From Desertivirga brevis (lineage in GTDB: Bacteria > Bacteroidota > Bacteroidia > Sphingobacteriales > Sphingobacteriaceae): 64,000 nt of DNA. Of this stretch, positions 1 to 64,000 are shown in pieces. Each line of letters opens with the position of its first letter. The first letter of the stretch is position 1. Made by a program: the position numbers and the translations under genes. The notes beneath the pieces were generated by a model. The model worked only from the letters and a program-made list of their open reading frames with translations. It was not told the DNA's origin and did not search any database. The stretch covers positions 310,001-374,000 of the forward strand of contig NZ_JAFEWF010000008.1 in the NCBI RefSeq assembly GCF_017355835.1, in the 5' to 3' direction.

Positions 1-2
1 AG

Positions 3-383
3 AATGGCTGTGATTCAACAATGATTAAATATGTTCGTGTTGACACTATCCCTTGTTATATGCAGGTTCCTAATGCCTTCGAGCCGGGTAGTCTTCACCC
101 TGAACTGCAAACTTTCAGACCGAAAGCGCTGGGACTTACGAGCTATTCTATTCGAGTCTTTAATCGATGGGGAGAGTTGCTGTGGCAATCAAATAAATTA
201 GACGACTCTGGTTCTCCGGTAGAAGGATGGGATGGCACGATCAACGGTTCACCTGCACCACAGGGAGTCTATGTATGGGAAATTTCCGGCAGCTTTGTCG
301 ATGGGACAGAATGGAAAGGAATGAGCTATAGTGGGTCTAAAGGACGGAAAATCCGAAATGGAAGTGTAACTTTGATCAGATAA
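3..383 (+). CDS. C-terminal end of a CHU_C-type (gliding/T9SS) surface protein, 5' partial
   Basis: The reading frame is open from base 3 (it reads N-G-C-D-S-T before the first internal Met at 21), so this is the tail of a gene that starts before the window. The visible part begins with the end of a PKD-like repeat and then carries the CHU_C block: VPNAFEPG, YSIRVFNRWGELLW, VEGWDGT and PQGVYVWEI, ending in L-I-R. In Bacteroidota this domain ends very large adhesin-like proteins exported by the type IX secretion system. It closely resembles the end of the 1816-residue protein at 40471-45921 and, like it, is followed directly by a PorP/SprF gene, 2 bases downstream. What precedes the domain cannot be seen. 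Confidence 0.9.
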   Translation, partial: NGCDSTMIKYVRVDTIPCYMQVPNAFEPGSLHPELQTFRPKALGLTSYSIRVFNRWGELLWQSNKLDDSGSPVEGWDGTINGSPAPQGVYVWEISGSFVDGTEWKGMSYSGSKGRKIRNGSVTLIR

Positions 384-385
384 GG

Positions 386-1390
386 ATGAAAAGGGGTTTA
401 CTAGTAGTTTTTCTTATTCTAATAAAGTTGAGTGTTTTTGCGCAGGATCCTATTTATTCTCAATTTTACAACGCGCCTAATTATCTAAACCCTTCCCTCA
501 ATGGTCAATTTGCCGGAAGTCTGAGGGTCAACTTTATTCACCGTTCGCAATGGACCAGCATTTACGGTCCGCTGAATTATTCTTCATTTTCAGTCGATTA
601 TAATGTCCCAAAATTCGGCGGAGGAGTTGGCTTGTTAGCCACACGGAGTAGTGAGGGAACTACCTATCTTAAAAGAAATACCTTGGCGGGAATTTATTCT
701 TACAGTGTTGATTGGGATAATGCGGTACTTTCTTTTGGTGTTCAGGCTGGTTTAGGTAATTTAAAATTCGACTACAATAAAGCGGTGTTTTATGATCAGC
801 TGAACGAAAATGGCCCTATCGCAAGCCCCACGAAGGCCGGTCTGCCTTCTCAAAACAATCGATTTTATTTTGATTCCGGAGCAGGTGTGAACCTGGTTTT
901 CTTTAATGCCATGATTGGCGGTTCTGTACAACATATCAATAAGCCTAACGAGTCTTTTTCAGGAGCAAGATCTGTATTAGATATGCGGATTAACGGGCAT
1001 GCAAGCTACCGCTTTCCTTTAGATTATAATGACGACGTTAATGGCCCCGCACTGATCCCCTCGGTAGTATATTATCGCCAATATGGTCGTAATTCAATTA
1101 GCACTGGCCTCCAGTATAAAACCAGGAGAGTAAATCTGGGGGCTTGGTACAGGGGTGAAAGTAAACAGAGGGATGCTTTTGTGTTTTCCATCAGTTTGGA
1201 TATTTTCGATCGTTCAGATTCCTACGATAAAATAAGAGTTGGTGTGAGTCACGATGCTACTGCATCGAAACTCAAATACGGGGAAACAGGCGGTAGTACA
1301 GAAGGTGCAGTTACCTGGGAAACAACATTTCCTAATAGCGACGCTGGGGAACGCTACAATTATGGAAAACGCTGTTATGATTTTTACTAG
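386..1390 (+). CDS. PorP/SprF family type IX secretion-associated outer-membrane protein
   Basis: A 334-residue protein with an N-terminal signal peptide (MKRGLLVVFLILIKLSVFAQ) followed by the PorP/SprF hallmark DPIYSQFYNAP..LNPSLNGQF. The remainder is an alternating beta-strand pattern typical of an outer-membrane barrel, with GVGLL, GAGVNL, and a final CYDFY. Members of this family are encoded next to CHU_C proteins and are thought to help their secretion or surface attachment (SprF is needed for SprB in Flavobacterium). The ATG lies 2 bases after the stop of the preceding CHU_C gene, so the two are probably translationally coupled. A clear paralogue, with the same motifs and the same partner, lies at 39449-40474. 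The exact client specificity is inference. Confidence 0.92.
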   Translation: MKRGLLVVFLILIKLSVFAQDPIYSQFYNAPNYLNPSLNGQFAGSLRVNFIHRSQWTSIYGPLNYSSFSVDYNVPKFGGGVGLLATRSSEGTTYLKRNTLAGIYSYSVDWDNAVLSFGVQAGLGNLKFDYNKAVFYDQLNENGPIASPTKAGLPSQNNRFYFDSGAGVNLVFFNAMIGGSVQHINKPNESFSGARSVLDMRINGHASYRFPLDYNDDVNGPALIPSVVYYRQYGRNSISTGLQYKTRRVNLGAWYRGESKQRDAFVFSISLDIFDRSDSYDKIRVGVSHDATASKLKYGETGGSTEGAVTWETTFPNSDAGERYNYGKRCYDFY

Positions 1391-1453
1391 CTTAACTTAT
1401 CTTCTTTAATTTTAAAGTTTTCTTACCAGGTAAGAAAATCGCCAAGTTCTCAT

Positions 1454-1477
1454 TCTCTGCTCATCGGAGATTTTTTT
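1454..1477 (+). terminator. Probable intrinsic terminator after the CHU_C/PorP pair
   Basis: TCTCTG (1454-1459) pairs with CGGAGA (1465-1470) across a 5-base loop, with one G-T pair, and is followed by seven T (1471-1477). A second inverted repeat, TTTTCTTACC/GGTAAGAAAA (1418-1438), lies just upstream and has almost no loop. Confidence 0.5.
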
Positions 1478-1579
1478 CCAACTTCAATCGGTAAGGAATT
1501 GTACAATCTTTGCTTTGCTGCAATGTCTGTTTTTGCTCTTTTTGTATGGATTTGGTACAATATGGTCATTAAGGCTCTT

Positions 1580-1630
1580 CGTCCGTTATTCGTCGGTTAG
1601 CCGTCGGTTGTTCGTCCGAGGGCCGTCCTT
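1580..1630. repeat. Short tandem array, 11-bp period
   Basis: Four and a half consecutive units of 11 bp each start with CGTC: 1580-1590, 1591-1601, 1602-1612, 1613-1623, then a partial unit. They follow CGTCSGTTRTT loosely and are GC-richer than the flanks. The array sits in the 422-bp stretch 1391-1812, which otherwise holds only the terminator above and no convincing gene. A 64-codon ORF running through it looks like chance. Confidence 0.6.
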
Positions 1631-1812
1631 CTCATATAGCGTTTCTTTTAATGATAATATCTGCAAGTCTTCTCCCGATATAAAATCTTTTACCAGTCTT
1701 TCGGTATGAAGAATTATAGCGAGGTAGTAGCCTATTGTTCGAAGTTTTTATTTTTCAGATAAACAATCAAAGTAATTGCGCTATTTAGTTTTAATCACAT
1801 GATTTAATTCTA

Positions 1813-2175
1813 ATGGCACATATCGTTCAAAATAATCCATTGATAATTCCGGCAGCAGGAGGGAAATTGATTGAAGAACATTTCGGCAGGATCTCTACTC
1901 AGGAAGAGGGAATAAGTATAGCACGGATGGAAGCTCCCCCGGGATGGTCAGAACCTTTTCAGACACCTGAATTTGACGAATGGACTTTGGTTTCCAAAGG
2001 GAAGAAACAAATAGAAGTAGATGGCGAAACTATTGTATTACTTGCGGGAAAAAGCATTTTGGTGAAAAAAGGATCTAGGGTGAGATATAGTAATCCCTTT
2101 GATGAGGAGTGTGAATACTGGAGCGTTTGTGTGCCGGCATTTTCTATTGATACCGTAAACAGGGAGGAGGACTGA
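1813..2175 (+). CDS. Cupin-domain protein
   Basis: A 120-residue single-domain cupin. The body shows the expected small beta-barrel: a segment with EPFQTPEFDEWTLVSKG (cupin motif 1 region), an IEVDGE turn, then LLAGKSILVKKGSRVRYSNP (motif 2 region) with the buried Pro/Gly pattern. The usual His-x-His metal ligands are not evident; E and D residues stand where His would be expected, so metal-dependent catalysis is doubtful. It is the first gene of a compact cluster: its stop is 5 bases before the RtcB start, so it is very probably co-transcribed with rtcB and the glycosylase gene. A ligand-binding or accessory role is possible; substrate unknown. Confidence 0.85.
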   Translation: MAHIVQNNPLIIPAAGGKLIEEHFGRISTQEEGISIARMEAPPGWSEPFQTPEFDEWTLVSKGKKQIEVDGETIVLLAGKSILVKKGSRVRYSNPFDEECEYWSVCVPAFSIDTVNREED

Positions 2176-2180
2176 TTTTC

Positions 2181-3650
2181 ATGGGGAAAGTTAATATAGA
2201 GGAAGAAAATGTAAGCCAAGCTGATCTGGAGACCTTAGGAGTAAATCAGGAAGCAGCCTTGGAACTTTTTAGTCGTGTTGCTAATGGTTTGTTGAAACAT
2301 AAAGTGATGGGCAAGGAGGAGCTAATTCAACATCTGAATAAATTGGTTCGAGATCCTGAAGCTTATCTAAGGCAAAAACATGGGAAGTTTAAGAATCTTG
2401 CAGAGAAGGTGATCGGTCTGCAAAAGGAAGGAGTAATGCCACGTTTTGAAAAACCTGCTCCGGAGATGCCGGAGAATTTAAGAGAGTTTCCGGTTTTTGG
2501 AAGGGAGCATATCGAACCCGGGGCTTTCGCTCAAATGAATACGGCCATCAATCTGCCTGTTTCTGTTGCTGGTGCCCTCATGCCCGACGCTCATCAAGGA
2601 TATGGTTTACCAATAGGAGGGGTCCTTGCCACGGAAGCAAATACTATTATTCCGTATGCCGTAGGTGTTGATATTGCTTGCCGCATGTGTTTAAGTATTT
2701 TCGATTTACCGGCGTACACCGTCGATAGCGAGAAAGATAAATTGAAAAAGATGCTCGAAGAGCATACTGTGTTTGGAATGGGAGGGACAGTAAAAAAGCA
2801 TTTCGATACGAGCCTGTTCGACCGGAAGGAGTGGAAGGCTACCGCTCTTATCCGTTCCCTGCGAGACAAAGCATATTCCCAGTTAGGCACCTCTGGTACC
2901 GGAAATCATTTCGTAGAATGGGGCGAATTGAATATTCCAGAAGGAGAATTGGAAGGGGTGCCTGAAGGCCGCTACCTTGCATTGCTATCTCATTCCGGTT
3001 CACGAGGGTTTGGCGGAAATATAGCCAATCACTATTCCTCCATAGCAATGAAAAAAATGAAGTTGCCTAATGAGGCGAAGCATCTAGCCTGGTTGGATCT
3101 GGATTCTGAAGAGGGGCAGGAGTACTGGATAGCAATGAATCTGGCCGGCGATTATGCTTCTGCCAATCACCACGAAATTCATAATAAGATCGCCCGTGCA
3201 CTTGGCCTTGATCCTGCTCTTCGTATAGAAAATCATCACAATTTTGCCTGGAAGGAACAACTGGCAGACGGAACGGAGGTTATGGTGCACCGCAAAGGCG
3301 CGACGCCAGCAGGCAAAGGAGTTTTGGGTATTATTCCCGGCTCTATGAGTACTCCGGGATTTGTGGTACGAGGCAAAGGAAATGAAAACTCCATTAACTC
3401 TGCATCCCACGGGGCGGGTCGTTTAATGAGCAGAAATGTGGCTTTCAAAACCTTGAAAAGGGATCTGGTAGAAGCTGAACTTAAAAATAAGAACATCACA
3501 TTAATAGGGTCTGACCTTGATGAAGCTCCTATGGTCTATAAAAATATACACGATGTAATGGCTGCCCAGGAAGATCTCGTTGAAGTACTTGCAGAGTTTC
3601 AGCCACGCATCGTTAAAATGGCTAATCCTAAAGAACGTCCCGAAGACTAG
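2181..3650 (+). CDS. rtcB: RtcB-family RNA ligase
   Basis: A 489-residue RtcB-fold protein. RtcB joins 2',3'-cyclic phosphate (or 3'-phosphate) RNA ends to 5'-OH ends with GTP and Mn2+. The metal/guanylylation motifs are present: MPDAHQGYG (~134-142), GVDIACRM with Asp164 and Cys167, GTSGTGNHF with His243, LSHSGSRG with His271, ENHHNF (~350-355), HRKGAT (~370) and SASHGAGR with the expected GMP-attachment His at ~410. Some positions differ from the classic pattern (DIAC-R rather than DIGCG; SASHGAG rather than SACHGAG), and there is a ~95-residue N-terminal extension, so this is a divergent subgroup. It is preceded by a cupin gene (5-bp gap) and followed by a DNA glycosylase (10-bp gap), which suggests a nucleic-acid repair operon. 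True RNA ligase activity is inferred. Confidence 0.92.
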   Translation: MGKVNIEEENVSQADLETLGVNQEAALELFSRVANGLLKHKVMGKEELIQHLNKLVRDPEAYLRQKHGKFKNLAEKVIGLQKEGVMPRFEKPAPEMPENLREFPVFGREHIEPGAFAQMNTAINLPVSVAGALMPDAHQGYGLPIGGVLATEANTIIPYAVGVDIACRMCLSIFDLPAYTVDSEKDKLKKMLEEHTVFGMGGTVKKHFDTSLFDRKEWKATALIRSLRDKAYSQLGTSGTGNHFVEWGELNIPEGELEGVPEGRYLALLSHSGSRGFGGNIANHYSSIAMKKMKLPNEAKHLAWLDLDSEEGQEYWIAMNLAGDYASANHHEIHNKIARALGLDPALRIENHHNFAWKEQLADGTEVMVHRKGATPAGKGVLGIIPGSMSTPGFVVRGKGNENSINSASHGAGRLMSRNVAFKTLKRDLVEAELKNKNITLIGSDLDEAPMVYKNIHDVMAAQEDLVEVLAEFQPRIVKMANPKERPED

Positions 3651-3660
3651 CTGCACTTGA

Positions 3661-4257
3661 ATGAAGATATCCAACGAGTTTTATCAGAGGGAGAATGTGG
3701 TATTAATTGCCGCTGAGCTATTAGGAAAGCACCTTTATACCAATATTGACGGCCAATTAACAGCAGGTATTATCGTAGAAACAGAAGCCTATAAAGGTCC
3801 TGAAGATTTAGGTTCACACGCTTATAACCACCGGCGTACTTCACGAAACGAAATGATGTACGCTGCTGGTGGGGTAGCCTATATGTATATCTGCTACGGG
3901 ATCCACGACATGCTTAATATTGTTACAGGAGCCGAAAATAGTTCTCATGCAGTTCTTATCAGGGCGTTAGAACCAAGTGAGGGAGTCGATATTATGCGCC
4001 ATAGGAGAAAGATCTATAATGATGATACTAAGTTATGCAAGGGGCCGGGTGCATTGGCAAAGGCTATGGGTTTGAATAAAACTCATAATGGGATCTCCCT
4101 TCAGGGAGATGAGGTGTGGTTGGAAGATAAGTTGATTCATGTTGATAAGGAGAATGTTGTAGCAGCCCCCAGGATAGGTTTAAATATTTCAGAACCCTAT
4201 AAAAGTATTCCCTGGAGATTCTATATTGGTGGAAACAGGTTTATTAGTCGCAATTGA
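3661..4257 (+). CDS. DNA-3-methyladenine glycosylase (AAG/MPG type)
   Basis: A 198-residue protein matching the alkyladenine DNA glycosylase family, which removes 3-methyladenine, hypoxanthine and related lesions in base excision repair. The diagnostic block AGIIVETEAYKGPEDLGSHA contains the catalytic Glu (~42). It is followed by RRTSRNEMMY, the YMYICYG strand and NIVTG, then VLIRALEP and the LCKGPGALAKAMG segment, all in family order. Length is typical for the bacterial enzyme. It starts 10 bases after the rtcB stop, so it is almost certainly part of the same transcript. The pairing of a DNA repair and an RNA repair enzyme is notable but its significance is inference. Confidence 0.95.
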   Translation: MKISNEFYQRENVVLIAAELLGKHLYTNIDGQLTAGIIVETEAYKGPEDLGSHAYNHRRTSRNEMMYAAGGVAYMYICYGIHDMLNIVTGAENSSHAVLIRALEPSEGVDIMRHRRKIYNDDTKLCKGPGALAKAMGLNKTHNGISLQGDEVWLEDKLIHVDKENVVAAPRIGLNISEPYKSIPWRFYIGGNRFISRN

Positions 4258-4301
4258 AACTATCTTTTTATTGAACTGTTTTCACCAAAAACATAATAAC
4301 T

Positions 4302-4799
4302 ATGGAAACTGCCCGTCATGAAAATATAGAAAAGTTCAGGGACATGGTCGATAATCTTGATATCGCTATCCTATCTACTTATAACGGCACTGAGATTAAG
4401 TCAAGGCCAATGGCCACAACTGAAGTCGATAACGAAGGTAATATCTGGTTTTTTACTGACGAATACTCCGGGAAGGTGGATGATGTAGAGTCAGAGCACA
4501 AAGTATCTATCAGTTATTCTGATTCTACTACTAGTACCTATGTTGTTGTTAATGGAAGCGCTACTGTTGTCACAGACCGGGCTAAAATGGAAAAGCTATT
4601 CAACTCTACTGTAAAAGCTTTTTTCCCTAAAGGAGTTGTTGATCCCCGTCTCGCTCTTCTTAAGATCAAGCCTTACGATATAGAATATTGGACTAATCAT
4701 CATGACGAAGGTATGCTTCGGTTTATGGGGATATTAGGGTCTTCACCGGTGGCAGATGACGAGCTGCACCATGGTGAACATGGGAAAATAAATTTATAA
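4302..4799 (+). CDS. Pyridoxamine 5'-phosphate oxidase-fold protein (general stress protein 26 type)
   Basis: A 165-residue split-barrel flavin-binding-fold protein. Early residues IAILSTYNG, SRPMATT (~34-40) and NIWFFTDEYSGK (~47-58) match the FMN-binding strands of the general stress protein 26 / PNPOx-like group, and the second half has YVVVNGSATVV and KPYDIEYW. These proteins are usually small cytosolic flavin or F420-like binders of uncertain substrate, often stress-induced. It follows the glycosylase gene by 44 bases and is the last gene before the terminator at 4815-4860, so it may close the cupin-rtcB-glycosylase operon. It is not the pdxH enzyme of vitamin B6 synthesis as far as the sequence shows. 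Confidence 0.88.
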   Translation: METARHENIEKFRDMVDNLDIAILSTYNGTEIKSRPMATTEVDNEGNIWFFTDEYSGKVDDVESEHKVSISYSDSTTSTYVVVNGSATVVTDRAKMEKLFNSTVKAFFPKGVVDPRLALLKIKPYDIEYWTNHHDEGMLRFMGILGSSPVADDELHHGEHGKINL

Positions 4800-4814
4800 A
4801 AGTATTTTTAATAG

Positions 4815-4860
4815 AGAGGTTGCTTTCGATTTGGATATCCAAAGGCGACCTCTTTCTTTT
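4815..4860 (+). terminator. Intrinsic terminator closing the rtcB cluster
   Basis: AGAGGTTGC (4815-4823) pairs with GGCGACCTCT (4844-4853); inside lies a perfect 14-bp palindrome, TTTGGATATCCAAA (4830-4843). A T-rich tail follows (to 4860). A TTG codon at 4831 lies inside the hairpin, so that upstream start for the next gene is unlikely. Confidence 0.75.
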
Positions 4861-4866
4861 TGCTTA

Positions 4867-5811
4867 ATGAAAGCTCACTTATTTATCATTCTCTTTTTAT
4901 TCCTTATATCTTGTAATAAAAGTCCCTCTCAAAAACGATTACAGGTAATGACAGGAACTTTAGAAAAGGTAGAAGACTTCAACTATCCTTCGGGATCATC
5001 CCTTACTTTTTATAAGGATAGCCTTTACTTAATGGGGGATGATGCAAGGGAACTTCTTGTCCTGGACACTGCCTTTCAAGTATTCAAAAGCGTTCTTATG
5101 TTTTCCGGAAACAACGAGCGACAAAGGAAGTCCTTTAAGGCTGATATAGAAGCAAGCGACTTCCTTGAATCCAGGAATAGAAAAGAACTTTTTCTTATTG
5201 GTTCGGGTAGTGTTTCTCCCTACCGTGATACTTTATTCACCCTCGACCTTAATAGCAGGAAGGTCGAAAGGGCCAGTTTGGCCCCTCTGTATACTGAGAT
5301 CACAAAAAAAGGAGTTACTGAAATAAACATCGAAGGCGCCGCTTTTGTAAAAGATCATTTATTTCTGGCAAACAGAAGCAATCTAAGCCAGAAACAAAAT
5401 TATTTGATACAGTTGGAAAGTAAGCTACCTCTGACCTCCCAAAGGAATATTAAGGTAATTCCATTGATACTTGCTGATAGCACCTTAGGAGTTTCTGGTC
5501 TTGATTACTATCGAAAAAAAGATATGCTTTTCATTACACTTTCCTCTGAAGCCACAACAAGCGCTTTTGCTGATGGCGAAATAGGAAACGGGGCTCTTGC
5601 AATTATTACTAATATGTCTAAAAAAGCAGGTGAAAATTCTTTAAGCATTGATGGTTTTTTACCGTTTACAGCTATAGATGCGATTTTCAAGAATATAAAA
5701 GTGGAATCTGTGGCAGTAGGAGGAAGAGAAAAGGGAGATTATATTATCTACCTTGTAGCTGATAATGATAATGGACGAAGTATTCTGTATAAGGTAAGAT
5801 TAAAGATTTAG
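4867..5811 (+). CDS. Lipoprotein of unknown function, propeller-like
   Basis: I chose ATG 4867 because it gives a clean lipoprotein signal peptide (MKAHLFIILFLFLISCNKS, lipobox L-I-S-C), while the frame's upstream TTG lies in a terminator. The mature ~297 residues contain repeated short beta motifs of the type SLYLMGDD, LFLIGSG, LFLANRS, MLFITLSS, DYIIYLVAD, spaced like blades of a beta-propeller. It resembles uncharacterised Bacteroidota lipoproteins (DUF6929-like, low certainty). It is probably anchored in the outer or inner membrane facing the periplasm. Its start overlaps the T tail of the upstream terminator, so its mRNA is probably separate or read-through. No catalytic motif recognised. 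Confidence 0.75.
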   Translation: MKAHLFIILFLFLISCNKSPSQKRLQVMTGTLEKVEDFNYPSGSSLTFYKDSLYLMGDDARELLVLDTAFQVFKSVLMFSGNNERQRKSFKADIEASDFLESRNRKELFLIGSGSVSPYRDTLFTLDLNSRKVERASLAPLYTEITKKGVTEINIEGAAFVKDHLFLANRSNLSQKQNYLIQLESKLPLTSQRNIKVIPLILADSTLGVSGLDYYRKKDMLFITLSSEATTSAFADGEIGNGALAIITNMSKKAGENSLSIDGFLPFTAIDAIFKNIKVESVAVGGREKGDYIIYLVADNDNGRSILYKVRLKI

Positions 5812-5815
5812 TAGA

Positions 5816-5840
5816 GGCCGTCATGGAAATCATGACAGCC
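5816..5840. terminator. Hairpin between convergent genes
   Basis: GGCCGTCATG (5816-5825) pairs with CATGACAGCC (5831-5840), one mismatch, loop GAAAT. It lies between a plus-strand gene ending at 5811 and a minus-strand gene ending at 5846, with T-rich sequence on the plus side, so it probably serves both. Confidence 0.6.
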
Positions 5841-5845
5841 GTTTG

Positions 5846-6019
5846 TTAATTATTTTCTTCTTCTATTTTCTGAAGCTCTGATTCATTAACTACATGAGCA
5901 GAATCCTCTCCTTCAAACATTAACTTAACTTCAGAAGATCCTATTTCCTGATCTTCCTGAACAACGGCTTCCCGGCCGTCATTTGTTTTAACTCGGTCTC
6001 CAAATTTGAAATTTGCCAT
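5846..6019 (-). CDS. Small SH3/KOW-like hypothetical protein
   Basis: A 57-residue protein beginning MANFKFGDRVKTNDGREAVV. I chose the ATG at 6019 rather than the one at 6046 because the conserved-looking fold begins there. The FKFGDRVKTNDGREAVVQED stretch resembles the first strands of a KOW/SH3-like barrel, and KLMFEGEDSAHVVNESEL gives further short strands before an acidic tail. Such small proteins are common in Sphingobacteriaceae and have no assigned role. It is the next gene on the minus strand after the SPW membrane protein gene (6153-6545), but a hairpin between them suggests separate transcripts. Confidence 0.7.
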   Translation of the reverse strand: MANFKFGDRVKTNDGREAVVQEDQEIGSSEVKLMFEGEDSAHVVNESELQKIEEENN

Positions 6020-6100
6020 AGATTCATTTTTATCTAGGAACAGCATACCTTCCTAATAGGTTTGTTTAATTATGAAAGAGTTTGGTATATCGTCAAAACA

Positions 6101-6129
6101 AGAAAAGCCGCCTTTAGGGCAGCTTTTCT
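6101..6129 (-). terminator. Terminator of the SPW gene
   Basis: AGAAAAGCCGCC (6101-6112) and GGGCAGCTTTTCT (6117-6129) form a strong hairpin with loop TTTA. It lies 24 bases past the stop of the minus-strand gene at 6153; the stem itself supplies a U-rich end. Confidence 0.65.
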
Positions 6130-6152
6130 AATCGAATTGGTTTTGAAAACAA

Positions 6153-6545
6153 TTAATGTGCAGTTCTTATATTTCTATCCACATGGTGATCGTGTGCATG
6201 TTGTGATTGAGTGACAGTAAATATACCGGCACCAATTTCAAGAATACCCATGATTAGGTGTGGTAGATATACTTGTTCATCAAAGTTAAGTAACCATGGA
6301 GATGCTGCCAGGAAAATACCTGCAATTACGTCCATAGTTAAGTGAGCAGACATTGATAGAACTTTCTTACCTCCACCTTCGTAGTCGGTTAAGAAAGACA
6401 TCACAAGGATCATCGCACCGACAATTACTGCCGACCATTTTGCGGCTTCTACATCCGCAAATCCTAAAATCCAGGGTGCTGCGATAAGAATAATTCCAGC
6501 CATATAATCTAATACTGCGTGGGCTTTTCTGCTAATGAATCTCAT
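6153..6545 (-). CDS. SPW-repeat membrane protein
   Basis: A 130-residue integral membrane protein with two copies of the SPW repeat: HAVLDYMAG..LIAAPWILGF near residues 9-29 and LTMDVIAG..LAASPWLLNF near residues 68-88. Four hydrophobic segments can be seen, two per repeat, consistent with the duplicated two-helix SPW fold. A His-rich tail (HAHDHH) follows. The family's function is unknown. It appears monocistronic, with its own hairpin terminator at 6101-6129. Confidence 0.88.
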   Translation of the reverse strand: MRFISRKAHAVLDYMAGIILIAAPWILGFADVEAAKWSAVIVGAMILVMSFLTDYEGGGKKVLSMSAHLTMDVIAGIFLAASPWLLNFDEQVYLPHLIMGILEIGAGIFTVTQSQHAHDHHVDRNIRTAH

Positions 6546-6833
6546 AGTTTTATAGTTTTGGTTTCTGCTATAGATGAATCAATTAGGGTGCCAGTATCGC
6601 AATTTATGGTCTATTTTGCACAAGTTGGGTGTATGGTTGTACCATGTAAAAGCCAGTTTGTAAGGCAAAAGCTACAATTACGTTTATAAGACTGTCCTTA
6701 TTGAATAAATCCTGGCCGCAATAAGAACAAGATGCAAGGTTTCGGATTGCTCCTGTCATACCAACTTCAATTTCGACTACCCGAACTCTTAATTTATCTT
6801 GTATTGCTTAAAATTGTATCTCTAACAGGTTTT

Positions 6834-7121
6834 ATGTCAGATCTTATTAAAACACCTCTGGGAAGGTTTAGATTAGTTGCGTTTTTGGAGGGTTTATCAT
6901 ACCTGCTCCTCGGGTTCACAATGGTGTTAAAATACCAATACGCCATGCCCTTGCCAAATCGTATTGTGGGAATGGCTCACGGAGTACTGTTTGTAGCTTA
7001 TGTTTTTTTACTTATTCAAGTTTCGCTCGAGTATCAGTGGAAATTTAAGAAGGTAATTCTTGCATTTTTGGCTTCCCTGATTCCCTTTGGTACTTTCTAC
7101 GCAGAGAAGAAGATTTATTGA
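6834..7121 (+). CDS. DUF3817-family membrane protein
   Basis: The frame opens at 6732, but ATG 6834 gives the usual ~95-residue length and begins MSDLIKTPLGRFRLVAFLEG, the normal N-terminus of this family. The body has the family's GRFR..AFLEGLSYLLL pattern, a short loop with a conserved VGMAHGVLF helix, and a final membrane segment before a basic tail (EKKIY). Three transmembrane helices are expected. The role is unknown; homologues are small inner-membrane proteins. It stands alone between a minus-strand gene and the SnoaL-like gene that begins 51 bases downstream, with which it may be co-transcribed. Confidence 0.85.
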   Translation: MSDLIKTPLGRFRLVAFLEGLSYLLLGFTMVLKYQYAMPLPNRIVGMAHGVLFVAYVFLLIQVSLEYQWKFKKVILAFLASLIPFGTFYAEKKIY

Positions 7122-7172
7122 TTTTCTTAAACCTATTTGCTAAAATTCCTCTTCTACTATAAATAATTAGCA

Positions 7173-7631
7173 ATGGGTGCAGAATTAGGTACACAAGTCG
7201 ACATAGCAAATAAGCTCGATATTACTGAGCTTGTTAACCGTCTTTTTATACTTAAAGACTACCGTGATTGGGAAAGGTTGAAAAACCAGGTATTTACGGA
7301 AAAAGTATGGTTTGATATGGTTTCAGCCGGAGGGGAAGATCCAGGGGAGAAATCTGCTTCAGAAATATGCGAGCTGTGGGATAAGACGTTTCAGGGAGTG
7401 GATGGGGTGCATCATCAGGCTGGTCATTATTTAATAGATATACAGGGAGAGGAGGCGACAGTGTTTGCCTATGTGGTAGCTACGCATTTCAAGGAAACTG
7501 CAACAAAGGGGAAGGTGAGGGTGTTTACAGGTAGCTATAATATTGGCTTGATATCTACTGATGATGGTTGGCGAGTTAATTCCTTCAAGTATAATTTGAA
7601 ATTCATCGACGGAAATATTTTGCTGGAATAA
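7173..7631 (+). CDS. SnoaL-like / NTF2-fold protein
   Basis: A 152-residue protein with the cone-shaped NTF2/SnoaL-like pattern: a first helix (ITELVNRLFILKDYRDWERLK), a strand pair with VWFDMVSAGG, a central helix region (SASEICELWDKTFQGV), then long strands containing HQAGHYLIDIQG, ATVFAYVVATHF and GWRVNSFKYNLKF. Proteins of this fold are small isomerases, hydrolases or ligand-binding proteins. The residues H-H-Q and H within the pocket region could be functional, but no specific active site is identifiable. A strong hairpin terminator follows at 7632-7657. Confidence 0.8.
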   Translation: MGAELGTQVDIANKLDITELVNRLFILKDYRDWERLKNQVFTEKVWFDMVSAGGEDPGEKSASEICELWDKTFQGVDGVHHQAGHYLIDIQGEEATVFAYVVATHFKETATKGKVRVFTGSYNIGLISTDDGWRVNSFKYNLKFIDGNILLE

Positions 7632-7657
7632 AACACCCAGGCTGTGGCCCGGGTGTT
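7632..7657. terminator. Hairpin terminator between convergent genes
   Basis: AACACCCAGG (7632-7641) pairs with CCCGGGTGTT (7648-7657) with one mismatch. It separates the plus-strand SnoaL-like gene from the minus-strand alpha/beta hydrolase gene ending at 7693. Confidence 0.65.
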
Positions 7658-7692
7658 ATTAGTAAAGCAATGTATATTGGAATTTAAACACT

Positions 7693-8547
7693 TTAAGTTG
7701 TGGCAATGCTATTTTCTGCTTGAATAAATTGAATTAAATCACCATTCAGTGTTTCTTTATCTGTGAAGTATAAACCGTGCGGAGCCCCTTCATACACTAT
7801 GTATTCTGATTGAGCGATCAATTCGGCTGCCTGGTCGCTTGTTGCCTTAATTGGCACAGTTTCATCTGCGTCGCCGTGTATTAATAATGTAGGAACATTG
7901 ATATAACGCATTTCATTTCTGAAATCCGTTTCACCAAAAGCGTGCGCACAATCAATAGTGGCTTTTAAAGAGGCCTGAGATGCAATCAAAAAATCACGAT
8001 CTAGAACTCCTTGACTTACGGGATGGCTAAGTAAACTGAATCCATAAAATTGCTTAGCGAAATTAACCAAAAATCCAGCCCTGTCTTCTTGTAGCGACTC
8101 AGAGATTTCGGTGAGTTTATCCTCTGGAACTCCATCAGGGTTGTCTTCAGTTTGTTTCATATATGGAGCTATGGAACTGATAAGGATCACCTTTGATACT
8201 CTTTTTCCAGCGTGGCGACTAAAATACCTCACTATCTCGCCCCCGCCCATAGAGAAACCAACAAGTGTTACATTTTGTAGATCCAGCTGATCCAACAAAG
8301 CTTTTAGGTCGTCGGCCAGAGTGTTATAGTCATAGCCTTCCCAGGGTTTATCTGATTTTCCGAATCCACGTCGGTCATATGCTATACATCGAAAGCCGTA
8401 GTTTGGTAAAACACTTGTTTGATACTCCCACATTTGATGGTCTAAAGGCCATCCATGTACAAACACAACAGGTGCCCCCGTTCCCCATTCCTCGTAAAAA
8501 AGGTTAACGGCAGTACCATCTGCGTTTTGTGATTTGATGAATTTCAT
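7693..8547 (-). CDS. Alpha/beta hydrolase (non-haem haloperoxidase/esterase type)
   Basis: A 284-residue alpha/beta hydrolase. It shows the oxyanion-hole motif VVFVHGWP (~27-34), AYDRRGFGKSD (~56-66), the nucleophile elbow GFSMGG with Ser99, the acid region HGDADETVP and the catalytic His in GAPHGLYF near the C-terminus. This arrangement is typical of the chloroperoxidase/arylesterase-like group; no haem is used. There is no signal peptide, so it is cytosolic. Its substrate cannot be told from sequence. It is transcribed alone on the minus strand; the upstream 468 bp to rpe carry the RNA candidate described separately. Confidence 0.9.
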   Translation of the reverse strand: MKFIKSQNADGTAVNLFYEEWGTGAPVVFVHGWPLDHQMWEYQTSVLPNYGFRCIAYDRRGFGKSDKPWEGYDYNTLADDLKALLDQLDLQNVTLVGFSMGGGEIVRYFSRHAGKRVSKVILISSIAPYMKQTEDNPDGVPEDKLTEISESLQEDRAGFLVNFAKQFYGFSLLSHPVSQGVLDRDFLIASQASLKATIDCAHAFGETDFRNEMRYINVPTLLIHGDADETVPIKATSDQAAELIAQSEYIVYEGAPHGLYFTDKETLNGDLIQFIQAENSIATT

Positions 8548-8732
8548 AGTATTTGTTTTGATTTAAAACATGTAACATTAACCCCTTACTACTAAATAAA
8601 GTTTTGAACTACAGCATTGGCAAAACGTTTCTTTTGAAAAAACTGCAATAGCAACGTTTGCTTGATTACATTATAATAATCCAATTTATTGAAAGTATTT
8701 AAAATATTAGGAAACTTATAAAGGCTATTTGT

Positions 8733-8740
8733 TATATTTG
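8733..8740 (+). promoter_or_regulatory. Candidate -7 promoter element (TAnnTTTG)
   Basis: TATATTTG matches the Bacteroidota -7 consensus and lies a few bases before the RNA candidate. No clear -33 element was found at the usual distance, so the call is tentative. Confidence 0.4.
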
Positions 8741-8744
8741 TATT

Positions 8745-8815
8745 CCCAAAGCAAGGGGTTCCCCCTACATTCTACCTATGCTCCGAGCCTAAAAGGGCTG
8801 GGGGCATTTTCTTTA
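8745..8815 (+). ncRNA. Candidate short non-coding RNA with own terminator
   Basis: In the otherwise gene-free stretch 8548-9015 there is a compact unit: a -7 element (8733-8740), a small hairpin AGGGG-TTC-CCCCT (8754-8766), an unpaired linker, and a strong terminator-like stem TGCTCCGAGCC (8779-8789) with GGGCTGGGGGCA (8795-8806) followed by TTTTCTTT. It would make an RNA of about 70 nt. No ORF fits it, and the rpe start is 200 bases further on, so it is not simply the rpe leader. It does not match an RNA family I recognise. This is inference from base pairing and promoter resemblance only. Confidence 0.45.
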
Positions 8816-9003
8816 AAACAGCAATACCCAATTGAGCTATTCTATGATTATTCAGTAATATTATGAAGCGTATGGAATAGGCACTGCTAATGCTGGGAAA
8901 TTTGTACCTATACATTAAAATTGATACGTGGATTCCCTTTTATTCGGTGCGAGCTAAATCTGATGAAGTGTTTCAAGAGGAAGGGACTAAAGCTTTAAAG
9001 GTT

Positions 9004-9011
9004 TATATTTG
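9004..9011 (+). promoter_or_regulatory. Candidate -7 element directly before rpe
   Basis: TATATTTG ends only 4 bases before the rpe ATG at 9016. If used, transcription would start at or near the ATG, giving a leaderless mRNA. No -33 element is clear. Confidence 0.35.
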
Positions 9012-9015
9012 CGTT

Positions 9016-9684
9016 ATGAATCACCTTATAGCACCTTCAGTACTGGCAGCAGATTTTGGAAATCTTCAGCGGGATATAGAAATGGTTAATTCGAGTAAAG
9101 CTGATTGGTTCCATGTTGATATCATGGACGGAGTTTTTGTTCCTAATATTTCTTTCGGTTTTCCTGTTATTGCCGCTTTGCAGAAGCATGCATCCAAACC
9201 TCTTGATGTTCACCTTATGATTGTGGACCCAGATAGGTATCTGGAGCAGTTTAAAAATGCTGGTGCTGCAACTATTACGGTTCATTATGAGGCCTGTACT
9301 CATTTGCATCGTACCATTCATGCTATTAAAGATCTGGGCTGTATTGCAGGTGTTGCCTTAAATCCGCACACTCCGGTTTCGGTTCTGGAAGACATTATCA
9401 CTGATGTGAATATGGTATTATTGATGTCGGTGAATCCTGGTTTTGGAGGACAAAAGTTTATTGAAAATACTTATAAAAAGATTCGTTCTTTGAGAGCTCT
9501 TGCTGCCGGCCGTAATGATGATCTTCTGATCGAAATTGACGGGGGAGTAAATAGTAATAATGCAGGAGCTTTGCTTAATGCCGGGGCGAATGTTCTGGTT
9601 GCAGGAAATTTTGTGTTTAGTGCTGCAGACCCTGTAGAAGTAATTAAGGATCTAAAAGAAGCTTCGAACCTCATTCAGGCCTAA
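9016..9684 (+). CDS. rpe: Ribulose-phosphate 3-epimerase
   Basis: The frame is open from 8890, but ATG 9016 gives the family N-terminus MNHLIAPSVLAADFGNLQRD and a 222-residue protein of normal length. The enzyme interconverts ribulose-5-phosphate and xylulose-5-phosphate in the pentose phosphate pathway, in the cytosol. TIM-barrel motifs are all visible: FHVDIMDG with metal ligands His33 and Asp35, DVHLM with His66, MSVNPGFGGQ, and IEIDGGVN with the catalytic Asp, followed by GANVLVAG for phosphate binding. The stop is 1 base before the start of the TonB-dependent receptor gene, so the two are co-transcribed, a pairing with no obvious metabolic reason. Confidence 0.97.
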   Translation: MNHLIAPSVLAADFGNLQRDIEMVNSSKADWFHVDIMDGVFVPNISFGFPVIAALQKHASKPLDVHLMIVDPDRYLEQFKNAGAATITVHYEACTHLHRTIHAIKDLGCIAGVALNPHTPVSVLEDIITDVNMVLLMSVNPGFGGQKFIENTYKKIRSLRALAAGRNDDLLIEIDGGVNSNNAGALLNAGANVLVAGNFVFSAADPVEVIKDLKEASNLIQA

Positions 9685-9685
9685 C

Positions 9686-12118
9686 ATGAGACATTTGTTT
9701 GTCTTTGTTCTGTTAGCTCTTTCAGTTGCAAGCTTTGCTCAGAAGTCTGTGCGGGTGTTTGGAACTGTTAGATCCGAACAGGGACAAGCACTACCCTTGG
9801 CAGAGATTAAAGTTGCCAATTCAGAAGTTAAAATATCCAGTACTGATAGCGGAACTTATTCTTTAAGCACTTCCTATAAGCCCTTCATTATTTTGTATGT
9901 AAGTCGTGACGGCTTCCAAAGTGAAAGGGTGGAGATCAGGTCTGCAAAACGTTCAGAGATCAGACAGGATTTTGTTCTCCGGCAGAACTACCGCCAGCTT
10001 TCGCAAGTTGAAGTTCGAGCCAATACAAACAGAACGGGGAACTTGCGGAGAATTAATCCTACACAGGTTGGCAACATGCCTGTAGCCTCAGGTAATTTTG
10101 AATCTATACTTAAAACCCTTCCCGGAGTATCTGCCAATAATGAGCTTAGTTCGCAATACTCGGTTCGCGGAGGTAATTTTAATGAGAACCTTATTTATAT
10201 CAATGATGTTGAGATTTTTCGCCCCCTGCTGGTTAGAAACGGCCAGCAGGAGGGACTCAGTTTTATAAACCCTGAATTAGTAAGTCAGGCACATTTCTCG
10301 GCAGGAGGTTTTGATGCGAGGTATGGAGAAAAACTGTCCTCTGTTCTGGATATTCGTTACAACCGCCCTGATAGTCAGCAAACAGTTCTTTCTGCAGGTC
10401 TTCTTGGTCTCTCAGCTACTTCGAAACTCGTTAGAAAAAGAAATTTCACCCTAATTGGTTTTCGAACTAAAACCAATCAGAGTATTCTAAAGACTCAGCC
10501 TGTCGTAGGAAGTTATCAACCGAGGTTTTACGATTTGCAGGCATTACACAGCAGCCGAATTAATTCAAAACTTGATGCCACACTCTTCGCCGATTATAAT
10601 CTTAGTCGTTTTGAATTAATACCGGAAAGCCGAGAAACTACCTTCGGAACACTCAACGAACAGTATAAACTTAAAGTGGATTATGAGGGGGCAGAAAAGG
10701 ATAGGTACGAGTCTATAATAGGCGCTGTAACCTTTGCTTACAGGCCAGTGTCCAAATTGCTGTTAAAATGGATCAACTCTGCGTTCATAATCTCCGAGAA
10801 GGAAACCTATGATATTGAGGGGAGGTATATTTTTGACCAGCCAGTAGATCCGGAAAGTACGTCTGGGTTTGAAAACGTAAGAGCTGGGAGGGGAGAAGGT
10901 ATAGATTACAATTATGCTCGAAATTTTTTACAATCGAGGGTATATAGCAGTGAGTTGAGAGGGTATTATAAACAGGGGAGATCGGACTGGGAGGCTGGAG
11001 TTCGCTATCAGTATGATGTGATTACGGACGAGCTAAATGAGTATAATCTTACAGACTCCGCAGGTTATTCTTTACCCTATAATAGTCCTGATTTTTTGCT
11101 TACGGAAGCAGTCTTCTCGAATAACAAAACATACACTCGTCGTTATTCAGGCTTCCTGCAAAATACATATAGCTGGTCATCACGTCTACATTTGAACTTT
11201 GGCATCAGGGGGAATTTTAATTCGTACACGAAAGAGACATTAGTAAGTCCAAGAGTAAATTTCCTGTATAGCCCGACGAAAAAGCTAAGCCTGAAGTTTT
11301 CGGCCGGTTCTTATAATCAACCTCCATTTTACCGCGAATTAAGAGATTATAATGGAAATCTCAATAATCAAAGTAGAGCTCAGCGTTCTTTGCATTTCCT
11401 CACAGGAGCCGATTATAGCTTCGTTTCATTAGGCACGCCATTGAAGTTCAGTTCCGAAATATACTACAAGAAATTGAGCCATCTCATCCCTTACAAAGTA
11501 GAGAATCTAAGAATAAGGTATTTTGCAGGCCAGGAAGCAGTAGGATATGCAGCAGGAATTGATCTCAGCCTTAGTGGAGAATTTGTGCCAGGGCTGGAAT
11601 CTTCCTTCAGGGTTTCTTTGATGAAGACGGAGGAAGATATTACCGGGGATTCCTTCAAGAAAAAGGATGCAGACGGCAATACCTCTGTTATTTATCCAGG
11701 TTATTTAAAAAGACCTACAGACCAGAGGATAAACTTCTCAGCGTTTTTTCAGGACCGGCTCTTTAATAGTCCAACCTATAAAGTTCACCTTACCATGCTT
11801 TATGGTTCTGCCTTACCAGTTGGGCCACCCAGGACGGAAAGGTATGCAGATACCTTTCGTATACCAGCCTACAGAAGGGTAGATATTGGCTTTTCGAAAA
11901 ATATACTGGAGGGAAGTTCCGGTCGGAAGCTGGGTTTTGCGAAGAAGTACTTTGAAACTTTTCAGCTTTATGCAGAGGTGTTTAACCTCTTAAATATTAA
12001 TAATACTGTTTCCTACTTCTGGATAAAGGACATTAATAACTACCAGTACGCAATCCCCAATTATTTAACCTCCCGTCAGGTTAATTTTAAGATAATTGCA
12101 AAAATTAAAAATAGGTAA
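9686..12118 (+). CDS. TonB-dependent receptor with carboxypeptidase-regulatory-like domain
   Basis: An 810-residue outer-membrane receptor. A signal peptide (MRHLFVFVLLALSVASFAQ) is followed by a CarboxypepD_reg-like beta-sandwich (~20-105: VRVFGTVRSEQGQALPLAEI...), then a TonB plug domain (~120-225) containing ILKTLPGVSANNELSSQYSVRGGNFNENLIYINDVEIFRP, and a long 22-stranded barrel rich in aromatic-ended strands. The substrate is not evident; there is no SusD gene beside it, so it is not a standard polysaccharide utilisation pair. It overlaps transcription with rpe upstream (1-bp gap). Length suits this receptor class. Confidence 0.93.
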   Translation: MRHLFVFVLLALSVASFAQKSVRVFGTVRSEQGQALPLAEIKVANSEVKISSTDSGTYSLSTSYKPFIILYVSRDGFQSERVEIRSAKRSEIRQDFVLRQNYRQLSQVEVRANTNRTGNLRRINPTQVGNMPVASGNFESILKTLPGVSANNELSSQYSVRGGNFNENLIYINDVEIFRPLLVRNGQQEGLSFINPELVSQAHFSAGGFDARYGEKLSSVLDIRYNRPDSQQTVLSAGLLGLSATSKLVRKRNFTLIGFRTKTNQSILKTQPVVGSYQPRFYDLQALHSSRINSKLDATLFADYNLSRFELIPESRETTFGTLNEQYKLKVDYEGAEKDRYESIIGAVTFAYRPVSKLLLKWINSAFIISEKETYDIEGRYIFDQPVDPESTSGFENVRAGRGEGIDYNYARNFLQSRVYSSELRGYYKQGRSDWEAGVRYQYDVITDELNEYNLTDSAGYSLPYNSPDFLLTEAVFSNNKTYTRRYSGFLQNTYSWSSRLHLNFGIRGNFNSYTKETLVSPRVNFLYSPTKKLSLKFSAGSYNQPPFYRELRDYNGNLNNQSRAQRSLHFLTGADYSFVSLGTPLKFSSEIYYKKLSHLIPYKVENLRIRYFAGQEAVGYAAGIDLSLSGEFVPGLESSFRVSLMKTEEDITGDSFKKKDADGNTSVIYPGYLKRPTDQRINFSAFFQDRLFNSPTYKVHLTMLYGSALPVGPPRTERYADTFRIPAYRRVDIGFSKNILEGSSGRKLGFAKKYFETFQLYAEVFNLLNINNTVSYFWIKDINNYQYAIPNYLTSRQVNFKIIAKIKNR

Positions 12119-12138
12119 ATAAAAAGATATAATTCTTC

Positions 12139-12146
12139 TAAATTTG
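12139..12146 (+). promoter_or_regulatory. Candidate -7 element for serC-serA
   Basis: TAAATTTG fits TAnnTTTG and lies 25 bases before the serC ATG, a plausible distance for a short leader. A -33 partner is not clear. Confidence 0.4.
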
Positions 12147-12171
12147 ACCGCAAAATAAAACGTACTTAACG

Positions 12172-13239
12172 ATGAAATTTAATTTTGGCGCAGGCCCTTG
12201 TATTCTACCACAGGAAGTGTTTAAACAGGCATCTCAGGCTGTTTTGAATTTTAACGATACCGGTTTGTCGATCCTTGAAATATCGCACAGGGCACCGGAG
12301 TTTGAAGCTGTTGTAGAAGAAGCTACCCGCCTTGTTAAAGAATTGCTTAACGTTCCGGATGGTTATTCTGTTCTTTTCCTTCAGGGTGGAGCAAGTTTAC
12401 AATTTTCAATGGTTCCTGCTAACTTATTGGGTGAGGGTCAAACTGCTGCTTATCTTGATTCTGGTGCATGGTCAAGCAAGGCACTAAAAGAAGCTAAATT
12501 ATACGGAAACGTAAATGTGGTTGCTTCGTCTAAGGAATCTAATTATACTTATATTCCTAAGAATTATGAAATTCCGGCTGATGCAGCTTATTTTCATATA
12601 ACCAGTAACAACACTATTTTCGGAACAGAATTATTTGAGATCCCTAAGTCACCTGTTCCTTTAGTAAGTGATATGTCGTCTGATATTTTCAGTCGTGAAT
12701 TCAATGTTGCAGATTTCGGTTTGATCTATGCTGGTGCTCAAAAAAATATGGGTCCTGCAGGAGTAACCCTGGTAATCATTAAAGATGAGTTGTTTGGAAA
12801 GTCAGGCAGAAAACTTCCATCTATGCTTGATTATAAAGTTCAGGCGGATAACAAATCTTTATATAACACGCCTCCGGTTTTTGCTATTTATACCTCATTG
12901 TTAAACTTAAGATGGTTGAAATCTAAAGGAGGTGTGGCTCAAATTGAAAAAGAGAACATCGCAAAAGCTACAGCTCTTTACGAGGAGATCGACAGAAATC
13001 CATTATTTAAAGGAACTTGTGCTGTTGAAGACCGTTCCCGCATGAACGTTTGTTTTGTAATGGAAAACCCTGAGCTTGAAAAGCCATTCCTGAAATTTGC
13101 TGAAGAGCGCGGTATGGTTGGTATTAAAGGTCACCGTAGTGTTGGTGGATTCAGAGCATCTATTTACAATGCACTGCCTATAACTTCAATCCATGCTTTA
13201 GTTGAAACTATGCAGGAGTTTGCAGAAAAACACGCTTAA
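12172..13239 (+). CDS. serC: Phosphoserine aminotransferase
   Basis: A 355-residue class V PLP aminotransferase that converts 3-phosphohydroxypyruvate plus glutamate to phosphoserine (serine synthesis; also used in vitamin B6 synthesis in some bacteria). N-terminal MKFNFGAGPCILPQEV, EISHR, FLQGGASLQF and the PLP-Lys motif GAQKNMGPAG (Lys191) are diagnostic, as is the C-terminal GHRSVGGFRASIYNA. Length is standard. It is followed 35 bases later by serA, forming a two-gene serine operon; a hairpin terminator after serA closes it. The serB phosphatase is not in the window. Confidence 0.97.
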   Translation: MKFNFGAGPCILPQEVFKQASQAVLNFNDTGLSILEISHRAPEFEAVVEEATRLVKELLNVPDGYSVLFLQGGASLQFSMVPANLLGEGQTAAYLDSGAWSSKALKEAKLYGNVNVVASSKESNYTYIPKNYEIPADAAYFHITSNNTIFGTELFEIPKSPVPLVSDMSSDIFSREFNVADFGLIYAGAQKNMGPAGVTLVIIKDELFGKSGRKLPSMLDYKVQADNKSLYNTPPVFAIYTSLLNLRWLKSKGGVAQIEKENIAKATALYEEIDRNPLFKGTCAVEDRSRMNVCFVMENPELEKPFLKFAEERGMVGIKGHRSVGGFRASIYNALPITSIHALVETMQEFAEKHA

Positions 13240-13274
13240 TCCTTTTTAAAATTCGTAATCACATAAATACTAAA

Positions 13275-14225
13275 ATGGTAAGAATTCTTGCAAATGACGG
13301 TATTGATGCAGTTGGAAAGCAATTGCTTGAAGCTGCTGGCTTTACTGTTGATACACAAAATATTCCTCAGGATCAGTTAGCTGAAGCGTTGAAGAACTAT
13401 GATGCTATCACTGTTCGTAGCGCTACTAAAGTTCGTAAAGACTTAATTGATGCAGTTCCAAATCTTAAACTTATCGGCCGTGGTGGTGTAGGTATGGACA
13501 ATATTGATGTTGAATATGCGAAGAGCAAAGGTTTGGCAGTAGTAAACACTCCTGCAGCATCTTCTCCATCAGTAGCTGATTTGGTGTTTGCACATCTTTA
13601 TTCTGGAATCCGTTTCCTTTATGATGCAAACCGTAAAATGCCTGTTGAAGGAAGTTCAAAGTTCAATGACCTTAAAAAAGCTTATGCTAAAGGTATTGAG
13701 CTAAAAGGTAAAAAGATCGGTATTATTGGTTTTGGCCGTATCGGTCGCGAAACTGCGAAGATCGCTTTAGGTCTTGGAATGGAAGTTTTAGCATATGACC
13801 TGTATGACGTTCCTGCTGAGTTAGAGTTAAATCTGGCTGGTGGTGTAAACGTTAAAGTTCCGGTTACTAAAGTAAGTTTAGATCAATTAATCAGCGAGTC
13901 TGATTTTATCAGCATACACACTCCATTTACTGACAAACCTATCCTTGGTAAAGAAGAGTTTGAAAAAGTGAAAAAAGGTGTTGGTGTTGTTAATTGTTCA
14001 AGAGGTGGAACTATTGATGAGTTAGCTTTGATCGATGCTTTGGATTCTGGTAAGGTTGCTTTTGCTGGATTAGATGTATTCGATAACGAACCTACTCCTC
14101 GTCAAGAGATCCTTTCTCATCCGAAAATCTCTTTAACTCCTCACATTGGTGCAGCAACCAACGAAGCTCAGGAGCGGATTGGAGTTGAACTAGCGAATCT
14201 GATCATCGATTTTTTTAAGAAATAA
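13275..14225 (+). CDS. serA: D-3-phosphoglycerate dehydrogenase (short form)
   Basis: A 316-residue D-2-hydroxyacid dehydrogenase that oxidises 3-phosphoglycerate to 3-phosphohydroxypyruvate with NAD+. Substrate-domain motifs GRGGVGMDNIDV, the NAD Rossmann loop GFGRIG (~152-157), NCSRGGTIDE with the catalytic Arg, and LTPHIGAATNEAQ with the catalytic His are all present. The protein ends right after the catalytic domains, so there is no C-terminal ACT domain and classical serine feedback binding is not expected. The serC neighbour upstream confirms the role in serine synthesis. Confidence 0.95.
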   Translation: MVRILANDGIDAVGKQLLEAAGFTVDTQNIPQDQLAEALKNYDAITVRSATKVRKDLIDAVPNLKLIGRGGVGMDNIDVEYAKSKGLAVVNTPAASSPSVADLVFAHLYSGIRFLYDANRKMPVEGSSKFNDLKKAYAKGIELKGKKIGIIGFGRIGRETAKIALGLGMEVLAYDLYDVPAELELNLAGGVNVKVPVTKVSLDQLISESDFISIHTPFTDKPILGKEEFEKVKKGVGVVNCSRGGTIDELALIDALDSGKVAFAGLDVFDNEPTPRQEILSHPKISLTPHIGAATNEAQERIGVELANLIIDFFKK

Positions 14226-14249
14226 GTTGTTGTTTAACTCTTAATAATG

Positions 14250-14283
14250 AAGGTTGTTCGAAATAAACGAACAACCTTTTTTT
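14250..14283 (+). terminator. Terminator of serC-serA
   Basis: AAGGTTGTTCG (14250-14260) and CGAACAACCTT (14268-14278) are perfect complements with a 7-base loop, followed by a run of T to 14283. Confidence 0.9.
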
Positions 14284-14315
14284 ATACACATCTAAAATAT
14301 CTTGTAGTTGCACTG

Positions 14316-15398
14316 TTAAAATGCATATCTGATAGCACAGTAAGGCAACTCTTCCTTTACCAGATCTACCAGTGAATCTACCAGGTCTTTTTTTAAGTTT
14401 CGTTTATAACGGACATTTCTGCCACCTGTCTGGCTGTATTTTACCTCCTGTATTTCCGGCCTCCATAACACATCTTCCGCTTTAGGATGCCAATTGAGAT
14501 TCACCTCGTGCAACTGCTGATTATGTGTTAGGAAGATTATTTCTGTTACCAGCTGTTTCTTTACTTTCTCATTCAATTTATCATTCATTTCATCGAATAG
14601 AACTTTCCAGTCGTTCAGCCAGCCATCGTAGTAAATAACAGGGGCAAAGTTCACATTCACCTCGTAACCGGCATCAGCGAAATCATTCATCACATCGATC
14701 CTTTCGCTTATAGGGGTTGTTCGCACATCTACCAGTTTAGACATTTTGTGAGGCATTAAACTAAAGCGAATACGCGTCTTTAGCTGAGGATCGTAACTGA
14801 GCATTTCCTTGTTGACAAACTTTGTAGCAAATGTAAGTTTACCATTAGGAATGTCTTTGAACAGATCAATCATATCCTTTACGTTGTCGCAAATTGCTGC
14901 ATCTGCAGAGCAATCGCCATTCTCCCCAATCTCATAAACCCAATATTGAGGATCTATGTGATCTGCTTCCTGCTTAATCCCTTGCCTGCCTGCATGCCTC
15001 TTCAAATACCCTAATATTTGCTCGATGTTCACAAAAATAGAGATAGGGTTTGCGAATCCCTTTCTTCTGGGAACATAACAATAGGAGCATGACATGGTAC
15101 AACCATTAGACTGGGAAGGACCAACCCAATGGGAGCTTCTGGTATTTGGTCTGGCACTCAAGGATTTTTTAATACCAAGAATAAGCACGTTCTTTTTATT
15201 TGAGATCCAGTCTTCCACTGAGCCTTCAAATCCAAAGAGCTCGGGTATCTTCCAATGCGACTCTACTTCTGTAAGTGTTGCCCCTGAGTATTTCTCTAAA
15301 ATATCCAATCCTCGCTTATGCTTTCTAACATCTGGCTCAAGGTAGATTTCCTTTATATCGAGAAGATCATCGACGGTTTTATTATGCAACATATTCAA
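14316..15398 (-). CDS. SPL-family radical SAM protein (spore photoproduct lyase-like)
   Basis: A 360-residue radical SAM protein of the spore photoproduct lyase group. The cluster motif CTMSCSYC (Cys100, Cys104, Cys107) has the CX3CX2C spacing, preceded by SSHWVGPSQSNG. Other SPL-like features include YWVYEIGENGDCSADA, KLTFATKFVN and RFSLMPHKMSK with VNVNFAPVI. Classical SplB repairs thymine dimers in Bacillus spores, but Bacteroidota do not form spores; non-spore homologues of this kind are widespread and their substrate is unclear. It is transcribed alone, convergent with serC-serA. Family assignment is firm, activity is not. Confidence 0.88.
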   Translation of the reverse strand: MNMLHNKTVDDLLDIKEIYLEPDVRKHKRGLDILEKYSGATLTEVESHWKIPELFGFEGSVEDWISNKKNVLILGIKKSLSARPNTRSSHWVGPSQSNGCTMSCSYCYVPRRKGFANPISIFVNIEQILGYLKRHAGRQGIKQEADHIDPQYWVYEIGENGDCSADAAICDNVKDMIDLFKDIPNGKLTFATKFVNKEMLSYDPQLKTRIRFSLMPHKMSKLVDVRTTPISERIDVMNDFADAGYEVNVNFAPVIYYDGWLNDWKVLFDEMNDKLNEKVKKQLVTEIIFLTHNQQLHEVNLNWHPKAEDVLWRPEIQEVKYSQTGGRNVRYKRNLKKDLVDSLVDLVKEELPYCAIRYAF

Positions 15399-15525
15399 AT
15401 GTTTTTTGAATAACTAGCCGTTATATAAATGGTTTGTGGAAATGATACTGTATCCTTTATCTTTTTGAAATCTTTAGGACTAGTAGGTTGTTAGTACCGA
15501 TATTGCTCTAGTGCGGTAGGTAACG

Positions 15526-15957
15526 ATGACTGAAGAACCTAATTTTAGAATGCTTTCTGAAAACGATATTGCCTCGATGTCTTTATTGGGGAAAGAATAT
15601 AATCAGAAGCTGACCATACACATTATTGAAGGGTATTTGAAGGAGCTATTCTCGTTTAATAATTATCACTGTTTCGGTGTATTCCTAAATGGGAAGATGA
15701 TTGGATTTGCGAGTGGGTGGATTACAATAAAGTTTAATTCAGGTAGGCAATTGGAATTAGACAATGTTATTGTTGATCCGTCTAACCAATCTCAAGATCT
15801 TGGGTCTAGTTTTCTTGCTTTTATAGAGGATTGGGCAAAAAAGAATAATTGTAAAGGTGTTGAACTAGACACTCTGACTCAAAGCTCAAGAGCTCACAAA
15901 TTCCTGATCAATCTAGATTATTCTATTGTTGGCTTTCATTTTCAAAAGTTGATCTAA
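15526..15957 (+). CDS. GNAT-family N-acetyltransferase
   Basis: A 143-residue acetyl-CoA-dependent acetyltransferase. The central strands CFGVFLNGKMIGFASGW and LELDNVIVDPSNQSQDLGSSFLAFIEDWAKKNNC match GNAT motif A, with the pyrophosphate-binding loop Q-S-Q-D-L-G in place of the usual R/Q-x-x-G-x-G/A, followed by VELDTLTQSSRAHKFLINLDY. The loop is slightly degenerate. The substrate is unknown. It is isolated between minus-strand genes. Confidence 0.85.
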   Translation: MTEEPNFRMLSENDIASMSLLGKEYNQKLTIHIIEGYLKELFSFNNYHCFGVFLNGKMIGFASGWITIKFNSGRQLELDNVIVDPSNQSQDLGSSFLAFIEDWAKKNNCKGVELDTLTQSSRAHKFLINLDYSIVGFHFQKLI

Positions 15958-15975
15958 AATACCTTGAAGATTAGA

Positions 15976-16173
15976 TTATTCTTCTGCTTGTTCCTGACAG
16001 GATATGAACTTCCAGATTTTAGCTTCTTTTTCGAAAGCGACCTGGTAATGAGATCCCTCGGCTGTGAAGTGAAATGCAAGTTGGTTTTCTGAAGAATCTT
16101 TAGGAATAAAGGAAGGTAGTAAGCTTTCGGCTATTGCCTGGATCTGCTGGTCTGAAAGTTTTTTCTTAGCCAT
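15976..16173 (-). CDS. Small conserved-looking hypothetical protein
   Basis: A 65-residue protein with a Lys-rich start (MAKKKLSDQQIQAIAESLLP), an N-terminal helix and a predicted beta-rich second half (LAFHFTAEGSHYQVAFEKEAKIWKF), then an acidic end. There is no signal peptide or membrane segment. It shows coherent composition for a folded small protein, and it follows the arginine decarboxylase gene on the same strand by about 80 bases, although a hairpin lies between them. No function is recognised. Confidence 0.6.
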   Translation of the reverse strand: MAKKKLSDQQIQAIAESLLPSFIPKDSSENQLAFHFTAEGSHYQVAFEKEAKIWKFISCQEQAEE

Positions 16174-16208
16174 AAAAGAAGGGGTGAGAAGAGTTGAATA
16201 ATTAGCAA

Positions 16209-16240
16209 GTCAGAAATGCTTGTCGAAAAACATTTCTGAC
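16209..16240 (-). terminator. Hairpin after the arginine decarboxylase gene
   Basis: GTCAGAAATG (16209-16218) and CATTTCTGAC (16231-16240) pair perfectly around a 12-base loop, just past the decarboxylase stop. There is no strong T run, so it may be a weak terminator or an mRNA-end stabiliser. Confidence 0.55.
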
Positions 16241-16256
16241 TTCTAAACCCTAGCTG

Positions 16257-17642
16257 CTATGTATAGCCAAGAATCTTCAAAACCTGTTTACTATTTTGTT
16301 CTTCACCAAAAACGTCAAAGTTGAAAGTTTCGTCCCTGTTCCTTCTAATTATCACGTGCTTAGGAGAAGGTAAGAGACAATGATGAATACCGCCATAACC
16401 GCTTAAAACCTCCTGGTATGCCCCTGTATGGAAGAAACCAAGGTATTGTACCTTACGCGTTTTCGGCATAAACACACTATTCATGTGCGCCTCCTGGTTG
16501 TAGTAATCCTGGCCGTCGCAAGTTATTCCACCAAGGTTAACTCGTTCATATTCCGAATCCCAGTTATTGATAGGCAATAGGATGTATTTCTGGTTCAAGG
16601 CCCAAACATCTGGCAGGTTTGTGATAAATGAACCATCCAGCATTAGCCATTTCTCACGGTCGTTTTGTTGCTTACGTCCTAATACTTTGTAAAGGATACC
16701 TGAAGCTTCCGCAACTGTGTACTTGCCGAATTCAGTAATGATATCTGGTTCCTCTACATCATGTTCCGCGCAAATCTCTTTAATCCGTTTCACAATCTCA
16801 TTAACCATGTATTCATAATCAAAATCGAACACAAGGGAGTCTTTAAATGGCATACCGCCCCCGATATCCAACGTTGTAAGTTCTGGATTAACCTTCTTAA
16901 ACTTACAATAAAGGGTAACGTACTTCTCTAATTCATTCCAGTAATACGGAGTGTCTGATATACCTGAATTAATAAAGAAGTGAAGCAGTTTAACCTGGAA
17001 GTTTGGATTGTGAGCTATCTTATTGTTGTAAAACTCGATGACATCCTCCATCCTGATCCCTAACCTCGAGGTGTAGAATTGGGAATCAGGCTGCTCTTCT
17101 GATGCGATCCGGATACCAAGATTACAAGGAAGGTCCAACTCATCATCATAGATATTGAATTCTTCCTTATTGTCCAGAACCGGAATGATATTCTTGAACC
17201 CATCATGGAACATATCTATGATGTACTGTTTGTACTGATACGTTTTAAACCCATTACAGATCACGGTAATGTCTTTGCTAACTATGCCTTTCTTTTCTAA
17301 AGTGTCAATTACAGGCATATCGAAGGCTGAAGAAGTTTCCAAATGAACATCATTTTTCAATGCTTCTTCTATGATATGTCTGAAGTGGGAACTTTTTGTA
17401 CAATAGGTGTACATATAGGTGCCACGGTAATTATTGTTTACGATGGCTTTTTGAAACAACAGCTTAGCCTGTTGAATCTTCTTCGAAATAAGAGGAATAT
17501 AAGTGAAGCGTAGGGGAGTACCGTACGTCTCAATCATCTCCATCAAATTCAAATCATGGAAGTATAATTCATCATCTATAACTTCAAAACCTTCCTGAGG
17601 GAAACCGACACTAAGGTCAAGGAACTCTTGGTAACTCTGCAT
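16257..17642 (-). CDS. speA: Arginine decarboxylase (fold type III, short form)
   Basis: A 461-residue PLP enzyme of the alanine racemase-like barrel class, of the short arginine decarboxylase type common in Bacteroidota. It makes agmatine, a route to polyamines. The PLP-binding Lys83 lies in TYMYTYCTKSSH; the phosphate-binding glycine motif is LDIGGGMPF; a later TEFGKYTVAEASG and the C-terminal FFHTGAYQEVLSG, which contributes the second active-site half, are clear. It lacks the long insertion of the E. coli SpeA form. The 5' region carries a distinctive inverted repeat (17673-17693). The symbol is by function; specificity for arginine rather than another basic amino acid is inferred from family. 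Confidence 0.85.
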   Translation of the reverse strand: MQSYQEFLDLSVGFPQEGFEVIDDELYFHDLNLMEMIETYGTPLRFTYIPLISKKIQQAKLLFQKAIVNNNYRGTYMYTYCTKSSHFRHIIEEALKNDVHLETSSAFDMPVIDTLEKKGIVSKDITVICNGFKTYQYKQYIIDMFHDGFKNIIPVLDNKEEFNIYDDELDLPCNLGIRIASEEQPDSQFYTSRLGIRMEDVIEFYNNKIAHNPNFQVKLLHFFINSGISDTPYYWNELEKYVTLYCKFKKVNPELTTLDIGGGMPFKDSLVFDFDYEYMVNEIVKRIKEICAEHDVEEPDIITEFGKYTVAEASGILYKVLGRKQQNDREKWLMLDGSFITNLPDVWALNQKYILLPINNWDSEYERVNLGGITCDGQDYYNQEAHMNSVFMPKTRKVQYLGFFHTGAYQEVLSGYGGIHHCLLPSPKHVIIRRNRDETFNFDVFGEEQNSKQVLKILGYT

Positions 17643-17661
17643 GTGTTAAATCTACAATATT

Positions 17662-17703
17662 GCTGCAATGCGTTATACGATAATCTCGTATAAAGGCTGC
17701 AAT
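17662..17703. promoter_or_regulatory. Inverted repeat with flanking direct repeats upstream of speA
   Basis: TTATACGA (17673-17680) and TCGTATAA (17686-17693) form a perfect 8-bp inverted repeat with a 5-base spacer, and GCTGCAAT occurs on both sides (17662-17669 and 17696-17703). It lies 20-60 bases upstream of the speA start codon. This could be a regulator site or a 5'-UTR structure. Confidence 0.4.
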
Positions 17704-17870
17704 TAAAACCTGCGAAAATAATAAAAATTGCCTTGTAATCTTAAAAATTACAAACCTTTTAAAAAAGGTATTAACAGTGTTTACAATATGGAAACTAAAA
17801 GTGTTCAGATTGCTTAGCAACTGCATAAAATACCTTTCAATGCATTCTAGGAACAAGGAAAATAGGAATA

Positions 17871-17910
17871 AAAAAAAGCGGCGCTACAAGGAGTATGCGC
17901 CGCTTTTTTT
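17871..17910 (-). terminator. Strong bidirectional-looking terminator
   Basis: AAAAAAAGCGGCGC (17871-17884) and GCGCCGCTTTTTTT (17897-17910) are perfectly complementary. It closes the minus-strand 1070-residue protein gene whose stop is at 17927. Confidence 0.9.
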
Positions 17911-17926
17911 ATTATCTCTAGTTCTG

Positions 17927-20900
17927 TTACCATCCCGGAGCGAATGCAAGTCCAAACACCGGCCCTTTGGTATCCTTACGTTGGAAGGGATATGCCAAGT
18001 ATGGCTCTAGCACAAAGTAGCCGAATACATTCACCCTTAAAGAAACCCCCGCACTCATAGCTGGAATTCTTTCGTAAATTGTTGTTCCGGAGTTAATAGG
18101 TGATGGTTGTCCAGGAATAGGATTACCAATGATAGTACCTCCACCTCCAACTTGATTTGATTCCTTGGTTCCGATAGCCCTTGGGGTGCTCCTGAATGCC
18201 ACTTTTGAATCCCTGTCGTACGCCAGGCCGATGTCGAAGAAGAAATTCAGATCGGAGAATAAAAACCTCGACTCTATGGCGGTTAGCTTTTTAGGGCCTG
18301 TAAATGGTATACGAGCTTCCAGATTACCTACAGCGATCTTTGATCCTACTAATTGATCTAACGTAAAGGCACTTCCACTACTTGATTCATTATTATAGAA
18401 TGAGTTGGCCTCATAACCTCTAATTAAGTAAGGGTAGCCTATAAAAAGAGGATATAACCTGTCCTCATCCCTTCCCATCCTTGAATAACTGTATGCCCGT
18501 CCTGCAAAAGTTACTTTTTTCGTACGAATGTACTTTCTGAAATCAGCAGTTACAGAAGTTAATTTGTAATCGCCGAACATTGCATCTGCACCGAGGCGGT
18601 ATCTGAATCCACTTAGTGGAGAGGTAATTCCGAACAAAGCATTATCGCCTACAAATGCAGCGTTCAATTGGTAGATCGAGAATGATTTGAAGTCGATGCC
18701 GTAGTAATTCTTTGCTTCATCTTTAGGCAATTTTGCCCGGTCTGACCGGTATGCCCGACCAATCGACCCAGTAGCTGTATCCGCATCGTAATAGGTGGCA
18801 TATCTGTCAATTCTATAGCTATAACGAGCTACTCCAGTTCCGGCCTCAAATCTAAAAGTTCTGGAAAATGGATAGAAAGCAAAGACCTGAACCTGATCTT
18901 CAAAAGTCCTAAGGATGTCGTAACCATAAATAAATGAACCGTTAACATCCGGATTTGGGTTTCCTGCTGTTATGTACCCGACATTAAACCCTGAAAGGTA
19001 CGGAATGTGCGAAACGGCTGTACCCCAGTTGATACGGCTTTTTTGATTAATATAGGCTACCTGGCCGCCAGCGTCGTAGATCTCACCATTGACGGAAGCC
19101 AGAGCGTAAATTTGATTCCTTCCCAAGATGTCGCTGAATACACCTTGTACTCCACTTGACATACCTGTACCGAACCGGCCTACCGATGCTCCAACTCCAT
19201 TACTTGCGAGATAGTCGAGCTTAAATTGAGGTCTGTATTTAGTAGGATTGAGATTGTTAGGATCAATGGTTTCAAACCGCTCAAAATTCTCCAAATTAGC
19301 GTTGATGATATCAACACCTGAAGATCTTGTTGGAGGTAGAATTGCAGCATCGAAATTAAGTTCCTGTGGATTTACTACAACAGGTTTAAAGTCAGTTGCT
19401 TTCGCATTATAGATAGTATATTTCTGATACCTATAATAAGAATAAACAATGTCGTCGTTTAAAGAAACACTTAAAGCCGGTGAATATTCGGTAATACCGC
19501 TGATACCAGTGAAATAGTTGGTTAGCTGTTCTACCTGTCCGCCATTGATAGTATATCTATACATGTTTCTAAAGCCGTCCCTGTTTGAGAGGAAGTAGAT
19601 CTGCTGACTGTTACCGGAGAATTGCGGATTTAAATTATTTGCACCAGCGAATACGTTGATGTTTGTAATTGCCTTAGTTGCAAGATCAATCAAGGCAAGG
19701 CTATAAGTAATATCTACTGATTTTGTAGCATTTTCAAAAGTAGTTCTGTCTGTAGAGAAAACTATTGTTTTACCATCAGGGGAAAATGCAGGTTGATAAT
19801 CTGAGTATTTATCATTTGTTAATTGATTAAGCTGCTTAGTAGTCAGGTTAAAGACATAAATATCGCTTTGTCCGTCTTTTAGTCCGGTAAAAGCAATGCT
19901 GGATCCATCGGGAGACCAGCTTAAATTACTAAACTCGCCTACCTCTCCCATAGCATTTTCAGAAATAGTTTTACCTGATTTTACATCAATGACGAAGAGT
20001 TTGTTCCTACCCGAGCTAAATGCACTAAAGGCGAATCGCCTGCTATCGGGCGACCATGCGCCCGCGGATTCTATAAAACTAAATTCATCAATATGTGAAT
20101 TATTGGCCCTGCTCGTGAGCCGTCGTATTATTTTCCCCGTTTGTGCATCCGCCAGATAAAGATCTATACTGAGAAGTTCTTTTTCAGAAAGGAAAGCAAT
20201 GTATTTACCGTCGGGCGATATAGCAGGAGCAACGTTCATATCGCCAGCATTCTTATTGTTTATGATATTCCTGCCTACTGGTACCTGAGCAGTATCTTTC
20301 AACATCGGCTTATATTGGTTTTCAATAGCTGTTCTCCACAAACTGGATAAAGTTCTCTCGTCATAACCAAAAGTCCTTCTAATAGCCATTTCATATCCAA
20401 ACCTTGCTGTAGCTTTAAATAGGGGCACAATAACTGTATCGCCATAAGTGGATCCTATATATGTCCAGAACGCCTGACCGTATCGGTATGGAAAATAGCG
20501 GCTATTTGTGGTCAGGTCACGAAGGGTTGGAATATCTCTATTTAAGTAGGCATCACGCATCCACATACCTGTAAAAGCATCAACTTTTCCAACCGATAGG
20601 TACTCGGCCATTCCTTCAACCATCCACAAAGGGAGGTTACCGATGTTTTCAAGATTAGTAGAGTCGTTTTCTATAAGCGTATGATATTGAAATGCGTGAA
20701 CAAGCTCGTGTCCTAATACGTGTCTGGTTTGATGGTTTAGCATTTGGATCGGCATAACCACCCGGTTTTTCATTCCTTCCGTCACACCCCCTGTTCCAAC
20801 ACTTGCACCACCCTGAAGTACTGTTGTTGATTGGAAATCCGGGTGGTTCTCATACAGGATCACGGGATTTCTTTTAGCAAAAGTATCCCTGAATACCTGT

Positions 20901-21139
20901 TGATGAAGATCATACCACACCTCGCTTTCCTGCATAAAGCGATTTACCAGGCTATCATTACGCAGGTAATGGTATAGCTCGAAGTGTGGCGATTGCTTTA
21001 CTTTAAACTTCAGGTTTTTATACCTGACCAAGTTTTGCCCGAAATACTGAGCACTTGCAGTGCCCGAGATTAAAATAAATAATGACAGGAAGATTGATTT
21101 AACTAACCAGCTTTTATAGCGAGAGGATGCTTTCTTCAT
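17927..21139 (-). CDS. Secreted metalloprotease / TolB-like propeller / outer-membrane barrel fusion
   Basis: A 1070-residue protein with four parts. A signal peptide (to ~30, ending ASA) is followed by a gluzincin peptidase-like domain with HELVH (His144, Glu145, His148) and a downstream WMVEGMAEYL that supplies the third ligand (Glu175 or Glu179). Residues ~290-560 hold PD40/TolB-like repeats: ISPDGKYIAFLS, WSPDSRRFAFS, WSPDGSSIAFTG, FSPDGKTIVFS. The last ~420 residues look like a beta-barrel with C-terminal Omp85/D15-like motifs (YLIRGYEANSF, VGNLEARIPF). A peptidase, propeller and barrel in one chain suggest surface-anchored proteolysis or assembly. Its own terminator lies downstream. Domain order is directly visible; activity is inferred. 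Confidence 0.8.
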   Translation of the reverse strand: MKKASSRYKSWLVKSIFLSLFILISGTASAQYFGQNLVRYKNLKFKVKQSPHFELYHYLRNDSLVNRFMQESEVWYDLHQQVFRDTFAKRNPVILYENHPDFQSTTVLQGGASVGTGGVTEGMKNRVVMPIQMLNHQTRHVLGHELVHAFQYHTLIENDSTNLENIGNLPLWMVEGMAEYLSVGKVDAFTGMWMRDAYLNRDIPTLRDLTTNSRYFPYRYGQAFWTYIGSTYGDTVIVPLFKATARFGYEMAIRRTFGYDERTLSSLWRTAIENQYKPMLKDTAQVPVGRNIINNKNAGDMNVAPAISPDGKYIAFLSEKELLSIDLYLADAQTGKIIRRLTSRANNSHIDEFSFIESAGAWSPDSRRFAFSAFSSGRNKLFVIDVKSGKTISENAMGEVGEFSNLSWSPDGSSIAFTGLKDGQSDIYVFNLTTKQLNQLTNDKYSDYQPAFSPDGKTIVFSTDRTTFENATKSVDITYSLALIDLATKAITNINVFAGANNLNPQFSGNSQQIYFLSNRDGFRNMYRYTINGGQVEQLTNYFTGISGITEYSPALSVSLNDDIVYSYYRYQKYTIYNAKATDFKPVVVNPQELNFDAAILPPTRSSGVDIINANLENFERFETIDPNNLNPTKYRPQFKLDYLASNGVGASVGRFGTGMSSGVQGVFSDILGRNQIYALASVNGEIYDAGGQVAYINQKSRINWGTAVSHIPYLSGFNVGYITAGNPNPDVNGSFIYGYDILRTFEDQVQVFAFYPFSRTFRFEAGTGVARYSYRIDRYATYYDADTATGSIGRAYRSDRAKLPKDEAKNYYGIDFKSFSIYQLNAAFVGDNALFGITSPLSGFRYRLGADAMFGDYKLTSVTADFRKYIRTKKVTFAGRAYSYSRMGRDEDRLYPLFIGYPYLIRGYEANSFYNNESSSGSAFTLDQLVGSKIAVGNLEARIPFTGPKKLTAIESRFLFSDLNFFFDIGLAYDRDSKVAFRSTPRAIGTKESNQVGGGGTIIGNPIPGQPSPINSGTTIYERIPAMSAGVSLRVNVFGYFVLEPYLAYPFQRKDTKGPVFGLAFAPGW

Positions 21140-21210
21140 TTTAGTTTCTAATTAAACAACTAGGGGCTTATGCAATTTTATCATACGATTATGAATAATA
21201 CAGGAAAATT

Positions 21211-23670
21211 TTAATTGTTTGCCTCGTCTTCTCTTTTTTGTCGCCTCTGTTCCCTTCTAATTTCTCTTCTGCTTTTTGCCTCATCCTCAGTGCCTTGATT
21301 GCTTTGCAGGTTGTCGGCAGGGGCTTGTTGATCCGGTGTCGGACTAGTTGCAGGTTGCTGTTGATTTTGCTCTTGCTGATTGTCTTCTGTTACCGGAACT
21401 GCGGTGGTATCTACCATTAAAGAGTCTGTTAGAAGCGTATCAACTGCTGTTGTGTCAACGTAAGTGTCCGGAGTTGTACAATTATACTCTCTCGTGATCT
21501 CTACAGTTGGTTTCGGGAAAGGCCCGTAACTGTAGCCACTTGAAGGGTCGCGGTAAACTTTCTCCATAAACTTCCCAAAGATCGGAAGTGCGGTATGTGC
21601 TCCCTCACCACTTCCTGATGATCTAAAATGCACACTTCGTTCATCGCAGCCCACCCAAACTCCAGTTACAAGATCTTTGGTAATACCCATATACCAGCCA
21701 TCTACGAAGTCGGAAGAGGTTCCGGTTTTACCACCTATTTGATTTCCTTTTTTCCATAGATCCCATTCCCAAAGAGAGCGGGATGTGCCGCCTGGCTCTT
21801 CCATACCACCACGGAACATATATAGCATTAGCCAGGAGATTTCTTCCGTAAGAACCTGTTCCTGTTCTGCCTTAAACTCTTCGATAACATTACCATCGTG
21901 ATCCGTTATCTTATGCACCAGGATCGGTTCTGTTTTCTTTCCATGATTTAAAAATGTTCCATAAGCCCTAACCATCTCAAATACTGAAACATCATTAGAA
22001 CCAAGGCTCACAGAAGGTACTGATTTCAATTCGCTCTCGATCCCGCACTTATGAGCATACTTTACCACGTTGTCCCAACCCACCTGCTCAGTGATCTGCG
22101 CCGTAATAGAATTTACAGATTTACCCATGGCGTGCCTTAACGTCATTTGTTGTCCCGAAAAGTAGTATTCAGAATTCTTCGGCTCCCAGAACTTATGCTG
22201 ATTGTTCTCATCATAAGCAATTTTAACAGGCTTGTCTACAAACCTGTCGCAGGGGCTCATACCACTTTCAAGTGCAGCCAGATAGGCGAAAGGTTTGAAA
22301 GTAGATCCTGCCTGACGTTTCGATTGATCAACGTGATCAAATTTAAAGTGGTCGAAATCAATTCCACCTACCCAAACCTTGATATGGCCTGAAAAAGGGT
22401 CCATGGTCATCATGCCCGTATTCAGGATCTTTGAATAGTATTTGATAGAGTCGAGGGTTGAAAAAGTAACTTCCTGGTCACCTTTCCAACTGAAAACCTT
22501 CATTTTCTTTGGTCTGTTCAAATAGTAGTCAATCGAGTCGGGAGAATTGCTGTATTTAGTTTTCAGATAGGAGTAATAGGGAAGGCGTTGAGCCGCTTTC
22601 ATCGGAAAATCTTCAATCTCTTTCCCATCAGAATCTCTCCAGGGATTTTGGTTCCCCCAGGCATTATTCAGCCTGGTTTGCAAAATTTTCATCTGATCTT
22701 CTACAGCTTCCTCCGCGTATTTCTGTAGTTTAGAATCGATGGTTGTGTATATTTTTAATCCTGATTCGTAAAGGTCGTAACCTTTGTCATCACACCACTT
22801 TTCCAAATAGCGAGCTACCGCTGTACGCAGGTAAGAATCCCCACGGGTGTCATCTTCCACTTTACCCAGAGTCAGGTTCAATCCCCGGTTGCTGTATTTT
22901 TTATACTCATCCTCAGTCAGGTAACCATATTTCTCCATCTGAGATAATACAATATTCCTTCTTTCAAGTGCTCTCTCAGGGTGATATTCAGGGTTATAAG
23001 TAGTGCTGGCTTTCAACATACCAACGAGTAGGGCAGACTGCTCGACACTAAGCTTATCAGTATCTTTATTAAAATACTTCTTAGCAGCAGTTTTCAGACC
23101 AAAGGTATTACTACCAAAAGGAACGGTGTTGAAATACATCGTCAGGATCTCTTCCTTGGTATAATGCCCTTCCAATTTAAAAGCAGTTATCCATTCCTTT
23201 AACTTAAAAACAATAGTTCTTACTACCGGGATCTTTTTAACGAATCCCTGCTGTTTGTTATTCCGGGTGCGATAAAGGTTTTTGGCAAGTTGTTGGGTAA
23301 TTGTACTTGCGCCTCGTTTATCCCCTGACGCGGTTGAAACTATACTTGAAAATAGCGAACGGATGTCAATACCCGAATGGTTGAAGAAACGTACGTCCTC
23401 AGTAGCAACAAGCGCGTTAATAGTTTGCTGAGTAAGCTGGTTAAACTCAATAGGAGTCCTGTTTTCCTTATAGTACCTGCCAATTAGTTTTTTGTCAGCA
23501 GTGTATACCTCAGATGCAATACGCATGTTAGGCGTCTTTATATCATGAAGGGTAGGTGAATAGCCAAAAAGCCATAAGAAATTTAGTTCTATAGCACAGA
23601 ATGACAATATGATAAAGTATACAAGAACTAGAAGGTACCTCAGGGGTTTGTTACGAATTTCTCTGAACAT
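21211..23670 (-). CDS. Class A penicillin-binding protein (PBP1A)
   Basis: An 819-residue bifunctional peptidoglycan synthase. After one N-terminal membrane anchor (~10-30), the glycosyltransferase (GT51) domain shows ATEDVRFFNHSGID and RGASTITQQLAKNLY. The transpeptidase domain shows AGSTFKPFAYLAAL (active-site SxxK), KSVNS (SxN) and GGKTGTSSDFVDGWYMG (KTG). The C-terminus has an ~85-residue Q/P/D-rich low-complexity extension ending in a charged ERR-Q tail. It builds glycan strands and crosslinks them in the periplasm. It is transcribed alone, with the omega-amidase and aminotransferase genes upstream on the same strand. Confidence 0.95.
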   Translation of the reverse strand: MFREIRNKPLRYLLVLVYFIILSFCAIELNFLWLFGYSPTLHDIKTPNMRIASEVYTADKKLIGRYYKENRTPIEFNQLTQQTINALVATEDVRFFNHSGIDIRSLFSSIVSTASGDKRGASTITQQLAKNLYRTRNNKQQGFVKKIPVVRTIVFKLKEWITAFKLEGHYTKEEILTMYFNTVPFGSNTFGLKTAAKKYFNKDTDKLSVEQSALLVGMLKASTTYNPEYHPERALERRNIVLSQMEKYGYLTEDEYKKYSNRGLNLTLGKVEDDTRGDSYLRTAVARYLEKWCDDKGYDLYESGLKIYTTIDSKLQKYAEEAVEDQMKILQTRLNNAWGNQNPWRDSDGKEIEDFPMKAAQRLPYYSYLKTKYSNSPDSIDYYLNRPKKMKVFSWKGDQEVTFSTLDSIKYYSKILNTGMMTMDPFSGHIKVWVGGIDFDHFKFDHVDQSKRQAGSTFKPFAYLAALESGMSPCDRFVDKPVKIAYDENNQHKFWEPKNSEYYFSGQQMTLRHAMGKSVNSITAQITEQVGWDNVVKYAHKCGIESELKSVPSVSLGSNDVSVFEMVRAYGTFLNHGKKTEPILVHKITDHDGNVIEEFKAEQEQVLTEEISWLMLYMFRGGMEEPGGTSRSLWEWDLWKKGNQIGGKTGTSSDFVDGWYMGITKDLVTGVWVGCDERSVHFRSSGSGEGAHTALPIFGKFMEKVYRDPSSGYSYGPFPKPTVEITREYNCTTPDTYVDTTAVDTLLTDSLMVDTTAVPVTEDNQQEQNQQQPATSPTPDQQAPADNLQSNQGTEDEAKSRREIRREQRRQKREDEANN

Positions 23671-23761
23671 AAAACTTACTTAATGCACATATGCACTTCC
23701 CGAATAATCAGTAATATTAAATCTGGCAAGTGGAATAAGCCTGTTTTTTAACGTTTTTTAA

Positions 23762-24538
23762 CTAAAATAAATCAAACTTGTCTGCATCCTTTAAAAACGG
23801 GAACGCTCTTCTTGTTTTTATCAACTCGTCTTTGGAGATAGAAAATGTGTACAAATCTTCGTCATTAGGTTTATAGTATACCGTTTTGCCGTTTGGATCA
23901 ATACACATTGAATCACCTGAATGGTAGATTTCATTTCCATCATGCCCCACTCTGTTAACTCCTACAACATATGCCTGGTTTTCAACGGCACGTGCCGGGA
24001 TCAGGGTGCGCCAATGTAAAGAACGTTTCTCCGGCCAGTTTGCAACAATCAACAACAGATCGTAATCAATATTGTTGTTCCTCAACCAAACAGGAAAGCG
24101 CAAATCGTAACAAATAACCGGACAAATTTTCCAATCGTTCAATTCAACGATTAATTTGTCCTTGCCAGAGCGGTAAACAGAATCTTCTTTGCCTAAACCA
24201 AAAAGATGTCGTTTATCATACTTTTCGTACGTTCCGTCAGGGCGCATCCATATCAGGCGGTTGTAATACTGATCATTTTCCCGGATAATAAGACTTCCAG
24301 TAACTACAGCTTCAAACTTCTTTGCCTGAACCTTCATCCACTCCATGGTTTTACCTCCCATTTCTTCAGCAAGACCTGGGGCATTCATAGTAAAACCTGT
24401 ACTAAACATTTCAGGAAGTATAATGAGATCGGTCTTCTCTCTGATTGAAGATAGTTTCAGACCCAAATTCTGGAGATTTTTATCAATGTTTTCCCAGAAG
24501 ATGTAAGCCTGGAAGGTGGTGATCTTTAAAACACTCAT
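23762..24538 (-). CDS. Nitrilase-superfamily omega-amidase
   Basis: A 258-residue carbon-nitrogen hydrolase. The Glu-Lys-Cys triad is visible: LPEMFSTGF (Glu), KYDKRHLF (Lys) and VICYDLRFP (Cys). This sequence type matches YafV-like omega-amidases that hydrolyse alpha-keto acid amides such as alpha-ketoglutaramate, rather than true nitrilases. Its stop-side neighbour on the same strand is a methionine-type aminotransferase at 24562-25707, only 23 bases away, which is the classic partner that produces such keto-amides from glutamine. The pair therefore probably works together in transamination with glutamine as donor, including methionine salvage. Confidence 0.88.
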   Translation of the reverse strand: MSVLKITTFQAYIFWENIDKNLQNLGLKLSSIREKTDLIILPEMFSTGFTMNAPGLAEEMGGKTMEWMKVQAKKFEAVVTGSLIIRENDQYYNRLIWMRPDGTYEKYDKRHLFGLGKEDSVYRSGKDKLIVELNDWKICPVICYDLRFPVWLRNNNIDYDLLLIVANWPEKRSLHWRTLIPARAVENQAYVVGVNRVGHDGNEIYHSGDSMCIDPNGKTVYYKPNDEDLYTFSISKDELIKTRRAFPFLKDADKFDLF

Positions 24539-24561
24539 TGATTAGCTAAATTTATACTAAT

Positions 24562-25707
24562 TTAAACTTTAGTTAATAGATTGACGGCCTTTTCTAAAGT
24601 TTCTTCTTTTTTTGCGAAACAAAAGCGAATAACGCCATAGTCGGTGCCTTTATTATAAAATGCCGAATTGGGAATTGCTGCTACACCAAACTCTGAGGTT
24701 AGTCTTTTAACAAATTCCGTATCTTTTTCCTCTGTTATATGTCTTATTTCCGCATTTTGAAAGTAAGAACCGTAGCAAGGTAGAAGCTTAAAACGGGTTT
24801 CACTCATCATTGACCTGAAATAGTCCCTTTTCGTTTGGAAAAAATTGCATAATTCTTTGTAATACCCCTTGTCTGATAAAAAGTCCGCAATAGCATACTG
24901 CATGGGAGTATTAACGCTGAAAACTAGAAACTGATGTACTTTCTTAAATTCATTCATCAATTCTTCCGGAGCCAGGCAGTATCCGATCTTCCAACCCGTT
25001 GTATGGAACAGCTTTCCAAATGAGGATGTAATAAAACTGCGTTCACTCAATTCAGGGAAACGAGCCATGCTTAAATGCTCCTTTCCATCATAGATAAGGT
25101 GCTCGTAGACTTCATCACTAAGTATGAGTATGTCTGTACCCCTGGTAATAGCTATGAGTTGCTTGATGTCTTCGTCGTCCAATATTACACCTGTAGGGTT
25201 CTGGGGAGAATTCAGGATAATCATTTTTGTTCGGGAAGAGATAAGTTTCCTTACCATCTGCCAATCTATTTTATAATCGGGCGGACATAGTTCAAAAGGC
25301 TTAACCAATCCCCCGAAAAGTTTTACGGTAGGAGCATAAGAATCATAGGCAGGTTCAAATACAATCACTTCGTCGCCAGGCTGAACGGTAGCGGCAATAG
25401 CCGTAAAAATAGCCTGAGTTCCTCCAGCAGTAATGGTTATTTCAGTTTCCGGGTTGTAAAATGAGCCATACAGGTCCTGAACCTTTTCCGAGATGCGCTC
25501 CCTTAGTAAGGGAACCCCCGCCATTGGAGCGTACTGGTTCTTACCCTGCTCCATGTATTTGTTTACCAATGTGGTTAATTCCGCAGGAGCATCATAATCA
25601 GGGAAACCCTGGGAAAGGTTAATTGCATTATGGTCTGCGGCCAGCTTAGACATTACGCTGAATATCGTAGTTGCTGTTTTAGGTAGCTTTGACTTAAAAT
25701 GAATCAT
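24562..25707 (-). CDS. PLP-dependent aminotransferase, methionine/glutamine transaminase type
   Basis: A 381-residue fold-type I aminotransferase of the YbdL/kynurenine aminotransferase group. Seen motifs: NLSQGFPDYDAP near the N-terminus, ITAGGTQAIF, LNSPQNPTGVI, ILSDEVYEHL, and SFGKLFHTTGWKIGYC with the PLP Lys, plus RFCFAKKEETL at the end. YbdL-type enzymes prefer methionine and aromatic amino acids and can transaminate 4-methylthio-2-oxobutyrate with glutamine. It begins the aminotransferase-amidase pair on the minus strand, its promoter lying in or near the tandem-repeat region 25740-25945. Confidence 0.88.
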   Translation of the reverse strand: MIHFKSKLPKTATTIFSVMSKLAADHNAINLSQGFPDYDAPAELTTLVNKYMEQGKNQYAPMAGVPLLRERISEKVQDLYGSFYNPETEITITAGGTQAIFTAIAATVQPGDEVIVFEPAYDSYAPTVKLFGGLVKPFELCPPDYKIDWQMVRKLISSRTKMIILNSPQNPTGVILDDEDIKQLIAITRGTDILILSDEVYEHLIYDGKEHLSMARFPELSERSFITSSFGKLFHTTGWKIGYCLAPEELMNEFKKVHQFLVFSVNTPMQYAIADFLSDKGYYKELCNFFQTKRDYFRSMMSETRFKLLPCYGSYFQNAEIRHITEEKDTEFVKRLTSEFGVAAIPNSAFYNKGTDYGVIRFCFAKKEETLEKAVNLLTKV

Positions 25708-25740
25708 CGCGGCTAAATTATAAATAAACTTTGGTTGGAG

Positions 25741-25945
25741 GAGAGGGGAATGGGGAATGATAGGATGAGTGAAGGATAGAATTAGGGAAGGATAGAGTGA
25801 GGGAATGATAGAATGAAGGAATGATAGAGTGGGTGAAGGATAGAATGAGTAGGATAGAATGATTGAATGATAGAATGAGTGAATGATAGAATGAGTGAAT
25901 GATAGAATGAGGGAATGATAGAATAATGTAAGGATTGATTGGAGG
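25741..25945. repeat. Imperfect tandem array, 16-bp unit (GAATGATAGAATGAGT type)
   Basis: The intergenic space between the divergent aminotransferase and ABC transporter genes is filled by A/G-rich repeats. The clearest run is four adjacent 16-bp units at 25865-25880, 25881-25896, 25897-25912 and 25913-25928; more degenerate copies with GGATAGA or GAAGGATAGA variants extend from ~25741. The plus strand is almost free of C. It is not a CRISPR array (no constant repeat with unique spacers). Confidence 0.85.
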
Positions 25946-25982
25946 ATAGTGATCTGAGAATGTATTTTAATAAATTAGCAAC

Positions 25983-26951
25983 ATGAATTGGAATCGCTTT
26001 ACCTATTTAATAGCACTTGTTTTTTTTCTGGCGGCGTGTAAATCAAAGAATAAAGAAGTACCTACTGTTGGCTTTGTGGATGCGTTTGAAGATGCAACTA
26101 TTGAACAGGCAAAAGAAGGTTTTGTAGATGCACTAAAGAAAGAAGGGTATAGCGAGGAGAATAATACGGTTAAAGTTTTTTATAAAAATGCGCAGGGAGA
26201 CATTCCAGCCTTGACCCAAATCGTCAACTACTATCTATCCGAAAAAGTGGACCTGCTAGCTACAAGCACCACCTTATCTACCTTAACGGCACTTCAACGA
26301 ACAAAGTCTATCCCTGTTTTTATGATGGTTTCGCCCGTGCCTGCACGGATGAAGGTATTAAATGCATCGGGTAAGACTCCGGCCAATCTTTACGGAGTTG
26401 CAGAGGATCTAGCGTATATAGATACCTCTTTTACCCTTATTCCAAAAATGTTAAGGCCAAGGGGAGCGAAACTAATTGTCGGAATGATCTACAATCAGGC
26501 GGAACCCCAATCAGCAGACGCTCTTGAGCGTATAAAGTCGGTAGCTCTTCGGTATAATGTTCAGGTAGAAGCATTACCTCTTAATAGCTCGGCAGAGGCC
26601 CAGATCGTTACCCAGTCCCTTTTAAATAAAAATATTGATGCCTTTTTTGCTAATCCGGATAATACAGTATTTGCTGCTTTCGAGACTATTTTGAAAAACT
26701 GTGATAAAAAAAATGTGCCCGTGTTTACTAGTGAAGCCGGACTTGTAAAAAGGGGGGCTGTAGCAGCTTTTGGCGCCGATATTTATCAATGGGGATATCA
26801 AGCTGGAGTGCAGGCCGCTAAGTACCTGAAGTCGGGTAAAACAGAGGGACTAAACTGGGAGATGGTTAGGGTCCGTAAAAGAGTTTATAATCCTGGGGCT
26901 GCGAAGAAGTATCAAATTTCCATCCCTGCAAATTTCGAAGCAGTTAAGTAA
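25983..26951 (+). CDS. ABC transporter substrate-binding lipoprotein (TrpX/ABC_sub_bind type)
   Basis: A 322-residue periplasmic binding protein with a lipoprotein signal (MNWNRFTYLIALVFFLAACK, lipobox L-A-A-C at Cys19). The mature part follows the two-lobed ABC_sub_bind pattern: VGFVDAFEDATIEQAKEGFVDALKK, DIPALTQIVNYYLSEKVDLLATSTT, NLYGVAEDLA, KLIVGMIYNQAEPQSADALERI and AFFANPDNTVFAAFE. This family is linked to uptake of aromatic amino acids or other small metabolites. Its TAA overlaps the ATG of the permease gene (TAATG), so it is the first gene of a coupled operon. The substrate is not determinable from sequence. Confidence 0.9.
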   Translation: MNWNRFTYLIALVFFLAACKSKNKEVPTVGFVDAFEDATIEQAKEGFVDALKKEGYSEENNTVKVFYKNAQGDIPALTQIVNYYLSEKVDLLATSTTLSTLTALQRTKSIPVFMMVSPVPARMKVLNASGKTPANLYGVAEDLAYIDTSFTLIPKMLRPRGAKLIVGMIYNQAEPQSADALERIKSVALRYNVQVEALPLNSSAEAQIVTQSLLNKNIDAFFANPDNTVFAAFETILKNCDKKNVPVFTSEAGLVKRGAVAAFGADIYQWGYQAGVQAAKYLKSGKTEGLNWEMVRVRKRVYNPGAAKKYQISIPANFEAVK

Positions 26952-27820
26952 TGGACTTCTACTTAACCGCCATTTTACAAGGCCTATGTTTCTCTGGGAT
27001 AGCTTTAGGGATTTACATTTCCATGAAAATATTTAATATCCCGGATATTACTACAGACGGTAGTTATACCTTGGGAGGGGCAGTAACCGCAATACTATTG
27101 TCGTCGGGTTATTCCGCTCCTATTATATTGCCTCTAACCATGCTTGCTGGAGCTACCGCCGGCGCCTGTACAGGCCTCATCCATACAAAGCTTAAAATAA
27201 ACCCGTTGCTTTCTGGTATTCTGGTAATGACAGCCCTTTATTCTATTAATTTAAGTTTCATGGGCAGGTCGAATATTCCGTTGCTAAACTTTTTAAACCT
27301 TTATAACCTGGTCAGCATTTTTGACGACTTCAATTTGAATACGCTTATTGTTCTTCTGCTTTTTGTGGCAGTACTAACGGGCTTGATCATATATATCCTA
27401 AGTACGGATTTCGGGATCACCATGCGAGCTACGGGTAATAGCGAAACTATGATCCGTTCCCTCGGAGTGAGTACCGACAGGATGAAGATCATCGGTCTTG
27501 CTCTGGCAAATGCTTTAACAGCTACCAGCGGCTATCTGCTAGCCCAGTTTCAGGGTTTTGCAGACATAAACATGGGAATTGGAATTGTAATAGCTGGCCT
27601 GGGTTCGGTAATTATTGCAGAAACCTTTATCAATTGGTTTAATATCACCTCGGTAAGTGCCAGTTTACTTTTAGTGATTATTGGTGCCATACTGTTTCAG
27701 GCTGTGCTGGCAGTCACCTTAAGTTTGGGAGTCGATGCAAGTATGCTTAAGTTAATTACTGCAGTTTTTGTACTACTCATTGTAAGCGTACCTCAATTAC
27801 TATTTAAGAAGGCCTTATGA
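26951..27820 (+). CDS. ABC transporter permease
   Basis: A 289-residue inner-membrane permease of the LivH/BPD_transp_2 type. About eight hydrophobic helices can be traced, with an early SMKIFNIPDITTDGSYTLGGAV segment and a conserved cytosolic coupling stretch (TMRATGNSETMIRSLGVSTDRMKIIGLALANALTA). It overlaps the binding-protein gene by 1 base at its start and the ATPase gene by 4 bases at its end, which shows tight translational coupling. One permease gene implies a homodimer in the membrane. Confidence 0.9.
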   Translation: MDFYLTAILQGLCFSGIALGIYISMKIFNIPDITTDGSYTLGGAVTAILLSSGYSAPIILPLTMLAGATAGACTGLIHTKLKINPLLSGILVMTALYSINLSFMGRSNIPLLNFLNLYNLVSIFDDFNLNTLIVLLLFVAVLTGLIIYILSTDFGITMRATGNSETMIRSLGVSTDRMKIIGLALANALTATSGYLLAQFQGFADINMGIGIVIAGLGSVIIAETFINWFNITSVSASLLLVIIGAILFQAVLAVTLSLGVDASMLKLITAVFVLLIVSVPQLLFKKAL

Positions 27821-28566
27821 TCAGGATATCATCTTTAAACAAAACCTTTAACCAAGGTAGACTTAATGAGGTGCGAAGCCTTCAAAATCTTAACCTTTTA
27901 GTGGAAGAAAATGATTTTGTAGTGATTGTAGGTGCAAACGGCTCAGGTAAGTCAACCCTCTTAAATTGTATTGCCGGTAGCATATTGCCTACCTCGGGCT
28001 CAATAATCATGGACGGAACAGATGTAACTAAATATGCCGATTATAAAAGAAGTAAATGGATAGCAAGAGTTTTCCAAAACCCATTAAGCGGTACAGCTCC
28101 CGATCTGAGTATCCTTGAAAATTTTCGCCTTGCTTCGCTCCGAACGGGATCCAAAAGCCTCACGATAGGAATTAATGAAGAATTCAGGGGCCGGGTTAAA
28201 GAAAAAGTAGCTATGTTGGGAATGGGCCTTGAGGCTAAACTAGACCAGGCTATCGGAACTCTTTCAGGGGGACAGCGACAGGCATTAACCTTGTTAATGG
28301 CAACGATGGACGACCTCAAAATTCTCTTACTTGACGAACCTACCGCTGCTCTTGATCCGCGATCGGCAGAGTTGGTAATGAAAACAGCAGATAGAATTAT
28401 AAAGGACTATCGGTTGACTGCTTTAATGGTAACTCATAATATAAAAGATGCTTACACGTATGGAAATCGTGTGATACAAATGACTGAAGGTAGAGTATTA
28501 AGAGATATTAAACAGGAAGAAAAGAAAGCCCTCGAAATGCCAAGCATATATGAGTGGTTTGGATAA
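27817..28566 (+). CDS. ABC transporter ATP-binding protein
   Basis: A 249-residue ATPase. Walker A is GANGSGKST, the signature motif is LSGGQRQAL, Walker B is LLLDEPTAALD, and the switch His lies in MVTHNIKDAY. The N-terminal MIRISSLNKTFNQGRLNEVRSL and the D-loop are typical of the short, amino-acid-type importer ATPases. Its ATG overlaps the permease stop (ATGA), completing the operon. Energises the import of whatever the binding protein delivers. Confidence 0.95.
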   Translation: MIRISSLNKTFNQGRLNEVRSLQNLNLLVEENDFVVIVGANGSGKSTLLNCIAGSILPTSGSIIMDGTDVTKYADYKRSKWIARVFQNPLSGTAPDLSILENFRLASLRTGSKSLTIGINEEFRGRVKEKVAMLGMGLEAKLDQAIGTLSGGQRQALTLLMATMDDLKILLLDEPTAALDPRSAELVMKTADRIIKDYRLTALMVTHNIKDAYTYGNRVIQMTEGRVLRDIKQEEKKALEMPSIYEWFG

Positions 28567-28596
28567 GCCGTTCGGGTAGAATTGAGACAGAGAAAT

Positions 28597-28623
28597 AAAA
28601 AAAGCTTCCATGAAAATGGAAGC
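28597..28623 (-). terminator. Terminator of the 28650-29318 gene
   Basis: GCTTCCAT (28604-28611) and ATGGAAGC (28616-28623) pair around a GAAA-type loop; on the minus strand the stem is followed by a U run (the A7 tract at 28597-28603). It lies between the convergent ABC operon and the minus-strand gene. Confidence 0.8.
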
Positions 28624-28649
28624 CTTCGTAATTATTTGTTATAACAGGA

Positions 28650-29318
28650 TTAACGTCTTCCACCACCCATCATTGCAATTAGCTGGGCGAAAGTTATTTC
28701 TTCATAATCTTTTGTAGCCGAGAACGTACCAGCGGGAACTTTACCTTCTTTAATTTCTTTTACAGTTGCTTTAACACCCATTCCGCTTTGAAAACTTTGA
28801 AACTCTAAAGGGAATCCTAATGTCTTGTCGAAAAATTGAGTAAGTGAATTAGCGCTTACATCTACATCTTTAGTGAACCAACTATCAAAGCTTTTGCCGC
28901 TTTTTTTCTCGCTAATCGTATATTTCTGAGCGGTGAACCCATTAACGGTTTTAGTTTCGTTTGCTGGAGTTACCTTAAATTCAGGACCAAATTCCTTCAT
29001 TTGCTCAACATCATCGGGCGTAAGTATCACTGAGTACTTTTTATTTCTCATCGGTACATCGATAAGCAGACGCTGATACTCAGTCTTTGGATTCAAAATA
29101 GTGTTGGTGTTCGAGAATGACGATTTCGATACAGTTGCTGTTGAATCTCCTTTAAAGTATACTGTTAGTTCTGTAGGAAACATAGCAGCCATTTGTTGCA
29201 TTTGAGGAGCCGGCTGCCATTCTACTTTATAAGTTATTGTGCCTTCTGAGAATTTTTTCTGTGCAAAGGATGCTGTTGAAATCAAACCGATTACAGCTCC
29301 GAGAATAAGTTTCTTCAT
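28650..29318 (-). CDS. Secreted DUF4412-like protein
   Basis: A 222-residue protein with a signal peptide (MKKLILGAVIGLISTASFAQ). The mature part is beta-rich: EGTITYKVEWQPAPQMQQMAAMF, LTVYFKGDSTATVSKSSF, VNGFTAQKYTISEKKSGKSFDSWFTKDV and LGFPLEFQSF. This layout, with a short anti-parallel barrel and a hinge of the NGFTAQKY kind, fits the DUF4412/GLPGLI-like groups common in Bacteroidota envelopes. It is probably periplasmic or surface-exposed; function unknown. It ends in a Met-Gly-Gly-Gly-Arg-Arg tail. Confidence 0.7.
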   Translation of the reverse strand: MKKLILGAVIGLISTASFAQKKFSEGTITYKVEWQPAPQMQQMAAMFPTELTVYFKGDSTATVSKSSFSNTNTILNPKTEYQRLLIDVPMRNKKYSVILTPDDVEQMKEFGPEFKVTPANETKTVNGFTAQKYTISEKKSGKSFDSWFTKDVDVSANSLTQFFDKTLGFPLEFQSFQSGMGVKATVKEIKEGKVPAGTFSATKDYEEITFAQLIAMMGGGRR

Positions 29319-29404
29319 AATGAATTTATCACTTAGATTAATTTTTTCTTAAATGTAACGCGTTTTTTCAAAAAAAAATTACTTTAGTTTTCCAAACCTT
29401 TAAT

Positions 29405-30214
29405 ATGCCTTCAAACCTATCATTTAAAACTTGTCTGTTTGTGCTGATAGTATTTAAAATTCAAGCACAGGACGTCATCTCAGGGGCCAGAATTAATTCT
29501 TTAGGAAACACTGGCGTTGCTTTACAGGATGCCTGGAGTATGCAGACAAACCAGGCAGGAATCGCTGCGCTTACGAGTCCTATACTAGCTATTAGTTACC
29601 AGAATAACTTTTTGGAGACAGACATCGCAACTCAGGGTGCAATATTTATTTGTCCTTTTAAAAATAATGCTGTAGGTCTCGGTCTGCAGAATTATGGAAT
29701 ATCTGCTTATTCTGAACAAAAAATTAGTCTTGCTTATGCTAAACGTTTCGGAAAGACAGTCTTTGCCGCATTATCCCTCAATGCACATCAAGTAAAGATA
29801 GTTCAATATGGCGCGGCAAAAACATATTCTTTTGAAGCAGGTATTCAATTCAGGCCATCTCCTAAAATACTAATTGGATCCCATATTTCTAATCCTGCAA
29901 GGAACGGCTATAATAGCGAAGTTGATGCACGAATACCGACGGTTCTTGAAATAGGAGCAGCCTACGAGATTTCCGATAGGGTAATTTTTAATAGCGGATT
30001 TGTGAAAGATTTGGAATGGTTAACTGATGCAAGGTTTGGACTTGAGTACAACGCTCTTCAATGTTTGTCATTCAGGGGAGGTGTTAGTCTTAATCCTTTC
30101 AGACAATTCGCGGGACTTGGGTGCAAGTGGCAGAAGCTACATCTGGATGGTGGAGCATCTTCTCATCCAACTTTAGGTTATTCACCCCAGGTATCTATGT
30201 CTTATGAGTTTTAA
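29405..30214 (+). CDS. PorV/PorQ-like outer-membrane beta-barrel protein
   Basis: A 269-residue protein with a short hydrophobic leader (ending in QAQ, ~24) and then GARINSLGNTGVALQDAWSMQTNQAGIAAL, the start pattern of PorV/FadL-like barrels in which an N-terminal plug-like segment is followed by a 14-stranded barrel. Strand pairs such as GLGLQNYGISAYSEQKISLAYAKRFG and KILIGSHISNPARNGY fit. PorV itself is a T9SS shuttle component, but this is a distant relative. Its stop is overlapped by the next gene (11 bases), which encodes an HhH-plus-barrel protein, followed by ComEC, so a DNA-uptake role is the interesting alternative. Confidence 0.75.
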   Translation: MPSNLSFKTCLFVLIVFKIQAQDVISGARINSLGNTGVALQDAWSMQTNQAGIAALTSPILAISYQNNFLETDIATQGAIFICPFKNNAVGLGLQNYGISAYSEQKISLAYAKRFGKTVFAALSLNAHQVKIVQYGAAKTYSFEAGIQFRPSPKILIGSHISNPARNGYNSEVDARIPTVLEIGAAYEISDRVIFNSGFVKDLEWLTDARFGLEYNALQCLSFRGGVSLNPFRQFAGLGCKWQKLHLDGGASSHPTLGYSPQVSMSYEF

Positions 30215-32255
30215 AGGTCTATTACTCCTGGGTCTCCTTGTAGTACCGTTTCGCCGGGCAGTAGCTCAAACAGACCAGGATCCCATCATTGAAACGATCA
30301 TAGAATCTGTAATGGAAACTGTCGGAAATGATTTCGATTTTTCCGATTTAATAGAAAAACTAAATTTCTATAAAAAACACCCATTGGATATTAATAAGGC
30401 TAATGAAGAAAGCCTTCTTGAACTGGTGTTCCTCTCACCGCTGCAAGTGAATCAGATTATAGAATACAGAAAGGAAAACGGTGATTTTCTTGAGTTGTAT
30501 GAGCTACAGGCCGTGGATGGCCTTGATTTAGAGACTATACGCAGGTTGCTACCTTTTATTACGATTAAAAATGTTGGGACTTTACGTGGTGTATCACCAC
30601 AAAATCTTTTGCATCAAGGACGGCATGAGATTATTGTTTTGGTTGGACAAGTAATTGAAACGCAGGCGGGTTTTCAAATTAAAGATGAATCAAAATCTCA
30701 TTATCTGGGTTCTCCCCAGCGTATCCTAACGCGGTATCGATACCATTATGGCAATGGTTTATCTGCGGCTTTAACAATGGAAAAAGATGCAGGAGAACGT
30801 TTCTCTTCCAAAAGCTCTGTCCCGGGTTTTGATTTTTATTCACTCAACCTTTTTTACAAGGGAATTAATATTGTTAGAAAAATTGCCATAGGTGATTATT
30901 CTTTGCAGTTCGGGCAGGGTTTGTCTTTATGGTCAGGCCTAAGCTTTGGCAAGGGCGTTGCCGTTTCCACTATTCCTAAGGCCGAAACGGGACTTAAACC
31001 ATATAGTTCGACAAATGAAGCTCTTTTCTTCAGGGGCCTTGCAGCAACTATACAGGTGAAAAAAATAGAAATTACCCCATTTATTTCTTCTAGAAAGCTC
31101 GACGGGAGTCTTAATCAGGACGACCAGAGCGGTGAAGCGGCAATAGGGGCACTGAATGAAAGTGGGTTACATAGGACCCGTGTTGAAATTGATAATAAAA
31201 GCCAAATTAGGCAGACTGTGTACGGTATTAATACACAGTACAACTTGAACACCTTGAGGCTAGGCTTTAATTCTTATTGCACAAATTTTAGTAAATCATT
31301 TGAGATTAATAGCCAGGTGTATAGCAGTAAGGAGTTTGCGGGTAAGCAACTAAGTAATTTAGGTTTGTATTATACCTATGGCTGGCGCAACTTGTATTTA
31401 TTCGGCGAAGGAGCACACAGCTTGAGTTCCGGCTTTGCTGTTATAAATGGTGCTGTTATAAGCATGAGTCCTAAATTAGCAACAGTGTTTTTACATAGGA
31501 GCTACCAGGCCGATTTCCATTCGTTCTTCAACCAGGGGATATCGGAGGCATCCAAAGCAGTGAATGAAAAAGCATTCTATTCTGGTTTAGTTTTTACTCC
31601 AAACCGTAAGTACGAACTCTCTTCATACGTTGATTTTTTTCGCTTCCCATGGTTAAGATTTCGGGCAGATGCTCCTTCCCAGGGCTATGAACTTCTTTCA
31701 CAGTTTAGCTATACTCCCAATAAGAAGTTGAAAGCGCTAATTCGGTATAAGTTCGAGCGGAAGCAGGAGAACGACAATCTGGAGAATACAATGAATTTCC
31801 TTGAAGAAGTGCTGCGCCAGAATTATCGCATGGAGTTTAGCTATAAATTGAATGCCTCCTGCCAGTCGAGAAGCAGAGCCGAGGTTACAAGCTTTAAAAA
31901 AGGAGGAGCTAATAAGGAATTTGGATTTCTTCTTTACCAGGATATGATCTTTAATCCGATGCGCTCTAAGGTAACAGGAAACTTCCGGGTGGCACTGTTC
32001 GATACCCAAAGTTTTAATTCAAGGATCTACGCTTATGAGAATGATGTTTTGTATGGTTTTTCTGCCCCAGCTTATCAAAATCAAGGTCTTCGTTTTTACA
32101 CAAACGTAAGATACAGGTTATTAAAGGAAATGGACGTTTGGTTTAGATATTCAATCACTAGTTATTCTAATATAGATGAAGTGGGTTCGGGACTTGACAA
32201 AATATCTGGGAATAAAAAATCAGATTTCAAAGTACAATTAAGACTTCAGTTTTGA
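30204..32255 (+). CDS. Helix-hairpin-helix domain plus outer-membrane barrel protein
   Basis: A 683-residue protein with a signal peptide (~1-21, VPFRRAVAQ), a short linker, then a ComEA-like helix-hairpin-helix block at ~61-120: PLDINKANEESLLELVFLSPLQVNQIIEYRKENGD, then LYELQAVDGLDLETIRRLLPFI. The usual Gly-x-Gly hairpin turns are weak (F-L-S-P, V-D-G-L). The remaining ~550 residues are strand-rich with aromatic ends and look like a large outer-membrane barrel. It overlaps the PorV-like gene upstream (11 bases) and the comEC gene downstream (4 bases). A barrel carrying a periplasmic DNA-binding-type domain next to ComEC suggests DNA import; this is inference. Confidence 0.8.
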   Translation: MSFKGLLLLGLLVVPFRRAVAQTDQDPIIETIIESVMETVGNDFDFSDLIEKLNFYKKHPLDINKANEESLLELVFLSPLQVNQIIEYRKENGDFLELYELQAVDGLDLETIRRLLPFITIKNVGTLRGVSPQNLLHQGRHEIIVLVGQVIETQAGFQIKDESKSHYLGSPQRILTRYRYHYGNGLSAALTMEKDAGERFSSKSSVPGFDFYSLNLFYKGINIVRKIAIGDYSLQFGQGLSLWSGLSFGKGVAVSTIPKAETGLKPYSSTNEALFFRGLAATIQVKKIEITPFISSRKLDGSLNQDDQSGEAAIGALNESGLHRTRVEIDNKSQIRQTVYGINTQYNLNTLRLGFNSYCTNFSKSFEINSQVYSSKEFAGKQLSNLGLYYTYGWRNLYLFGEGAHSLSSGFAVINGAVISMSPKLATVFLHRSYQADFHSFFNQGISEASKAVNEKAFYSGLVFTPNRKYELSSYVDFFRFPWLRFRADAPSQGYELLSQFSYTPNKKLKALIRYKFERKQENDNLENTMNFLEEVLRQNYRMEFSYKLNASCQSRSRAEVTSFKKGGANKEFGFLLYQDMIFNPMRSKVTGNFRVALFDTQSFNSRIYAYENDVLYGFSAPAYQNQGLRFYTNVRYRLLKEMDVWFRYSITSYSNIDEVGSGLDKISGNKKSDFKVQLRLQF

Positions 32256-34366
32256 AAGGTATAGTTTATAAAGGCGAGCTTGTCTTTGTTCGAATATTGG
32301 TTCCGGTGATGTTGGCCATTATTATTGGATTAATTTTCCCACAACCGGGGCTGTTAATTATAGCATCTCTAATTGCTCTGCTTTCTTTCGTATGCCTAAT
32401 TATTCTTTGGCTTATGTACAACAGGCTGCAACTCTATATGAATAAATGGATGGCCGGTTGTATTCTTCACCTATTTCTTTTTTTTCTAAGTCTTTCTATT
32501 ACCTTGTCTAAAATAGACGCCATTCAGCCCACTTATTTTGGAAAAGTTCAGGCACAAGGATTTTTAATAAGGGTGGCGTCTGAACCGAGATATTCAAAGG
32601 GTCTATTTAGATTTGAGGCGCAGGTGCTTAGGGCATTCGTGGGAAAGGGGTTTAAACCTGTAAGAGGGAAACTTCAAGTTGCTGTTAAAGCAAATGAAAA
32701 GAGCACAATAAGGTACGGAGACGAGCTTTTAATTCCTGTAAAGTTATCTGAAATAGAGCCGCCGTATAATCCATTCGAATTCGACTACAAGAAATATCTT
32801 TCTCATCAGGGAATAGAGAAGCAAGCTTTCCTTAATGCCAATCAATTTAAAATTGTCGGAAGGCAGAAAGGTAATCCTTTGATTTCTTACAGCTTAAAGG
32901 TTCGAAAACAGCTTGTTGCCGGATTTTCTGAATACATAAAAGATAAGCAAGCAGCAGCCTTAGCCTCTACTCTAATCTTAGGATATAAAGCAGAGTTAAG
33001 TTCTGAGATAATAACTGCATATTCTAAGACAGGGACTATGCATGTTTTATCAGTTTCGGGCATGCATGTGTTACTGGTGTTTTCCATATTCACGTTCTTG
33101 CTATCATTCCTCGATAGAAATGTTTGGCTACGCGTATTTAAAGTTACCTTAATCATAGCACTTATTTGGTTCTATGCTATGTTAACCGGGTTCTCGTCGG
33201 CTGTATGCAGGGCTGCGGTGATGTGCACAATTTATGTAATTGGTAAAACCTTTAATAAGAGAACCAATTCTTACAATACACTTGCTGCCTCTGCCTTTTT
33301 GCTGCTCATTTATAATCCTTTTTTTCTTCTAGATGCAGGGTTTCAATTATCTTACCTCGCGGTTGCTGGCCTGATCTACCTGTATCCTAAAGTGAAGCAT
33401 CTCTTCTTCTTTAAGAATAGGATTTTCGACACTATCTGGAGTTGGACCGCTGTTTCTGTCGCTGCTCAACTTGCTACTCTGCCTCTCAGTCTGTATTACT
33501 TTCATCAATTTCCCGTGTATTTCCTTCTTAGTAACCTTTTTATCATCCTACCAGTTCAGTTAATCATGTATGCAGGTATTGGATTCTTGGCATTATTTTC
33601 TTTCAGCCAAGTCATCCCTCAGGATTTTTTGGAAGCTATAGGAGAAGTATTAAACAGTTGTATTCAATGGACAAATGATGGATTGATCACTATTCAGAAC
33701 CTTTCATTCTCTAGCCTGAACTTCTACCCCTATGGTGCGTTTTACTATTTGTTTTTCTTTGCCGCCGCTTTATTACTGCTTATTTCAATTCAAATTAGAA
33801 AGAAGAAAATTCTGTTCTTATCCTTATCTCTCCTAATATTGATCGTTTCTTATACCTCTTACGAACAGATTAAACGAAGTGGAGAGGAGCAAGTTATAAT
33901 CTACAGTTTGCGAAAGAACCGTGCTATTGCTTTTTTTTCTAAAGGTCAGTGCTGTTTATATACAGATCTTCAACCCAACGACAAGACCTTTGCTTTCTCT
34001 ATTCAGCCTTCTGTCAGTGCTTTTGCTTCCAGGATAAATGTGGTCAATTCTTCTTCGCACGCTAATGTCGACAGTGCATATAATCATTTTCTAGTTCTTG
34101 GTGGTTGGCGATTAATGATCTGGGATAGGTTTTGGAAGAAAAAGGACTTTAGAAAGCGGGTGAAGGTTAACGCTGTTTTAATAACTGATAATCCCTGGAT
34201 CAAATTACAAAAATTGAATGAAGATGTAGAGTTTTCATTAGTATTGATCGATGCAACAAACAAGGAATACCGGATAAATCAATGGGTGCAACAGGCACGT
34301 GAACTGGGGATAAAGTATTATGTCTTAAAGCAGAATCCTGCGTTTAGGATTGTTCTAAAGTCCTGA
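32252..34366 (+). CDS. comEC: ComEC/Rec2 family competence protein (short form)
   Basis: A 704-residue multi-spanning inner-membrane protein that starts with TTG, overlapping the previous stop (TTGA). N-terminal ~50-210 holds two membrane helices and a DUF4131-like OB-fold region (VRGKLQVAVKANEKSTIRYGDELLIPV). The Competence domain (~220-500) includes the diagnostic TGTMHVLSVSGMHVLLVFSIF and GFSSAVCRAAVMCTIYVIGK. The C-terminal ~200 residues show no HxHxDH metallo-beta-lactamase motif, as expected for the short Bacteroidota form. ComEC forms the DNA-uptake channel across the inner membrane. Co-transcription with the HhH/barrel gene is very likely. Confidence 0.9.
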   Translation: MKGIVYKGELVFVRILVPVMLAIIIGLIFPQPGLLIIASLIALLSFVCLIILWLMYNRLQLYMNKWMAGCILHLFLFFLSLSITLSKIDAIQPTYFGKVQAQGFLIRVASEPRYSKGLFRFEAQVLRAFVGKGFKPVRGKLQVAVKANEKSTIRYGDELLIPVKLSEIEPPYNPFEFDYKKYLSHQGIEKQAFLNANQFKIVGRQKGNPLISYSLKVRKQLVAGFSEYIKDKQAAALASTLILGYKAELSSEIITAYSKTGTMHVLSVSGMHVLLVFSIFTFLLSFLDRNVWLRVFKVTLIIALIWFYAMLTGFSSAVCRAAVMCTIYVIGKTFNKRTNSYNTLAASAFLLLIYNPFFLLDAGFQLSYLAVAGLIYLYPKVKHLFFFKNRIFDTIWSWTAVSVAAQLATLPLSLYYFHQFPVYFLLSNLFIILPVQLIMYAGIGFLALFSFSQVIPQDFLEAIGEVLNSCIQWTNDGLITIQNLSFSSLNFYPYGAFYYLFFFAAALLLLISIQIRKKKILFLSLSLLILIVSYTSYEQIKRSGEEQVIIYSLRKNRAIAFFSKGQCCLYTDLQPNDKTFAFSIQPSVSAFASRINVVNSSSHANVDSAYNHFLVLGGWRLMIWDRFWKKKDFRKRVKVNAVLITDNPWIKLQKLNEDVEFSLVLIDATNKEYRINQWVQQARELGIKYYVLKQNPAFRIVLKS

Positions 34367-34425
34367 TCGTTTTCATTAGAATCCTCCCAGCCAACAAACT
34401 TCTATTTTTTTTTGTTATTGGTAAT

Positions 34426-35496
34426 ATGTCCATAGTGTCTCAGTCAAATGTTCCCTTTGAAGTATTTTTAATTGGTGATACCGGTGATATTCATCCCACA
34501 AAACCAGATCCTGTTCTTCAAACCCTTCGTGCTCATTTTAATCCCGATCAGGCATCTGCAGTTGTATTTCTGGGAGATAATATTTATCCAAGAGGGATGC
34601 CCCCAAAGGGAACCCTGTTGCGACGTAATGCCGAGAACACGATGAAAATGCATTTCGAGGCTTTGAAGGATTATCATGGCAAGGTGGTATTTATAGCAGG
34701 AAACCATGACTGGAACAAAGGGAGAAAAGATGGTTACGACTATATTGTCCGTCAGGAGAAGTACATACAGAAGCTATTTGAGGGGCGGAACGTTTTTCTT
34801 CCTTCTAACGGCTGCCCAGGCCCTGTAGAGTTGGAGGTCAGTCCCCGGTTAACCATTGTTGCCCTTGATACTCAATGGTGGCTCCAGAAAGGGCTGCGGC
34901 CGATTGGCAAGCAATATGGCTGCAGGGTCTCAACAGAGGAACAGTTCTTCGAGCAACTGATAGAGATTCTGGACAGAAATAAGCGGGAAAACAAGCACTC
35001 CTTAGTGGTGGGGCACCATCCTGTTTACAGCTATGCTATCCACGGGGGGAAATTTCAGTTAAAGCACCATATTTTTCCTCTAACCATATATGATCAAAAT
35101 GCATGGCTTCCTTTGCCGGGTATTGGCTCATTGCTTCCGCTTTACCGTAAATTTCTAGGGGCGCGGGAAGATATGGCCCATCCGCGTTATAGGCGCCTTA
35201 GAAAAAAATTGAAAGAGATATTGTGCCAGTATCCTGATCTTATCTATGCCGCGGGGCATGAGCATAATCTGCAATACATCTGCAAGCATCATAACCATTT
35301 TATAGTAAGCGGATCGGGGTCAAAAGTAAAGTATGTTGTGCAAGATGGAAAGTATCTTCGCTTCGGTGAAAAAGTGAAAGGTTTTTTCAAGCTTCGTTAT
35401 GATCCTGATGGCGCTGTTTATTTGTCAGCCTGGGCTGTCGATATGAGCCGCAAACTCGACAAGGGCAGGGTGGTATTTGAGGAGCAGATTATTTAA
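34426..35496 (+). CDS. Metallophosphoesterase (calcineurin-like)
   Basis: A 356-residue phosphoesterase without signal peptide. The binuclear-metal motifs are in order: LIGDTGDIH (D-x-H variant with G), VVFLGDNIYPRG (GDN), VFIAGNHDWNKG (GNHD), VVGHHPVYSY (GHHP) and AAGHEHNLQY (GHxH). The spacing of the blocks fits calcineurin-like enzymes acting on phosphoesters, with substrate unknown. The gene follows comEC by 59 bases with no clear terminator and may share its transcript. A bidirectional terminator follows at 35509-35543. Confidence 0.92.
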   Translation: MSIVSQSNVPFEVFLIGDTGDIHPTKPDPVLQTLRAHFNPDQASAVVFLGDNIYPRGMPPKGTLLRRNAENTMKMHFEALKDYHGKVVFIAGNHDWNKGRKDGYDYIVRQEKYIQKLFEGRNVFLPSNGCPGPVELEVSPRLTIVALDTQWWLQKGLRPIGKQYGCRVSTEEQFFEQLIEILDRNKRENKHSLVVGHHPVYSYAIHGGKFQLKHHIFPLTIYDQNAWLPLPGIGSLLPLYRKFLGAREDMAHPRYRRLRKKLKEILCQYPDLIYAAGHEHNLQYICKHHNHFIVSGSGSKVKYVVQDGKYLRFGEKVKGFFKLRYDPDGAVYLSAWAVDMSRKLDKGRVVFEEQII

Positions 35497-35508
35497 AAGG
35501 TAAATACA

Positions 35509-35543
35509 AAAAAGAGGATGACCATTTGGAACATCCTCTTTTT
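35509..35543. terminator. Bidirectional terminator
   Basis: AAAAAGAGGATG (35509-35520) pairs with CATCCTCTTTTT (35532-35543) perfectly. It lies between the plus-strand phosphoesterase gene and the minus-strand membrane-protein gene ending at 35571, and has A/T tails on both sides. Confidence 0.85.
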
Positions 35544-35570
35544 GTAATAAAAGATAATTGGGATTTGACG

Positions 35571-35924
35571 TTATGCTAATAGTGTAAAGCTAGCCATTAA
35601 TGCATGAAGGATTAAGCTGAACCAAAATGTTCCAAGGTTCACACGGATACCCATGCCGCCCATGTTGGAAACTAAACATGTGAAAAAGGAAATCATACTT
35701 AATGTCAGGAACGGAATAACCGGACCGTTTAAAGAATAAACAAGCAGGAATGTCAGGGGTAATGCTAAGCCGCCAATAACCATTAGTGATAGCAGCCACC
35801 ATATCATTTGATACGGTTTCTGTCTGTCTGCAAATGCATTGAATTTCTGTAATAAATTAAGTTCTAAAGCTTCCTCTCTTACAACTTCTAACTCTGTTTT
35901 TGAATTTAATTTATGTGTTATCAT
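35571..35924 (-). CDS. Small integral membrane protein of unknown function
   Basis: I chose the ATG at 35924 (MITHKLNSKTELEVVREEAL), which gives 117 residues; the upstream start at 35966 adds a basic stretch without support. A soluble N-terminal helix (ELEVVREEALELNLLQKFNAFA) is followed by three hydrophobic segments: MIWWLLSLMVIGGLALPLTFLL, GPVIPFLTLSMISFF and NLGTFWFSLILHALMASFTLL. No family is recognised. Likely inner membrane. It stands between a convergent phosphoesterase gene and rnpB on the same strand. Confidence 0.7.
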   Translation of the reverse strand: MITHKLNSKTELEVVREEALELNLLQKFNAFADRQKPYQMIWWLLSLMVIGGLALPLTFLLVYSLNGPVIPFLTLSMISFFTCLVSNMGGMGIRVNLGTFWFSLILHALMASFTLLA

Positions 35925-36033
35925 GTCTCTGTGTTTTGTTATAACAAAGATCCGGATTGTGGTCAAGGTGGGGAATGAGCGTTGTCACACATAAAAAAGA
36001 TATAAGTCAGGATTGCAGAAATAATATAAATAA

Positions 36034-36063
36034 AAAGAGACTAATCTTGCGAGCAGCCTCTTT
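36034..36063 (-). terminator. Probable rnpB terminator
   Basis: AAAGAGACT (36034-36042) and AGCCTCTTT (36055-36063) pair with one G-T pair; on the minus strand a U run follows. It lies about 20 bases past the expected 3' end of the RNase P RNA. Confidence 0.65.
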
Positions 36064-36082
36064 CTAATGAATTTTAAAATTT

Positions 36083-36440
36083 ACAGGCCTGTAAGCCGGG
36101 TTCTGTTCCGACAAGTCGGATTCTATCATTTATCTAGGCCGGTCATTGCTGACCGGCTCAAACGACCTACCCACCAGCTCGGACGGGCAGCCCTTAGCGC
36201 TGGCTTATTTGGTCTTTCAACTCCTGGGGTTTACCGCAATGCATGTCGCCATGCAAGGCCGTGAGCTCTTACCTCGCGTTTTCACCCTTACCCTGAAAAA
36301 TCAGGGCGGTATATTCTCTGTGGCACTTTCCGTAATACAGTCAAGCCGTATCCCTTCCCGTTAGGAAGCAGGATGCCCTTTGTTGCCCGGACTTTCCTCT
36401 TTTCGCTCAAGGCGAACAGCGATAGAACGGCCTGCGGAGG
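36083..36440 (-). ncRNA. rnpB: RNase P RNA, bacterial class A
   Basis: Read on the minus strand, the 5' part carries the conserved CR-I block GAGGAAAGTCCGGGC (around 36405-36390) and the 3' part carries ACAGAACCCGGCTTACAGGCC. CAGGCC near 36436 and GGCCTG at the 3' end (~36085-36090) can form helix P1, which sets both ends. Length of about 358 nt is normal for the class A catalytic RNA that trims the 5' leader of pre-tRNAs. The exact ends are estimates from P1 pairing. Two plus-strand ORFs running through this region are not genes. Confidence 0.95.
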
Positions 36441-36461
36441 CAAAAGTAATATTATTATCGG

Positions 36462-36518
36462 GGATTACACCGATTAATTGGGATTACACTGATTAATGAT
36501 TATTACACCGATTATCTT
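36462..36518. repeat. Tandem array, three 19-bp units
   Basis: Units 36462-36480, 36481-36499 and 36500-36518 follow GGATTACACCGATTAATTG with a few changes. It lies just upstream of the rnpB 5' end, with short CGTAAATC repeats nearby (36541-36571). Confidence 0.75.
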
Positions 36519-36574
36519 TGGTATTCGTCAACTTTACAATTTCGTAAATCGTAAATCTTAACTCGTAAATCCAC

Positions 36575-38749
36575 CTAGATTCCCATTTCCTTAAGCAGAG
36601 CATTCGCCTTATCCACTTTTGATGCAATCCATAGAACGTAGCGAATATCGACACCTATTGATCTGCTATAGCTTTCATTCCAGGCGAAATCGTTGATGGT
36701 TGCTTCGTACGCTCTATCGAAGTTTACTCCGATCAATTCTCCATAAGAATTTAATACAGGTGAACCCGAATTTCCGCCTGTCGTATCAAGGTTATACAGG
36801 AAAGCAACAGGAACATCATTTAGCTCATTTTTTATAAAAGGGCCAAAGTCTTTCGCCTGCCATAGATCACGGATAATGGATGGATAATTAAATTCAGGGT
36901 TATCTGTGCTTCCTTTCTCTATGATTCCTTTTACCGATGTAAAAGGTTTCATATATGTAGCATCAGAAGGTGAGTATCCCCGGACATACCCGTAAGTTAA
37001 ACGCAACGTGCTGTTTGCATCAGGGATATAATTCTGAGGTTTGTATTGTTCCTTTACGGCCAGGTAATCTCCCATTAGTTTGTTTAGTCGCCCCTCACGT
37101 TTATCACTTTCTTGTCTCATGGAAATGATCTGCCGACTAAGTTCCTTCTCGAAGTCTAGCAAGGGATCATTATAAGCACTTATTGTACTGGTCGATTTTA
37201 TCAAGCTGTTCATAACATAGTCCCGGTCCTTCAGCCGGGTATAAGCTAAGATGTTATCGGTAAAGTCTCTGATCTGTTTCTGTGTATCAAAGCTTTTTGA
37301 GATATGCTTGTCTACTACGGCAATACGTTGCCTTTTCGGGAGCTGGTTTGCATCATTAAGCATCTTGATGAAAATGTTTCTATCAGCATCCGGGTCGTAG
37401 CCTTCGTACATTTGTCTTATGTTATTCTGTAACCTTGGGAAATTCGTCGTGTAGAATTTCTCTCTTTCAGCCGCGGGCTGGAGCATCATTGCATTTTTAA
37501 AGCCATTGATCTGACCGGCAATATTTAACAGGCTTGTGCTTGTGTAGATTTGTGAAAGCCAAAGATCTCTTCCGGCTTCGCTATAGATATCTTGATAAAG
37601 AGCGTTGATATCTGCCATTAAGGATCCATACTTATCCTTTAGTTCCTTATCAGAGTTAATATAAGCTGATAATGCTTCATCTTCCCGACGCTTTTCTTCA
37701 ACTAAATTCAGACCTCTCAAACCCTTTAGCTTTCCCCGGTAGTTTTTGAATACATTAGCGTTTCGCTTTATCCTTGTGGAAAGTCTTATTTCGGTTGCCT
37801 TATCTTTTTTACCTGCTTCTTCCAGGGCTTTATTCTGAAATTCATACAGGTTAGCAACATAGGGAAGAAGATGTTCCTGCTGATACTTCAAATACTGCCA
37901 TGGGCGGTTACGAAATGTCCTACCTGGATAGCCCAGAATAAAAACAAAATCCTCCTCATTGACTCCCTTCGAGTTTACTTTTAGAAACTTCTTAGGTTTA
38001 TAGGGTACATTGTTTTTGGAATATTTGGCGGTAGTACCATCAGGCGCAACATATGCCCTCATGAACGAAAAATCACCTGTATGACGTGGCCAAACCCAAT
38101 TATCTGTTTCTCCTCCGAACTCTCCTATATTTCTGCTTGGTACATAAACCAATCTTACATCCTGTAGCAATTTGTAGCGAAACAGTACATAAGTCTTCCC
38201 TATAAACATTTCAGATACCTCGGCCTGGATTGTTTTATCTGCGGCTTCGGCTTCAACTACCAATGCCTTGATTTTTTCTTTGATCAAGGTGATTCGTGCT
38301 GCGGGATCTGCAACATTAGCAACCGCACTAAGGATTTTATCGGAAACGTCTTCATAACTTTCGGTGATGCGGCAGGTGAGGTCACGGGCCGGAATTTCGT
38401 GTTCACGCTTTTGCGCAACAAAACCATTGTTCAGGTAATCTTTCTCCGGAGTACTAGCTTGCTGAACTGCACTGAAAGCACAATGATGATTGGTAATGAT
38501 AAGACCTTCATTGGAAACAAAAGAACCTGTGCAACCGCCTACATTTACCAAGGCATCAATAAGGCTGGTGCTGTCGGGGTTATAGATTTCTCTCTGGTCA
38601 ATCTTCAGTCCTGCCTTTTTCAAATCAAGCTTGCTGATCTCGCTAAGTGGAAACATCCCTTCATCAAACCGCTTATAGTAAGCAGTGGAAATGAGAAGAA
38701 GGGAAATGCCGCAACATACAGCGATAAGAGGAGTTTTAAAAATTTTCAT
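36575..38749 (-). CDS. S46-family dipeptidyl-peptidase (DPP11-like)
   Basis: A 724-residue secreted serine exopeptidase. After an N-terminal hydrophobic segment (~1-24), the chymotrypsin-fold part shows GGCTGSFVSNEGLIITNHHC with the catalytic His (~89), FGGETDNWVWPRHTGDF with the catalytic Asp region, and GGNSGSPV with Ser at about 661. Between lies the long helical domain of S46 enzymes. The residue 18 after the catalytic Ser is Arg (VNFDR), which in characterised S46 peptidases marks DPP11-type preference for Asp/Glu at P1, whereas DPP7 has Gly. It releases dipeptides from peptide N-termini in the periplasm. Specificity is inferred from that one residue. Confidence 0.9.
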   Translation of the reverse strand: MKIFKTPLIAVCCGISLLLISTAYYKRFDEGMFPLSEISKLDLKKAGLKIDQREIYNPDSTSLIDALVNVGGCTGSFVSNEGLIITNHHCAFSAVQQASTPEKDYLNNGFVAQKREHEIPARDLTCRITESYEDVSDKILSAVANVADPAARITLIKEKIKALVVEAEAADKTIQAEVSEMFIGKTYVLFRYKLLQDVRLVYVPSRNIGEFGGETDNWVWPRHTGDFSFMRAYVAPDGTTAKYSKNNVPYKPKKFLKVNSKGVNEEDFVFILGYPGRTFRNRPWQYLKYQQEHLLPYVANLYEFQNKALEEAGKKDKATEIRLSTRIKRNANVFKNYRGKLKGLRGLNLVEEKRREDEALSAYINSDKELKDKYGSLMADINALYQDIYSEAGRDLWLSQIYTSTSLLNIAGQINGFKNAMMLQPAAEREKFYTTNFPRLQNNIRQMYEGYDPDADRNIFIKMLNDANQLPKRQRIAVVDKHISKSFDTQKQIRDFTDNILAYTRLKDRDYVMNSLIKSTSTISAYNDPLLDFEKELSRQIISMRQESDKREGRLNKLMGDYLAVKEQYKPQNYIPDANSTLRLTYGYVRGYSPSDATYMKPFTSVKGIIEKGSTDNPEFNYPSIIRDLWQAKDFGPFIKNELNDVPVAFLYNLDTTGGNSGSPVLNSYGELIGVNFDRAYEATINDFAWNESYSRSIGVDIRYVLWIASKVDKANALLKEMGI

Positions 38750-38833
38750 AAATGCTAATGTGTGTTAATACAAATTTAGGAACTTGCTTGTGTTACTAAT
38801 TACTTTTTTTAGGTCATTTATTATATTATTGAA

Positions 38834-38863
38834 CTTGTTTACCCTCAATCCTGATTAGATTTG
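38834..38863 (+). promoter_or_regulatory. Bacteroidota-type promoter of msrC
   Basis: A TTG -33 element (38835-38837) and the -7 element TAGATTTG (38856-38863) are separated by 18 bases. The -7 element ends 3 bases before the chosen ATG, so the transcript would be leaderless or nearly so. It also explains why the upstream in-frame TTG at 38861 is not a start. Confidence 0.55.
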
Positions 38864-38866
38864 GAC

Positions 38867-39337
38867 ATGGCAGAAGATCTTAAAATACATAAAGGAACTA
38901 AGGAAGATCAATATAAATCCCTGCTTCCTCAAATTAGTGCTTTAATAGGAGGGGAAGAGGACTTGATTGCTAACCTGGCAAATATCTCCGCTGCCCTAAA
39001 GGAACAATTTGGTTTTCTTTGGGTGGGATTTTATATTGTCAAGAATGATGAATTGGTTTTGGGCCCATTTCAGGGACCCGTGGCGTGCACGAGAATTGGA
39101 TTAGGAAAAGGCGTCTGTGGGACGGCATGGCAACAGCAGAAAACATTGATTGTTCCTGATGTCGAGGCTTTTCCCGGCCATATTGCCTGTAGTTCTTTGT
39201 CTCGTTCTGAAATTGTAGTCCCATTCTACTGTGAAGGAGAGGTAGCCGGAGTGCTGGATGTTGATAGTGAAGAGTTAAACCAATTTGACGAAGTGGATCA
39301 GAGGTATCTAGAGGAAATCATGTCATGGTTAACATGA
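38867..39337 (+). CDS. msrC: Free methionine-(R)-sulfoxide reductase (GAF domain)
   Basis: A 156-residue GAF-fold enzyme; ATG 38867 is preferred to TTG 38861, which lies inside a promoter element. It reduces free methionine-R-sulfoxide with thioredoxin, protecting against oxidation. The three functional cysteines are in place: PVACTRIG, KGVCGTAW and HIACSSLS, as in YebR-type enzymes. FGFLWVGFYIV and VAGVLDVDSEE complete the GAF pattern. It is monocistronic, ending before a large hairpin at 39373-39407. Cytosolic. Confidence 0.93.
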   Translation: MAEDLKIHKGTKEDQYKSLLPQISALIGGEEDLIANLANISAALKEQFGFLWVGFYIVKNDELVLGPFQGPVACTRIGLGKGVCGTAWQQQKTLIVPDVEAFPGHIACSSLSRSEIVVPFYCEGEVAGVLDVDSEELNQFDEVDQRYLEEIMSWLT

Positions 39338-39372
39338 CGGAGAAATTGAGTTAGCATGCCCTTTTTATTTTA

Positions 39373-39407
39373 TTGTCCGTAGAGGACAAATCCAACTCTA
39401 CGGACAA
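39373..39407. terminator. Large hairpin between convergent genes
   Basis: TTGTCCGTAGAG (39373-39384) and CTCTACGGACAA (39396-39407) form a perfect 12-bp stem with an 11-base loop, between msrC and the minus-strand PorP gene. There is no strong T tail, so termination is inferred from position. Confidence 0.6.
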
Positions 39408-39448
39408 TGTCCGGGTCAATTTTAAAGACTGGATTGACTAAATTGCCA

Positions 39449-40474
39449 TTAATAGAAGTCGTAGCATTTAACATCCCCAAATCCACTTTCCCGGGGTTCA
39501 CCTGTTTCAAAACCGACGCTCATCTCTGAGGAACCGTTAGTGTTTCCATAACTTACTTTTCCCGTTGATGCATCGTGACTTACGCCTAAACGTACTTTCT
39601 GGTTCTTAAAGGGATTGGTGAAGATGTCGAAGATCAGGGAAAGCACGAGTGACTCATTAGCTCCTTTTCCGGTCGACCTGTACCACAAACCAGCGTTTAC
39701 GCCTCGTTTTTTAAACTGTAGTCCGGCACTGAAAGAAGTTGCCTGGGCCTGCTTATAATAAATAACGGATGGAATAAGGAAACTTCCAGATTCATCATAG
39801 GGATCGTAGCGATCAAGCGCATAACGATAGCTGGCATGTACGGCTGTCCGGATTGGAGTAGGAAGGGATGATCCTGTAAAAGATTCATTTGGCTTGTTCA
39901 GGTGAAGCATGGAAGTGCCAACCATCGCGTTACCCATCACCAAATTTACTCCAGCACCAGCATCAAAGTAGTACTTACTATTAGTAACAGGAATTTCTGC
40001 TAGTGAGGCCGAACCCCCTAATCCAGTTCTTGGGTCTATCTGATCTGAGAAAACGAATTTGCTGAAATCCACGCTGCTATTGGTTATTCCTGCCTGTAAA
40101 CCGAAAGAAGCCATAAAACGTCCTCCTCCAACATTGTAAGAATAGGTTCCGGCTATGTTGTTTTTTTTAAGGTAGGCAGTTCCCTCATTAGAACTGTTTA
40201 CCATCAAGCCTACTCCTCCGTTAATGTTTTTGAACTGGTAATCTGCAGAAGCAGTAAGGTAGCTCAGATCACCTTCCATGGCACTCCATTGATTTCGATA
40301 GATCATATTCATTCGGAACGCTCCTTTGAACTGTCCTGTTAAGGCAGGGTTCAAATATATCGGTGCATTGTAGAACTGGGAGTAAATATAGTCTTGCGCC
40401 TGGGCTATTCCCGAAATGGCGGTCAGGGCAAGCATTAATAAAAATTTCTTCACTGGTAAACCTCTCCTCATCAT
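39449..40474 (-). CDS. PorP/SprF family type IX secretion-associated protein
   Basis: A 341-residue paralogue of the window-start PorP (386-1390). Signal peptide to about 27 (ISGIAQAQ), then DYIYSQFYNAPIYLNPALTGQF and a barrel-like rest with GGVGLMVNSSNEG, GAGVNLVMG, LGVSHDASTGKVSYGNTNG, and the same C-terminal CYDFY. Its ATG overlaps the stop of the CHU_C giant gene upstream by 4 bases (ATGA), giving translational coupling. It probably helps secretion or anchoring of that giant protein. Confidence 0.93.
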   Translation of the reverse strand: MMRRGLPVKKFLLMLALTAISGIAQAQDYIYSQFYNAPIYLNPALTGQFKGAFRMNMIYRNQWSAMEGDLSYLTASADYQFKNINGGVGLMVNSSNEGTAYLKKNNIAGTYSYNVGGGRFMASFGLQAGITNSSVDFSKFVFSDQIDPRTGLGGSASLAEIPVTNSKYYFDAGAGVNLVMGNAMVGTSMLHLNKPNESFTGSSLPTPIRTAVHASYRYALDRYDPYDESGSFLIPSVIYYKQAQATSFSAGLQFKKRGVNAGLWYRSTGKGANESLVLSLIFDIFTNPFKNQKVRLGVSHDASTGKVSYGNTNGSSEMSVGFETGEPRESGFGDVKCYDFY

Positions 40475-43400
40475 CTTATTAAATGGATAACGCCCGTCTT
40501 CTTAGGCTCGCTATTGTTATACGACATTCCCGACCATTCGTTACCATTTTTGAAGAAAGCCTTTACTTCCCAGAAGTAAACCCCTTGAGGAACAGGGTTT
40601 CCATTTGATGTCCCATCCCATGACTCTACAGGAACCCCTTTCGCGTCAAGTTTGTCCGTAATCCAAAGCGTCTCTCCCCATTTATTAAAAATCTTAAATT
40701 CCCATCTTTCAATTCCTGAGCCCTTAGCCCTGAAACGTCGTAGCTCTTCACTTGCACTATTCGGCATGAAGGCATTAGGGATAAACAAGGAACCCGGAGT
40801 TCCGGTAATTCTTACAGTATGTTCCGTAACATCGTTACACCCCAAAGAATTTGAAACGATAAGTTTTACCTTATACGAACCTGTATCAGGGTACAAATGC
40901 TCCGGATCTCTAGACGAATCATTTGTCCGATCTCCAAAATCCCAGTTATATTTTAGATTAGCTCCCGTAGACGTATTTCTAAATTTAAAGCGGAAATCCG
41001 GATATTGTATAACATCTCCCGGTAACACCTCAAAGCTTGCTAGCGGTTGGGCTGTAACCTTAATATAATCTTTCATTACAAGCGTATCCATACAACCATA
41101 ATTACTTTTTGTAATCAACTTTACTGTATAGCTTGGCTTAGCTGCAGAATAGATCTGTGCAGGAGGATTGGCTCCAATAAAAGTTTTTCCGTTGCCAAAA
41201 TCCCAGAGTTGATAGATTGCATTTTTGGTCTCGTTGTTAAATTTCACGCTTAGGGGAGCACAGCCTTCTGTTACGTCTGCTGTGAATTTCGCCTCCGCTT
41301 GTTCGTAAACCGTAATTGTTTTAATTACTGTAGTGTCTGAGCAATTTGAAGCAATTAGTTTCACTTTGTAGACTCCGCCTTTCCAGAAAGTGTGTTCTAT
41401 AGGCTCATCGCTGTTTGTTCTGATTGTATCTGTTCCATCACCAAATACGTAAGCATAGCTTTTAGCTCCTGTAGTGTAATTGAAGAATTTAACAGTGTGG
41501 GGCGCACAACCAGAGGTTTGTGCTGGTTCAACAAACAAATCCGGAGTTACCGTGTTCGGAGCCACCTTGATACTGTGTGAAAGCGAAACTTGATCGCCAC
41601 AAGCATTCTTTTGAGTAAGCGTAATGGTAAAGGTGCGGCTTTTTCCGGTAGTGAAAGTATGCTTCACAGAACGGTTATCTGTATAAGTTTCAACAGGTGA
41701 TCCATCGCCAAAATTCCAGGTATAAGTTCCGGAAATACTTGGTGAGGAGTTCCTGAATGTAACAGTCAGCGGAGAACAACCTTCCACCGTGCTTGGAGAA
41801 AATTTAGGTGTAGGTTTTCCGTACACCCGGATATAAACAGTATCAAGAGAGATGGCACACTTGGATTTTGCTTTTAAGACAGCCATGTAAGTAGTATCAC
41901 GGTTATCTGCACGTGCCGTATAAGTAATAGCTGAAGGGTGCTGCTGGTAAGACACCTGTCCATTTCCGAAGTTCCACTCAAAGTCTACTCCCTGAGGGTT
42001 TTTTGTTCTGTTGGTAAAGCTAATGGCTACAGAACCACATCCCACAGTGGTGCTGGTAACAAATTCAGCAGTAAGGGTGGAATTCGTTTTAAAGGTATGA
42101 CTGAATTTATTGGTACCGCAACCAAGCGCACTTGTTACTTCAAGTCGAATGACCACTTCGTCGCCAGGATTGGGTAAAGTAAAGCCAGGGAAATCAATTC
42201 CTTTTCCGATCAGCTTGTCGTCGGCAAACCATTCATAGGTATCTCCAGGTTCAGAAGCTTCCGCTTTGATATTTTCTTTGCTAATAATGAAAGGCGCACA
42301 GGAAGACTCAGACAGCCAATTATAGTTGGCAATTGCTCCTTTAGATACCTTAATTTGAACCGAGTTACTTACGTTTTGCTGAGCTCCTGTACAGATAGTG
42401 GAGGTTACAACTCTACGGAAATAAGTGGTTACTGTTAAGGCCGGAGCCTGGTAGGTTGGAGCGGTTGCACCAATAATGACCGACCAATTTGTTCCATCCT
42501 GACTTTGCTGCCATTGATATTTAAATGTTCCGTCCGCTCCGTTTGGTGTAGTTCCTTCCAGGATGGTAGGGGCTGTTCCCTTACAGATATGCTGATTGCC
42601 AGTGGTGATATTGTTATTGCTGATACCTTTTTGAACCTCTACTTTAATCACCCCGCTGATGCTCGTACAGGATGCGGATTTAACGATACGGTGGAAATAA
42701 GTAGTTTCGGTAACAATCACTGTAAAATCTTTCTGACTTGCAATGTTTGCCGGAGTCCAGTTAATGCCGTCTTTGCTACTTTCCCAAGTATAGATATACG
42801 AAGATGCATCTCCACCAGTTGGAGTACTTCCAGCAATTGAAACAGAAGCTCCCTCACACACTGTATTGCCTGAGTAAGTAATAGTGTTATTCGAAAGGTC
42901 AGACAAGTTGTTGATCTGAACTTCATCGCTGCTGGATGTACAGGTCCCCGGACCACTAATAGTCCATTTTAAGCGGTAAACCTGTCCTGGTTTTAATCCG
43001 GATACTAGCGCATCAATTTTGGTGTCATCATCAAAAGTAACACCACTTTGAGAAGATATAAGGGTCCACTTCCCTGTTCCGCTACCAGGATGGTTCCCAT
43101 TTAGTTTTACCTGAACAGCATTACATAATTTCTGATCCTGTCCTGCGTCGGCGATGATGGGAGGAGCGGTTACATTGATGGTAATAGTAGTTGGAGTACC
43201 CGCACATCCTGTGGTATTCACAGGGGTTATGACATAGGTTACGGTACCAGCAGTACGTCCTGTATTTTGTAACAAATCATTGATCGATGTTGCAGTAGTT
43301 GGAGTCGACTGGTTTGTGCTACCCGTTATGGTCCCTGTAACGCTACTTGTCCAGGTAAATTTCGTACCTGCAATTGATGGAATTAATGTAATCCCTGTTC

Positions 43401-45921
43401 GCTGCCCGGTACATATTGTCGCATTTGCGGCAGTTGCCTGAACCGTTGGAAGAGGGGTGATTGTTACAGTGTAAGTAAAGGGTTCACCACTACAACCATT
43501 AGCTTCAGGAACTATAGTAAAGGTAACTTTTGCATTAGTATAGGGATTTGTATTGATCAGCGTCTGTTCAATATCGCCTGTTCCACTTGTCGCAAATCCC
43601 TGTGCATTTGAAGTTCCTGTTGCTGTCCATCTGATTGTGCTGTTAGCAATCACGGCTCTGGGGCTGTATCTGAGATTTGTACCAGTACAAATTTCAGTCG
43701 AGGTAGCTGTTGTTATTTTGTTAGGAGGATAAATAGTTAGCACCATTACATCAACAACACGATCACAGGGAGCAGGGATGGTTGTAGTGGCTGATAGGGA
43801 AAGCTGCACTGTCCCCGCAGTAACTTCTGCCTGAGAAGGAATGTACTGTGGATTTAGTACATTACGGTTAGGGACAAATGTTCCCGTTCCGCCTACCCAT
43901 GAAAATCCTGCTACCGGAGGCCCGCTTAAAGAGCCATTCAGCTGAACTTTTTCTCCTGCGCAAATAGCAGCGTCAGTTCCGGCACTAACTGTAGGAGACT
44001 CATTGAACTTTATAGTTTTTGTCTCTGAGTTTGTGCCACAGTTATTTTTTACAGTGATCTTTATCGTATAAACACCATAGTCTGAGAAGAAAATAGCAGG
44101 CTCTTTTGAATTGGCCGATGTTCCATTCCTAAACTCAAATCCTCCACCACTTACTTCCCATTTGTAAGTGTCTGGCTCATCTTTAAACGTTCCTGCAAAG
44201 CTGGTGGTCACCGGATTTCCCTCGGTATTACTAAAGTTCAGTAATTGTCCTTTTCCGCATAGGTTAGACTGCCAATTAGTAGTAACAGATGGCTGTTCAT
44301 TAATGATGATAGTTTTTTTAGCAGTTGTAACAGGCTGACATGAGGAGTTTGCCGTAAGAGCAACAGTATAAATTCCTGCCTTGATAAACTTAAACTCAGC
44401 ATCCTTAGAATCTGCTGTAGTTCCATTAACAAATACTGGTGCTGAGGGTCCTTCTATCACCCATTTAAATGAATTAGGAGCGCCATTTGCATCGTCAATT
44501 ACAGAAGTATTTGTAGTTCTAATAATAGTTGAGACGCAGGAAATATCAGAACTAGCAGTAAAAGAAGGTTTTGGCGGAGCCTGGATCAGGATAGTGCGTT
44601 CTAAAGGGGCAGCCTGACAATCCGAATTACTCTGCGACTCTAGCCTTATAGTATGTGGCCCGGGAGTTGTGAAGGTATGTTTGAGTGCGTAGGTAATTGG
44701 AACTCCATCCCCAGGAGAAACCAAAACGTTATCTACATACCAAAAGTAAGAAACATTGTTATTGTTACACTCAGGGGAAGTAGAACTTGGATTTTCTCCT
44801 GCAACTGAATTGTTCCCAATAGTCAACTGAGTGTTTAGACAAGCAAAGCCAGGAATGCCGAACCGATTCTCTGGTTGTGTTACCACTTTTGCTTGTGTAG
44901 AAACCGGAGTACCAATCTCGTTACAAAAAGGACTCATTAGCTGCATTCCAATCCCGAATACATTATAATAGCGAACGCTACCTACAACTACCTGACTACC
45001 ACAGGATGATCTGGAATAGCTATGTTCAACTACTCCCTTCCTATTTTTAATTCGATTGATAGTATAAGTTTCTATTGCCTGGTCGCCCCAGTTAATCCTA
45101 TAAGTATACCCGGGGAAGTTTGACTTAATACCCCCCGATGATTCAATTTCCACCCCATATTTTAATGAACCATTAGGCAAACACACAGTATTGCTTCCGA
45201 AAGTACTGAAAGGAGTGTTTTGGGTGTTGTTAACAACGAAATAAGACTGCGTTGAAATAATGCCATTTAGTTCAGCTCTAACTGTAAGCGTATAGTGAGT
45301 AATATCAGCAATTAGTTGAGCTGTAGAAACTCCTTCGAAGGAAAGCTGCTTAACATCCGTAGGAACAAATCCATTCGTGGCCGTAGCAGTGACGCGAGCG
45401 CCGGAAGTAGACGTATTGGTAAAATTGAACCTTGTATTGCTGCGACCTGAAGCACAACTACCAAATGTTTTTGGGTTAGAACTGATTGTCTGAGTTGGAG
45501 CATCAACGCTTGCCTGTATGCCAGATGAGTTTGCAACCTGAAATAGAGTGGAAGCTTCCGATACCTTTGCCGGTGCAGTAGATTTGATACGCACTTTATA
45601 GTTTCCTGCTGTCAGTCCAGCTGGGAGTAAGCCATTCACGAAGGTAGTGTAATGACTGTTGTAACTGCCGATCAACTGTTCATTACTGAAATTGCCATTG
45701 GCGTCGGATAAGTAGAGCCGGAAACTGTTAGTATGGAGAAGTTCACCTGAAGGATCATCAATGGATAGAGGTACCGATATCGTTGATCCCTTGCCGTAAG
45801 GTCCAGGTTCGATAGAACCCACCGTAATGGTTTGTGCACTTGTTTTCGATAGAAATGCACATATTATAATGAGAAATAATGTAAATCTTTTAATCATCCG
45901 CACGTTGAAGAGTCCCCTCAT
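40471..45921 (-). CDS. Giant PKD/Ig-repeat surface protein with CHU_C C-terminus
   Basis: A 1816-residue secreted protein. Signal peptide (~1-30, ending KTSAQ), then many repeated ~80-90 residue beta-sandwich modules. From about residue 1360 several are PKD type, marked by F-x-W-N-F-G-D/N-G motifs (VDFEWNFGNGQVS, GTYTWNFGDGSPV, LKYNWDFGDRTND). Earlier modules look like Ig-like repeats with C-A-G or C-E-G motifs (AAICAGEKVQLNG, ATICTGQRTG, NTVCEGASVSIAG). The C-terminal ~90 residues are the CHU_C block: IPNAFMPNS, WEFKIFNKWGETLW, VESWDGT, PQGVYFWEV. Such proteins are T9SS-exported adhesins or gliding-associated surface proteins (SprB-like). The cognate PorP gene overlaps its stop. Client-partner specificity is inference. 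Confidence 0.92.
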   Translation of the reverse strand: MRGLFNVRMIKRFTLFLIIICAFLSKTSAQTITVGSIEPGPYGKGSTISVPLSIDDPSGELLHTNSFRLYLSDANGNFSNEQLIGSYNSHYTTFVNGLLPAGLTAGNYKVRIKSTAPAKVSEASTLFQVANSSGIQASVDAPTQTISSNPKTFGSCASGRSNTRFNFTNTSTSGARVTATATNGFVPTDVKQLSFEGVSTAQLIADITHYTLTVRAELNGIISTQSYFVVNNTQNTPFSTFGSNTVCLPNGSLKYGVEIESSGGIKSNFPGYTYRINWGDQAIETYTINRIKNRKGVVEHSYSRSSCGSQVVVGSVRYYNVFGIGMQLMSPFCNEIGTPVSTQAKVVTQPENRFGIPGFACLNTQLTIGNNSVAGENPSSTSPECNNNNVSYFWYVDNVLVSPGDGVPITYALKHTFTTPGPHTIRLESQSNSDCQAAPLERTILIQAPPKPSFTASSDISCVSTIIRTTNTSVIDDANGAPNSFKWVIEGPSAPVFVNGTTADSKDAEFKFIKAGIYTVALTANSSCQPVTTAKKTIIINEQPSVTTNWQSNLCGKGQLLNFSNTEGNPVTTSFAGTFKDEPDTYKWEVSGGGFEFRNGTSANSKEPAIFFSDYGVYTIKITVKNNCGTNSETKTIKFNESPTVSAGTDAAICAGEKVQLNGSLSGPPVAGFSWVGGTGTFVPNRNVLNPQYIPSQAEVTAGTVQLSLSATTTIPAPCDRVVDVMVLTIYPPNKITTATSTEICTGTNLRYSPRAVIANSTIRWTATGTSNAQGFATSGTGDIEQTLINTNPYTNAKVTFTIVPEANGCSGEPFTYTVTITPLPTVQATAANATICTGQRTGITLIPSIAGTKFTWTSSVTGTITGSTNQSTPTTATSINDLLQNTGRTAGTVTYVITPVNTTGCAGTPTTITINVTAPPIIADAGQDQKLCNAVQVKLNGNHPGSGTGKWTLISSQSGVTFDDDTKIDALVSGLKPGQVYRLKWTISGPGTCTSSSDEVQINNLSDLSNNTITYSGNTVCEGASVSIAGSTPTGGDASSYIYTWESSKDGINWTPANIASQKDFTVIVTETTYFHRIVKSASCTSISGVIKVEVQKGISNNNITTGNQHICKGTAPTILEGTTPNGADGTFKYQWQQSQDGTNWSVIIGATAPTYQAPALTVTTYFRRVVTSTICTGAQQNVSNSVQIKVSKGAIANYNWLSESSCAPFIISKENIKAEASEPGDTYEWFADDKLIGKGIDFPGFTLPNPGDEVVIRLEVTSALGCGTNKFSHTFKTNSTLTAEFVTSTTVGCGSVAISFTNRTKNPQGVDFEWNFGNGQVSYQQHPSAITYTARADNRDTTYMAVLKAKSKCAISLDTVYIRVYGKPTPKFSPSTVEGCSPLTVTFRNSSPSISGTYTWNFGDGSPVETYTDNRSVKHTFTTGKSRTFTITLTQKNACGDQVSLSHSIKVAPNTVTPDLFVEPAQTSGCAPHTVKFFNYTTGAKSYAYVFGDGTDTIRTNSDEPIEHTFWKGGVYKVKLIASNCSDTTVIKTITVYEQAEAKFTADVTEGCAPLSVKFNNETKNAIYQLWDFGNGKTFIGANPPAQIYSAAKPSYTVKLITKSNYGCMDTLVMKDYIKVTAQPLASFEVLPGDVIQYPDFRFKFRNTSTGANLKYNWDFGDRTNDSSRDPEHLYPDTGSYKVKLIVSNSLGCNDVTEHTVRITGTPGSLFIPNAFMPNSASEELRRFRAKGSGIERWEFKIFNKWGETLWITDKLDAKGVPVESWDGTSNGNPVPQGVYFWEVKAFFKNGNEWSGMSYNNSEPKKTGVIHLIR

Positions 45922-46230
45922 TTACTGAATTCATTTACTCGAAATAATGCCTTCTACGGGCTGCAGCAAAGTGAGGGTTCAATTGTTTTATTTACTGAAA
46001 GTCAAATTCTTTTTGAAACTTAGGTGTTTGCAGAATATAGGCTGCAAAAACAGGTTAGCGCCAGTTTAATATTATGCATTAAAATTATTTGAGAGAGATA
46101 AATTAGATAGTTGTTTGTACGGAATTAAATAACAAAAGTTACTAAGTAAGAAGGGTTAGGATAGTAATTGCCGAAGGAAAGGGATTCTGGCAGGGCATAC
46201 TTTTTGTTAAAAGGAATGTAAACCTTACTT

Positions 46231-46395
46231 ATGAAAACATCTCAACCCAACAAAGTATTAAAAACGTTACACACCGTGTTATCTCACGATGAGAAACAAG
46301 CCATCCGCGTAGCTATTGAAAGATATAAGCAGACCGGCAAACTGATAAGTTTGAGGGACATTGAGCTGTATAAAAAAAAGAAATCGCAGGAGTAA
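46231..46395 (+). CDS. Small basic hypothetical protein (54 residues)
   Basis: A short ORF with an acceptable upstream AAAAGGAA ribosome-binding stretch 8-13 bases before the ATG. It encodes a Lys-rich, mostly helical protein: MKTSQPNKVLKTLHTVLSHD then EKQAIRVAIERYKQTGKLISLRDIELYKKKKSQE. The composition looks like a real helical protein with a helix-turn-like middle and not random sequence. The stop is 1 base before the convergent stop of the minus-strand GH43-like gene. No family recognised; DNA or protein binding is only a guess. Confidence 0.6.
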   Translation: MKTSQPNKVLKTLHTVLSHDEKQAIRVAIERYKQTGKLISLRDIELYKKKKSQE

Positions 46396-46396
46396 G

Positions 46397-47848
46397 TTAT
46401 AAAAACACGCCCTCAGGCCTTAAGTATAGTTGTATTTCTAACAATGCCCGGAACTTTTTATACCCGGCCTTACCCGGTTTGTAAGCGTGGAGAAACATAA
46501 GGAGGCGCCCGTCCTCCGTCCGAAGTACGGAAGGGTGACCAGGAGCTGCCCAATCTTTCGAGGATTGTAGCAATTGCTTTTGTGTTTTTACATAAGGGCC
46601 AAGTAGTTGATCTGAAATAGCTACACCTATCCCATACTGGTCTGTAGAGAAGTCGTTCCCGGCGTAAAATAGATAGTATTTATTTTCATGCTTCGTCACC
46701 CACATTCCTTCTACAAGATGAGCTTCCCATTGCATGTCATTTTCCAGGATCTTTACTTTTTTCCCGATAAGGGTTTTACCATCGACAGCCAGCCTTTGTA
46801 CAAACATCGGAGTTTTCATGAATTTCAGAATCTCTTCTACTTCGTCGCCGTCTAATATTGGGTATTTTTGACTTAAAGAGCTCAATATGCTTTGAAAATC
46901 TGTAAATCGTTCAATCACAGCTTCTATAAGGATCTGCAATAAAAAGAATTTCTCCATTGCCTCAAGACCTTTCGCCCATGGCCAAAGGGTGATTACCATG
47001 GCAGCCATGCGTTGATCCTCCTTTTCGGGAAACAGATAGGGAATCACGAACGGGTTTTGAAAAAGCAAATCAGTAAGCTTTTGTGGCCAGATGTCATTAT
47101 TGTCTTCTTTCCAGAACAGGTAAACGTTTTTTTCGTCTTCAACAAACAGGTGGGGATCGATGACGTTTCCTTTTATTATTGGCTCGGGTTCTGGTTTAAA
47201 AGGTCCCTCAGGGTGGGATGAGCTGGCCAATCCGACGCAAAGTTCCCTGGTGTTTTTATCTCGTGCTACAAAATAAACTCTAAATTCTTCTCCTACCTGG
47301 TGCATTTCGGGTGCCCAGTAGTCTGCTAATGATTCACCTTCTGCTGTCCATTCTGGTTTTGAACCTTCTGGGAATACATAGGAGCAGAATTCCCAGTCGC
47401 TGAGGTTTTTTGATTTAAGGATAGGGAAGGAGTCTGGTGCATCATTAGATGTACTTACAAGATAATAGAGGGTTTCACCAGGTATGTTTACTTTTAATAT
47501 GGCAGGGTCTCCGTATCCGTAGTGCATCTTTTTATGCACATTTTCGGTTAAAACAACTCTATAATTATAGGAGAGATCTGGTGCAGATTTGTTTATCTTT
47601 CGATTGTGCGGTGTTCTGATATGAAAATCATGAGCTAACTTCTGAAAAAAGTCTAGATAAGCGTTGTGCAAGTTGCTTTCAACTTTATATTGAAAAGCCG
47701 CACGGTTTTCTCCCGGTTCACAATCCTCTATGATAGCAAAAGTTCGGTAATTGTTGGAATTACTACCTGCGCTCCTAATTGATATATTAAAAATATTTGG
47801 AGCGTTATCCGGAGTGCTCAGTTCAATAGCCTTATCATCAATCTTCAT
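46397..47848 (-). CDS. Cytosolic GH43-like glycosidase-fold protein with insertion
   Basis: A 483-residue five-bladed propeller-like protein of the glycoside hydrolase 43 superfamily. The family acids are visible: GDPAIL (Asp114, base), VIDPHLF (Asp231) and LVEGMWV (Glu380, acid), with YYLVSTSND, YWAPEMHQVG, YYLFYAGNDF and SVLRTEDGRLLMFLHAY as blade strands. There is an N-terminal ~95-residue extension and a ~90-residue helical insertion (~258-350). No signal peptide, so it should be intracellular. The substrate is unknown and it is not in an evident polysaccharide locus. Confidence 0.75.
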   Translation of the reverse strand: MKIDDKAIELSTPDNAPNIFNISIRSAGSNSNNYRTFAIIEDCEPGENRAAFQYKVESNLHNAYLDFFQKLAHDFHIRTPHNRKINKSAPDLSYNYRVVLTENVHKKMHYGYGDPAILKVNIPGETLYYLVSTSNDAPDSFPILKSKNLSDWEFCSYVFPEGSKPEWTAEGESLADYWAPEMHQVGEEFRVYFVARDKNTRELCVGLASSSHPEGPFKPEPEPIIKGNVIDPHLFVEDEKNVYLFWKEDNNDIWPQKLTDLLFQNPFVIPYLFPEKEDQRMAAMVITLWPWAKGLEAMEKFFLLQILIEAVIERFTDFQSILSSLSQKYPILDGDEVEEILKFMKTPMFVQRLAVDGKTLIGKKVKILENDMQWEAHLVEGMWVTKHENKYYLFYAGNDFSTDQYGIGVAISDQLLGPYVKTQKQLLQSSKDWAAPGHPSVLRTEDGRLLMFLHAYKPGKAGYKKFRALLEIQLYLRPEGVFL

Positions 47849-47993
47849 AACAACAGCCGAACAAGTTTTAAGCCGGATATGTTGAAATATAGGTAAGAAA
47901 ATAAAAAATATTTATTAGCGGCTAGCTACCTTAAATGCTTCTTCACGCCACTTGTCCGGCATTATCATTGATGTAAACCATATAAAAGATGTA

Positions 47994-48839
47994 ATGAAAG
48001 TAGGAGACTTGGTAAATCCGGTTACAAGCCAGTATGATATTGCAGAGATAATGGGTGGCTTGTATGGAGACGGAATTATAGGACTTAAAGGTGCTTTTAG
48101 CCGGGAATGGGTGCAGCAACTGGGTGAAGACATTGCAGTGCTATACGAAGATGCACTTAGAAGACCAGGCGGAGCAGTTGGTCGTGGACCAAAACGACAT
48201 TATGTAGAAATACATCCTGAAGATATCAGGGGATTTGTAGATCTGGTAACCCATCCATGGGTGAAAACGGTTTGTGAAGCAGTACTTGGACCAGAATACA
48301 AGGTCGTGGAAATAGGGTTTGATGTTCCTAATCCAGGCTCAATGGATCAGCCCTGGCACCGTGACTTTGGCGCTCCGCCCGACACTACCCTGGGAAGGAG
48401 GCTTAACTCCCTGGCGTTTAATATTACCACAGTGGATGTATTCGAAGATATGGGGCCTTTTGTGATAGCGCCAGGAACGCAATGGGACTTGCCGGAAGGC
48501 TTTGAACATGAGATGTTCCCATCGAAGGATATGTATGAAAGGTATGAAGCAAGGGCGCAACGTAAAATGCCCAAGATGGGTGACATTTCTGTTCGCTCGG
48601 CGTTAACTATCCACAAGGGAACCGCAAATGTTTCTGACAAAGCTAGACCAGTACTTGTTTTGGGTGTAGATGCTCCCGGAGCTAATAATGCAGAACGTCA
48701 CGATCTACAGGTGACACACGGCTATTTTGAGAAGCTACCCGAATATGTGAAACGACATCTAACCTACAGACTGGTAAATGAGTTGGAGCCAATTGTACAG
48801 GCCCATACTATTGAGGGTTTAATGATGGGAGAGGCCTAA
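47994..48839 (+). CDS. Phytanoyl-CoA dioxygenase (PhyH) family protein
   Basis: ATG 47994 is chosen over the upstream TTG 47952; the protein begins MKVGDLVNPVTSQYD and has 281 residues. It is a non-haem Fe(II)/2-oxoglutarate oxygenase fold. The metal triad is visible as WHRDF (His and Asp) and TIHKGTAN (distal His), followed by ARPVLVLGVD as the oxoglutarate-binding Arg segment. IVQAHTIEGLMMGEA ends the chain. Substrates vary from fatty acyl-CoA to small molecules and cannot be named. It runs divergently from the GH43-like gene. Confidence 0.9.
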   Translation: MKVGDLVNPVTSQYDIAEIMGGLYGDGIIGLKGAFSREWVQQLGEDIAVLYEDALRRPGGAVGRGPKRHYVEIHPEDIRGFVDLVTHPWVKTVCEAVLGPEYKVVEIGFDVPNPGSMDQPWHRDFGAPPDTTLGRRLNSLAFNITTVDVFEDMGPFVIAPGTQWDLPEGFEHEMFPSKDMYERYEARAQRKMPKMGDISVRSALTIHKGTANVSDKARPVLVLGVDAPGANNAERHDLQVTHGYFEKLPEYVKRHLTYRLVNELEPIVQAHTIEGLMMGEA

Positions 48840-48934
48840 AAGGATAGGCCAAAACTAATTTAACATAGCACTTGTTCTATTCGAAAGGTTGGAGATCATC
48901 AACCCAATCACTTTTGCTTAATTAAAACACGAGG

Positions 48935-48956
48935 AGCCCCATTAGGGGCTTTGTTA
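48935..48956 (+). terminator. Hairpin just upstream of ligD
   Basis: AGCCCC (48935-48940) and GGGGCT (48945-48950) pair around ATTA, followed by TTTGTTAT. It could end the PhyH transcript, but it also sits 10 bases before the ligD ATG, where it could affect translation. Confidence 0.55.
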
Positions 48957-48959
48957 TCT

Positions 48960-51059
48960 ATGGCGAAAACTAAAACTAAAAAAGAAGAGGCTGCAGTTCG
49001 TGATAAAAAGGCTGAAGAGGTTTTAGCCTCACAGACTGAAGGAATTGCCGAAGGAATTACGTCTTACCTTGAGAGGATACCCGAGAGTCCATTTCCAGAA
49101 ACAGTTATGCCCATGTTAGCGACGCTGACAAACAAACCTTTTGATGATCCTGACTGGTTCTATGAGGTAAAGTGGGACGGATATCGCGCTTTAGCCTATA
49201 TTAAATACGGAGAGGTAGAACTTAGATCGCGTAATAATAAATCATTCAACGAAAAGTTTTATCCCATCCATACCCTTTTGCGCTCATGGAAGCTCAATGC
49301 TATACTGGACGGTGAAATCCTCGTACTTAATAAAAAGGGTATTTCTGATTTCAGTGCACTGCAGAACTGGAGGAGTGAAGCTGACGGCGAGCTTGTTTTT
49401 TACGTTTTCGACATATTGTACCTGGAGGGAAAAAATTTGATGGCTTTGCCTTTGAGGCATCGACTGGAATTATTGAAGCAGGTGCTACCAACAGCTGATG
49501 ACCGTGTTAGAATAAGTAAAATTTTCGAAGCTAAAGGAACAGAGTTTTTTGAAGCCGCAGGAAAAATGGGGCTTGAAGGTATTATTGCCAAACGTGCAGA
49601 TAGTACTTATATTCCTGACTTTAGGTCCAAAGACTGGCTGAAAATAAAAGTTCATCAGCGCCAGGAGGTTGTTATAGGAGGTTTTACCAGAAATGATGGG
49701 TCGTCTAAGCTTTTTAGCTCCCTACTATTAGGTGTATTTGAAAATGATAAATTCCAATATGTAGGCAAAGTAGGTACAGGATTCTCTGATAAGCTGCAGA
49801 AGCAAATGATGGAAAGTTTCAAACCTTACATTACAGACAACTGCCCTTTTGTTCATGAGCCTGATTATAATAAACCCTCTCGTTTCAGACCCAATCCACC
49901 ACATGCTACTGCTACCTGGTTAAAGCCAGAGCTGGTTTGTGAAGTGAGTTTCGCGGAGGTTACTTCTGATGGTGTTTTCAGGCACCCCTCCTTTGAGGGG
50001 ATGAGGGAAGATAAGAAAGCTGCAGAAGTTAGGAGGGAAGTATCGCTACCCTTGTCTGAAGCAGTGCCTGAAAGTAATGAATTGCAGAAAACAATGGTCT
50101 CGGCACCAAAGCCAAAAGCAAATAAGACTTTGCTAAATCCCAAAGACGAAACTCAGGTAAGACCAATTAATGGGCACGATCTTAAGTTTACTAATTTAAG
50201 CAAGTTGTACTGGCCTGATGAAGGTATTAGTAAGCGCGATCTATTTAATTATTACTACCAAGTAGCAGAGTATATTCTCCCATATCTAAAGGATCGTCCT
50301 CAATCCCTAAATCGTTTTCCTAATGGGATCAAGGGGAAGAGTTTTTACCAGAAAAATGTAAAGGAGACAGCTCCTGATTGGGCTGAGACTTTTCCTTATG
50401 TCACCAGTGACGGCGAGCATAAAGAATTTCTGGTGGTAACAGACGAGGCAAGCCTTATGTGGATGAATTCTTTGGGTTGTATTGAAGTTAATCCCTGGTT
50501 TTCACGTACACAATCTCCTGATAACCCTGATTATTGTGTTATCGATCTTGATCCTGATAAAAATACATTTGAACAGGTTATCGAGGCTGCTAATGTTGTT
50601 AAGAAAGTATTAGACGCAATTGGTGTTCCTTCTTACTGCAAGACATCCGGTTCTACAGGCATGCACATCTATATACCTTTAGCAGCAAAATATTCATACG
50701 ATCAATCTCAGCTCTTTGGGAGGCTTATTGCCAATATTGTTCATGAACAGATCCCAGAATATACAAGCGTAGAGCGTTTCATAGCGGAACGAAAGGGAAA
50801 GATGTATGTAGATTTCCTTCAAAACCGCCCAGGTGCTACAATAGCAGGGCCTTATTCGTTAAGACCAAAACCAGGAGCAACGGTAGCCATGCCTCTCCAC
50901 TGGGATGAAGTGAAACCTGGCCTTCAGATGAAAGATTTTACGATCTATAATACAGTTGCAAGACTTAATAGGGAAGGAGACCTCTTTAAACCAGTATTAG
51001 GAGAAGGTATTGACCTCATGAAGGCCGTAGAAAAAGCAAAAAGCATATTTGGAAGCTAA
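48960..51059 (+). CDS. ligD: LigD-type DNA ligase (ligase + polymerase, no phosphoesterase domain)
   Basis: ATG 48960 is preferred over TTG 48951, giving 699 residues. LigD repairs double-strand breaks by non-homologous end joining, with Ku. The order is ligase then polymerase. The ligase has the adenylation motif EVKWDGYRAL (Lys of K-x-D-G), DGEILVLNKKG, VFDILYLEG, GLEGIIAKR and SKDWLKIK. After a linker with VRPINGHDLKFTNLSK, the archaeo-eukaryotic primase-like polymerase shows RPQSLNRFPNG, ARPxx-like DYCVIDLDPDKNTF, SGSTGMHIYIPL and AERKGKMYVDFLQN. The usual N-terminal phosphoesterase is absent. No ku gene is in the window. Confidence 0.95.
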   Translation: MAKTKTKKEEAAVRDKKAEEVLASQTEGIAEGITSYLERIPESPFPETVMPMLATLTNKPFDDPDWFYEVKWDGYRALAYIKYGEVELRSRNNKSFNEKFYPIHTLLRSWKLNAILDGEILVLNKKGISDFSALQNWRSEADGELVFYVFDILYLEGKNLMALPLRHRLELLKQVLPTADDRVRISKIFEAKGTEFFEAAGKMGLEGIIAKRADSTYIPDFRSKDWLKIKVHQRQEVVIGGFTRNDGSSKLFSSLLLGVFENDKFQYVGKVGTGFSDKLQKQMMESFKPYITDNCPFVHEPDYNKPSRFRPNPPHATATWLKPELVCEVSFAEVTSDGVFRHPSFEGMREDKKAAEVRREVSLPLSEAVPESNELQKTMVSAPKPKANKTLLNPKDETQVRPINGHDLKFTNLSKLYWPDEGISKRDLFNYYYQVAEYILPYLKDRPQSLNRFPNGIKGKSFYQKNVKETAPDWAETFPYVTSDGEHKEFLVVTDEASLMWMNSLGCIEVNPWFSRTQSPDNPDYCVIDLDPDKNTFEQVIEAANVVKKVLDAIGVPSYCKTSGSTGMHIYIPLAAKYSYDQSQLFGRLIANIVHEQIPEYTSVERFIAERKGKMYVDFLQNRPGATIAGPYSLRPKPGATVAMPLHWDEVKPGLQMKDFTIYNTVARLNREGDLFKPVLGEGIDLMKAVEKAKSIFGS

Positions 51060-51060
51060 A

Positions 51061-51090
51061 TGTCATGCAGTTCTTAAGAACTGCATGACA
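51061..51090. terminator. Perfect 30-bp palindrome overlapping the selO end
   Basis: The two 15-base halves, TGTCATGCAGTTCTT and AAGAACTGCATGACA, are perfect complements. It lies just after ligD and includes the selO stop codon and its last four codons, so it can terminate both convergent transcripts. Confidence 0.8.
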
Positions 51091-52636
51091 ACATTGAACA
51101 ACCCGCTTTTTCATTTGCCCAGTCAGGCCGCTTGTTTACAAATTCATCAAATTTCTTTGAGTAAGGGTCTTTAATCGCCTCCTCCAGTTTTAAGAACAGG
51201 CCGTTATCGCCGTTCTGCAGATCCTGAATAGCCTGGTGCAAAAGATAGTTCCTGAGAATGAAGCGTGGATTAGCTTTACGCATAATTTCCAATGAAACTT
51301 CTCTTGTGCAATTATTTGCCTTTATTCTATTAATGTATTTGTTTACAAGTTCAAACAAGTCGGCTTCATCTTTCTGCGAGAGAGATGTATAGAAGCTATT
51401 TTGGAAATGGCCGAGGATCGCTTCTCTACCGTTTTCTGCAATTTCCAAATTCAATTCAGCCAGTGACTGATAAAATATGGTCATGTCTGGCTGTACCTGT
51501 GCCAGGAATGTTTCGAACTGATCAATCAGAACAACATCTTCCGATTTCACCTTATCCAATCCTAATTTGTTTCCTTTCATATGGTAATACTGTGTCCAGA
51601 AAAGATCCTCATAACTTTCTATAGCATCCACAAGTGGCTTAGTGTCCGGGAATAGAGGAGAAAGGGCTCCGGCAAGGCAACCAAGGTTCCATTGTGCAAC
51701 TCCTGCTTGTTGGCCAAAAGCATATCTCCTGCCGGGAAGATCAGTAGTGTTAGGTGTAAATGCAGGATCGTAAGCATCCAGGAATGAGAAGGGTCCATAG
51801 TCAATCGTAAGCCCAAGGATCGACATATTATCAGTATTCATTACTCCATGGACAAAGCCTACCCTTAACCACTCAGTGATCATAAAAGCAGTTCTTTTTA
51901 ATACCTCTTTAAACCATGAAATCACGTTGTCTTCACCTTGAATATGAGGAAAATGGGTTGATATAGTCCAATCAACAAGTTTTTTCAAATTATCTAACTC
52001 GTTTCTCGAACCCAATAATTCGTAATTCCCAAATCGTAAAAACGTAGGGGCTACACGAGCTACGATCGCTCCTGGTTCGTATTCTGCATTACCATTGTAG
52101 AACATGTCCCTAAGCACAGGATCTCCGGTGCTTACCAGACTAAGTGCTCTTGTTGTTGGAACACCCAAATGAGACATTGCTTCACTCATAAGGTACTCAC
52201 GCACAGAGGATCGTAATACAGCCCGACCATCTGCCCGTCTCGAATAAGGTGTTGGTCCGGCGCCTTTCAACTGTATCTCCCAAACTTTACCCGTTGCAGT
52301 CTGAAGCTCTCCCAGTGTAATAGCCCGCCCATCACCAAGCTGACCCGCCCAGTTACCAAATTGGTGACCTGCATAACAAGCAGAATACGGTCGCATCGAA
52401 GGTGTAATCAGGTTGCCAGCTAGTAACTTAATATCCTCTTCGTCTGGTTTTGACAAACCCAGGCCTGAGGCTACCTCATCTGACCATCCTATTAATGTAG
52501 GTTTTGTTACCGGAGTTGGTAGAGCTTTGCTGTATAAAACACCCGGCGTTTGGCGCGGTTGTAGATTTCCGCTTTGATCCCCCGGGAAGGTTTCTGTAAA
52601 GGAATTATTGAATATAATGGAATGAAGGTTTTTCAT
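51074..52636 (-). CDS. selO: SelO/YdiU-family protein adenylyltransferase
   Basis: A 520-residue pseudokinase-fold enzyme that transfers AMP to proteins. Signature blocks are present: AGHQFGNWAGQLGDGRAITLGE, IQLKGAGPTPYSRRADGRAVLRSSVREYL, GVMNTDNMSILGLTIDYGPFSFLD (metal Asp/Asn motif), and SSFYTSL. It ends CSMLSCSS; SelO proteins carry a redox Cys or selenocysteine three residues from the end, here a plain Cys codon. The family is present across mitochondria and bacteria and is thought to tune redox proteins by AMPylation. Transcribed alone; the terminator palindrome overlaps its last codons. Confidence 0.95.
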   Translation of the reverse strand: MKNLHSIIFNNSFTETFPGDQSGNLQPRQTPGVLYSKALPTPVTKPTLIGWSDEVASGLGLSKPDEEDIKLLAGNLITPSMRPYSACYAGHQFGNWAGQLGDGRAITLGELQTATGKVWEIQLKGAGPTPYSRRADGRAVLRSSVREYLMSEAMSHLGVPTTRALSLVSTGDPVLRDMFYNGNAEYEPGAIVARVAPTFLRFGNYELLGSRNELDNLKKLVDWTISTHFPHIQGEDNVISWFKEVLKRTAFMITEWLRVGFVHGVMNTDNMSILGLTIDYGPFSFLDAYDPAFTPNTTDLPGRRYAFGQQAGVAQWNLGCLAGALSPLFPDTKPLVDAIESYEDLFWTQYYHMKGNKLGLDKVKSEDVVLIDQFETFLAQVQPDMTIFYQSLAELNLEIAENGREAILGHFQNSFYTSLSQKDEADLFELVNKYINRIKANNCTREVSLEIMRKANPRFILRNYLLHQAIQDLQNGDNGLFLKLEEAIKDPYSKKFDEFVNKRPDWANEKAGCSMLSCSS

Positions 52637-52860
52637 CTAATGCTTCTGGTTTATTATAACTATTATCTAAACGACTTTGGATAGGTTAAGTGTGCAAAGT
52701 GTTAATAATTCTTTTACTTTCTCTAAAAGCGACGTAAAAAAGAATTTTTGTAGGTTCTGTTGATCTCCTGTTAAACACTGCCTGTGATTAACTTAAAGGA
52801 AAATTCTGATTCCATTCAAGTGCCTTTTAGTTAGGTATCAACTACCTTGATTTAACGGGA

Positions 52861-52915
52861 TTCAATCGTACTTGAATCGTATTTGAATCGAATTTGAAAG
52901 GTATTTCAGGATAAG
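52861..52915. repeat. Tandem array, 11-bp period (TTGAATCGTAT type)
   Basis: Five consecutive 11-bp steps start at 52861, 52872, 52883, 52894 and 52905, with the core TTGAATCG or close variants. It has the same period as the array at 1580 but an unrelated sequence. It lies in the 830-bp stretch 52637-53467, which holds no convincing gene. Confidence 0.65.
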
Positions 52916-53024
52916 TTGGGATTAATCTATAGTTAATGTGATAGTGTCTGCATGAAGTAGGATACATGGGGGAAAGGTACTGAAGCTGTGTGAAAAAACT
53001 GATAGCTCGAATGGCCTAAAAAAC

Positions 53025-53055
53025 AAAAAGCCTTGATTGGGGATCAGGGCTTTTT
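53025..53055. terminator. Strong isolated terminator-like hairpin
   Basis: AAAAAGCCTTGAT (53025-53037) pairs with ATCAGGGCTTTTT (53043-53055), with a G-T pair, ending in a T run. No gene ends just before it on either strand, so it may end an unseen small RNA from 52700-53020 or be a relic. Confidence 0.55.
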
Positions 53056-53467
53056 GATGAGTGTTTAAAGTGTAAATGAGTCTATATGAGTTGTACGTGT
53101 CTGTACAAGAAGGATGCCAAAATGAATTGCTACTGTGTTTGGAGCTTTATGACCAGCATAGTTTCCGCTTTTTGGTACATACAGTGTATTATAATTAAGA
53201 AAAATGAGACGAAAAAGGACACTTTTTGTTTGCAGGGATTCTAATAATGTAAAAGGTAGCAATTAGAAATAGGTTTTACTTAAATAAAAGTAGCCGTGGT
53301 TCACAATGGGGCCCATCGATTTGTCGAACAAAAGTATTATATGAAGAGAAGGTTTTAGGTTTCTGTGATAAGGCTGCAATTGGCCTTTCCCAAAATTACA
53401 TATTGTGGCAAGGGCTGACAAAAGAATCCCTTGGCAGTAGCTTCTTCCTCTGGCTTTTAATATTGAA

Positions 53468-53845
53468 TCAAAACACCTCGATGGAATATTTCACAGCTTC
53501 AAGGTGATCCTCCTCACGGCCTTCCATAAATAGCACTACTTTATATTCTGTAAGGTTATCATTAAAACCAAGGAACATTCTCCTTAAGCACCGTTGTATA
53601 ATAGGTGCGAGGTATAAATAAAGGTTCTCGCAATAGTAATCAAATTTCTGCTTAGCCTCTTTATCGTAGAAATCATCACGGTTGAAGTCTGACATATTTA
53701 TGGTCAAAATACCAGCATTGTAAAATCCGCTGATTAACTCGTTTCGTATGCCGGGTGATAGCCTCTCTATCCATTCTTCGGGCAGTTCTTCAAAAATTGT
53801 ATTATTGAGAGTGTTACTTATTATTTGTCGATAGAGATTTAGCAT
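53468..53845 (-). CDS. Hypothetical protein, 125 residues
   Basis: A 125-residue acidic, mostly helical protein with no signal peptide: MLNLYRQIISNTLNNTIFEE, EWIERLSPGIRNELISGFYNAGILTI, NRDDFYDKEAKQKFDYYCENLYLYLAP and a terminal strand YKVVLFMEGREEDHLEAVKY. The ordered helix/strand pattern and typical composition suggest a real gene. No family recognised, and neighbours give no clue; flanking intergenic regions are 200-830 bp. Confidence 0.6.
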   Translation of the reverse strand: MLNLYRQIISNTLNNTIFEELPEEWIERLSPGIRNELISGFYNAGILTINMSDFNRDDFYDKEAKQKFDYYCENLYLYLAPIIQRCLRRMFLGFNDNLTEYKVVLFMEGREEDHLEAVKYSIEVF

Positions 53846-54252
53846 AGTCTATTTTAACAGGTCTAAAGCAATCATTCGGCTTCTTAACCTCTCGTAACTA
53901 AAGAATAGTTACCCCTAAAAAAACAAAATTGTTTGTATCTGTTTACAACTTTTACGATAAATTTTCCTTCGGTAAGAGCTGTTTTTCATATCTTCCTTAA
54001 AATCAAGACTAAAGGATTTCTGTTTTTCATTTAAATGTCTGGTATGTATACGAGTATAAACAAGGAGTTTTTTACTTTATAAATGTTTGATAAAGTTCTA
54101 CATTTCTTATTAAACTCAAGCCTGAATTGTGATTATTTTTCAACTTGAACCAAAAAATACAGGAGGAATGCGAAAACGAACCTTATCACTGCGATGTAGG
54201 TGCTGGAGAGGATGAACTTGCTGTAAAAAATTAAATTGAAAGGATGATGTTA

Positions 54253-54286
54253 AAAAGGGCCATCTACAGGAGTAGACAGCCCTTTC
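54253..54286 (-). terminator. Terminator of yceI
   Basis: AAAGGGC and CTAC arms pair with GTAG and GCCCTTT around AGGA, leaving a two-base internal loop (54253-54286); on the minus strand a U run follows (54251-54255). It lies 23 bases beyond the yceI stop. The rest of the 460-bp gap 53846-54308 shows nothing else clear. Confidence 0.7.
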
Positions 54287-54308
54287 AATTGAACCAGAAT
54301 AAGATTGT

Positions 54309-54887
54309 TTAATTTTTTATAAATTCTGCATTCGCGTTTAAAGTAACCTCATCCCCAACAACCGCAGACGGAACTTTTGCTCCAATTCCGAAATCAGAGC
54401 GCTTGATGATACCTGAAACTTTCCAACCAGAAATAGTTTTTTTGTTCATCGGATTAACTCCCGTATTTGCAGTTGCATTCAATTCAACTGGTTTAGTTAC
54501 TCCATGTAATGTTAAGTTTCCTTTTACTTTATATTTCTTATCCGCTACTTTTTTTACAGATGTGCTTTTGAAAGATAAAGTTGGGTATTTTTCAGCATCA
54601 AGAAAATCAGCATTCTTAACATGTGCATCACGTTGATCGTTGTCTGTATCTACAGAATTGGTTTCTGCGGAAAGTTCAACTGACGCATCAGTGAAATCGT
54701 CTTTTGTTGATTTAACAGTTGCATCAAATTTCTTGAAAGATCCTTCAACATCTGATACCATCATGTGAGAAACACTAAATCCTAGTTTCGCATGTGATTT
54801 GTCAAGTGTCCATGTTGCATCCGCAAATTTGAACGATAAGAGAGCAAGTCCGATACCTGCTGCTGAAAATAATGTAAGTTTTTTCAT
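54309..54887 (-). CDS. YceI-family periplasmic protein
   Basis: A 192-residue lipocalin-like protein with an N-terminal signal (MKKLTLFSAAGIGLALLSFKFA, cleaved near Asp23). The fold markers are ATWTLDKSHAKLGFSVSHMMVSDVEGSF, SVELSAETNSVDTDNDQRDAHVKNADFLDAEKYPTLSFKS, YKVKGNLTLHGVTKPVELNA and the terminal GDEVTLNANAEF. YceI proteins bind isoprenoid-type lipids or quinone-like molecules in the periplasm and are often stress or acid responsive. It is divergent from an HxlR regulator with palindromic operators between, which suggests HxlR controls it. Confidence 0.93.
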   Translation of the reverse strand: MKKLTLFSAAGIGLALLSFKFADATWTLDKSHAKLGFSVSHMMVSDVEGSFKKFDATVKSTKDDFTDASVELSAETNSVDTDNDQRDAHVKNADFLDAEKYPTLSFKSTSVKKVADKKYKVKGNLTLHGVTKPVELNATANTGVNPMNKKTISGWKVSGIIKRSDFGIGAKVPSAVVGDEVTLNANAEFIKN

Positions 54888-54924
54888 TTTAATTATTGTT
54901 TCGACTGTCTGCTTGATAATGGTG

Positions 54925-54932
54925 CAAACTTA
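54925..54932 (-). promoter_or_regulatory. -7 element for yceI
   Basis: On the minus strand this reads TAAGTTTG, a match to TAnnTTTG, about 40 bases upstream of the yceI start. Confidence 0.45.
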
Positions 54933-54959
54933 CATATATTTGCTATATAATAGTAAGTA

Positions 54960-54993
54960 CTATACTTTAGTATAGCACTATACTTTAATATAG
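54960..54993. promoter_or_regulatory. Twin palindromic operators in the yceI-hxlR intergenic region
   Basis: CTATACTTTAGTATAG (54960-54975) is a perfect 7-2-7 palindrome; CTATACTTTAATATAG (54978-54993) is the same with one mismatch. Their centres are 18 bp apart. The two sites lie 6-39 bases before the HxlR ATG, and a related CTATATAATAG lies at 54943. Binding by the adjacent HxlR-type regulator is inference. Confidence 0.7.
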
Positions 54994-54998
54994 CTTCT

Positions 54999-55364
54999 AT
55001 GGAACTGGTTGAAAAAGAGGAGCCAAAGGTTCACAGTAAATGTTTAAAAATGATTGTTCCGGTTAGGGATGCTCTTGAAATCCTAAGTGGTAAATGGAAA
55101 ATTCCAATTATTATATCATTGTCCTTCGGAAACAAGAGGTTTAGACAGATAGCAAATGAAATTCCTAATATTACTGACAGGATGCTTTCTAAAGAGCTGA
55201 GAGACCTTGAAGAAAATCAATTAGTAAAAAGGACAGTATATGATACATTTCCGGTAACAGTTGAATATTCGATGACTGAGTATGGGCAAAGCCTGGATAA
55301 AGTAATAGATGCTTTATGTGAGTGGGGTACCGTGCATAGAAAGCGTATTGCAGGTAAAGATTAG
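54999..55364 (+). CDS. HxlR-family transcriptional regulator
   Basis: A 121-residue winged-helix regulator of the HxlR type. The core runs from Cys15 (KCLKMIVPVRDALEILSGKWKIPIIISL) through RFRQIANEIPNITDRMLSKELRDLEENQLV and the wing VKRTVYDTFPVTVEYSMTEYGQSL. The conserved Cys15, at the first helix, is the position that senses electrophiles or oxidants in several family members. Divergent from yceI, with two palindromic sites directly in front of its ATG, so it probably represses itself and yceI. Ligand not known. Confidence 0.92.
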   Translation: MELVEKEEPKVHSKCLKMIVPVRDALEILSGKWKIPIIISLSFGNKRFRQIANEIPNITDRMLSKELRDLEENQLVKRTVYDTFPVTVEYSMTEYGQSLDKVIDALCEWGTVHRKRIAGKD

Positions 55365-55530
55365 TAGCCGTAATTCTTAACTCAACCTGGTATTCGTGCT
55401 TGTGTAATTATTTCCCTGAAGATGAGGAATTTTGGGAAGCGTTTGTAACGTTTGTAACGAACTCGCGTAGACAAGTGGCATAAAAGGGGCTCTGCTAATT
55501 CATTTCTAACAAGCAGAGTATGATGAGTTC

Positions 55531-58500
55531 ATGAAAAAATTATTTGCGGCATTTTTACTGCTGCTGCCATTATTATGTGCGTCTCAGACGAAAAGTGTTG
55601 TTGTTCCATTTTCTTTCAAACTTAGTGCTGGCGCTACTACTAGTGCGGGCGTATATACCACTGACGGTGTTTTGGTACGGACTTTATGGAGCGGAATAAA
55701 ATATAGTCAGGGAAATTACACAGAAAAATGGGATGGACTGGACGATGAAGGCCGTTTGGTGACCGCAGGAAAGTATCAAATTAAGGTGCTTTCAAATAAT
55801 GTCAACTATACCTGGGAAGGTGTTATAGGTAATACTTCCAGCCAATTTACGGGAACTAGTGTTATCCATACTTACGAATCGCTTAGAGGTGCAATCGTAA
55901 AAAACAATTTTATCTATTGCGCTGCGGGGTACAATGAAGGAAACACTTCGCAATTTAAACTGCCCCTAGCCAATCCCCAATCCAAAAGCTTCATACTGCC
56001 TGCCAGTCATACAACCTCACAAGCCACACTATTTGTGACTGCTGATGATACGAACGTTTACTGGGCGGGCCTTGATCCGTTCGATTTTACCAAGTGGTTT
56101 GTTTTCGCTACACGACAGTCAGATGATAAACAGGTGAGTTTCTCATCAGGAGTTTCTATTAAAGCAGTCAACGGAATTACCTATACCTCGGCTATCGATA
56201 CCACTAATACTCTTTCTGGTACTATAAGCGGTCTGGCTGTTCAACAACGAGGTTCTTTTCTGTTTGTATCACGTAAGGAATTGAATAGGTTAGATGTTGT
56301 TAATAAAACAACAGGCGCGGTGGTTCAACGTATAAGTTCTTTCATTGCACCGCAAGGACTGGCAGTAGACGGGAGTGATAATTTATGGGTGATTTCGGGA
56401 ACGTCTTCTGTTCAAAAATTTACTGTTAATGCAGATGGTACCTTATCGGCCCCTTTGCTTAGTTTATCCGGGCTGGTAAGTCCCCTCGCTTTGGCTGTTT
56501 CTCCAGACAATACAATTGTGACGGTTTGTGATGGGGGAAATTCGCAACAAGTGAAAGCCTTTAGTAATTCAACAGGGACAGCTTCCTGGACACTAGGTCA
56601 GCTTGGTGGCTATAGTACTGATGCCACGGTAAGCGATACAAAGTTTTATTTTGAAGATGTTGATAAAAGAGCTTTTAGTTTTATTGCATATCAAAGTGAT
56701 GGCTCTTTTTGGATTGGCGATAGCGGTAATTGCAGGATGCAACATTATTCTGCAACGCGTACTTTTCTTAAGAGGGTTATGTATTTACCGCGCACATATG
56801 CAATTGGTGTTGATCCTAATAATATTAACAGGGTATTTGCAAATTACCTTGAGTTTTCGATTGATTATTCTAAACCCTTAGCTCCGAATAACGACTCGTG
56901 GAAATTGGTGAAGAACTGGGGGCATTCTGTTCCTAAAAGTCTCAATGACCAATATATGCGTTTGAAAGGAGTAGTTACCTTAAGTAATGGAAGGACTTAC
57001 GCCATGCAAAGGAACGCATCTACTAAGTTTTCCATTATAGAATTAGTAAGTAACGGTACGGTAAGGATTACCGGAGTGGAAACACCGGATTTAAATTGGA
57101 GGCTAGCCAAAGACGGATCTTTAAATAAGCAGGTGTATACCGGGGGGAATTCGGTGTGGTCAAAAAAGGCTTTCTTAGGTTTTGATGTATCTAATAATCC
57201 TTTATTTGACGTGGAAAAAACCTACGGCTCTGTTGCTTCTAGTTTACTTGATCCTGTTCCTTCAGGCCCAAGGAGGCAACCAGGAGAGATCACGTCGACG
57301 AATATTTTGGTTTCTTTCAATGGATCCCTTCCTTCCACAGACGGTACTGATTTTTACCATCTTGGGGGCGTAGCCCTTGGCGAAAATCGCTGGAAATGGA
57401 AAACAGCAATCACCACCCATAAAAATTATACAGGAGAGTTCCCGAAAGATGGAAGATATGATATAGGTAATCAGGTTCAGTATGCAGGAAGCGTTGCGAT
57501 GGCAATGGACCGAAACATCTTTTGGGGGTATAATGGAGAGTTTTGGAAGAATAATCAGACAAATAAATGGAACCATGTTTATGATAATGGTCTGTTCGTG
57601 GGTCAATTTGGAACGGTAGGGGTAGACGTTAAAGACGAGGAGGCTCCGGCAGGAATGGCTGGAAACTGTTTTGCTACCGCTATAGTAAAGTTGGGTGATG
57701 CTTACTATTTGTATCATAATGATGAGAGTTTTCATAGTGGAGTTCACCGTTGGAAGATCAGCGGCCTTAATTCTATAAGTGAATTTGTAGTGCCTGTGGA
57801 GTTGAATTTAAGTGGAAGAGGTTTATTGGGTCAGTACTATGATGAAATTGATCTGGATAATGTGAACCAGAGAACAGTCAGGGTTGACAGTTTGGTTAAT
57901 TTTGACTGGGCCGGCGGTAAACCTGGCAATACGAATATTAAAAGTACAGACAACTACTCTGTTAGCTGGACCGGTTTTGTTTCGCCCTTATATACAGAAA
58001 GCTATACCTTCTACACAAAAGCGGATGACGGAGTGAGGTTATGGGTAGATGGAAAGTTATTGATCGATAAGTGGACCACTAATAATACAGCCATTGAAAA
58101 TAGCAGTACTATAGCCCTTACAGCAGGAAAGATGTATTCGATACGCTTGGAGTATTTTGAGAAAACCGGTAACGCGTCAATCTCCCTGCTTTGGTCAAGT
58201 GCACGGCAGTTGAAGGGAGTCATCCCAACATCTGTCTTATATCCTTCTGATCCTTTTGATTTTGCAAATGGAATTGATCTGATGGAGAAATTGCCGACTA
58301 ATACGGTTCTTCAAAATGAAATGTATGGTTGGACAAGGAACCAGGTTAACGAGGATTACACATCAAAGTATGCTCAGTGGTGGAGTGTTAAAACAAATGT
58401 AAGGTCCAGTTTAAATCAGAAGTCGCCGGACGTGACAACAAAGTTTCGTCAGACTGCAGGGGCTTATACATTAACAAGGAACTTAGGTGTCGTTCCTTGT

Positions 58501-59586
58501 ACTATATCTGGCTGGAAAATTACTGGTAATATTAATTACGATGGAAATTATGAAAACCAGTCTGGTGGTGGAGCTTATCTGGATGTGTTGGATAATGCAG
58601 GAAAAGTTCTTGTTCGGTTCTACACCAAGCTAGTAAATGGAACCACGAACCAGGTTTATATTTATGCAAATGATAAAATAATTGCTCAGGCTGCTTCGAC
58701 TTCAATCAGACCTACATTAAATAGCTATCAGCCAATAGAAATTACCGCATCAGCAACTGGAATTATGGTTAGGTATGCTTCCTTTGCGCCAGTTACTACA
58801 ACGGTATTTGATCCTTTAAGTAATTGGAGAATGCCAAAAGCTTTACAACTCTATTTCTGGACTTCAGCGGTGGGTGGTAGTAACTACGACCGAAACGTTT
58901 CTTTGGAAGGATTTAGATATAGTGTTGAGTCGCTTAATGATAATCCGACTGCTCCCGTTATTACTTCAAATCAAGGTTCAGTTGCTGCTACTATTAGTGT
59001 TGCGGAAAACACTGTTCATGTTACCAGGATTATGGCTAGCAGTTCTAATTATCTTCACTATTCATTAAGTGGGGGAGAGGATAAAAGTTGGTTTTTCATC
59101 GATCCTCAAACCGGCCACCTTTCATTTAAGTCCTTGCCCGATTATGAAGCCCCGAAGGATATGGATGGAAATAACACATATTTAATTAAGGTGAGGGTTT
59201 CTGATGGGGTTTTTTATGATGAGCAAACTCTTACGGTTAATGTACTAAACGTCGACGAAACCTCGTCATCTATGGTAGTTCTCGGATTTCCTGAAAACCA
59301 GACGCAGGATAATCGTGCTAAAGAAACTTCAATAAAGGCTGTGATTGCTTATCCTAATCCCTTCTCAAACAATTTAAATCTTCAGTTTACTGATCATTTT
59401 GGGGAAACAGTAAGGTTAAGACTGGTAAGTCTCCTTGGGCAGATCTTGTTAAACACAGAGTTTCATATTGACAATAAAAGCTACTCTTATAGCTTTAATG
59501 AAGCCGCTTCATTACCTCCAGGTTATTATATTATTAACATTAGTGGAAAATATATTAAGGAGCAGTTTAAGGTTGTAAAATATTAG
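55531..59586 (+). CDS. Giant secreted protein with PA14 domain and T9SS sorting tail
   Basis: A 1351-residue secreted protein. After a signal peptide (ending LLCASQ, ~20), a FlgD-Ig-like module (~30-90, WDGLDDEGRLVTAGKYQIKV) precedes long propeller-like repeats (to ~700) with NHL-like LAVDGSDNLWVIS and LAVSPDNTIVTVC. A PA14 lectin-like domain covers ~763-905 (GLLGQYYDEIDLD, ADDGVRLWVDGKLLIDKW). A large middle region (~910-1125) may be lectin-like. A cadherin-like repeat lies at ~1140-1250 (ISVAENTV..., DPQTGHLSFKSLPDYEAPKD). The last ~75 residues (AYPNPFSNNLNLQF ... GYYIINISGKY) are a type A T9SS sorting domain. Probable surface carbohydrate-binding protein, possibly linked to the capsule locus that follows. 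Confidence 0.88.
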   Translation: MKKLFAAFLLLLPLLCASQTKSVVVPFSFKLSAGATTSAGVYTTDGVLVRTLWSGIKYSQGNYTEKWDGLDDEGRLVTAGKYQIKVLSNNVNYTWEGVIGNTSSQFTGTSVIHTYESLRGAIVKNNFIYCAAGYNEGNTSQFKLPLANPQSKSFILPASHTTSQATLFVTADDTNVYWAGLDPFDFTKWFVFATRQSDDKQVSFSSGVSIKAVNGITYTSAIDTTNTLSGTISGLAVQQRGSFLFVSRKELNRLDVVNKTTGAVVQRISSFIAPQGLAVDGSDNLWVISGTSSVQKFTVNADGTLSAPLLSLSGLVSPLALAVSPDNTIVTVCDGGNSQQVKAFSNSTGTASWTLGQLGGYSTDATVSDTKFYFEDVDKRAFSFIAYQSDGSFWIGDSGNCRMQHYSATRTFLKRVMYLPRTYAIGVDPNNINRVFANYLEFSIDYSKPLAPNNDSWKLVKNWGHSVPKSLNDQYMRLKGVVTLSNGRTYAMQRNASTKFSIIELVSNGTVRITGVETPDLNWRLAKDGSLNKQVYTGGNSVWSKKAFLGFDVSNNPLFDVEKTYGSVASSLLDPVPSGPRRQPGEITSTNILVSFNGSLPSTDGTDFYHLGGVALGENRWKWKTAITTHKNYTGEFPKDGRYDIGNQVQYAGSVAMAMDRNIFWGYNGEFWKNNQTNKWNHVYDNGLFVGQFGTVGVDVKDEEAPAGMAGNCFATAIVKLGDAYYLYHNDESFHSGVHRWKISGLNSISEFVVPVELNLSGRGLLGQYYDEIDLDNVNQRTVRVDSLVNFDWAGGKPGNTNIKSTDNYSVSWTGFVSPLYTESYTFYTKADDGVRLWVDGKLLIDKWTTNNTAIENSSTIALTAGKMYSIRLEYFEKTGNASISLLWSSARQLKGVIPTSVLYPSDPFDFANGIDLMEKLPTNTVLQNEMYGWTRNQVNEDYTSKYAQWWSVKTNVRSSLNQKSPDVTTKFRQTAGAYTLTRNLGVVPCTISGWKITGNINYDGNYENQSGGGAYLDVLDNAGKVLVRFYTKLVNGTTNQVYIYANDKIIAQAASTSIRPTLNSYQPIEITASATGIMVRYASFAPVTTTVFDPLSNWRMPKALQLYFWTSAVGGSNYDRNVSLEGFRYSVESLNDNPTAPVITSNQGSVAATISVAENTVHVTRIMASSSNYLHYSLSGGEDKSWFFIDPQTGHLSFKSLPDYEAPKDMDGNNTYLIKVRVSDGVFYDEQTLTVNVLNVDETSSSMVVLGFPENQTQDNRAKETSIKAVIAYPNPFSNNLNLQFTDHFGETVRLRLVSLLGQILLNTEFHIDNKSYSYSFNEAASLPPGYYIINISGKYIKEQFKVVKY

Positions 59587-59611
59587 TAGGAATTACGGTC
59601 ATTTTTCCTGC
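59584..59611 (+). terminator. Hairpin after the PA14 protein gene
   Basis: AGTAGGAA and TTCCTGCT (with one G-T pair) form an 8-bp stem overlapping the stop codon, followed shortly by AATTTTTAG. Weakly terminator-like. Confidence 0.4.
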
Positions 59612-59690
59612 TCATTCACAATTTTTAGACGAAAAAGGTGGCGGTCTTGCAATTTTCTCCATTTTCGGTGCAATTTTTTTGACTCGAGAG

Positions 59691-59724
59691 AAATACGCGG
59701 TGGTGTTTACTGCGTATTTTTTTT
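59691..59724 (+). terminator. Terminator before the capsule locus
   Basis: AAATACGC (59691-59698) pairs with GCGTATTT (59712-59719), followed by T to 59724. The surrounding 59587-59901 shows no gene; it is very AT-rich beyond this hairpin and probably carries the wza promoter. Confidence 0.75.
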
Positions 59725-59901
59725 GATCAAATTTTAAAATTTCGCCCTGAGATTTGACAGAGATTGAGTTTATTGCAATTTGTTTTGATTTTTTTATAAA
59801 AATGATAAAAGTTTTAAAATTTAAGAAAAGAGTATAAAAAATGAAGATTTGTTACTAATATTGGAATAATTAATACGGATTTCTACCACAATCGTACATC
59901 T

Positions 59902-60648
59902 ATGAATGAAAAACTATCACACCTTATATGGGTAGTAATTTTGGGAAGCTTGTTTTCCTGCAGCACTTATAAAAAAGTACCTTATTTTCAGGACTTAAAC
60001 ACAGAGGAAAAAAAATTATCGGGGGCTCAATATGTCGAGGCCATAATAAGTAAAAATGATATTCTAGAAATTAAAGTAATAGCCGCCAATCAGGAAGCTT
60101 TGAATACCCATTCATTGTCACCTGAGAAAGGTGCTGAAACCCGTTTTATCGTTGACCAGTCTGGTCAGATAAAAGTACCGCTCATCGGACAGGTTAAAGT
60201 AGAGGGTCTTACTACTGCTGAAACTGAGACCATTTTAGAGAAGAATTTTTCCAAAGTCGTTAAAGATCCACTTGTTAATGTTCGCCTTGCAGATTTTAAA
60301 ATATCTGTACTAGGAGACGTTGAGAAGCCAGGAGTTTATCCTATTCCTTCAGAGCGAGTTACTATCCTGGAAGCGCTTGGGTTAGCGGGCGATTTAAGGC
60401 TTACTGCAGAAAGAGATAATGTGCTACTAATTCGCGAGAAGAACGGTGAAAAGCAATTCAGTAAAATTGATCTTACATCTAAAAGAATTTTTAATTCTCC
60501 CGACTTCTATCTTCAAAAAAACGACGTGATTTATGTAAAACCCAGTAAAGCTGCTTATGCTGGTTATGAAAAAGCACCAAGGGTAGCTTCTCTTGCATTG
60601 TCAGCTGCGGCGGTACTTGTAAGCTTTGGTATTTTACTAACGAGATAA
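59902..60648 (+). CDS. Wza-like polysaccharide export lipoprotein
   Basis: A 248-residue outer-membrane polysaccharide export protein. A lipoprotein signal ends at Cys20 (GSLFSCS), followed by KVPYFQDLN. The Poly_export domain (SKNDILEIKVIAANQEALN, IVDQSGQIKVPLIGQVKVEGLTTAETETILEKNF) and one SLBB domain (KISVLGDVEKPGVYPIPSERVTILEALGLAGDL) are visible. A C-terminal hydrophobic helix (VASLALSAAAVLVSFGIL) is unusual but common in Bacteroidota versions. It forms the outer-membrane pore for capsule or EPS. Start of a capsule locus. Confidence 0.93.
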   Translation: MNEKLSHLIWVVILGSLFSCSTYKKVPYFQDLNTEEKKLSGAQYVEAIISKNDILEIKVIAANQEALNTHSLSPEKGAETRFIVDQSGQIKVPLIGQVKVEGLTTAETETILEKNFSKVVKDPLVNVRLADFKISVLGDVEKPGVYPIPSERVTILEALGLAGDLRLTAERDNVLLIREKNGEKQFSKIDLTSKRIFNSPDFYLQKNDVIYVKPSKAAYAGYEKAPRVASLALSAAAVLVSFGILLTR

Positions 60649-60712
60649 AGTAGAAACGCTGTTTCTTCAGATTAGTATTCCTGTACTTATCCACTTTTAA
60701 AATCTTACCCCT

Positions 60713-63070
60713 ATGAAAAATCAATCAACGATTTCCTCAGAACTTCCCTTTGAGTATAAGAGATCTACGCTCTCTTTTAAAGAAAGTTTTCTAAAGTACG
60801 TGTTTCACTGGCCACTGTTTGTATTAGGCCTTTGTATTACTCTAGGTATTGCCTTTTACTATCTGCGTACAACAAAACCGTTGTATGAAATCAAATCAAC
60901 AATTTTAATCAAAGACGAGAATCAGTCAGCTGATGACAAGTATGTGTTGCAGGAAATTAACGTGTCTCAGGGGGCTAAAGTTGTGGATAATGAAATGGAG
61001 TTCCTGAAGTCTTTAGATATAGTTAGTAAAGTGGTTGACGAATTACAATTGAATGTTTCGTATGAACAAAAGACTTCTATGTCGACAAGGGATCTTTATA
61101 AGTCGTCACCAATCAAATTTGTGATGATTGAGGCAAAGGAAGGATTCCCCGGACAGTCTTTAGACATTCATTGGAATAACAACAAAAGTTTCATAATCAA
61201 GAGGCAGGATGGTAGTGTTAGTGAATTTCCCTTTAATACTGTTTTAAAAAGTTCGTTTGGTAAGTGGAGACTTGAGCGTTCTGAGAATTTTGACTTGTAT
61301 CAGGGTGCAACTATCACGATGTCTATTATGAATTCCAACGCGGCCGCTACCAGGTACCAATCAATGATTAAAACGTCTTTGTTAAATAAATCAACGCCGT
61401 TTGTTAATCTAACGATCAATGAAACTGTGCCTAAGAGAGGTGAGGATATTCTGAATAGCCTTATGAGGAATTATAACGAAGCCTCCATCTCTGATAAGGA
61501 CCGCTTGACGAGGGCAACTTTAAGCTTTATTGATCAACGTTTGGCCTCGCTAAGCAAAGAGCTTAATAATGCACAGAACAAAGTTGTTGGTTTTCGTAGC
61601 AGTCAAGGTCTGACAGATATTACTTCAGAATCACAAGCTTATCTTGCGGGCGTTCAAACAAGTGATGCAAAGCTGAATGAAATTAATATTCAGTTGGATA
61701 TCATTAAGAAGGTTGAAAGTACTATGAATGCTAACCAAAGCATCTCTGATGCTGCTACCGTTGGATTAAGTGATCCTGTTCTCAATAGCCTTATTGGAAA
61801 GTTATCAGAGCTGGAATTAGAAAGAGATAGATTAACCGCATCTACCCCCGAGAACAGCCCGATTTTCGATCCTATAAAAAGCCAGATCGCTACTACCAAA
61901 AAAGCCATAAGCAATAGCATTTCCAATATACGGGAGTCATTGCTCAGTAACCGGAAAAACCTGTTGGCGTATAATTCAAAATTTGAGACATCTATTAAAA
62001 ATATTCCTTCGCAAGAACGAGAATTAGTAGATATGAAGCGCATGCAGAGTATCAAAGAGGATCTATATGTATATCTGCTTAAAAAAAGGGAACAGATCTC
62101 TTTAAGTTATGCCTCAACATTAGTTGATGCGCGGGTTATCAATATGGCAAGGCCTACTGGTCTTAAAAGTCCCGTTCCTTCCCAGGTATATACAATATGC
62201 TTTCTACTCGGATTAGTTATACCAGCAGGTATAATATTCGGACGCAATACCATAAATGATAAGGTAATTAGTAAAGCGGAGATTGAAGAGGAACTTGAAC
62301 TACCTGTGTTAGCGGAAACGGTTTATGAGAAAACAAGCAGACCACTGGTTGTTACTGCTGATGTGAGAACAGCTATCGCTGAGCAGTTTAAATACCTGCG
62401 TAGCAATCTGTATTACCTGCATACCTTGAAGACCGGCAGGGTAACACTCGTTACTTCAAGTGTAGGTAATGAAGGTAAAAGCTTTATAAGTTCGAATATG
62501 GGAGCGTCTTTGGCTTTGGCAGGACGTAAAACTGTAATCCTTGAACTTGATCTGAGAAAACCGAAAGTATTGCAATTATTTGATCTACCAGTTGAGCGAC
62601 CTGGTATCACAGACTGGATCAGCGGTCGCGCTTCACAAGCAGATATTGTTCAAAAGACTTCGTACACACACCTTGATGTAATTGGTTGTGGAACTATGTT
62701 GCCAAACCCTTCAGAATTATTGGAAAGTAATAAGCTTATTCAGTTATTCGAGATCTTACGCAGTAATTACGACGACGTTATTATTGATAGTCCTCCACTA
62801 CATTTAGTTACTGATGCTTTAATTCTTGCACGTTTAAGTGACGTTACGCTTTATGTTATCAGACAAGGAGTGACAAGTAGGGATGAACTAGCATTTATTC
62901 GCGAACTCGTGAGTACGGACAGATTGCCGAACGTGAACATTGTGTTTAATGCGATCCAGCGTGCCAAATACGGGTACGGCTACAATTACGACTCGGATTA
63001 TTACCTTGAAAGCAAGTCGAAGTCTTTTGCATTCAATAAAATAGCGTACAATTTTCTCCAGCGTTTCTAG
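60713..63070 (+). CDS. Wzc-like polysaccharide co-polymerase / BY-kinase
   Basis: A 785-residue inner-membrane protein. An N-terminal Wzz-type domain with a membrane helix (~30-50, WPLFVLGLCITLGIAFYYL) leads to a long coiled-coil periplasmic region (~260-450), a second helix (VYTICFLLGLVIPAGIIFG, ~495-515) and a cytosolic tyrosine-kinase domain. Walker A is SVGNEGKSF (~580), Walker A' ILELDLRKP and Walker B DDVIIDSPP. The C-terminus has a Tyr-rich cluster (YGYGYNYDSDYYLES) for autophosphorylation. It controls chain length and export together with the Wza-like protein 64 bases upstream. Confidence 0.93.
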   Translation: MKNQSTISSELPFEYKRSTLSFKESFLKYVFHWPLFVLGLCITLGIAFYYLRTTKPLYEIKSTILIKDENQSADDKYVLQEINVSQGAKVVDNEMEFLKSLDIVSKVVDELQLNVSYEQKTSMSTRDLYKSSPIKFVMIEAKEGFPGQSLDIHWNNNKSFIIKRQDGSVSEFPFNTVLKSSFGKWRLERSENFDLYQGATITMSIMNSNAAATRYQSMIKTSLLNKSTPFVNLTINETVPKRGEDILNSLMRNYNEASISDKDRLTRATLSFIDQRLASLSKELNNAQNKVVGFRSSQGLTDITSESQAYLAGVQTSDAKLNEINIQLDIIKKVESTMNANQSISDAATVGLSDPVLNSLIGKLSELELERDRLTASTPENSPIFDPIKSQIATTKKAISNSISNIRESLLSNRKNLLAYNSKFETSIKNIPSQERELVDMKRMQSIKEDLYVYLLKKREQISLSYASTLVDARVINMARPTGLKSPVPSQVYTICFLLGLVIPAGIIFGRNTINDKVISKAEIEEELELPVLAETVYEKTSRPLVVTADVRTAIAEQFKYLRSNLYYLHTLKTGRVTLVTSSVGNEGKSFISSNMGASLALAGRKTVILELDLRKPKVLQLFDLPVERPGITDWISGRASQADIVQKTSYTHLDVIGCGTMLPNPSELLESNKLIQLFEILRSNYDDVIIDSPPLHLVTDALILARLSDVTLYVIRQGVTSRDELAFIRELVSTDRLPNVNIVFNAIQRAKYGYGYNYDSDYYLESKSKSFAFNKIAYNFLQRF

Positions 63071-63260
63071 TAGAACGTAAGTCAGGTTTGACAATCTGGA
63101 ATCCTATAGACAGTCCTATTATCGTGACTGAAGGGCATTCTTTGTCCTAAAATTGACCCTCAAGAAATACTTATTCTGCCTTGGGCAGGTAAGAAACAGT
63201 GCAGTTGGGAAGGCTTTATTAACGTATAAAGCGACAAACATCACCTTTTAAGAGAAACAT

Positions 63261-63305
63261 GCTTCGCTGGTCCGAAAAAGTAATATGGGACTGACGTGGC
63301 GAAGC
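63261..63305 (+). promoter_or_regulatory. Structured leader before upxY-like gene
   Basis: GCTTCGC (63261-63267) pairs with GCGAAGC (63299-63305), and inner GTCC pairs with GGAC around a GAAAAAGTAATAT loop, giving a long two-part stem. It ends 27 bases before the antiterminator ATG. UpxY proteins act on the 5' leader of their own capsule operon, so this may be part of their target. The rest of 63071-63331 has no gene. Confidence 0.45.
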
Positions 63306-63331
63306 CCTGAGATTTTCTTAACAATTGATAT

Positions 63332-63871
63332 ATGAAAACAAACTGGTACGCTGTTTATACAAAGCCAAGATTCGAGAAAAAAGTAGCTGATGGTCTTTCT
63401 GCTATTGGTATCGAAAATTACTGTCCACTTAACAAGGTATTAAAGCAATGGAGTGACAGGCGTAAGATTGTGGAAGAACCGCTCTTTACTTCTTATGTCT
63501 TTGTTCGGATGAACCTAAAGCAACATTTTGCTGTAAGGCAGGTAACAGGTCTAATCAATTTTGTTTACTGGCTTGGTAAGCCAGCTGTAATACACGATAG
63601 TGAAATAATTACAATACAAGATTTCTTAAAAGAAGCAACAAATGTGCATTTAGAAAAAACTTCAATTAAAACTAATGATGTAGTTCGTATCACTGCCGGA
63701 TCATTTGTGAATATGGAAGGTCATATAGTCAATGTCAACAAAAGAACGGTGAAAGTAGAGCTTCCTTCCATTGGTTGTGCACTTGTAGCTGAGGTCAGTA
63801 GGGAATATGTAGAAGTGCTTGGTAATATGTACGCCCAACCGGGTAGTAACGCAGTATTTCAGTCTTGCTAG
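63332..63871 (+). CDS. UpxY/RfaH-type transcription antiterminator (NusG-like)
   Basis: A 179-residue NusG-family protein of the UpxY type. An N-terminal NGN domain (MKTNWYAVYTKPRFEKKVADGL, YCPLNKVLKQWSDRRKIVEEPLFTSYVFVRMN) is followed by a KOW-containing C-terminal part (NDVVRITAGSFVNMEGHIVNV). UpxY proteins in Bacteroides let RNA polymerase read through their own capsule operon. Its placement between Wzc and a flippase-like gene fits that role. Cytosolic, binding RNA polymerase. Confidence 0.93.
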   Translation: MKTNWYAVYTKPRFEKKVADGLSAIGIENYCPLNKVLKQWSDRRKIVEEPLFTSYVFVRMNLKQHFAVRQVTGLINFVYWLGKPAVIHDSEIITIQDFLKEATNVHLEKTSIKTNDVVRITAGSFVNMEGHIVNVNKRTVKVELPSIGCALVAEVSREYVEVLGNMYAQPGSNAVFQSC

Positions 63872-63892
63872 GTACTAAACAAATAAAGGTTA

Positions 63893-64000
63893 ATGAGAGC
63901 TGTTATAAATAGCATAATTACTAATCCTGGGTACTCAAAAGTTTTCGCATGGGGACGGCTAATAACAATTGCTGGCTCCGCTCAAATACTTATCCAGGCG
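63893..64000 (+). CDS. Polysaccharide flippase-like protein, N-terminus only (3' partial)
   Basis: The ATG at 63893 has an AAAGG ribosome-binding site 4-8 bases before it. The visible 36 residues, which include SKVFAWGRLITIAGSAQILIQA, resemble the start of Wzx/O-antigen flippases that move lipid-linked oligosaccharide across the inner membrane, with the beginning of the first transmembrane helix. The window ends here, so the assignment rests on this fragment and on the capsule-locus context. Confidence 0.6.
   Translation, partial: MRAVINSIITNPGYSKVFAWGRLITIAGSAQILIQA

Follow-up and report, generated by a model that had tools for sequence, protein, structure and literature searches.

A PorV-like protein and a helix-hairpin-helix barrel encoded beside comEC: a candidate outer-membrane DNA-uptake pair in Bacteroidota

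The locus and its predicted products

We analyzed a 64,000-nucleotide stretch of the Desertivirga brevis genome (the window), in which three open reading frames on the + strand run into one another and end with comEC. An earlier note, made from the letters of this DNA, had described overlaps of 11 and 4 bases between them; both overlaps, and the coordinates it gave for the ORFs, are confirmed. The features of the locus, in window positions, are as follows.

29405..30214, + strand: PorV-like gene (269 aa), an ORF for a predicted 14-strand FadL/PorV-fold outer-membrane protein
30204..30214, + strand: overlap of the PorV-like and HhH-barrel genes, 11 bases
30204..32255, + strand: HhH-barrel gene (683 aa), an ORF with an AlphaFold2 model of its product
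30204..30266, + strand: likely signal peptide (residues 1-21, Q22 next), read by eye; helix 3-17 in the model
30375..30569, + strand: degenerate helix-hairpin-helix (HhH) domain (residues 58-122), PF12836 HHH_3
30621..32249, + strand: predicted outer-membrane barrel of ~24 strands (residues 140-682)
32252..32255, + strand: overlap of the HhH-barrel and comEC genes, 4 bases (TTGA)
32252..34366, + strand: comEC (704 aa, TTG start), PF03772 and PF13567

The three-gene arrangement recurs in relatives, which argues that it did not arise by chance. The TTG start of comEC is supported by the equivalent junction in relatives, which reads ATGA at four loci (L003, L004, L005, and L046) and TTGA at a fifth (L001).

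The product of the first gene had been read as a FadL/PorV-like barrel, and its AlphaFold2 model (pLDDT 92.2) agrees, with 14 predicted strands of at least 8 residues and hatch-like helices at the N terminus. The N-terminal helices of the FadL/PorV fold serve as a hatch. Foldseek places FadL structures among the best solved matches to this model, along with a chain of a T9SS complex. The NF033709 PorV_fam model matches the protein at E 3.2e-10 but at 40.1 bits, under its cut-off of 90, and a Pfam scan returned nothing up to E 1. The third gene is recognized by both of its Pfam domains, PF03772 Competence at 195.4 bits (cut-off 23) and PF13567 DUF4131 at 95.1 bits (cut-off 31.6), while the full ComEC/Rec2 model TIGR00361 scores 121.5 bits, under its cut-off of 190.05. 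The combination of Competence and DUF4131 domains without a lactamase-like domain is given as the main ComEC profile of Bacteroidetes in excerpts of a previous study (PMC6299819).

For the 683-aa protein between them, an AlphaFold2 model built with 86 aligned sequences (mean pLDDT 87.9, pTM 0.85) predicts helices up to residue 138 and then, by DSSP, 24 strands of at least 9 residues within residues 140-682; pLDDT falls below 50 at residues 19-25, just beyond helix 3-17. Solved outer-membrane barrels match this model, and non-barrel folds were absent from the fold matches listed for the whole-protein query. The predicted fold resembles the barrels of the FimD and PapC ushers and of AlgE, FimD aligning over residues 127-683, but identity stays below 13% among the matches listed, and the ushers handle pilins and AlgE alginate. 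Sequence comparison resolves the N-terminal part: its solved relatives cover the HhH region only (three matches, two of them ComE operon protein 1), a Pfam scan found nothing above cut-off outside HHH_3, and neither that scan nor the search of solved structures gave a match to SprA. Structure prediction favors the domain plan that had been proposed for this protein, an N-terminal HhH domain and a C-terminal outer-membrane beta-barrel, placed after a signal peptide recognized by eye. Two longer relatives, L131 (1042 aa) and L140 (926 aa), were considered as fusions with extra domains and proved to be long open frames of G+C-rich DNA instead.

Barrel residues were assigned to the lumen strand by strand: of the two alternating sets of residues, the more hydrophobic was taken to face outward, a hydropathy parity rule applied to sequence rather than an electrostatic calculation. 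Under this rule the 142 inward positions of the barrel carry on average 26.4 K/R and 17.0 D/E across 86 rows, a net charge of +9.4, and the net charge is positive in all 86 rows (range, +2 to +15). Inward positions are also better conserved than outward ones (0.60 versus 0.40; 86 sequences). The lumen of the PorV-like protein comes to -0.7 under the equivalent rule, a thin control consisting of a single barrel. A predicted lumen with a net positive charge would suit a negatively charged polymer.

The HhH domain itself is clearly recognizable, with Pfam HHH_3 matching residues 58-120 at E 2.8e-11 and 43.8 bits (cut-off 27). The G-x-G motif of such hairpins contacts the DNA backbone. That the hairpins here depart from this motif had been remarked on for the single protein and holds throughout the family: in hairpin 1, no G occurs at either position (76 or 78) in any of 86 rows, and in hairpin 2 the motif is kept in 1 row of 86, position 108 being D in 68. 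The surrounding region is acidic, residues 26-125 averaging 6.7 K/R against 17.5 D/E in the 86-row alignment, with a mean net charge of -3.0 for residues 58-122 and -8.0 for residues 26-57. Moreover, all 10 barrel-bearing genomes that we examined encode a multi-HhH protein apart from the barrel protein, in an open frame of about 318-418 codons, and a pattern search found a GIG hairpin at 9 of these 10 loci, with a surrounding net charge of 0 to +2. Given the loss of G-x-G, the acidity of the region, and the presence of a separate multi-HhH protein with GIG, the HhH of the barrel protein is best read as a reused fold and not as a DNA clamp. Sequence thus argues against canonical DNA binding by the barrel-fused domain, which we regard as unlikely, and on the same grounds the ComEA-like hand-over of DNA that the earlier note envisaged is unlikely as well; its further suggestion, that the HhH-barrel protein directly connects the two membranes, found no support in our analysis.

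ComEA proteins of the COG1555 type and the HhH-barrel protein have several features in common, namely, the HhH fold, export, and a place adjoining comEC in Sphingobacteriaceae. The HhH-barrel protein differs in being 683 aa and not short, in carrying an acidic HhH without G-x-G, and in the fusion of that domain to a barrel. It scores 29.6 bits against the whole-protein comEA model TIGR01259, far under the cut-off of 152.35, and by this model and by its hairpin residues it is not a member of ComEA. NCBI names its nearest relative "ComEA family DNA-binding protein," and one relative appears at JGI as a DNA uptake protein; these names derive from the HhH match.

Gene order and co-occurrence in Bacteroidota

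Gene order was read in a sample of loci made up of 80 of the 118 relatives from a contig scan and 60 neighborhoods chosen among the listed matches of a search across 296 Bacteroidota genomes. Of 137 loci with 600 or more bases of upstream sequence (three loci had none), 103 have a PorV-like gene directly upstream of the HhH-barrel gene, on the same strand. By contrast, of 127 loci with 1,500 or more downstream bases, just 9 have comEC as the next gene downstream (L001-L005, L046, and L105-L107), and these belong to relatives that resemble the window. The conserved unit across Bacteroidota is the pair of PorV-like and HhH-barrel genes, and comEC as part of an ancestral unit is ruled out phylum-wide. 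Elsewhere most of the adjoining genes are unrelated, and the other recurrent neighbors that we scanned are clade-specific and include electron-transfer flavoproteins, DUF4835, Lgt, ScpB, a pseudouridine synthase, a citrate-type transporter, and a TonB-type receptor. What lies upstream at the loci of Dyadobacter and Telluribacter is a gene labeled by eye as nadC-like.

A very different picture emerges within the Sphingobacteriaceae, the family to which NCBI assigns Desertivirga arenae, the closest named relative. By our own reading, 70 of the 81 genomes searched encode the HhH-barrel protein, six of them in divergent form (E 1e-19 to 5e-23), and 74 encode comEC. Both genes occur in 68 genomes, the barrel gene only in 2 (both assemblies of 1.0-1.5 Mb), comEC only in 6, and neither in 5 (Fisher 3.3e-4, not corrected for descent). 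Joint absence may reflect a single deletion of adjacent genes. Of the 68 genomes with both, 65 have them on a common strand and no more than about 2.1 kb apart, the exceptions being G327 (16 kb), G362 (40 kb), and G351 (another contig). In 57 of the 68, the interval between the barrel match and the Competence domain that follows it on that strand is 500-1,000 bases. Proximity kept in 65 of 68 genomes indicates that the comEC operon is a stable trait of the family and not a local accident. The linkage to comEC accordingly holds for this family and not for the phylum; outside the Sphingobacteriaceae homologues occur mostly away from comEC, which counts against the proposal of the earlier note as it was stated.

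Presence or absence of the barrel protein in the 296 genomes was also decided by our own reading, with thresholds set after the E-values had been seen: 216 genomes match at E<1e-40 and 227 at E<1e-15, the latter being termed barrel-positive here, while a tally at 1e-3 reaches 271 genomes and takes in other HhH proteins. A PorV-like match (E<1e-20) is found in 150 of the 227 barrel-positive genomes versus 1 of the 69 barrel-negative ones, by a test that ignores descent. On a ComEC tree of 84 hand-chosen genomes, enriched in barrel-negative ones, an average of 3.5 out of 5 independent pairs show barrel and PorV-like presence changing the same way and none show them changing opposite ways; with so few pairs this is not significant. 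The comEC gene is found in 288 of the 296 genomes, that is, in 226/227 barrel-positive and 62/69 barrel-negative genomes (Fisher 1.9e-4, ignoring descent). Being near-universal and present in most genomes that lack the barrel, comEC does not generally need it. The names among the matches listed in the HhH-barrel protein search include Paludibacter and a Porphyromonadaceae MAG; Porphyromonas gingivalis is not among the 120 matches listed.

The Riemerella-type transformation pair

Markerless deletion has identified two genes of Riemerella anatipestifer as essential for transformation, RA0C_RS04915, which encodes a barrel with a carboxypeptidase-regulatory domain, and RS04920, which encodes a DUF5689/DUF5017 protein; in excerpts of the report, its authors state that they have no homologue in well-known machinery (PMC8459023). 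This pair resembles ours in comprising a predicted outer-membrane barrel and a partner for which DNA passage is proposed. It differs in its CarboxypepD_reg-type N terminus, its DUF5689 partner, and its lack of HhH, and a role in transformation established by deletion belongs to the Riemerella pair, whereas the HhH-barrel pair is known from sequence and models.

In a DUF5689 search of 14 chosen genomes, 7 of the 8 barrel-negative genomes had a strong match (E<1e-47), and the 6 barrel-positive ones all had weak matches or none. In all seven genomes the gene upstream of the DUF5689 gene encodes a protein of 909-975 aa, and the three of these that we scanned carry CarboxypepD_reg-like domains; we take these pairs as likely counterparts of the Riemerella genes from their domains and from their lying side by side. 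A profile built from the seven (A3) matches 45 of the 296 genomes at E<1e-100, the next best genome standing at 2.5e-69. The Riemerella-type pair so defined occurs in 6 of 227 barrel-positive versus 39 of 69 barrel-negative genomes (Fisher 1.4e-23, not corrected for descent). On the ComEC tree, this complementarity comes down to 5 changes of the barrel and 6 of the pair. Nearly all of 200 pairings yield 0 to 2 informative pairs, opposite in direction and not significant, and because it rests on so few evolutionary events the complementarity is of limited weight. One genome (G279) that lies inside a barrel-positive group has the Riemerella-type pair and no barrel. Replacement of the HhH-barrel by the Riemerella-type pair is, on this comparison of sequences, suggestive and no more.

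Strict mutual exclusion of the two was rejected, given the 6 genomes that carry both and the two or fewer informative pairs in nearly all pairings. A Riemerella-type pair beside comEC in barrel-negative genomes was likewise rejected; the recurrent neighbors there read, by eye, as dipeptidyl-peptidase-like, peptide transporter, LpxB-like, and SurE-like genes.

Proposed function of the pair

Folds, conservation, charges, gene order, and co-occurrence were computed, and from here on we infer complex formation, gating, substrate, direction, and DNA uptake. With moderate confidence, we read the pair as a polyanion channel in the outer membrane, partnered by a PorV-like protein, that probably hands DNA towards ComEC. 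SprA-PorV is the analogy followed here: the two proteins of the pair would form an outer-membrane transport module in which the large barrel with its electropositive lumen serves as the channel and the 14-strand FadL/PorV-type protein as its partner. The N-terminal region, which is acidic and contains the degenerate HhH, may sit at or in the periplasmic end of the channel, where it would plug or gate it or act as a docking domain. For the Sphingobacteriaceae, we envisage that the pair is expressed together with ComEC and that its most likely task is to carry DNA through the outer membrane for ComEC, and periplasmic DNA binding would be done by the separate multi-HhH ComEA-like protein. A DNA-uptake role for the pair is plausible but unproven. 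More tentatively still, we raise the possibility that the pair is the missing outer-membrane DNA channel in much of the Bacteroidota, one that is independent of a pilus and consists of an electropositive barrel with a PorV-type partner and, as its gate, an acidic remnant of a ComEA-type HhH that mimics DNA, and that Flavobacteriales-like lineages have a Riemerella-type CarboxypepD_reg/DUF5689 pair in its place.

The chief rival to DNA as the substrate is the export or import of another anionic polymer or envelope molecule (an acidic polysaccharide, a lipid-linked sugar, or a teichoic-acid-like polymer), with the comEC operon being incidental, and we consider it rather unlikely. An SLBB/Poly_export gene found at +1 in one sampled clade would suit polysaccharide export, but it is limited to a single cluster (6 loci, one of them scanned), the other clusters scanned have no recurrent glycan gene, and the Sphingobacteriaceae have kept the linkage to comEC with overlapping starts family-wide although their barrels have strongly diverged.

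An improbable alternative is that the pair is a type IX secretion module for protein transport or surface anchoring, in which the PorV-like protein would act as a carrier that docks on the barrel. The PorV/PorQ-type fold of the PorV-like protein would fit such a role, and PorV-like presence does track SprA, which accompanies it in 140 of 151 genomes as opposed to 87 of the 145 others. The barrel, however, runs against SprA: among the 227 of 296 genomes with SprA, 159 belong to the 227 barrel-positive genomes and 68 to the 69 barrel-negative ones (a comparison that ignores descent), so that 68 barrel-positive genomes have the barrel with no SprA_N match. Of these, 11 retain the PorV-like protein, which weakens the idea that the partner depends on T9SS, and 57 have neither. 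One Sphingobacteriaceae genome (G012) even keeps the overlapping barrel and comEC genes with no match to either SprA or a PorV-like protein.

Least probable of all is a true periplasmic DNA-binding HhH domain that draws DNA out of the barrel and on to ComEC, for which the HHH_3 and TIGR01259 comEA similarity, the NCBI name of the nearest relative, and the comEC linkage in Sphingobacteriaceae would speak, but to which the near-complete loss of G-x-G, the prevalence of D108, the acidity of residues 26-125, and the separate multi-HhH protein in every genome examined are all opposed.

Our reading of the pair as a channel for DNA bears on a published gap, namely, how competent Bacteroidota bring DNA into their periplasm; excerpts of a study of P. 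gingivalis say that its import into the periplasm "remains unclear" (PMC11532111). Our search of the open-licence PubMed Central literature found no functional study of the HhH-barrel family. The pair is a testable candidate, and since it is a widely conserved two-gene module that one family keeps beside comEC, the question of DNA entry becomes a direct deletion test.

In layout, the HhH-barrel pair is like SprA-PorV, in which a large barrel (SprA is a 36-strand protein; PMC10994853) likewise has a 14-strand PorV-type partner, and in purpose it is perhaps a DNA-uptake pore; it differs in being kept in part without SprA. A FadL-family 14-strand protein also partners another barrel in the BamA-BamG complex of Flavobacterium johnsoniae (PMC12611786), which has a BAM function and a different large barrel. 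With SprA-PorV and BamA-BamG as precedents, the pair would apparently add another example of a bigger barrel partnered by one of the FadL/PorV type.

Phylum genomes lacking comEC

Seven of the eight phylum genomes that lack comEC (G177, G217, G225, G256, G268, G280, and G288) also lack a strong match to the HhH-barrel protein, a predicted outer-membrane barrel bearing a degenerate HhH; the eighth, G270, carries such a match. Because the seven have similar scores for SprA, the large type IX secretion barrel, they may belong to a single clade.

Further barrel genes and their surroundings

The barrel gene is retained adjoining comEC in six Sphingobacteriaceae genomes of only 1.3 to 2.0 Mb (G314, G332, G345, G354, G364, and G374), where it is strongly diverged, with open frames of 500 to 638 aa. 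In five Dyadobacter and Telluribacter loci (L048, L049, L055, L065, and L066), a nadC-like gene precedes the barrel gene, and the PorV-like gene was not found in the retrieved flanking DNA. One further barrel gene, on a MAG contig, is split by either a frame break or an assembly error; we excluded it from the alignment and left its sequence uncorrected.

L009, 2290-3675, +, barrel gene in two open frames

A nuclease-type gene beside the Riemerella-type barrel gene

Two loci of the Riemerella-type pair (a CarboxypepD_reg-type barrel and its DUF5689 partner) encode a nuclease-type protein.

L190, 684-1742, -, PF19580 Exo_endo_phos_3
L192, 5078-6157, +, PF19580 Exo_endo_phos_3

In both, this gene and the barrel gene are transcribed away from each other. 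Comparable proteins of 353 to 372 aa occupy that position in five of the seven Riemerella-type loci (L190, L192, L194, L195, and L196). The PF19580 protein could be a DNase partner of the Riemerella-type pathway.

Other features of the window

25983-28566, +, three-gene ABC transporter: substrate-binding protein (PF04392), permease (PF02653), and ATPase
36076-36438, -, RNase P RNA, bacterial class A (275.5 bits)
39449-40474, -, product resembling PorP/SprF-type proteins of type IX secretion, an assignment made by eye alone
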